Shown here piece after piece: positions 1-25,295 of a DNA stretch of 25,295 bases. The notes beneath the pieces were generated by a model. The model was not told where the DNA came from and did not search any database. It worked only from the letters and a program-made list of their open reading frames with translations. The DNA is from a virus: IMG/VR virus record IMGVR_UViG_3300009702_000077, positions 1-25,295 of that record; one strand, given 5' to 3'. The translations under genes were made by a program, and so were the position numbers. How positions within the stretch are numbered: position 1 is the stretch's first letter; each line of letters starts with the position of its first letter.

Positions 1-2748
1 AACAGTGGTCGCGGTGTAGTATCCGCCGACATCCTCGACCCCGATCAAAGATGCGCCCTTGCCCGTAGCCGTCGATCCTAGATCCGTCGTCGGGGTGTAG
101 AGCGTGTCCAGGTCGATGTATTCGAGCGCGGTTTCCCCCGCGTTGACACGGGTAGCCTTGAGCGATCCACCGGTGAAGTTGGCAGGCGTGTCGGTGAGCC
201 CCACGAAAGTCGTCGATCCGCCGCCCGATCCCAGGGTTGTCCAGGTCGCGCCTTGGGCGTCGTAAAACTCGATCTGGTCAGCGCCCCCGTCGGTGACGAC
301 GCGGAGCTCGCCACCGACCAGCCCGATATTCGACTGTCGCTGCGCCTGGGTTCCTCGGGGAAGCCGGAAGGCCTGCTCGCCGCCGATGCCGACCACGATC
401 TCGCCGCCGGTCTGGTCGAGCTCGAGGTCGATCAAGGTCTGGGCGACGCGCGAAGCGTTTAGCTGTCGGATAAGGCCCTGGTGATTCGCGTGGGTCTCGT
501 CCTGCCGGAACGTAATCGCCTTGGCCTGTAGGCCTCCGTCGAGGTTCGGGAGCCCGAGCGCGAAGCCGGTGCCCGGTGCGGCCGTGAAGTGCGACACCGT
601 CTGCGGGCTCTCGACGTCGAGATTCGACCCCAGGCCGAAGTAGTCCTCGAGCTCGAAGGCGGGGGGTGTGAGCAGGAACCCGCCGTCCGCGGAGCCTCCT
701 CGAGCTCGCGACGTCGCCGGGGTCTCGGTATAGGCCCACTCCCCATCGGCATCCTGGGCCCCCCAGGAGCGCCCCGACATCACCTGTGGACGGATGCCCT
801 CATCGGCACGGATGAAGTCCCCGTCGCTCTCAGCGTTGTGAACAAAGCTGGGCCTGCCGACCACCATGAGCTCAGGCCGGAATGCCATCTCGGTGAAGGA
901 CTCAGCGAATGGATGGTGGAGCATGTAGAGCCCCACGTCCTCGCTGGTCATGTCGCCAACGATGGTCTTGCTGCCGGTCGGATCAGGATGGAGCGCCTGC
1001 ATGCGCTCGATGGCGTGCTGCCTTGGCTCCGTGTAGAACCGCTTGAGGTGCTCCCCAGGCTGCAGAAGATCCCTTGGCCTGAGCACGCCCGGAGTCGATG
1101 GCTCCCCCGGCCCACGGATCGGTGGAGCCGGTGGGTATGGCGTGATCGGTGTTCTGGGATTGTCAGGATCTGTGGGGTTGCTCGGCCTGTTCGGGGGGGG
1201 GCCAACCGGAGTTGTCGGCCCGATCCTTGGCGTGTGAGGCTGCCTGGGGTTCTGGGGAGTGATCGGTGTCTTGGGACCGCCCGGGTTGCCAGGGACTGGG
1301 GGGCTGGGGTTCTGGGGCGTGATCGGGGTTGATCGGCCCCCGCCGGGTTTCTTCGGACGGTTTGGTGTGCCCGGCCCCGGGGTTGACGGTGTGCCCGGGG
1401 TGGTCGTGCTCCCGCCGCCGCCCTTACCGCCGCCCTTGCCTCCACCTTTCCCGTCGCCCGAGTCAGGGACAACGACGTGATACTCTGCATACCACCGCCA
1501 TTTTCCATCCCGGCTTCCGCCGATGAAACTGTGGCTGATGGTTGGATCCCAGGTCAAATGGACCTTTGAAATCAGCGGCAGCTTCTTGGGGAATGGATAC
1601 AGACCCTCGAAGAGAAATGGTCCGTCCCGAGATTGCGACCCGTAGAAATATGCTTCGGTGCTGATGTGTCCGGCGTTGATCGGATGGCCATCAGCATCGT
1701 TGTCGATGTGGTGCTTGTCGCCAACCGACCCAGCATGAAGTGGTCCCGACGCTTCTGATGCGAGGAACATGAGCCCGTGAGCACCTCTGGCTCGCGGCTG
1801 GAAGATCCCAAACTGGTTCGGGCTGATAGACTTACCGAGGTTGCCACCTTGCGGCAGAAGCCCACCGGAGTCCTCCTGCGGACCCGGACCGGTGCCGATA
1901 GATGATGCATGCAGATTCTGGGGAGTGATCGGTGTCGGCAGCCGCTTGACAGGATCATGCCGGGTAATGGGACCCTCTTTGCCATCCATCCTGGCGTAGC
2001 AGAGTCCATACCCGGCCATACCTTCCTGCTGAGTGCTGCTCATGTTCCAAGCGATCCCGTTGCCTGGGATCCCCCCGAGCAGCCGGATGCCCCTGCTCGG
2101 CATCGCCACGACTCGCATCATGCTTTGCAGACGAGCGTGACGGCCGCCGATCCCCGGCGTGCGCGACCCGTTCATGCAAATCTCACCCTTGCCCTGCAAG
2201 TCGCAGACTAGCGTGCCCGCATCCCCTGGACCGTCAACCTGGGGAGCAATCAGCCTGGGATCCGTGTGGAGCGCCACGGTCTGCTGACTCCCTTCCGCAG
2301 TTCCACTGACCATCGCCATGATGGTCCCTTGAGGGATGGTAGGCAGGCCCCTTGGATGCCCCGGAGTCCCGTCCTCATACCGCTGGTCGGTTCCATAGAA
2401 CCGATTCCAGATCGGTTTGAACTGCGTCCCGCCCGGGCCTGCGGATGTTCCCGAACTGCCTTGCCCGCCGCCCGTCGCAAGAGCACCGAACACCATCGAC
2501 CAGGATCCCATCCCTCGAACACCCGGCTCATCGGTCTGCCAGAACGTCCAGGGATGGATGTCCCCAATGGTGCCGTGCCCGTTTACTTCCCCAAACTCGA
2601 CGTATCCCTTTTCCGACGCAGGATCCTGTATCCTGTGAATCCTGGCTCCCGCGAGGAGCTGTCGGATCTCCACGGGGACACCCTGTTCGTGGTCCTGCAG
2701 GGGGAACACGCCCAAGTCTTGCCAGTCGGTGAATCCTCTTCCGCTCAT
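1..2748 (-). CDS. Tail fibre / host-recognition protein, C-terminus outside window
   Basis: One open frame of 916 codons runs from an ATG at 2748 to the left edge with no stop, so the protein is at least 916 aa. Residues 1 to about 425 are mixed, with many Gly and His. Residues about 427-556 form a low-complexity Lys/Gly then Pro/Thr linker (GGGKGGG, TPITPQNP repeats). After about residue 690 the sequence looks like a phage fibre stalk: near residue 850 it reads FVGLTDTPANFTGGSLK followed by VNAGETALEYID, a motif recurrent in phage fibres, and the last residues (GASLIGVEDVGGYYTATTV) also look fibre-like. The ATG directly follows the TAG of the hub gene (TAGATG). Being last after hub and baseplate genes fits a receptor-binding fibre. 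The fibre role is inferred from position and motifs; the receptor is unknown. Base composition changes near 700. Confidence 0.8.
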   Translation of the reverse strand, partial: MSGRGFTDWQDLGVFPLQDHEQGVPVEIRQLLAGARIHRIQDPASEKGYVEFGEVNGHGTIGDIHPWTFWQTDEPGVRGMGSWSMVFGALATGGGQGSSGTSAGPGGTQFKPIWNRFYGTDQRYEDGTPGHPRGLPTIPQGTIMAMVSGTAEGSQQTVALHTDPRLIAPQVDGPGDAGTLVCDLQGKGEICMNGSRTPGIGGRHARLQSMMRVVAMPSRGIRLLGGIPGNGIAWNMSSTQQEGMAGYGLCYARMDGKEGPITRHDPVKRLPTPITPQNLHASSIGTGPGPQEDSGGLLPQGGNLGKSISPNQFGIFQPRARGAHGLMFLASEASGPLHAGSVGDKHHIDNDADGHPINAGHISTEAYFYGSQSRDGPFLFEGLYPFPKKLPLISKVHLTWDPTISHSFIGGSRDGKWRWYAEYHVVVPDSGDGKGGGKGGGKGGGGSTTTPGTPSTPGPGTPNRPKKPGGGRSTPITPQNPSPPVPGNPGGPKTPITPQNPRQPHTPRIGPTTPVGPPPNRPSNPTDPDNPRTPITPYPPAPPIRGPGEPSTPGVLRPRDLLQPGEHLKRFYTEPRQHAIERMQALHPDPTGSKTIVGDMTSEDVGLYMLHHPFAESFTEMAFRPELMVVGRPSFVHNAESDGDFIRADEGIRPQVMSGRSWGAQDADGEWAYTETPATSRARGGSADGGFLLTPPAFELEDYFGLGSNLDVESPQTVSHFTAAPGTGFALGLPNLDGGLQAKAITFRQDETHANHQGLIRQLNASRVAQTLIDLELDQTGGEIVVGIGGEQAFRLPRGTQAQRQSNIGLVGGELRVVTDGGADQIEFYDAQGATWTTLGSGGGSTTFVGLTDTPANFTGGSLKATRVNAGETALEYIDLDTLYTPTTDLGSTATGKGASLIGVEDVGGYYTATTV
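1139..1330 (-). repeat. TPITPQN-coding DNA repeats in fibre linker
   Basis: The + strand reads TTCTGGGGAGTGATCGGTGT at 1250-1269 and again at 1916-1935, with variants at 1310-1330 and about 1140-1150. On the minus strand these encode TPITPQN or TPITPYP in one frame. Three copies lie in the Pro/Thr linker and one lies about 650 bases away, in a non-repetitive part of the protein. Confidence 0.75.
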
Positions 2749-5115
2749 CTAGTCCGCCGTGCCAAAAGGAAGGATGCCCATGATGAGCCGCCTCGATGCG
2801 TCGGGCATGAGCGCCAGCCTGGGGATCGTCCTCGATTGTCCAGGGAAGGTGTGGACGACGCTGACCTTGGCGCTGGGAGCCGCTGCCACCTGGATGGTAG
2901 CTCCCGCCATGTTGCCCCGCAAGAAGAGTGCGCGATGCGGCAGAGCCGTCACGACCGTCCCATGAAGGTTGTCCGCATAGGCAGACAGCATCTCCGCAGC
3001 CACAGCCTTGGAATGCCCGTTGATCTCCCGTCCCTGGTTGGCGATCTGATACCCGAGCATTTGCGACTCGTCAGCGTCCTTGGTTTCTGGGTCGTCCACC
3101 AGCCCCGCCTTGGTCGGATCATCGGTATTGAGCCCGAGAAGCCGCTCTAGAGTCTGCGGTGCCACCACGTCATCTTCCCATGCGAACCTCGCCGTGATCT
3201 CCCCAGGTGGGATGAACACGTTGAGCACCGGACCCTTGCCGTCCTGGATCCTGAACTCCGTCCGGAAAACGTCCTTGATGTCTTTCGCCTTGACGGTGAC
3301 GACGTGCATCTGTGTCTTGTTGTTCGGTGCCGACGGCACGATTGTGAGCATCACCTTCATCTCCATCTTCGGTGCCAGGAAGATGGAATCCGTCCCGCCG
3401 CGCCCGTGCTGGATTGCGCCTGGGGACATCGGAACCTTGCCCTGCTGGCTGAGATCCCTCCACACCTGAGCATCCTGGTTCTGCGGACCCTTCAGGTGGC
3501 TGGGAATGTATGCTTGAGCCAGCCCATATGGATCCATGACCCACTGAACAGAGAAGATGCCAAGATCGACATCCTTTACGACGATGCGGGCTGGCGACGG
3601 CACCGCGTCATTGATGTGCTGGCCACCTGTGGGGAGATTGTCGATCTGCCTGAAGACAGCCGCCGCTTCCTTGTCCCGTCTCGCCGTGAAATGCTTTCCT
3701 TTGACGGTCGGAATCACTGTGGCCTGCCCCCAGACTGCGGCTGGTGCACGAGCGCCCGTGACCGGATCCAAGACTCCGACCCGCACGTTGCGGATGTCCC
3801 GCACCCGCTCGGTGAATCTCCGGCTGATCCTAAACGTCTGCCTGAAGTGCTGTCTGAAAGCGTTGATCCGCTGAGAGACTGAACCTGTTTCCTTCTTTGC
3901 CGACCCGCGAAGCAAAGCACCGCTGAAAGCGCCCTCCATGTCTCCGGCCAGCCAGAGCATGGCGAAGTTGTCGAACGTCCAAGCTGGGGATCCTTCCGGC
4001 TTCACGGCATCCATGGCCTCCAGCCACGTCTTGACCGTCACCCACGTGCCCGGTGGAACCTTCTTCGTCGTTCGCGTGTTCGTCTCAGAGTCCCATTCGC
4101 CGAGGATGGTCGTCACGGGATCCACGGTTGGGATGACATTCTCCAGGAATGGGCTGTTCCTGATCGGATCTGCGCTCGTGTTGGACGTGTAATCGTCTGA
4201 GTAGTCGAAGACGACCTCCACTTCCCTCTGGTAGTGAACGCGGACCTTAGATGGACGGATGGCATTCCTGTCGATGAAGGATGCTCGATCCCCGTCCCAT
4301 GTGGCCGGTGGCAGATCCTTGAAGTATTGCTCCATCCTCTCCAGATCGGTGGAGTCGAACAGCCTGGTAAACCCGTCCGTATCCACGTAAACATCCGCAC
4401 CAGGCATGAATGACAATGCCCTGGCAAGCGCCGCATCCCCTTGATCTCGAAGCACGATGTTCTGGATCGAGTAGGCACCGTCCTGTGTCAGATTGGGACG
4501 GATGGGAAACTTCTCAATCACCCACCGATAGCCCGAGTTCTTGAGCAGCCCGCCCTTGCCTCCACTAGTTGGACCAGCCTTTCCCTTACCCTTCTTCTCA
4601 CTGTCCCCATCGAGCTGCTCAAGAATATCGCGGATGACATCCTCCGCCTCCCACCGCTTGCCGTCCTCCTTCAGGCTATGGGGCCTGAAGTCATACTGGT
4701 CCACGACGACCTGATTCTCGATGGGACGCACGCCATTGTTGGCCACCCGATCCCCTGTCTTGCGTGGAATATTGTAGTCCCGCACAATCATCTTGTAGGA
4801 CCACTTCCAGCGCCGATCCGCGACAAGGAATGAGACCCGGTTGGGGCTGTCCGACGCAACCGTGTGCAGGATCGTGAGTTCCCTCACGGTCTGCGTGCTC
4901 CCGCTCCCGTTGGACACAATGAGATCCACATCTTCGCCAACCTTCTGCTTCAGCCGTGTATCCCAGTCATGTTTATAGCAACTGAACACCGCTGTATAAG
5001 GCTGCACCCCGGTCTGAAACTTCCACGCGATAGCGCCATTGGCTGATAGGGGAACACCGGCAATGGTCACTGAAGGCTTGGTGATCGTCGGGGCTGGTTT
5101 CTTCGGGTCCGGCAT
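2749..5115 (-). CDS. Probable tail hub / baseplate protein (788 aa)
   Basis: This 788-aa protein has no signal peptide or clear membrane segment. The N-terminus (to about residue 130) is a beta-rich region with VADRRWKWSYKM and a following YNIPRKTG, a pattern I associate with phage hub or minor tail proteins. Around residue 230 it reads GDAALARALSFMPGADVYVD and then a DGFTRLFDS segment, as in hub proteins that contact the tail tip. The start ATG at 5115 overlaps the upstream TAA (TAATG). The stop is TAG, directly followed in the same frame by the ATG of the fibre gene. Its place between a baseplate-like gene and the fibre gene supports a hub or tail-associated role. I did not find a peptidoglycan hydrolase motif. 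The hub assignment is inference. Confidence 0.6.
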   Translation of the reverse strand: MPDPKKPAPTITKPSVTIAGVPLSANGAIAWKFQTGVQPYTAVFSCYKHDWDTRLKQKVGEDVDLIVSNGSGSTQTVRELTILHTVASDSPNRVSFLVADRRWKWSYKMIVRDYNIPRKTGDRVANNGVRPIENQVVVDQYDFRPHSLKEDGKRWEAEDVIRDILEQLDGDSEKKGKGKAGPTSGGKGGLLKNSGYRWVIEKFPIRPNLTQDGAYSIQNIVLRDQGDAALARALSFMPGADVYVDTDGFTRLFDSTDLERMEQYFKDLPPATWDGDRASFIDRNAIRPSKVRVHYQREVEVVFDYSDDYTSNTSADPIRNSPFLENVIPTVDPVTTILGEWDSETNTRTTKKVPPGTWVTVKTWLEAMDAVKPEGSPAWTFDNFAMLWLAGDMEGAFSGALLRGSAKKETGSVSQRINAFRQHFRQTFRISRRFTERVRDIRNVRVGVLDPVTGARAPAAVWGQATVIPTVKGKHFTARRDKEAAAVFRQIDNLPTGGQHINDAVPSPARIVVKDVDLGIFSVQWVMDPYGLAQAYIPSHLKGPQNQDAQVWRDLSQQGKVPMSPGAIQHGRGGTDSIFLAPKMEMKVMLTIVPSAPNNKTQMHVVTVKAKDIKDVFRTEFRIQDGKGPVLNVFIPPGEITARFAWEDDVVAPQTLERLLGLNTDDPTKAGLVDDPETKDADESQMLGYQIANQGREINGHSKAVAAEMLSAYADNLHGTVVTALPHRALFLRGNMAGATIQVAAAPSAKVSVVHTFPGQSRTIPRLALMPDASRRLIMGILPFGTAD

Positions 5116-6485
5116 TACTTGTTCCCGATGGTCAGGGACTGCACGTCCTTGGGGATCTCATTCCATCTCTCGACCACAGTTTCCGTGAGCAGCGATAGCT
5201 TGATTTGCGTCTCGTCAGGGTCGCCGATCCATTGATCTGACACCTGACTGGTATTCTGCATGATGTTCCAGCCTGCTTTCTGGACGTTGGGTCCGGCGCT
5301 GACCGTCTCCATCTTTCCCGCCGGACCTTCCTTGGGCGTGATCCCGAGCCGCCGCTGTGGCTTCTCGTCACCGATGACCAGGACGGTGCGCGTCGAGATC
5401 CGCTCCAAGACTGCCCACCCGAGATCCGCATACTGGCTGAACTCACCCTGAGAATGGACAGGAGTGTAGTCGATGTTGCGAGCCTCCCTGAACGCATAGG
5501 ACTGAGTGACTTCCACCACGTCGTCCCCGCCAGCCTTCTGATACAGATACTGGATCGTGACTGACATCCTCTTGGATGTCTCGTCGAACGATAGTCGGCT
5601 ATCCTCAACCGCGAACACGACCGGGTTGAAGTTGCTCTTGAAAGTTGCGTCGATCAGCGGCTTGACCTTACTCTCATAGACCGACTTCAGATTTGTCGCC
5701 ACATCCACGTCGAGCGTGCAAGAGTAGGTGCCGACAACCCTCCGCAGCCGGTAGACGTTCTCCTTGCTGTCCCCAGGATGCTGGCTGGTATCTGTGAATG
5801 TGACCTCATGATCCTTGATAGACGTGTCATCGAGCAGCCCCTGAGACTGATTGAAAAGCAGCTCCTGATATTGGCGGCTGAAGTTGCAGGTATGGTCGTT
5901 GCGATCACGAGTGTAGGACTCGTCCACCAGCTCGAACGTGGCAGAGTTGTCGACGGCAGACAGGATCGTGGCCGCCTCTGCATCGAAGTCTGAAAGATAC
6001 TGAGCCACCGCCAGGGTGCCGCTGATGGCAGAGTAGGTCCCGCCCATCGAGACGACCACGCGCCTCGATGGATCCTTGCTTACCTCGACCTCCAGGGTTC
6101 TCATTCCCTGCTGGTCTTCCGCTGGAATCTCCGCCTCAATGACGCAAGTATAGGCACGCGAGAAGCCGCGATCCGTCTCCGGATCTCCGGACTTGGCAAG
6201 GCTCGCGGTGACGTTCAGAACGTCCGTCCCCTCGGTGTAGGTCCACGTCGATCCGCTCATGTCGATACTGAAACTCTGGTCCCTCTTGCGGAATGCGACC
6301 TCCAGGGTGTTCGACGCTGTTTTCAGTCCAGAGATGCTGCTCGATACAACGATCACGTCGAAGACCATCCGTAGGGTCTGGAAGCTCTTGTCGATGACGT
6401 AGGGACCGTTGAGCAGGTATGTCGATGAGGATCCTCCGACGGACTGACCTGCGTAGGTGATCGAAATGGGGTTGGTGATCGTCAT
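5115..6485 (-). CDS. Probable distal tail / baseplate protein (456 aa)
   Basis: I chose the ATG at 6485 (MTITNPISITYAG) because it lies one base after the TAG of the upstream gene; a longer in-frame extension would overlap that gene. The 456-aa product is rich in beta-strand-like alternation, Thr, Ser and Val, and has no catalytic motif I recognise. It lies between the tape-measure-position genes and the hub, where siphophages usually encode the Dit-like distal tail protein, so I infer a structural tail-tip role. Its stop overlaps the hub start (TAATG), so the two are probably translationally coupled. It is longer than a minimal Dit (about 250 aa), so it could carry an extra domain or be a different baseplate protein. 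Confidence 0.5.
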   Translation of the reverse strand: MTITNPISITYAGQSVGGSSSTYLLNGPYVIDKSFQTLRMVFDVIVVSSSISGLKTASNTLEVAFRKRDQSFSIDMSGSTWTYTEGTDVLNVTASLAKSGDPETDRGFSRAYTCVIEAEIPAEDQQGMRTLEVEVSKDPSRRVVVSMGGTYSAISGTLAVAQYLSDFDAEAATILSAVDNSATFELVDESYTRDRNDHTCNFSRQYQELLFNQSQGLLDDTSIKDHEVTFTDTSQHPGDSKENVYRLRRVVGTYSCTLDVDVATNLKSVYESKVKPLIDATFKSNFNPVVFAVEDSRLSFDETSKRMSVTIQYLYQKAGGDDVVEVTQSYAFREARNIDYTPVHSQGEFSQYADLGWAVLERISTRTVLVIGDEKPQRRLGITPKEGPAGKMETVSAGPNVQKAGWNIMQNTSQVSDQWIGDPDETQIKLSLLTETVVERWNEIPKDVQSLTIGNK

Positions 6486-6486
6486 T

Positions 6487-7044
6487 CTACTTCCCGAACG
6501 TCTCCATGATGTAGCCAAAGGACTTGCCGAGCAGCGCAATGTAGCCGTTGACTGACTGTTTCAACAGGTCGATCAGATTCACACCCGCGAACCTTGGATC
6601 CGCCCGCAACACCTGACGGCCATCCTCGACCTGCTGCTGCATGATGTTGTCCCGTCCAAAGAATGCCCTGGCAGGAGCCAGCGACCCGTGCTCGCCCGTC
6701 GCAAACGCCAGCCGCTTCTCGGTCCTGTCCAACGATGTCATCCTCGCCTTCGCGCTGTAGCCCACATGCTCGTCGATGAACCTCTGAGCTACGGCAGCCA
6801 CTGGCCTCTTCCATGCGTCCCACGGACTCGGCTGAGCGCCTGATCCGTGCAGGATGCGATTGACTCCAGCGTAGGCAGCGGCTCCTCCTGCGAGCTGCGT
6901 CAGCTTCCCGGAGATGGGAGTGCGGCGGTTGGCCACTGTGGTCTGCTTTCGCTTGGATCTCACTCGAGCCCGACTCAACTCCCGCGCCTGCTGCTTGGCC
7001 TTCCGCGTGTCCAGGTCAACCTTCACCTCGGTCTTGATCTCCAT
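6487..7044 (-). CDS. Short tape-measure-like protein, paralogue B (185 aa)
   Basis: The N-terminus (EVKVDLDTRKAKQQARELSR) resembles the start of tape measure proteins and also the start of the neighbouring 194-aa protein (KVRVRLDTAQAKSQLKGLAK). Both continue with a basic stretch, an ISGKL or ISGNL motif, a Gly/Ala-rich segment, and a hydrophobic amphipathic C-terminus (here LLKQSVNGYIALLGKSFGYI). The ATG at 7044 shares a base with the upstream TGA (TGATG). I infer tandem duplication of a tape-measure-like or minor tail gene. At 185 aa it is far shorter than an ordinary tape measure. Its actual function is unknown. Confidence 0.5.
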   Translation of the reverse strand: MEIKTEVKVDLDTRKAKQQARELSRARVRSKRKQTTVANRRTPISGKLTQLAGGAAAYAGVNRILHGSGAQPSPWDAWKRPVAAVAQRFIDEHVGYSAKARMTSLDRTEKRLAFATGEHGSLAPARAFFGRDNIMQQQVEDGRQVLRADPRFAGVNLIDLLKQSVNGYIALLGKSFGYIMETFGK

Positions 7045-7628
7045 CAGGCCCCCAGAAAGTCAATGATGCCCTGGAACCCGTCTCGGATAGATGTAACGAT
7101 GGGATCGACTAGCGCCCCAACGAGCCCATCCGCCTCGCTGCCCTTGCCCTTGCCACCGCCGGACCCGCCGAATGCTCGCTGGATCCTGTTTTTGCCGATC
7201 TCCTCGCGCTGTCTCAGCTTCAGGATAGAGTTGAAGTATCCACGAGCATCGGTGAGCTGCCCGGACTGCCCGACTGTCGTGCCGAACAGGTTGCGAGTCT
7301 CCTCGAGTGACCGCTGCCGAGCACGCGCGTCAGGAACCCCCACAAAAGCATTCACGTCGCCCGCGAGTCCCGAGAGCCGCTCAGAGAATACTTCGCCCAG
7401 ACCGCTCGTGAATACCGATCCGATCCCTCTGACTGCGCTGCTTCCCAACGCGAACCCTGCCCCGACCACCGCGCCCTTGGCTAGATTCCCCGAGATGGAG
7501 GATCCCTTGCCCAGCTTGTCAGAAATGCGACCCGCTGTGGCCTCGCCCTCCTTGGCCAGACCCTTGAGCTGGGACTTGGCTTGAGCCGTGTCCAGCCTCA
7601 CTCTGACCTTCGCCTTCTTTTGCGCCAT
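7044..7628 (-). CDS. Short tape-measure-like protein, paralogue A (194 aa)
   Basis: It starts MAQKKAKVRVRLDTAQAKSQ, matching the V-x-V-x-LDT-x2-AK-x-Q pattern of its neighbour. Residues about 45-75 are Gly/Ala-rich and hydrophobic (GNLAKGAVVGAGFALGSSAV), as in membrane-seeking tape-measure segments. Residues about 155-165 are a Gly/Lys linker, and the C-terminus is hydrophobic (VDPIVTSIRDGFQGIIDFLG). A good ribosome site (AGGAG, 7-8 bases upstream) precedes the ATG at 7628. It lies between chaperone-like/tail-tube genes and baseplate genes, exactly where one long tape measure gene is expected. Either the tail is very short or the tape measure function is divided. This is inference from position and composition. 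Confidence 0.5.
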   Translation of the reverse strand: MAQKKAKVRVRLDTAQAKSQLKGLAKEGEATAGRISDKLGKGSSISGNLAKGAVVGAGFALGSSAVRGIGSVFTSGLGEVFSERLSGLAGDVNAFVGVPDARARQRSLEETRNLFGTTVGQSGQLTDARGYFNSILKLRQREEIGKNRIQRAFGGSGGGKGKGSEADGLVGALVDPIVTSIRDGFQGIIDFLGA

Positions 7629-7631
7629 GGC

Positions 7632-8399
7632 TCATCTCCTGGACTTGATCGGTCCCTTGAGGGTCTTGGATCTTACCGCAGCGCCAGCCTTGTCCGCGAG
7701 CCCCTTCAGGTCAGCATGGTTGGCCTTTGAGATGAGCATCTCCACAATCGTCTCTGGAGCATCGAGAAGTGGGTCCCGGTTGATCTTGTCCATGCCCTGA
7801 ATCTGCATCAGGAACAGCTTGCGCTTCTCATTCATCAGGTCCGCGATCTGGTTGTTGACCCGACCCTGCTTCCCGATGATCCGGAGCAAGTCCTGGTTCC
7901 CCTCCACGAATGAGACCGTCGCAAGGTTGGCAGCGATCTCTTCATCCATTCCCCCATACATCGTGTCGGCATCCGTGGCGTCGATCAGCCTCTGAGACTG
8001 GCCTCCAGAGAACTTCCTGGCGAACTGTCCGCCCTTAATGAGCAGATCCGCCGCCACCATCACAATCGTGACGATGAGACCCGCTACCCTGAAAGCAGCT
8101 CCAGCCTTCCCGAGCGCACCCCTGAATCCGCCGCCGGTGCCCTCCTCGACACCCTTCCCGATGGACTTGAGAAGGCCACCCTCTTCCTCGGCAGCTTTGG
8201 CCCGACGGAATCTCAGAGCCCGTCGTTCCATCACAGCCCGACGGATTTTCTTCAGCTTCCTGGTCAGGGTCTTCTTCTGCTTCCTAGATCGACCTGTCTT
8301 GCGCTCCTCGCGTGCCCGCTCGCGCACCTTGTCGCGCACCGATTTGCGTCGTCCCCTGCGAAGCAATGGCCGAATGACCATGTCCTCCCGAGAACCCAT
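7632..8399 (-). CDS. Basic protein with hydrophobic segment in tape-measure position (255 aa)
   Basis: The first 70 residues are extremely rich in Arg and Lys (RRGRRKSVRDKVRERAREER and onward), followed by a Gly-rich hinge (about residues 80-100) and a hydrophobic helix (about 103-121, AAFRVAGLIVTIVMVAADLL) that could insert in a membrane. The C-terminal half is helical and charged. The ATG at 8399 overlaps the TGA of the preceding Fn3-like frame (ATGA). A basic N-terminus plus a membrane-seeking helix is compatible with an ejected or tape-measure-type internal tail protein, but the length is too small for a normal tape measure. I do not recognise a family. Confidence 0.5.
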   Translation of the reverse strand: MGSREDMVIRPLLRRGRRKSVRDKVRERAREERKTGRSRKQKKTLTRKLKKIRRAVMERRALRFRRAKAAEEEGGLLKSIGKGVEEGTGGGFRGALGKAGAAFRVAGLIVTIVMVAADLLIKGGQFARKFSGGQSQRLIDATDADTMYGGMDEEIAANLATVSFVEGNQDLLRIIGKQGRVNNQIADLMNEKRKLFLMQIQGMDKINRDPLLDAPETIVEMLISKANHADLKGLADKAGAAVRSKTLKGPIKSRR

Positions 8400-8665
8400 C
8401 AGATTGCGATGTAGCTGCCCACTACTGGGTCGCTCGATCCCTCAACCGTAGATCCACCCCTGGCGTTGTAGTCCGCGAATGCGGTGTAGTAGTTGCCCGG
8501 CCCGCTCCCCGTGAAACTAGCAGTCGTGCCGGTATAGATGACGGTCCCATCTGTTGGGTCCGCACTGGGAGATCCAGACTTGCTCACCAGACGATACTGG
8601 AGGAAGTCAAACCGGTTGGAGCAGGGCGACCCGTCCCAAGAGAATGTGCTCCCGGAATGCCTGAT
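8399..8665 (-). CDS. Fn3-like domain frame, continuous with the 169-aa gene across an amber codon
   Basis: Directly after the TAG at 8666-8668 the same frame stays open for 88 codons and ends in a TGA that overlaps the next ATG (ATGA), the same coupling used elsewhere here. The translation looks like a fibronectin type III domain: strand B STFSWDGSP with the conserved Trp, then FDFLQYRLV, VIYTGTTASFTG and NYYTAFADYNARGGS with the usual Tyr residues and Gly turn. No ATG exists in this stretch. A GTG at 8587 could start a 62-aa protein, but it would delete the Trp strand. I infer either readthrough of TAG to make an extended minor form of the tail protein, or a recent amber mutation or sequence error. 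Ig/Fn3 extensions on phage tail proteins are known, often made by recoding. Confidence 0.55.
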   Translation of the reverse strand: MRHSGSTFSWDGSPCSNRFDFLQYRLVSKSGSPSADPTDGTVIYTGTTASFTGSGPGNYYTAFADYNARGGSTVEGSSDPVVGSYIAI

Positions 8666-9175
8666 CTACTGGGGGGATGCGTAGTGCAACGACGAGACAC
8701 AGAGCGCCTCGATGTTCAGCTCCGACACCGCGATATGACGACCACCGCCCAAGGTGGCCGGTGTCCCAAACGATGCAGATGAGACCATGATCTGAGCGCC
8801 GTCCGACGTGACCAGATCCTGGATGGCAGGACGCGCAACCGACATGACCTCAAGGATGCCGCGCCCGACGGATTTGCCCAGGTCCGCCGCCGCGCCCCCG
8901 ATCATCGAGAACTCACCAAGAGGATCTCCGGCCACCTCCGCCGCCATGAGGATCGTCAGACCCTGACGGATCAGCTCCGGCTGGTCCTCATCGGGCGTGC
9001 CCGTGTCGAGCCCGACCATCGCCCACGGAAATCCGGCTGGGATCTGCTCTTCCGTGGGAGTCCCCGCGAACACGAAGACTCCCCGAGCACCGAATACCAG
9101 ATCCTGAGACCCGCCCGGCCACGTCAGCGTCGCCAGGACGTGCTTGATCTGCTGGGCGATCTGCAGTGGATTCAT
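8666..9175 (-). CDS. Tail protein, possibly tail terminator or minor tail protein (169 aa)
   Basis: The 169-aa protein begins MNPLQIAQQIKHVLATLTWP, an amphipathic helix followed by an alpha/beta layout that resembles small tail-completion proteins. The ATG at 9175 overlaps the previous stop (ATGA). The annotated end is TAG at 8666-8668, but an Fn3-like frame continues beyond it without any frame change. Its place after tail tube and chaperone-like genes supports a tail function. The exact role (terminator, minor tail subunit or chaperone partner) is not shown by any motif. Confidence 0.5.
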   Translation of the reverse strand: MNPLQIAQQIKHVLATLTWPGGSQDLVFGARGVFVFAGTPTEEQIPAGFPWAMVGLDTGTPDEDQPELIRQGLTILMAAEVAGDPLGEFSMIGGAAADLGKSVGRGILEVMSVARPAIQDLVTSDGAQIMVSSASFGTPATLGGGRHIAVSELNIEALCVSSLHYASPQ

Positions 9176-9624
9176 CTGACGACCTCCAGGCTGTCCGGCT
9201 TCCGGCCCAAGAAGCTCCTGGACTCGTCCAGCTTCTTCTGGGCCTCATCCTGCTTCGCCTGTCGCCTCTCAGTGACGCCACCCATGGTGATCGGCCTCGA
9301 CCGTCGCATCTCGCCAGCGTCGCTTGTGGGGGCATCCTGGGACTTCTGGGCTGCTATCATGGCAAGCTGGCTCAATAGATCCCCTGATCCCGCCGAGCTT
9401 GCATCCAGGCCGGCCTGAGCCCCGACAGGATCCTGGACGGCAAACCCAATCCCCAGGCATAGATCCTGGGTGTATTCATCCCCGAGTAGAGCCAGAGCTT
9501 CCTGCTCCGACTCCGCGAGTCCCAGAAAGAAACTCAGAGGCTGGGGCGACCGCGCCCGGAGCCAGCGCGCATACGCTTCATCGGTGAGCTCAACGATGTT
9601 CTTCTTGGATCGAAAAATGCTCAT
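9172..9624 (-). CDS. Tail assembly chaperone-like protein (150 aa)
   Basis: I chose the ATG at 9624 (MSIFRSKKNIVELTDEAYAR) because it overlaps the stop of the tail tube gene as ATGA; the frame is open further upstream, but only antiparallel to coding sequence of the tube gene. The N-terminal half (WLRARSPQPLSFFLGLAESE then ALALLGDEYTQDL) resembles small helical phage proteins found between the tail tube and tape measure. The C-terminal half is polar and charged (QAKQDEAQKKLDESRSF), probably helical. Position suggests a gpG/GT-type tail assembly chaperone. I saw no obvious slippery sequence for the usual frameshift product. Confidence 0.5.
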   Translation of the reverse strand: MSIFRSKKNIVELTDEAYARWLRARSPQPLSFFLGLAESEQEALALLGDEYTQDLCLGIGFAVQDPVGAQAGLDASSAGSGDLLSQLAMIAAQKSQDAPTSDAGEMRRSRPITMGGVTERRQAKQDEAQKKLDESRSFLGRKPDSLEVVR

Positions 9625-10184
9625 GTCAGAGACAGGTCCGGTAGGTGGCCAATGCGGATGATGTTTCCCGACGAGTTGCGCAGACACTTGCCAGAGATTG
9701 GGACTCCCATGGGATCCTGTCTGGCGAAGGCAATGTCTGAGTCGGTGTCCCAGCTCGGAATGAAGTTGTAGACCATGACGGCTGGCTGGGTGAGCGTGTC
9801 GTCGGGCACGTAGACGACCGTGATCCCGCGCCCGAGCGAAGTCTGCCCCGGTGTCAGGGATCCAGGCGCATTCCACAGCGAGTGCTGTGAGACTCCTCCC
9901 GCGACATAGCCGCTGGACATGAACTTCTGGATGGCGTCGTCATCCCAGCCGCGCAGGAAGAATGCGAACTCATAATCGTTGTTCGGCTCAAGGATGTCAT
10001 TGAACTCCCCGAGTCCCTCGGCCATTACCGCGAATGCAACGCCCAGATTCCTGAGCGCCACAGCTTTGACGTATCCAACCTCCGTGCCCCCATATGGGTA
10101 GGTTCCGCCATCGAAAGCGTTGGTAGGACCGACAACCAGCTTGCCAGGGTTGTTGATGATGCGAGACGCGGACCCGGCAGCCAT
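9621..10184 (-). CDS. Probable major tail tube protein (187 aa)
   Basis: The protein is 187 aa and beta-rich, with YGGTEVGYVKAVALRNLGVA then an acidic DILEPNNDYEFAFFLRGWDD stretch, and a late segment VMVYNFIPSWDTDSDIAFA. This length and layout fit tail tube subunits that form stacked hexameric rings. The ATG at 10184 shares a base with the upstream TGA (TGATG). It follows the gpG-like gene, the usual place for a tube gene. No sheath gene is seen beside it, so a non-contractile tail is more likely than a Mu-like contractile one. Confidence 0.6.
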   Translation of the reverse strand: MAAGSASRIINNPGKLVVGPTNAFDGGTYPYGGTEVGYVKAVALRNLGVAFAVMAEGLGEFNDILEPNNDYEFAFFLRGWDDDAIQKFMSSGYVAGGVSQHSLWNAPGSLTPGQTSLGRGITVVYVPDDTLTQPAVMVYNFIPSWDTDSDIAFARQDPMGVPISGKCLRNSSGNIIRIGHLPDLSLT

Positions 10185-10765
10185 CAGTTGTCACCGAACA
10201 GGTTTGGAGCCACGATGCTGTCGATGTCTTTCACGGTCTGCTGTGAAAATCCCACGAACTTGCGAGCAGGGATCTCCGTCTTCAGAGTCTTGCCGCGGAA
10301 CTTGCGGTTGAACAGCCAGCCTAACTCACGCTTGACATCCTTCGGCTTGGTCTTGATCCAGCGATAGAGACGCGCAGCGACCGCATCGGTGATCGGCACC
10401 GACTCGCTTGTGCCGCCAAAGTTGAGCACGCCGCTGTAATCCAGGTTTGATCCGATCTCGACCTCCTTCTTTCCAACGGTCCTGAAAGCAATGGTGCTCC
10501 TCAACCTTCCTGTGTCAACGAGGGCAGGTCGTCGCTCGAATCGGCGCTGGGGTGGGATCTTGCCGTTCGACAAGTCGGCCAAGATCCCGAACACGTTGAC
10601 CGGCCCGCGAGACGGCCACTTGATCTTGCCGAACTGCTGTGCCTTGAATGAACCCTGAGACTCGGACACCATCAGGATGCCGATCTGCTTGAGAAGCCTC
10701 TCCGGGTTGTCCGTGTTGGACACCCATCGACGCATCTTCTCTCCTTCATCGAAGTCCTTAGCCAT
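10184..10765 (-). CDS. Mu gpG-like virion morphogenesis / tail completion protein (193 aa)
   Basis: Family hallmarks are clear: ALVDTGRLRSTIAFR, then a GSNLDYSGVLNFGG segment, and near the C-terminus IPARKFVGFS. This is the pattern of the phage virion morphogenesis family (Mu gpG-like, PF05069), which joins head and tail. The ATG at 10765 overlaps the preceding TGA (TGATG), and the stop overlaps the tail tube start in the same way. Codons near residues 71-80 (IPPQRRFERRPAL) contain a 31-base segment found again, in another frame, inside the ParB-like gene. Confidence 0.8.
   Translation of the reverse strand: MAKDFDEGEKMRRWVSNTDNPERLLKQIGILMVSESQGSFKAQQFGKIKWPSRGPVNVFGILADLSNGKIPPQRRFERRPALVDTGRLRSTIAFRTVGKKEVEIGSNLDYSGVLNFGGTSESVPITDAVAARLYRWIKTKPKDVKRELGWLFNRKFRGKTLKTEIPARKFVGFSQQTVKDIDSIVAPNLFGDN
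10524..10554. repeat. 31-bp exact direct repeat, copy 1
   Basis: The + strand from 10524 (GCAGGTCGTCGCTCGAATCG then GCGCTGGGGTG) is identical over 31 bases to 22361-22391 in the same orientation. Here it lies inside the gpG-like gene, just before its conserved ALVDTGRL motif. Confidence 0.9.
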
Positions 10766-11238
10766 CAGTCCTCCGCGACAATCCGTCTGGGCATGATCCC
10801 GAACGGGGTTGAGTCTCGACCAGACCAGGGCCGGATGCGCTGCCCGCCCGTTGTTAGCTCAGTCCTCTGAGCGACACCGCTATTGCTCTTTGGACCCTGG
10901 CGACCTCGCGGACCCGTCCGCCGGATCTTGGCGATCAGGCCCTCTGAGCTGAACACTTCTTCCCATTCGACCTTGGCGATACTCGCACTCGAGCCGCCCC
11001 GTTCCCACAACATGGCGATGACGCCACGCTTGGCGACCTCCACGACCTGGGCATCGGTGCCGTCGTAATCCTCCTGGGCATACATGGACCAAAGGTTGAT
11101 GACACCCTGGGCAGCGTCCTGCCCGACGGACGTGTTCACAGTAGTCGCTGAGCGATCCCTGATGTTGGTCAGGGTGATAAGCCCGTCAGAATCGTAGGAT
11201 GAAACTACGGCAGTCCAGAGATCGGTTGCGTCTGTCAT
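10765..11238 (-). CDS. Mu gp36-like head-tail connector / neck protein (157 aa)
   Basis: The 157-aa protein has a helical first two thirds (VINLWSMYAQEDYDGTDAQV then AKRGVIAMLWERGGSSASIA), typical of small helical phage connector proteins of the DUF1320/gp36 type. The tail is basic and Gly/Ser-rich. It lies immediately before the gpG-like gene, the conserved order in Mu-like head-tail joining clusters. A GAGG ribosome site about seven bases upstream supports the ATG at 11238. Family membership rests on size, helical pattern and order more than on a diagnostic motif. Confidence 0.55.
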   Translation of the reverse strand: MTDATDLWTAVVSSYDSDGLITLTNIRDRSATTVNTSVGQDAAQGVINLWSMYAQEDYDGTDAQVVEVAKRGVIAMLWERGGSSASIAKVEWEEVFSSEGLIAKIRRTGPRGRQGPKSNSGVAQRTELTTGGQRIRPWSGRDSTPFGIMPRRIVAED

Positions 11239-11256
11239 GTGCTCGCCTCATGAGGA

Positions 11257-12582
11257 TTAAGGATCGGTGAGCGTTGGCGTCCCAGAGGATGGAAGATACC
11301 CGAGTCCCGCGATCCAGAGCCACCACTGTAGCTTACCTGTCGCAGGAGCGCCGCCCGTGTCGGTGAAAGCGAGTGTATCATCCACCATCCACGCCGTGGA
11401 TCCTCCGACGAGCGCCCAATAGGTGCCGTCGATTAGTTCCATCTCCTGGAATAGCATGTCGTCAATGAGCAACGTGCCAGACGTGGATCCCGACCATTCG
11501 ATCTCAACGTCGAATGCGTCCTCATCGAAGTTGCGGAACCAGGTATTGGCATCGAGCGGAATCTTCAGCTCCTGCCAGTTGGTGCCGAGCGCCGCGATGG
11601 TCACACTGACAGCCTGGGATCCCAACCGAAGCGTGACCGTCCCGCCCGCCGCTGTGCCCACTGTCTTGTTGAGCATCACCCGCAGGAAGTAGGGTTTGTC
11701 CGGGTTGAGCCGTGACACCCGCATGTCCGCTAGTGTCTGCTTGAGAGTGATCGTCCCGCCGCCGCCTGTCATCTGGAGGCTGGCATCCGTCGCCGCACCC
11801 GGATGACTCCGGTAAAAGTTGGTGATGTCCTGGGCGATGCCGCCGCCGACCGCCGACTCTGTCCAGCCCGCGAACTTGGGGCTGGCCGAGCTGTCGTAGG
11901 TTGAAAAACTGCTGTTCCTGAGCAGCGACCCGCCATTTCCGGTCCCAGCGTGAAGGCTTGCAATCCGGGTGGACTCGGATGTTCCGGACCCAAACGCCGA
12001 CCGGAGCAAGTTGTCCTGGGACGCTGCATCCCCGAGAGCCTCGAACCTCTCCGCGTGCTTCTGCACGCCGGTATTCTGGTCAACCCGGCACCGGAACCTC
12101 TTGGTCTCAACGGTGCAAGCCTCCATGTTGTAGCCTTTCTCGTCCACCGAGAGACGATTCATGCTGCCGTTGCCGACGTTGGTGGCTCCGGTCGTTGCGC
12201 TCGTGTCGTAGGTGATCGTCCGACTCTTGACGCTAAGCAGATTGTCATCGAAGTGCTCATAGAGCGCCCGCATGATCTCGTCGATGTTCTGGTATCCAGC
12301 TCCCTCCGTGAGAATCTGAGCAGCATACTCGAACAGAATAGGACTCAAAAAGTCCAGGGCGATCCCTGAGCCAAGTAGTGCGGACAGACCGGCCCGATAG
12401 CTTGCCGCCGCGGAAGCCAAGCTGACGGGCGTGTATTCCCCCTCTAGGGACTGTTCCAGAACGTCAAGCAGCCCAGCCGCTCCCGCTACAGTGCCATCGG
12501 CATAGTTGCGGGTGCTCTCCAGGATGTTGACGCCATTCTTCCATTGGGTCTGGATCTCGGTTTCAGTGGGGGAACCACTCAT
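11257..12582 (-). CDS. Virion protein with carbohydrate-binding-like sandwich (441 aa)
   Basis: Residues 1-120 are helical and polar. Residues about 220-380 look like a jelly-roll carbohydrate-binding module: an opening LLRNSSFSTYD and a GW about 15 residues on, a central TITLKQTLADM strand, PYFLRVMLNK, NWQELKIPLD, and a closing GTLLIDDMLFQEME, the usual last strand of CBM4/9/22-type sandwiches. The C-terminus is Gly/Thr-rich with several Trp. A ribosome site (AGGAG) precedes the ATG at 12582. It lies between capsid and neck genes, so I infer a capsid- or neck-attached decoration that could bind host glycans. The binding role is not proven by any residue I can see. Confidence 0.6.
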   Translation of the reverse strand: MSGSPTETEIQTQWKNGVNILESTRNYADGTVAGAAGLLDVLEQSLEGEYTPVSLASAAASYRAGLSALLGSGIALDFLSPILFEYAAQILTEGAGYQNIDEIMRALYEHFDDNLLSVKSRTITYDTSATTGATNVGNGSMNRLSVDEKGYNMEACTVETKRFRCRVDQNTGVQKHAERFEALGDAASQDNLLRSAFGSGTSESTRIASLHAGTGNGGSLLRNSSFSTYDSSASPKFAGWTESAVGGGIAQDITNFYRSHPGAATDASLQMTGGGGTITLKQTLADMRVSRLNPDKPYFLRVMLNKTVGTAAGGTVTLRLGSQAVSVTIAALGTNWQELKIPLDANTWFRNFDEDAFDVEIEWSGSTSGTLLIDDMLFQEMELIDGTYWALVGGSTAWMVDDTLAFTDTGGAPATGKLQWWLWIAGLGYLPSSGTPTLTDP

Positions 12583-12585
12583 GGC

Positions 12586-13221
12586 TTACTCCTGGTCGTC
12601 CGGCCAAATCAGGCCGGTGATATCCAACGTGTCCGGATAGAACTCCTCGCGCTGAGGATTGTCCTGGTCGGGGCACGGGATTGCGAACATGAACTTGGCC
12701 GCTGCCACGTCATTCGGGTTCGCCGTGTATTCGTGCGTAGGACGACCAGCCTCCTTGCGCATATTCGTGTCTGCCTCGGTGGGGATCGTGATCAGATGCC
12801 CGCGCCTGCGGGTCGTCTCCAGGACCGACAGATCCGAATGGGGATCGACCGTCTGCCCAGTGCCGCTGCCATCGGTGAACCGGATGACCGTCCGCGTCAG
12901 CTTCTCGCGCATCTGCTCGATCTTGTCCCGACGCAATCGGACGATGGCTCCGACGACAGGATACCGCTTCTTCTTGCCCTGTCTCATTGGGTCAGGGATC
13001 AGCCTCTCGTTCATCTTTGGGAAGTTGATGCCCGCCAAGTCGATGCCCTCAGTCGGGCAGTCAGGGATGACTCCGACCCAGAAGACTACCTCGCGGACAG
13101 CTACACCGGATCCCTTGGATAGATCCGGAAGCAAATCCTTGCCGGGGATGGAAACGCGCTTCGGGTTTGGCTTCGGGTTTGGCTTCGGCGCAGTTTGCGT
13201 ATCTGATTTGGGGTTGCTCAT
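12586..13221 (-). CDS. Unidentified virion-cluster protein with PKPN repeat (211 aa)
   Basis: I do not recognise a family. The N-terminus (residues about 10-21) carries a PKPNPKPNPK repeat, encoded by a 12-base tandem repeat, and looks disordered. The rest is mixed alpha/beta with KKKRYPVVGAIVRLRRDK and several Arg-rich patches. It is the first gene after the capsid terminator, and its stop lies three bases from the start of the 441-aa gene. A head-completion or minor capsid role would fit the position, but nothing in the sequence proves it. Confidence 0.6.
   Translation of the reverse strand: MSNPKSDTQTAPKPNPKPNPKRVSIPGKDLLPDLSKGSGVAVREVVFWVGVIPDCPTEGIDLAGINFPKMNERLIPDPMRQGKKKRYPVVGAIVRLRRDKIEQMREKLTRTVIRFTDGSGTGQTVDPHSDLSVLETTRRRGHLITIPTEADTNMRKEAGRPTHEYTANPNDVAAAKFMFAIPCPDQDNPQREEFYPDTLDITGLIWPDDQE
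13159..13188 (-). repeat. 12-bp tandem repeat (2.5 copies)
   Basis: The + strand unit CTTCGGGTTTGG occurs at 13159-13170 and 13171-13182, with a half unit to 13188. It encodes the PKPN repeat near the N-terminus of the 211-aa protein. Confidence 0.85.
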
Positions 13222-13252
13222 TCTGGTTCATCTCCAGCTCAATGACGCGGGG

Positions 13253-13297
13253 TGAAAAACAAAGAGCCGCCGTCACGCCCCGCAGGGTGACGACGGC
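13253..13297 (-). terminator. Intrinsic terminator after the major capsid gene
   Basis: On the minus strand GCCGTCGTCAC (13297-13287) pairs with GTGACGGCGGC (13276-13266) in an 11-base stem with one G-U pair and a 10-base loop, followed by TCTTTGTTTTT. It lies in the roughly 100-base gap just after the capsid stop at 13322, so it should reduce transcription into the tail genes relative to capsid. Confidence 0.85.
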
Positions 13298-13321
13298 CCG
13301 AGACTGAATGACAATCGCCAA

Positions 13322-14314
13322 TCAGTTGTTGATCTTGACCGCTCCGTAGGGCAACGCGATTCCGGCACCCTCACGGGTTTCCCACTGGATGTATTCCTCG
13401 CCGGTCGTCCGGGTCAGGTCGCCGTTGTTGTCACCCTCCAGCGAGGAGAACTCCTGGAGACCCTCCCGGTTGAGCAGGAAGGTGGGCAGCTTCGGCGACG
13501 CATTCATGAACATGAACCAGTCGCCGGTGGCCAGCCTCGAAGAACTCCAGAGCTGCACTGTCCGGGATGCGTCCTGCACGATGTTGCTGGGAGTTGTTCC
13601 AGCATCGACGCCCAGGACGGTCCCCTGCCTCTTCTGCAGGAAAGCCTGATCGAACACTTCCTCGTCCGCCGAGCTGTAGATGATCGTGAACCCCTGGTCC
13701 ACCTGATCGGCGATGAACATCGGCTGGCCCTTGCCGTCCTGGAACGCCTTGAACTGAGCGACGCCCTTATAGTAGTCCGTCAGGATGGCTGCGGTGGAAG
13801 CTACACCGCCACCAGTGATGAGGTTGCCGCTGGTCGCACCGAACCTCGCAGCCCCGGTTGTATCCGACGTGGCGAAGAATGCCGCGCCGTCTGGAGCCAG
13901 AGGAATGCCTGGCAGGGTCGACGCGCTGTTGGCCAGGAGATCGAAGAAAAACCGCTCCGGAAGCAGAGCGGCTGATTCCCCTGCCGCTCTGGCAGAATCC
14001 ATCAGACCCTGAATCTGGTCGTCCTTCCGATCCCACTTGCTCCACGGAATGCGCTTCGCCCACTCGTAGACATAGGCCGTGAAGCTGACGCTATCGAAAT
14101 CATCCTGAGGAATGCTCTCGCCTCTGCGCCAATACTCCATGTGGGGTGCCGCGTTGAAGTAGGCAAACTCATGCTGCCTGTTCGTCGCTCCCACCCCGAG
14201 ATCCATCACCTTGCCTAGCCGACCATCGGCCTGCCTGTTCCGGATCTTGCTGTAGGTGTCTGCGAACTCGGTCCTCAAACCGTTCGCCAGGACAGCTGAT
14301 GCGATGACAGTCAT
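13322..14314 (-). CDS. Major capsid protein, Mu gpT-like (330 aa)
   Basis: The 330-aa product matches the layout of Mu gpT-type major head subunits (HK97 fold). An early segment HMEYWRRGESIPQDDFDS leads to YVYEWAKRIPWSKWDRKDD, then AALLPERFFFDLLANS and APDGAAFFATSD, which parallel the gpT blocks for the E-loop region and the helix and FF-motif that follow. A strong ribosome site (GGAGAG) precedes the ATG at 14314. A decoration-type gene lies upstream and an intrinsic terminator directly downstream, as expected for the most highly expressed head gene. Gene order with portal, gpF-like and protease genes agrees. Confidence 0.8.
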   Translation of the reverse strand: MTVIASAVLANGLRTEFADTYSKIRNRQADGRLGKVMDLGVGATNRQHEFAYFNAAPHMEYWRRGESIPQDDFDSVSFTAYVYEWAKRIPWSKWDRKDDQIQGLMDSARAAGESAALLPERFFFDLLANSASTLPGIPLAPDGAAFFATSDTTGAARFGATSGNLITGGGVASTAAILTDYYKGVAQFKAFQDGKGQPMFIADQVDQGFTIIYSSADEEVFDQAFLQKRQGTVLGVDAGTTPSNIVQDASRTVQLWSSSRLATGDWFMFMNASPKLPTFLLNREGLQEFSSLEGDNNGDLTRTTGEEYIQWETREGAGIALPYGAVKINN

Positions 14315-14366
14315 AATCTTCTCTCCTCTTGCCTAGTTTCCTGGCTGATTGAATCCCGCGTGTGCC

Positions 14367-14819
14367 CTACGCCTGTCGCTGAGCCAACATCTCCGTGGGA
14401 GTGACAAGAGTCACTTCCTGCTCCGTCGCACTGATGTAGCGACTCATGTAGCCGATGGGATGGTTGAGCGTCCCGATGGTCAGCGTGAGACTGGTGATGT
14501 TTCCATCCGCGCTGTAGACCGGATCACCGACCTTCGCCTGTGTCGGGGTGCCACCTACGGTGATGTTCCGCAGCGTGACCCCCTCGGTGTTCACCTTGGC
14601 TTCCACGGGCGGGGTTGCGGACGTGTCTCCGAGAACATCCTCCTCGCAGATCCCGAGGAAGACAGCAGCCGCGTTGTCATCCCAGAACCCGACATAGCCG
14701 GTGGCCAGGATCCCGACCAGAGCACCCGCATAGAGCTGCGTCGCATTCGTGACGATGAGAGACTGACGGCCTGCCCTGGGACGAGTCTCGTTGATGATTG
14801 ATGCTGAAGGATTTGCCAT
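14367..14819 (-). CDS. Head decoration / DUF2190-type protein (150 aa)
   Basis: This 150-aa beta-rich protein contains LYAGALVGILATGYVGFWDD and then AVFLGICEEDVLGDT, followed by QAKVGDPVYSADGNITSLT. The pattern of an early added-value strand, an ageing/vintage block (VFLGIC) and a KVGDPVYSADG turn is typical of small capsid decoration proteins of the DUF2190 type encoded just before the capsid gene. GAGGAG precedes the ATG at 14819. It probably binds the outer capsid lattice and stabilises it. Confidence 0.7.
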   Translation of the reverse strand: MANPSASIINETRPRAGRQSLIVTNATQLYAGALVGILATGYVGFWDDNAAAVFLGICEEDVLGDTSATPPVEAKVNTEGVTLRNITVGGTPTQAKVGDPVYSADGNITSLTLTIGTLNHPIGYMSRYISATEQEVTLVTPTEMLAQRQA

Positions 14820-14869
14820 CTGTCTGTCTCCTCAAACCGTGATCTCGAGTGTTCCTGCCCGTCGCAGCT

Positions 14870-15634
14870 CTATGCCGTCTGCTCCATGGCCATGTTGATC
14901 TGCACGTATTCCTCTTCGGTCTTGCGGGTCATCCCGCGAGCCTTGAGGTCACGCCATATGGCCGAGAATCCCATGGCTTTCTCCACGGAATCCGCGCCGC
15001 CATCCTGATACTTCATCGCCACGACGCTGGCCTCTGAGTTCTGGCCAGCGAAAGCGATTGCCTTTCCGTTGTCCGACGGCAAGACGCCCGTGGTCTTTGC
15101 CATCTCCTCGACGTAGGCCGTGAAAGCCTCCGCGCCATGCTTCGTGTGGAAGTTGACCAGACGAGCCTCTAGATCCGCGCCCAGGGGGCGATCCTTGAGC
15201 AGCGTCATGGCGTCTGAAACGTTCTTCGTGCGCAGCTTCTCGGCATCGCTGGCATCGAGCCGTCCCTTGAGAGCCTCGTTCTCGCCCTTCAGGGCAGCGA
15301 ACTGGATCGCCAGATCCCTGTCGTCTCCGTCCTTCATCGCCTCTGCTCCTGGAGCTGCAGCGGACGCTGGCGTGTTGGCCATCGTCGCTTCGTCGTTGTC
15401 GGGTTCCTGGCCGCCCTCCTGCGCCTGGATGGCGGACAGAATGGCATCCATGTCCTTGACGCTGATCTCACCGGACTCGATGGCCTTGACGATGGCGGAC
15501 ACATCTACGGCAGCAGCACCGGCATCGGATCCATCGCCCCCGCCGTCGCCTTCCATGTTCTCGGTGTCATCCTTCTTGCCGTCGCCATCTGCCTTGAGCT
15601 TCTCGGCTGCAAGCCGCTTTTCTTCATCCGTCAT
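14870..15634 (-). CDS. Nested capsid scaffold protein, internal in-frame start (254 aa)
   Basis: Inside the protease-scaffold gene a strong GAGGAG (15649-15644) lies nine bases before the ATG at 15634, giving MTDEEKRLAAEKLKADGDGK onward. The start falls exactly at the domain border between protease and acidic helical scaffold. Mu encodes its scaffold (Z) as an in-frame product nested in the protease gene (I), and lambda does likewise (C/Nu3), so a separate scaffold product is expected. A second ATG at 15640 is only three bases from the GAGGAG and is a poorer start. Confidence 0.6.
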   Translation of the reverse strand: MTDEEKRLAAEKLKADGDGKKDDTENMEGDGGGDGSDAGAAAVDVSAIVKAIESGEISVKDMDAILSAIQAQEGGQEPDNDEATMANTPASAAAPGAEAMKDGDDRDLAIQFAALKGENEALKGRLDASDAEKLRTKNVSDAMTLLKDRPLGADLEARLVNFHTKHGAEAFTAYVEEMAKTTGVLPSDNGKAIAFAGQNSEASVVAMKYQDGGADSVEKAMGFSAIWRDLKARGMTRKTEEEYVQINMAMEQTA

Positions 15635-16258
15635 GATCATTGTCTCCTCAAAGAGTAGGCACGCCCGGTCCTTGTCACTGAAGCAGGCTACCATGGGTTG
15701 GTCGTCTCTGGTCGCATCTAAGCTCCAGGACGAGCGAAAACTTGCAAGTGCAACTTCCTGACAATCTGCCTCCTGCCCCTCCTCGTCCTTTACAGACGAG
15801 ATCATCAGCATTGGAAGCTGCAGGAATGGAGCCTCGTGGTCCAACAGCGCCAACCCCCTAATCGAAGGTGGCCCGTTCCTCGGAATCTCCACGCTCCGGT
15901 AGGGAAGCTGGCTATTCATGACCTGATACTGAGCCCCCTCATCCGTGATGACCAGATCCGCCATAATCGCCGTCTTCCGCGCACCCTTGAAGGTGATCGG
16001 CGTGGTCCCAACGACCCTGAAGAACCCGGCAGCCCGCACCCCGTCATTCATCTCCGTAGACGGCTCATGGTGCCGGATGTGCAGCGGTGGGAAGTATCCC
16101 TCCCGCTCGCCCTGCTTCGCATTCTCGACTGCTTCCGCGATCCATTTGCCGTCGAAAAGCAGCTCGCCACGTTCGCATTCTACGAAAATGGGCACGTTGT
16201 GGACGGTTAGGATCCCGTTCTCTTTGGTCGCCATGTAGCCTTGGGGAGTTAGCGTCAT
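14870..16258 (-). CDS. Capsid assembly protease-scaffold fusion, Mu gpI-like (462 aa)
   Basis: Residues 1-155 form the protease part: IRHHEPSTE, a strand block AIMADLVITDEGAQYQVMNS, then LPYRSVEIPR and GLALLDHEAPFLQLPML. This RSVE...LALL.HEAPF pattern is characteristic of prohead protease/scaffold proteins in Mu-like phages. Residues about 209-460 are acidic, Ala/Gly/Glu-rich and coiled-coil-like, as expected of scaffold. The ATG at 16258 has GGAG eight bases upstream and overlaps the preceding stop (ATGA). The catalytic residues are not certain from sequence alone. A nested in-frame scaffold start is likely at 15634. Confidence 0.75.
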   Translation of the reverse strand: MTLTPQGYMATKENGILTVHNVPIFVECERGELLFDGKWIAEAVENAKQGEREGYFPPLHIRHHEPSTEMNDGVRAAGFFRVVGTTPITFKGARKTAIMADLVITDEGAQYQVMNSQLPYRSVEIPRNGPPSIRGLALLDHEAPFLQLPMLMISSVKDEEGQEADCQEVALASFRSSWSLDATRDDQPMVACFSDKDRACLLFEETMIMTDEEKRLAAEKLKADGDGKKDDTENMEGDGGGDGSDAGAAAVDVSAIVKAIESGEISVKDMDAILSAIQAQEGGQEPDNDEATMANTPASAAAPGAEAMKDGDDRDLAIQFAALKGENEALKGRLDASDAEKLRTKNVSDAMTLLKDRPLGADLEARLVNFHTKHGAEAFTAYVEEMAKTTGVLPSDNGKAIAFAGQNSEASVVAMKYQDGGADSVEKAMGFSAIWRDLKARGMTRKTEEEYVQINMAMEQTA

Positions 16259-16461
16259 TGGTCAGTCTCCTTCCTGTCGTCCTCGACCACCCGCTTGATG
16301 GCAGCCTGCATAGCCTTCGTGGGTCGTTGCGTCTCGCCATTGAGCAGCCGGTAAACCGTTGTCTGGGCTGCTGGCAGATCGGCAGCCATCTTGACCACGC
16401 CTTTCCGCGCCGTCAACCGGCAGAAGTCTGTCCTCACCCGGTCCCAATCTTCATCTGTCAT
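16255..16461 (-). CDS. Small helix-turn-helix protein (68 aa)
   Basis: The 68-aa product has a short helix-turn-helix: VVKMAADLPAAQTTVYRLLN followed by GETQRPTKAMQAAIKRVVED, like a compact Cro/XRE-type domain in which AAQTTVYRLL would be the recognition helix. Both ends overlap neighbours by four bases (ATGA), so it is fully coupled to the gpF-like and protease genes. Such a gene is unusual inside a head cluster. It could be a late regulator or a DNA-binding structural accessory. No target site is evident. Confidence 0.7.
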   Translation of the reverse strand: MTDEDWDRVRTDFCRLTARKGVVKMAADLPAAQTTVYRLLNGETQRPTKAMQAAIKRVVEDDRKETDQ

Positions 16462-17456
16462 GCTGCACCTACGATAAACAGATCCGGCCTCCCTCCGTGC
16501 CTGAATCCAACATCTGGGAACGCATTCGACGGCAATCTGTCCTCAACAACGTCGCCGCTTGGGGAGATGCGCCCGAGCCTCCTGAGCTCAGGGAGTCCCA
16601 TGTATCTGAGTTGGCAACGACAGTTGTAGCCGAGGGGTGGTGCGATCTTGTTCCAGATCAGGTTGTCCACTCTGAAGATGAGACCGTCCGCAGCCTCATG
16701 GTTGTCACGGGTGTCAGCGTCGCCGACGGCATCGAACCGGAAGGCTGGGATCACCGACCGGATGTCAGGATCCTGGACCTGCCGAAAGCGTCCCGCAGTG
16801 ACAGCGGTGTTCATGTTGGTCCGGAACACCATCTTGGAATAAGCCTCAGCCCATGGCTCAGTCGCCTTTGCGACCTCCTTTACGCCCATCGAGATGAGCC
16901 GTCCGGCTCCAGGCCGAAACCTGCCATTCACGATGCTCGTCGCTTCTGGGACACCTTCACGGATCGACTGAGCGATGAGCTTCTGCACACGATCCGTCAC
17001 AGCCCCCTCGGCAGACTTTGCGAAAGCTACGACTCGATCCTTGGAGTATGCCTTTCCGATAGCTTGGGCGGACCTCTGCGCCGCAGGGCGAAGCGTCAAC
17101 GGTGTCCGGCTCACCATGTCGTCCAACGCTTCCTGGAATGTCACCCTGGGTAGGACGTTGTTGGAAGGTTGGGCCGCGAAAATGAGCAGATCCCGTCGCT
17201 TGTTCCAGAGCCTGAAGTTTCCGGGTTGTTCATCTCCCTTGAACTTCGCCGCCTTCCGGAGTGCGAGACTCGCGCCAAGGATCTCCGCGATCCCCATCGA
17301 CTGAACCATGGTCTGGTTGAGCTTTTTCTCAGCCTCGCGGAATGCAGGCCGGTTGCTCATCGCATCGAAGATCAACATCTCCTGGATGGCTTCCTTGTAG
17401 AGACGCGCATAGCGCCCGCTCACATCCTCCAAGAATCTGTCTACGTCGAGATTCAT
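16458..17456 (-). CDS. Mu gpF-like head morphogenesis protein (332 aa)
   Basis: The C-terminal half carries the Mu F family signature (PF04233): the blocks RFDAVGDADTRDNHEAADG, VDNLIWNKIAPPLGYNCRCQ and LRYMG, with the conserved Asp/Thr-Arg-x-x-His, DG and PP-x-G-x-N-C-R-C motifs. The N-terminal 200 residues are helical. Family members are minor head proteins bound at the portal and needed for head maturation. The ATG at 17456 directly follows the portal TAG (TAGATG) in the same frame. In some phages portal and gpF-like proteins are one fused polypeptide, so the junction is worth noting. Confidence 0.8.
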   Translation of the reverse strand: MNLDVDRFLEDVSGRYARLYKEAIQEMLIFDAMSNRPAFREAEKKLNQTMVQSMGIAEILGASLALRKAAKFKGDEQPGNFRLWNKRRDLLIFAAQPSNNVLPRVTFQEALDDMVSRTPLTLRPAAQRSAQAIGKAYSKDRVVAFAKSAEGAVTDRVQKLIAQSIREGVPEATSIVNGRFRPGAGRLISMGVKEVAKATEPWAEAYSKMVFRTNMNTAVTAGRFRQVQDPDIRSVIPAFRFDAVGDADTRDNHEAADGLIFRVDNLIWNKIAPPLGYNCRCQLRYMGLPELRRLGRISPSGDVVEDRLPSNAFPDVGFRHGGRPDLFIVGAA

Positions 17457-18821
17457 CTATCCGACTCCGCGCTGACCATTGAAGCTAAAGTCTGAAGACT
17501 TTGCCGTGAACCCGCCGAACGGGCTGCCGCCCGGTATCGGTGGAGGAGTCGTGGCACCCTCGATGATGTCTTCGCCCGCCTCAGGCTGCCGGAACCCTGT
17601 CTGCTCATACAGGTCGTCCGCCGAGAGTGCGACTCCCATGGAGTGAAGCACGTTTGCGACATCGGCACGCTCCTTGGGATCCTGCTTCTTCTCCTGGGTG
17701 ATCGTGAATCTCGGCATCTCCTCTGAGATTCCCAGCTCCACTAGATTGGCGTGATTCTTGAACCACAGACATCCCATAAGATCATCGGTCAACGTCTCCT
17801 CGAGTGTCTCCCTGTCGAACTGCACCAGCGCCTCTGTGCTGTTCTCCTGGACCTCGGCCAGAGCGTATGATCCTCCATTGTTTGCGTCTGTCGTCAGGTT
17901 GGCACCGAGAACGAGCGTGAAGATGCCATTCTTCAGCTCCTCACGCATGTCCTTGAGCAGCTCCCATCCCTGACCATCTACGTCCACCATGGACACGTCG
18001 TCCGACTCGTCGTAGACCAAGACATGCCGCGCCCGGAGATCCTCCAGGACCGCCGCCCACGACTCGATGAGCTCACTGTTCGGTAGACCCGTCGCCCCGT
18101 CCCTGGCTCCGTCCACCTTAGCCTGCAGGATCCCTTGCGCAAACCGCTCGACGGCTTGCAGGGACTCCTGGAAGACATGCTCCTTGGCATACCACCACCA
18201 CCCGACCGCCTCCCTGAGCGCCCGTCCATACCCGAGTGTGCCCTGGTCGTCCTGGTAGATGTGCTTGATGGTCTGGACGGCATCGAGTTGCGACTCAACG
18301 ATGAACTCCTGCTTGGCAACGTCCCACCGTTCCCAGTGTGCCTGAATGACATCGCCATCGGTCTTGGGCACGATACGATACATCCGCTTGTCCATGTCCT
18401 CGATGCGGATCGGCATCCACCACGTCCGTGGTTTCCCGTCGCCGAGTGTCAGAACTTTGGAGACGCCATGGATGCGACCAAACCGTGCCCCCGAGAAAAA
18501 TGCTCGCGCAAGCTGATACCGCGCCTGCGTGAAATGCTTGAGCGACTCAAGCAACGCGGTGCCGATGCCGACCGACAGATCCGCGTTTGGAGCAGCGTCA
18601 TTCTTCGGTGTCAGGTTCCACTTGCGTCCCGCGATCAGATGCCTGCGATACCCGACGACATGCGCGATGTCCGCATCGCGCAACATTTTCTCCTCGGAAT
18701 CTGGATCCCTGAGCAGCCATACCGATGGCTCATAAAGCTGAACATTATTGCGCCACGCCTGTGACAGCGCCCGCACATATAGCTGTTGGCTCTGATTCCT
18801 CAGTCTCAGCTCAGTCGTCAT
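17457..18821 (-). CDS. Portal protein, Mu gp29-like (DUF935, 454 aa)
   Basis: At 454 aa it has the DUF935 portal layout: RDADIAHVVGYRRHLIAGRK near residue 50, a WERWDVAKQEF block, then YGRALREAVGWWWYAKEHVF, and late ILGANLTTD-like text here reading LGANLTTDANNGGSYALAEV, the strongest family hallmark. A Pro/Gly-rich C-terminal tail follows. Portals form the dodecameric ring through which TerL drives DNA. A GGGGG stretch precedes the ATG at 18821. The stop TAG abuts the next ATG. Confidence rests on the LTTD...ALAEV motif and on its place between TerL and the gpF-like gene. Confidence 0.85.
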   Translation of the reverse strand: MTTELRLRNQSQQLYVRALSQAWRNNVQLYEPSVWLLRDPDSEEKMLRDADIAHVVGYRRHLIAGRKWNLTPKNDAAPNADLSVGIGTALLESLKHFTQARYQLARAFFSGARFGRIHGVSKVLTLGDGKPRTWWMPIRIEDMDKRMYRIVPKTDGDVIQAHWERWDVAKQEFIVESQLDAVQTIKHIYQDDQGTLGYGRALREAVGWWWYAKEHVFQESLQAVERFAQGILQAKVDGARDGATGLPNSELIESWAAVLEDLRARHVLVYDESDDVSMVDVDGQGWELLKDMREELKNGIFTLVLGANLTTDANNGGSYALAEVQENSTEALVQFDRETLEETLTDDLMGCLWFKNHANLVELGISEEMPRFTITQEKKQDPKERADVANVLHSMGVALSADDLYEQTGFRQPEAGEDIIEGATTPPPIPGGSPFGGFTAKSSDFSFNGQRGVG

Positions 18822-18842
18822 CAGTCATCCCCCGGACGCAGG

Positions 18843-19133
18843 CTATTCCTCTAGAGTCTTGGCAGGCTTGACACCCGCCGCCTTCTTGTCCGCCGCCGCC
18901 TCCGCCATAGCTTCAGCTTCCTTGGCCTCATCCATACCCGCCGCCTCAATCTCGTCGCGGGATGGAGCGTTGAGCCTCCCCTCGCTGATCGCCCTGCCGC
19001 GAGCCCGGAGAGCATCGCCCTGGCACGGCTTCGGATCGTCCGGCATCTCCATGCCCGGCTTCTCCGTGGTCATAGCGTTGTAGTCTGCCATCGTGTAGGC
19101 CGACTTAGAATCCTGCTTCTCCTTCGGTGCCAT
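18843..19133 (-). CDS. Small acidic protein of unknown function (96 aa)
   Basis: The 96-aa product is rich in Ala, Glu, Asp, Lys and Met, without Trp, and ends in a low-complexity helical stretch (DEAKEAEAMAEAAADKKAAG). I do not recognise a family. GGAG five bases before the ATG supports the start. That ribosome site lies in the 3' arm of an 8-base inverted repeat (19139-19168) that could hide it. Position just before portal suggests a head or packaging accessory, but this is only context. Confidence 0.6.
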   Translation of the reverse strand: MAPKEKQDSKSAYTMADYNAMTTEKPGMEMPDDPKPCQGDALRARGRAISEGRLNAPSRDEIEAAGMDEAKEAEAMAEAAADKKAAGVKPAKTLEE

Positions 19134-19138
19134 CTCTG

Positions 19139-19168
19139 CTCCTGTCTGATTTACGGGGTTGACAGGAG
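19139..19168 (-). promoter_or_regulatory. Hairpin covering the ribosome site of the 96-aa gene
   Basis: On the minus strand CTCCTGTC (19168-19161) pairs perfectly with GACAGGAG (19146-19139) across a 14-base loop. The 3' arm contains the AGGAG ribosome site used by the ATG at 19133. Folding would mask translation start. The U-poor flank argues against a terminator. Confidence 0.5.
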
Positions 19169-19182
19169 GATCCTACCCTGGA

Positions 19183-19683
19183 TCAACGCCGGGTGACAGC
19201 CTGCCGGGACATCCGATCCCGGATCTTGGCCGACTCGACCAGGATCTTCTGGGCTTCGGCCTGCTCCGCCTCGACCTTGGCAATGTCCTTCTTCGCCCGC
19301 TGGATCCAGTCTAGGCGCTGGGCGATCTTGCGCTTGACATCCCCGATCAGCGACCCATAGCGCCTGAGCATCGTCGAGTTGCGGACCCCCCGAGTCTTGT
19401 TCCTCAGGTAGCTGAGCCTGTCCCGGAGCTTCCGGCAGTCCCGATCCCAGCCCGACATACGACGGGTCAGCTTCTTCACCCTGGACTCGCCACGCTTGAT
19501 GACGCCCCTGGCCTTGCGCTCGCGGACTCCCACGAATTTGGCATGGCGGTCAAACTCCTGCTGCTCCAGAACCTTGGCGATGTGAGCGTTAAAGTCGGTC
19601 AAAACGCGCTCGATGCGAGAATAGAGACTCTGAGATGTGGCGGCTGACGATATGAGGATGAATGCGACTAGGGTCTTGAGCAT
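19183..19683 (-). CDS. Secreted basic coiled-coil protein, unknown (166 aa)
   Basis: Residues 1-18 (MLKTLVAFILISSAATSQ) look like a signal peptide or N-terminal anchor. The rest is strongly basic and helical, with long runs compatible with coiled coil (KRKIAQRLDWIQRAKKDIAK then VEAEQAEAQKILVE). CGGAGAA precedes the ATG at 19683. There is no lipobox Cys. It sits between TerL and portal, an odd place for a secreted protein. An N-terminal anchor plus periplasmic coiled coil is the layout of an Rz-type inner spanin, so a lysis role is possible, but no endolysin or holin is visible here. An infected-cell envelope function is the alternative. Confidence 0.65.
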   Translation of the reverse strand: MLKTLVAFILISSAATSQSLYSRIERVLTDFNAHIAKVLEQQEFDRHAKFVGVRERKARGVIKRGESRVKKLTRRMSGWDRDCRKLRDRLSYLRNKTRGVRNSTMLRRYGSLIGDVKRKIAQRLDWIQRAKKDIAKVEAEQAEAQKILVESAKIRDRMSRQAVTRR

Positions 19684-19747
19684 GATGTTCTCCGGTGGTG
19701 GATAACGTGTTTACGGAAGACTACCACAAAAACTCAAAGGATGCAAT

Positions 19748-21364
19748 CTAGGGTCGCCACAAGCCTGATCTCGTCCGACCGTTAGCCTCCCGCCGATCTA
19801 TAGGATGGATATTCTGAGGCTCTGCCGATGCCTCCTGTTCAATCTTTCTATACGGTGTCCTGAGCCCGAATGGGTGAGCTTCCAGCCATGCCCATGCTCC
19901 GGTCGTCGCATCTGCGAAGTCCTTGAGCGGAATATCAGGGAATCCCTCAACCTCGTCAAGGTATGCCTGGACCCACGGCCCCACGAAGATGCGGATGCCG
20001 TCCCGTTCCTCCGATGGAGCCTTGCCTCTGTCCGCTCCCCACCATGGTCCGCCGGTATCTGGGCACTCGCCGCGCCTCTGATATCCTCGCTCTAGGCATG
20101 AAGCGACCGGATCCGCTCGCGCCGCCTTGGCCGAGTCACTCGATGCCGCCCTGGTCATGGTCTTCTTCTCCTTGTCTGTCATCGTCGCTGGCCGAGCACC
20201 CACCGCCTTGAAGCCTTCAGTCTTCAGCCGCTTCTCCAGAGCCTCGAACTGAGCAGGCCCGCCGCTTCCGCCCTCAATCTCGATGCCGACATAGACTCCG
20301 TGCCCGTCGATCTTCGCCTGCTTGACGATTGCATCGTCCCTGGATCCCGGAGTCTTGCGGAATGCCACACCGTGCTCGATGAATCTCGCTCCATTGCGCG
20401 TCCTCGCCATGAGCACACCCGCCGTCCTGCAGGCATCCGCCTTCTCACTAGCCGCAAGATCCCACCAGCGCACCCTGATGCAGTCCCTGTCCTCGATGCG
20501 ATCCTTCTCCGGGTGTAGGAATGGTCCGAACCAGTCGCGCCTGAAGTAGTCCCCGGACTCGCGCGCCGACCAATCTCCGTTGAGAAGCTGCTCCCGGACC
20601 GTGGGGTGCATATGCATGAGCCCCTTGATGTATGCCTCCTGGTCAAGATACGGGTTGTCCTGGATCCGCGCAGGCACATAGAGATGCCGAGCGTGCTCAA
20701 ACTCTCCCGTCTCAGGGTTCGTCCCCCCGATGAACTTCCGCATGACCCAGTTGTGCCCTGGACCTCCAGGGTTGCTCGCAGCCAGAGTCCTCAATGGTAG
20801 GTCGCTGTTCGCCTGACGACGCAGGCGTGATAGCCCGACATACTCGTAGGGTCGCTCGTCTGGCCACTGGGTAAGCTCATCCCATGCCGAGTAATGATAC
20901 TCCGCCCCCTGATACTTCAAGTGATCGGTGGGCGTGCGCAGGAAGCTGAATGCGACCTTCGCCCCGCTGGGGAACACGAACGTGGACTTGGATCCCGCCC
21001 ACTGAACACCTGCTGGCAGCCACCACTCCATGGCCCTGTCGAGCAGCGCACCGGGCTGGGTCAAATCGGTGAATGTCCTCCGAAAGCAGATGCCCGCGAA
21101 CTCCGGGTAGCGCCACGCATACTGCGCCGCCGCCATGAGAAGTGCGTCGCTCTTGCCTCCCCCCGCCGCGCCCCCATAGAGCGCCTGAAAGACTTCATCA
21201 TTGCTGCCCTGACTCGTATGCAGCCCAAGAAAGACCGCCTGCGCAGGCAACGGCCAGTGAGGGATGAACGGGTTGCCGTAGACGAATGGACAGATCTCGT
21301 TGAAGGCCGCGAGAATCTGTTCCCGAGCAACGGAGTGTGCTTCAAGCGGATCCGGTCGTGCCAT
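19748..21364 (-). CDS. terL: Terminase large subunit (538 aa)
   Basis: I chose the ATG at 21364 (MARPDPLEAH) because the longer frame would lie deep inside TerS. The ATPase motifs are clear: Walker A ALYGGAAGGGKSDALL (residues about 61-76) and Walker B HYSAWDELTQW with Asp-Glu at 162-163. The nuclease domain has RWWDLAASE (Asp 302), VGIEIEGGSGG (Glu 362/364) and LKDFADATTGAW (Asp near 485), the three acidic positions of the RNase H-like fold. It powers DNA translocation and cuts concatemers at the portal. Between about residues 428 and 456 lies an extra loop with CPDTGGPWWGADRG that interrupts the usual spacing before VGPWVQAYLDE. The stop is TAG. Confidence 0.92.
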   Translation of the reverse strand: MARPDPLEAHSVAREQILAAFNEICPFVYGNPFIPHWPLPAQAVFLGLHTSQGSNDEVFQALYGGAAGGGKSDALLMAAAQYAWRYPEFAGICFRRTFTDLTQPGALLDRAMEWWLPAGVQWAGSKSTFVFPSGAKVAFSFLRTPTDHLKYQGAEYHYSAWDELTQWPDERPYEYVGLSRLRRQANSDLPLRTLAASNPGGPGHNWVMRKFIGGTNPETGEFEHARHLYVPARIQDNPYLDQEAYIKGLMHMHPTVREQLLNGDWSARESGDYFRRDWFGPFLHPEKDRIEDRDCIRVRWWDLAASEKADACRTAGVLMARTRNGARFIEHGVAFRKTPGSRDDAIVKQAKIDGHGVYVGIEIEGGSGGPAQFEALEKRLKTEGFKAVGARPATMTDKEKKTMTRAASSDSAKAARADPVASCLERGYQRRGECPDTGGPWWGADRGKAPSEERDGIRIFVGPWVQAYLDEVEGFPDIPLKDFADATTGAWAWLEAHPFGLRTPYRKIEQEASAEPQNIHPIDRREANGRTRSGLWRP

Positions 21365-21866
21365 TAGTGCCCGGTGCCTCCAACATCTTGCCGCCCTGTT
21401 TCGACTCCAAGCTGTCCACGATATTCGTGAGCTTCTTGGCGTAGTCCAGAAGGTGCCCGTCAACAGGGACGGGTGGACCGTCCGGTTTGATGTTCACTTC
21501 TTGTGAAACGGTGACCTGGACTTCAGGCTCCCTCTTCGCATACCGGTTTGGCCACCGTCGCTCTAGCATCCATGCCGCTGCCTGCCACGACTTGTCCATC
21601 GCTTTGAGGATCTTTCCATGGATGGAGGATTCCGCTTCCGACTCTGCCTTTTCCAGAGCCGTGACAAACTCGGGGTGTCGTTGCTTATGTTTGCGCATCG
21701 TTGCCGCGCTGATTCCATGGATCCGCGCCGCCCTGTCTGGCCAGATTCCGAGCGCCACCGTCCGCAGTATGTCGGTGATCTTCTCGTCCGTCATGACACT
21801 GACTGGTCTTCCGGGTGGGCGTCTCGCCACTTCTTTTCGATCAGGATCTGCTTTTTGGTTGTCCAT
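21342..21866 (-). CDS. terS: Terminase small subunit (174 aa)
   Basis: An N-terminal PPGRP segment is followed by a helix-turn-helix (TDEKITDILRTVALGIWPDR, then ARIHGISAATMRKHKQRHPE), then a helical oligomerisation region (FVTALEKAESEAESSIHGKI), the usual order in phage TerS. The ATG at 21866 keeps the GRP segment, which many TerS proteins have directly before this helix. A shorter start at 21794 (MTDEK, 150 aa) overlaps the ParB-like stop as ATGA and is a real alternative. It lies immediately before terL, overlapping it by 23 bases. It would recognise the packaging site. Confidence 0.8.
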   Translation of the reverse strand: MDNQKADPDRKEVARRPPGRPVSVMTDEKITDILRTVALGIWPDRAARIHGISAATMRKHKQRHPEFVTALEKAESEAESSIHGKILKAMDKSWQAAAWMLERRWPNRYAKREPEVQVTVSQEVNIKPDGPPVPVDGHLLDYAKKLTNIVDSLESKQGGKMLEAPGTNGTTGSA

Positions 21867-22111
21867 GATTTGCGATACTCCACATCTGCGAACAGCTTAC
21901 TGAACCCGGTGATGTGCTTCAGCCGGACTAGCTCCTCAGGCTCCATACCTAGTTCACCACAGATTTCCGCATCCTCCCATCCGTTCTCCAGCATCGAGAA
22001 TACCATGCTGGACATGCCCGCCACGGAGTGAGTCCCTCGCGCCCGGTTGTGCCGAACCGTCGAAGCCATCCTATCATTGATGTCCTTGTCCAGGACGACG
22101 ATCGGGACCAT
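21791..22111 (-). CDS. ParB-like protein, C-terminal part in shifted frame
   Basis: This frame continues the ParB-like protein after the run of eight G. From the ATG at 22111 it reads MVPIVVLDKDINDRMASTVR, then HNRARGTHSVAGMSSMVFSM and a helix-turn-helix-like LENGWEDAEICGELGMEPEE. In intact phage ParB-like proteins the HNRARG segment follows the FHRY block at this distance. The stop overlaps the small terminase region. It may be translated separately from its own ATG, by +1 frameshifting, or represent a broken gene. Confidence 0.6.
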   Translation of the reverse strand: MVPIVVLDKDINDRMASTVRHNRARGTHSVAGMSSMVFSMLENGWEDAEICGELGMEPEELVRLKHITGFSKLFADVEYRKSWTTKKQILIEKKWRDAHPEDQSVS

Positions 22112-22421
22112 CCCCCCCCGTCATCGCCTGGATCTCCTTGTTGGCCTTGCACGAGTAGTATCGGTGGAACCCGTCCACAATGACATACTTCCCGGCCTTC
22201 TCGTCGCGGACGGTCACGATGGGCTGCGTGTAGCCGTCGTGCAGGATCGAAGTCACGAGCAGCTTCATCTCCTTCTGCGCTACCCTGTTCGGGTTGTAGT
22301 CGTTTACCTCTACCACTCCGATCGGGACCCATCGGACCTCCGAGACCGGATGCTTCTTCCGCAGGTCGTCGCTCGAATCGGCGCTGGGGTGCGCGAGGTG
22401 CTGTAGTGCTTCTGCAATCAT
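22074..22421 (-). CDS. ParB-like nuclease/DNA-binding protein, N-terminal part
   Basis: I chose the ATG at 22421 (MIAEALQHLAHPSADS), seven bases after the helicase stop and preceded by GAGAGA; upstream in-frame starts would overlap the helicase. The ParB N-terminal pattern is clear: VRWVPIGVVEVNDYNPNRVA, then ILHDGYTQPIVTVRD and YVIVDGFHRYYSCKANKEIQ. Phages often carry such a gene beside the small terminase. After residue about 103 the frame enters a run of eight G and ends at 22074 in unrelated sequence, while the true continuation is one base out of register. Residues 11-20 are encoded by the 31-base repeat shared with the gpG-like gene. Confidence 0.7.
   Translation of the reverse strand: MIAEALQHLAHPSADSSDDLRKKHPVSEVRWVPIGVVEVNDYNPNRVAQKEMKLLVTSILHDGYTQPIVTVRDEKAGKYVIVDGFHRYYSCKANKEIQAMTGGDGPDRRPGQGHQ
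22361..22391. repeat. 31-bp exact direct repeat, copy 2
   Basis: Identical over 31 bases, same orientation, to 10524-10554. Here it encodes residues 11-20 of the ParB-like protein (HPSADSSDDL), in a different frame from the copy in the gpG-like gene. Confidence 0.9.
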
Positions 22422-22428
22422 GATTCTC

Positions 22429-24105
22429 TCAGAAGGGTAGAGGTTTCGTTTCATCGGATCGCTTGCCGACCTCTTCTGGCTCAGGCAAGCGCGCCCAGTA
22501 TTTTCCACAAGGCTCCAGGAGGAAGAGTTGCTTCCGAGCCCGGGTCATCGCGACGTAGAACATCCGCGCAAGGTTCTCGGCTGCTTCCGGGTGAGGGTCC
22601 TGCGCCGATGCGTAGGATATGTCCGGGGAGACAATCACCGTTTCAGCCTGCCCGCCTTTGACACTGTGAATCGTGCCGATGATGGTTCGTGGTGGTTCCA
22701 TGAGCGTGTTCATACCATGCCGCTCCAGACAGGCTTTGGCAAACGCCGGCTTCCACGACATCAGTATCGAGTCGAAGAACCACTTCGGACCGATGATCTC
22801 CTGGTCGATCCCGAGGATCGCTGCGATGTCACCCTTCCCCACGATGAGATTCCTCTCCGACTTGCTGGTGCCCGCGTCCTTGATTGATTTCTTCGTCTCT
22901 GCTCGTGGCAACCTCTTCCAGTCCAAGGGGGCCACGAAGGTAGCAAAGTCCTCCATCGTCCACCGGGGTTCCGGAGAGTAGCCTTCCAACCCACGAAGGA
23001 GCGCGCGTAGAGCTTTCAAGACCGGATTCTTCGCAGTGTTCCACCCTCCACGGCCAGCCTTGTAGGGGTTGTGATAGAGGATCCCTCGCTTCCGGAGAGC
23101 CTTCGCCACCGGGCCGAGCATGTAGGAACAGGATGCCAGGAGCATCACTTGCCCTTCGGTGTCCCGCTCAAGCTCTCCCTCCACGAAGTCCGCGAGTAGG
23201 TCCCCTTGATCCCAACCGAACTCGAGACCTTCGACGCATCCTCCCTCCTCGTGTGGCTGAAACTCCTTGACCTTCCGGCGGGTCACGCGATCCACGATGT
23301 AGTCCTCGGTGTAGTCCTTGATCACGGACGGGAGCCGGTAGCTCCTGGAGAGGATCTTCTGCATCTTCTCCTCAATCGGGGGGTCAAGCATGATCCCGGC
23401 GGTTCCCCCTCGGAAAGAGTAGATCGCTTGATCGTCATCGCCGGCCAGCACCAGCATGCTCGCCTCGCTCCCCCACCTCCGGACGAGCTGCGCCTCAAGC
23501 GGCGTCAAATCCTGAGCCTCGTCCACGATCAAGTAGCGGATGTGATCCGGCAGGCTGCCGGCCTGCTCGATCATGTCCGTAAAGTCGATGGCCCCGTGCT
23601 CCTGCTTGAACTCCTCCCACTCCCGAGCCCACTCCCGCAGCTCCTCGGACTCAGCCCAGATCCGATCCTCATCCCGGCTGTCCAAGAGGAGATTCCGGAT
23701 CCTGGAATAGTGCCCCATGAACTTCCCGGATCCGGTCATCACCGTGGAGAGATCCGCCGCCCCCTTCGCGTCGATGAGCCACTCCGGGCCGACATCGAGC
23801 CACTGCCGGTTCCAGGTGTCCACCAAGGGAGCCACCTCCGCGATCTCAACCCGGGATTCACTCGTCGAGTAGGCAAGCCCGTGGACAGTCTTGCACTGGC
23901 TCCTCGGGATCGTCACCCCGTAGGCGTTGAGCTCCAGGTCGACTCGGCCAGCGATCTCAATCGCCCCGGTGTTCGTGAAGGATGCAATCGCGATCGACTG
24001 CGGCCCCTCCCGTCTGGCAAGCCGTGCGATCTCGGAAACTAGAAACGTGGTCTTGCCGGTGCCCGGCGGACCGAAGACGCGGAACTCTCTCAACGTGTCG
24101 CTCAT
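22429..24105 (-). CDS. SF1 UvrD/Rep-like DNA helicase (558 aa)
   Basis: All main SF1A motifs are present in order: Walker A FGPPGTGKTTF (residues 11-21), Ia ASFTNTGAIE, II YLIVDEAQDLTP (DEAQD at 195-199), III AGDDDQAIYSFRGG, IV LSRSYRLPSVI, V GTIHSVKGGQAETVIV and VI FYVAMTRARKQLF. This is an ATP-driven DNA helicase of about usual phage length, likely in replication or recombination. I chose the ATG at 24105, just upstream of the Walker A. An earlier GTG at 24162 would lie inside the inverted repeat arm and add a poly-Thr stretch. No convincing ribosome site precedes 24105; five ACC triplets lie there instead. The stop is seven bases from the ParB-like start. Confidence 0.9.
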   Translation of the reverse strand: MSDTLREFRVFGPPGTGKTTFLVSEIARLARREGPQSIAIASFTNTGAIEIAGRVDLELNAYGVTIPRSQCKTVHGLAYSTSESRVEIAEVAPLVDTWNRQWLDVGPEWLIDAKGAADLSTVMTGSGKFMGHYSRIRNLLLDSRDEDRIWAESEELREWAREWEEFKQEHGAIDFTDMIEQAGSLPDHIRYLIVDEAQDLTPLEAQLVRRWGSEASMLVLAGDDDQAIYSFRGGTAGIMLDPPIEEKMQKILSRSYRLPSVIKDYTEDYIVDRVTRRKVKEFQPHEEGGCVEGLEFGWDQGDLLADFVEGELERDTEGQVMLLASCSYMLGPVAKALRKRGILYHNPYKAGRGGWNTAKNPVLKALRALLRGLEGYSPEPRWTMEDFATFVAPLDWKRLPRAETKKSIKDAGTSKSERNLIVGKGDIAAILGIDQEIIGPKWFFDSILMSWKPAFAKACLERHGMNTLMEPPRTIIGTIHSVKGGQAETVIVSPDISYASAQDPHPEAAENLARMFYVAMTRARKQLFLLEPCGKYWARLPEPEEVGKRSDETKPLPF

Positions 24106-24108
24106 GAT

Positions 24109-24123
24109 GGTGGTGGTGGTGGT
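24109..24123 (-). repeat. Triplet repeat (GGT x5 on +; ACC x5 on -)
   Basis: Five perfect GGT units on the + strand stand three bases from the helicase ATG. They occupy the place where a ribosome binding site would be expected. Confidence 0.85.
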
Positions 24124-24144
24124 TTTCTCGGTCAGGACAGAACG

Positions 24145-24285
24145 GCCTTTTAACGCGCACACGGGGAGCTATCTCATATCTTTCGAAATCTACTGTATAT
24201 AAGGTATGTTTGCCTCGCCGATATTCGCGAGAAATCCTCGATTTTGAAAGGTATGAGATCCTTTCCCGTGTGCGCGTTAAAAGGC
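24145..24285. repeat. Long imperfect inverted repeat in the helicase upstream gap
   Basis: The + strand at 24145-24165 (GCCTTTTAACGCGCACACGG plus one G) is the exact reverse complement of 24265-24285, a 21-base perfect stem. Pairing continues inward over 24166-24190 with 24240-24264 (19 of 25 matches). Four of the six mismatches become G-U pairs in + strand RNA; the other two form one small internal loop. A 49-base AT-richer spacer (24191-24239) separates the arms. No U-run follows either arm, so it is not a simple terminator. It fills almost all the space between the upstream stop and the helicase leader. Confidence 0.9.
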
Positions 24286-24295
24286 AGTTCCGGTG

Positions 24296-25295
24296 TCATC
24301 GTAGATCCTCATCGGACAGGTCGAGCCTCAGATCCTCGGCCCGAACCAAGTAGACTTTCCGGCCCCCCTTCTTGTCCTCGCCGTCGAACTGGGATCGGTT
24401 GACCCAAACCTGGGATCCGTCGATGGACAGCTCCCGCAGGACCGTCCCGAGCCCCTTGGAAGGGGCCGCTCCCTTGAGAGACTCCTTCGCCCAGCTCAAC
24501 GCGAACCCGACGTAGAGCTCCATCCCCCGCTTGACCGCGATCGGATTCCCGGACATGAGAGCCTGATTGAACGCCCGGGCTGCCCCTCGTTTCTTCGCAT
24601 CCTCGTCCGTGTCCACCAGAGAAGGATGCTTCTTAGGCACTGTGACGGCCAGGAGGTCCCCCAGGGCCTCTTGGACCTCCTCCGCGACTGTCGGGCCGCG
24701 CTCCCGCGCCGATGCCAGGAGGTCCACCAGGGCCTCCCAGTCCTTCGGTTTGAACTTCGGTATGAAGATCGGGGGAATCGCGCCCCGGTGCGCTCGCCTC
24801 ATTACGGGCTGACTCTGGAAGTTGCTCACGCGAATCGGATCGCTCCCCTTGTAGTGGAACAGGGAAACCCCGTCCTCCCCATCCCCGTGGAAAACAACCC
24901 TTTCGAGGTCCTGGTGAAAGACCTTCTGGACCAACCCGATCGCATTCTCGCCGGCTGCGGCCTTCTTGGCCGCCGTGGATACGGGTGTCTGAGATGCCAG
25001 CTCGTCATCCCGGGCCGCCTGGAGCCGCTTCCCCTTGAGGGTCGGGTCATCGTGGACGACGCTTGCCGTAGCGGAAACCGACTCTGCCGCCCCGGCAACG
25101 TCGATGCTCATATCGGCCAGGATCGACGCGAGGAGCCCCACGCTCGCCCCGGACCGGACAGCCCAAGCCGTGAGCTTGGACGCCGTGGCCTCGCTGGTGA
25201 CCTTGTAGGCGTCCCGGAGGATCCCTTTGAGATCCTTATCGCCCTGCTTCAACTCGTTCAGGACATCCCCGGCAATCGGGGACCATTCTCCAGCC
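24296..25295 (-). CDS. Unidentified protein, N-terminus outside window (at least 333 aa)
   Basis: The frame is open to the right edge (first full codons read AGEWSPIAGDVLNELKQGDK), so the true start lies beyond the window; a TTG at 25252 is only an internal codon. The sequence is helical and Ala/Lys/Glu-rich. The middle part has FHGDGEDGVSLFHYKGSDPI, and two EALxDLLA helices lie 22 residues apart (KDWEALVDLLAS, VQEALGDLLAV). The C-terminus (GLGTVLRELSIDGSQVWVNR) resembles a winged-helix tail. I do not recognise a family. Position upstream of a helicase makes a replication protein C-terminus possible, at low confidence. Confidence 0.65.
   Translation of the reverse strand, partial: AGEWSPIAGDVLNELKQGDKDLKGILRDAYKVTSEATASKLTAWAVRSGASVGLLASILADMSIDVAGAAESVSATASVVHDDPTLKGKRLQAARDDELASQTPVSTAAKKAAAGENAIGLVQKVFHQDLERVVFHGDGEDGVSLFHYKGSDPIRVSNFQSQPVMRRAHRGAIPPIFIPKFKPKDWEALVDLLASARERGPTVAEEVQEALGDLLAVTVPKKHPSLVDTDEDAKKRGAARAFNQALMSGNPIAVKRGMELYVGFALSWAKESLKGAAPSKGLGTVLRELSIDGSQVWVNRSQFDGEDKKGGRKVYLVRAEDLRLDLSDEDLR
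24648..24736 (-). repeat. Two 23-bp near-identical direct repeats
   Basis: The + strand 24648-24670 and 24714-24736 differ at one base in 23, spaced 66 bases (22 codons). On the minus strand both encode EAL(V/G)DLLA in the same frame of the unidentified gene. Confidence 0.8.

Follow-up and report, generated by a model that had tools for sequence, protein, structure and literature searches.

Stem-loop origins 3' of primase genes have already been described. In pRN1 a stem-loop of about 100 bp, located 54 bp downstream of the primase-helicase gene, is required for replication: it comprises a 21-nt stem and a 58-nt loop, and its structure is conserved while its sequence is not (PMC4234260). A similar stem-loop has been proposed as the origin of phage BIP-1, the genetic test of an origin having been made in pRN1 only (PMC4234260). 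SaPI origins, as summarized in PMC7581432, adjoin the 3' end of rep and are made up of multiple short iterons to which the C-terminus of Rep binds; in the SCCmec Cch2 system binding remains intact after deletion of the inverted repeats (PMC7581432). RSF1010 carries one primase initiator on each strand, ssiA and ssiB (PMC4434180), and Ppol of Thermus ICETh2 is dispensable for the replication of that element (PMC7693054).

The locus reported here lies in an IMG/VR record that was analysed over its entire length (25,295 bp; hereafter the window), is probably a genome fragment, and has all of its evident genes on the minus strand. An inverted repeat occupies most of one intergenic region (Table 1). 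As in pRN1 and BIP-1, the structure is a large non-coding stem-loop just 3' of a gene of putative primase type, here starting 5 nt past the stop codon; a perfect 21-nt stem is found in both pRN1 and the window, and the pRN1 loop of 58 nt compares with a spacer of 49 nt. Sequence is not conserved between relatives in the pRN1 family, and the pRN1 protein has a C-terminal winged helix. However, whereas an SF3 helicase domain is part of the proteins of pRN1 and BIP-1, the window has a separate gene for a UvrD-like SF1 helicase, and the catalytic half of the presumed primase falls outside the record. If the repeat is an origin, it would thus differ from those already described in its separate SF1 helicase, in its longer and imperfect arms, and in having no iterons.

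Likenesses to two other systems are partial. The SaPI-type origin is also directly downstream of a replication gene, and the C-terminus of the window's protein resembles the winged helix of SaPIBov1 Rep; where SaPI origins have multiple short iterons, the window's gap has none that are significant beyond the arms' own pairing (p 0.08-0.25). Like ssiA and ssiB of RSF1010, the window has an element of roughly 40-50 nt in a presumed replication region and – the arms being inverted – one copy of it on each DNA strand, as the ssiA/ssiB arrangement requires. Each arm copy contains GTG, as does the RSF1010 start site, a triplet too common to be evidence. In contrast, ssiA forms its own small hairpin while the window's two copies pair with each other, and RepC-type iterons were not found in the window.

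Table 1. Positions of the inverted repeat, its parts and the adjoining genes in the window.
Feature	Start	End	Strand	Remarks
UvrD-like SF1 helicase gene, 558 aa	22429	24105	-	ATG at 24105; phrog_1967 E 7e-52; PF00580 E 2e-24
Intergenic region with inverted repeat	24106	24295		Largest gap of the window
Left arm of inverted repeat	24140	24190		51 nt; 44 of 51 positions complementary to right arm
Perfect 21-bp outer stem, left side	24145	24165		Pairs with 24265-24285
Spacer, 49 nt, proposed melting region	24191	24239		43% GC; contains CTCGC/GCGAG hairpin, 24214-24231
Right arm of inverted repeat	24240	24290		51 nt
Perfect 21-bp outer stem, right side	24265	24285		Pairs with 24145-24165
C-terminal part of putative primase-family gene, 332 aa	24296	25294	-	5' end cut by record end; stop 5 nt from repeat

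Geometry and folding of the inverted repeat

The sequence-only reading had described a 46-base inverted repeat with a 49-base spacer and a perfect stem of 21 bases. Arms, spacer, stem and mismatches were all recovered, as was the inner hairpin of the spacer, and the repeat proved longer than described: the 46-bp core (24145-24190/24240-24285) has six mismatches, four of them G-T, and beyond it one mismatch is followed by four further pairs. The repeat is real and far beyond chance, with an ungapped inverted-repeat score of 30: when the entire window was shuffled 400 times with dinucleotides preserved, the highest score was 17, and outside the repeat the window itself scores no more than 13. 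Since the arms are 14% different, fold-back during assembly is improbable, and an artefact of this kind is unlikely. Folding is strongly favored on both strands, as RNA (z -12.5 for the plus strand, -11.1 for the minus strand) and as DNA (z -11.1 and -9.2, respectively, both arms being folded together rather than singly). The gap is the most AT-rich of the window, and the lowest-GC stretch of 100 bp (39%) begins at 24165.

Searches for elements of known type were negative. Neither arm is followed by a U-run (as the sequence-only reading had stated) or by a terminator, so that the GC-rich hairpin and U-run of an intrinsic terminator are not found together; no sigma-70-like promoter was detected within 23900-24500, the search being confined to that type. 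The Rfam 15 covariance models gave no match to the repeat at gathering score and one match at chance level. Integron attC and telomere-resolution sites are, we presume, poor fits to the repeat, given the 49-nt spacer. The repeat is present once in the record, and the arm sequence, exact or similar, was absent from viral contigs and phages; plasmids yielded chance-level matches of 20-30 nt only. A 41-aa open reading frame over the right arm (24177-24299, its start overlapping the upstream stop) was rejected as coding and treated as non-coding because its codon usage lies at about the 1st percentile of the window's genes, its GC3 is low (0.49 vs 0.69-0.80), and credible relatives were not found.

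Genes on either side of the repeat

The helicase gene is followed, on the minus strand, by a ParB-like gene and then by terminase genes. Searches of IMG/VR, phages and genome_contigs revealed no close relatives of the helicase, of the upstream gene or of the ParB fragment, and relatives of the large terminase (59-70% identity) showed no sign of a primase-helicase replication module. A ribosome-binding site is not obvious ahead of the helicase start codon, where five ACC triplets stand (24106-24123); in-frame starts farther upstream fall within the left arm. The ParB-like gene (21791-22508, minus strand) is present as two overlapping frames matching positions 47-134 and 135-243 of phrog_2159, with a run of eight G at the frame break; the break is either an indel, real or introduced by sequencing, or a frameshift site.

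Neither Pfam nor other family searches gave a match for the product of the gene upstream of the helicase, of which 332 aa are available. A profile built from the genes located ahead of the helicase in other phages nevertheless showed a collinear alignment with it across 219 columns (hhalign E 2e-5, probability 77%), and primase or primase-polymerase families are matched by those genes or by their immediate predecessors. Three significant viral fold matches were obtained with an AlphaFold model (mean pLDDT 65): A0A3G8F2A8 (215 aa, the length of the protein upstream of the helicase in Meiothermus phage MMP7; E 8e-10), the phage R5C primase (E 5e-6) and another phage primase (E 3e-5). This evidence is partly dependent on the profile evidence, since the input alignment included primase-type relatives, and a Foldseek search of PDB returned nothing significant. 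Model residues 199-330 match winged-helix chains, including SaPIBov1 Rep and the C-terminus of NrS-1 polymerase, with Z of 4-6: values below 8, and hence suggestive only of a winged-helix-like C-terminus. The product therefore resembles the C-terminal half of phage primases in profile and predicted fold, the catalytic half lying beyond the record end; because the record ends before the N-terminal half, we infer primase activity from these resemblances. An SF3 helicase domain was not matched within the 332 aa.

Repeats 3' of primases in other replicons

No close relative of the primase-helicase junction was found. Among distant helicase relatives, the DNA upstream of the helicase is repeat-rich in six of the eight closest, compared to none of eight in-gene controls: for L018, L019, L022, L023 and L031 the repeat content was matched by 0 of 100 shuffles, and for L017 P was 0.04. 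Among farther helicase relatives the signal fades. The repeats themselves differ from one replicon to another, being GGTAGTCA in Thermus phage Riverbug, TTATGACAA in L023, GGTCTCTCA in L022 and TGTCACAC in phage MMP7. A primase-based survey gathered 47 loci, and from these and the earlier loci taken together 41 were scored. The same helicase lies at most 2 kb downstream of the primase in 28 of the 41, and the 500 bp 3' of the primase are repeat-rich in 24, compared to 4 in-gene controls (mononucleotide shuffles). With a stricter test based on 900-bp stretches, dinucleotide shuffles and clustered primases, 12 of 28 clusters are repeat-rich vs 60 of 475 control stretches (P = 3e-4 with the window left out).

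Some of these replicons carry long inverted repeats. At locus L157 an inverted repeat of 48 bp begins 88 nt past the primase stop; its spacer measures 95 nt and its arms hold tandem GGGTCATGA iterons. In Pseudomonas phages Lodos, Turba and KT1 the primase gene is directly followed by inverted repeats of 22, 22 and 23 nt whose spacers measure 87, 86 and 85 nt (the KT1 sequence differs). These four, with spacers of 85-95 nt and sequences unrelated to that of the window, are like it in having a long inverted repeat directly 3' of a primase-type gene; unlike those of the window, their arms consist of tandem iterons. In Bordetella phages BPP-1 and BIP-1 an inverted repeat at 26607-26710, some 470 nt after the primase, has two TTGCCTCG iterons per arm, and may or may not be the stem-loop drawn in PMC4234260.

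Loci were selected by primase or helicase similarity and not by their repeats; several positives were already known when the enrichment tests were devised, and for this reason their P values, above and below, are descriptive. Inverted repeats with IR >= 18 occur in 4 of 27 primase clusters vs 2 of 424 control stretches (P 1e-4). When only intergenic regions are compared, those with IR >= 14 are found 3' of the primase in 5 of 13 vs 5 of 188 others (P 1e-4), and those with IR >= 18 in 2 of 13 vs 2 of 188 (P 0.02), the window being excluded throughout. Only a minority of primase-linked gaps contain a long inverted repeat. Iteron arrays take its place in most related replicons, and some have neither; Roseobacter phage CRP-901 and several IMG/VR loci have no inverted repeat of this kind 3' of the primase. 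The sequence-only reading had taken relatives with the same junction and no paired arms as evidence against a paired structure, and such relatives do in part exist, several distant primase-helicase relatives having an iteron array instead. Such variation speaks against conservation of an RNA fold and would be expected of an origin with drifting sequence.

A candidate origin and its alternatives

We put the probability at roughly 60% that the inverted repeat is the replication origin of the phage, a stem-loop of the pRN1/BIP-1 type placed 3' of a primase-family gene and 5' of the SF1 helicase gene. Several lines of evidence point this way: the repeat is beyond chance and stands in the largest and most AT-rich gap; the upstream gene aligns with primase C-termini, has a predicted winged-helix-like end, and has an SF1 helicase next door; repeats or long inverted repeats recur 3' of primases in other replicons; and there is precedent in pRN1, which needs the stem-loop 3' of its primase gene, and in SaPI origins, which adjoin rep and are bound by the C-terminus of its product. 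Against it are the prevalence of iteron arrays in related replicons, of which some have neither structure, the want of significant iterons in the window's gap, and the precedents of ICETh2, where Ppol is dispensable, and SCCmec, where Cch2 binding survives deletion of the inverted repeats.

If the repeat is an origin, then the best reading is that the upstream protein binds it. The winged-helix-like C-terminus would attach to both inverted arms, and the AT-rich 49-bp spacer would melt, possibly aided by hairpin extrusion. The primase would then lay primers in the exposed strands – perhaps once per strand, as each carries one arm copy – and the SF1 helicase encoded by the adjoining gene would unwind onward, extending the bubble. 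A broader scheme is conceivable, and we advance it tentatively, considering it less probable than not: in phages with a primase-SF1-helicase replication module, the space between the two genes may be a common site for the origin, whose form could be exchanged from phage to phage, be it an iteron array, a pair of palindromic iterons (L157, Lodos) or one long inverted repeat (the window). The winged-helix C-terminus of the primase would recognize every form, and the window's arms would serve also as primer start sites on opposite strands. Few uncultured tailed phages have a known replication origin. If the origin assignment is true, origins would become predictable from sequence, directly 3' of a primase-type gene and before an SF1 helicase, and the stem-loop origin idea of pRN1 and BIP-1 would extend to replicons with a separate UvrD-like helicase.

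The sequence-only reading had listed an origin alongside an operator, an RNase III processing site and an antisense RNA; the origin has since gained positional and comparative support. Its main rival, which we think unlikely but which could coexist with an origin, is that the AT-rich spacer contains a promoter for the helicase-ParB-terminase operon and that the arms on either side of it are a pair of binding sites for a regulator, which might be the replication protein. Two near-identical inverted copies of 51 nt in the largest, lowest-GC intergenic region, ahead of a long co-directional series of genes, would suit such a role. However, 51 nt is a considerable length for operator arms, the search for sigma-70-like promoters (other types were outside its scope) was negative, and regulation alone leaves the recurrence of repeats 3' of primases unexplained. 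A foldback or MITE-like insertion, landed by chance between two adjoining genes, is very improbable: the repeat does fill most of the gap, and palindromic dispersed elements do occur in terminase relatives, but it is single-copy in the record, its arm sequence was not found in viral contigs, phages or plasmids, and the flanks contain no convincing target-site duplication.

Two further alternatives concern RNA, and for these the mismatches matter. Any transition that arises in a perfect stem leaves G-U in the RNA of one strand and A-C in that of the opposite strand; that all four G-T mismatches of the core should be G-U in plus-strand RNA and A-C in minus-strand RNA therefore has a one-sided probability of 1/16. 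The pattern, noted in the sequence-only reading, holds; the plus-strand transcript that it was thought to hint at is insufficiently indicated by it, the hint being weak. An antisense RNA of the plus strand that folds into the hairpin is accordingly the least probable of the explanations considered, nothing besides the four transitions speaking for it: no plus-strand promoter or terminator was found, and the window has no evident plus-strand genes. A hairpin in the minus-strand operon mRNA that would serve RNase III processing or transcript stability at the junction of the primase-type and helicase genes is improbable to a lesser degree. Its predicted fold is very stable (the z of -11.1 given above) and it fills the gap between two co-directional genes, but all four transitions unpair in minus-strand RNA, which is slight evidence against selection on that fold, and related junctions hold iteron arrays rather than a conserved hairpin.

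Other elements were met in the course of the comparison. In the helicase relatives L019, L021, L022 and L023 the primase is preceded by a conserved protein of about 250-300 aa, which in L023 (1974-2729) matches phrog_23155, a family of unknown function; it could also belong to the replication module. At L031:2610-2759, a 21-nt inverted repeat with a structured-looking spacer of 108 nt, without a credible Rfam match, occupies a gap ahead of an oxidoreductase-like reading frame. Terminase relatives contain a dispersed element that begins with CATTCGCCGGRYGTTCCGG and continues with a stem of about 15 bp, perfect or nearly so and variable in sequence, with an inner hairpin; four of its loci were searched against Rfam and gave no match. 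It is found on several viral contigs (L003:1360, L004:6666-6764, L007:2101, L016:4992-5093 and 5836, L099, L100, L102, L104 and L109), with two copies in L016, and some of its copies fall within reading frames.
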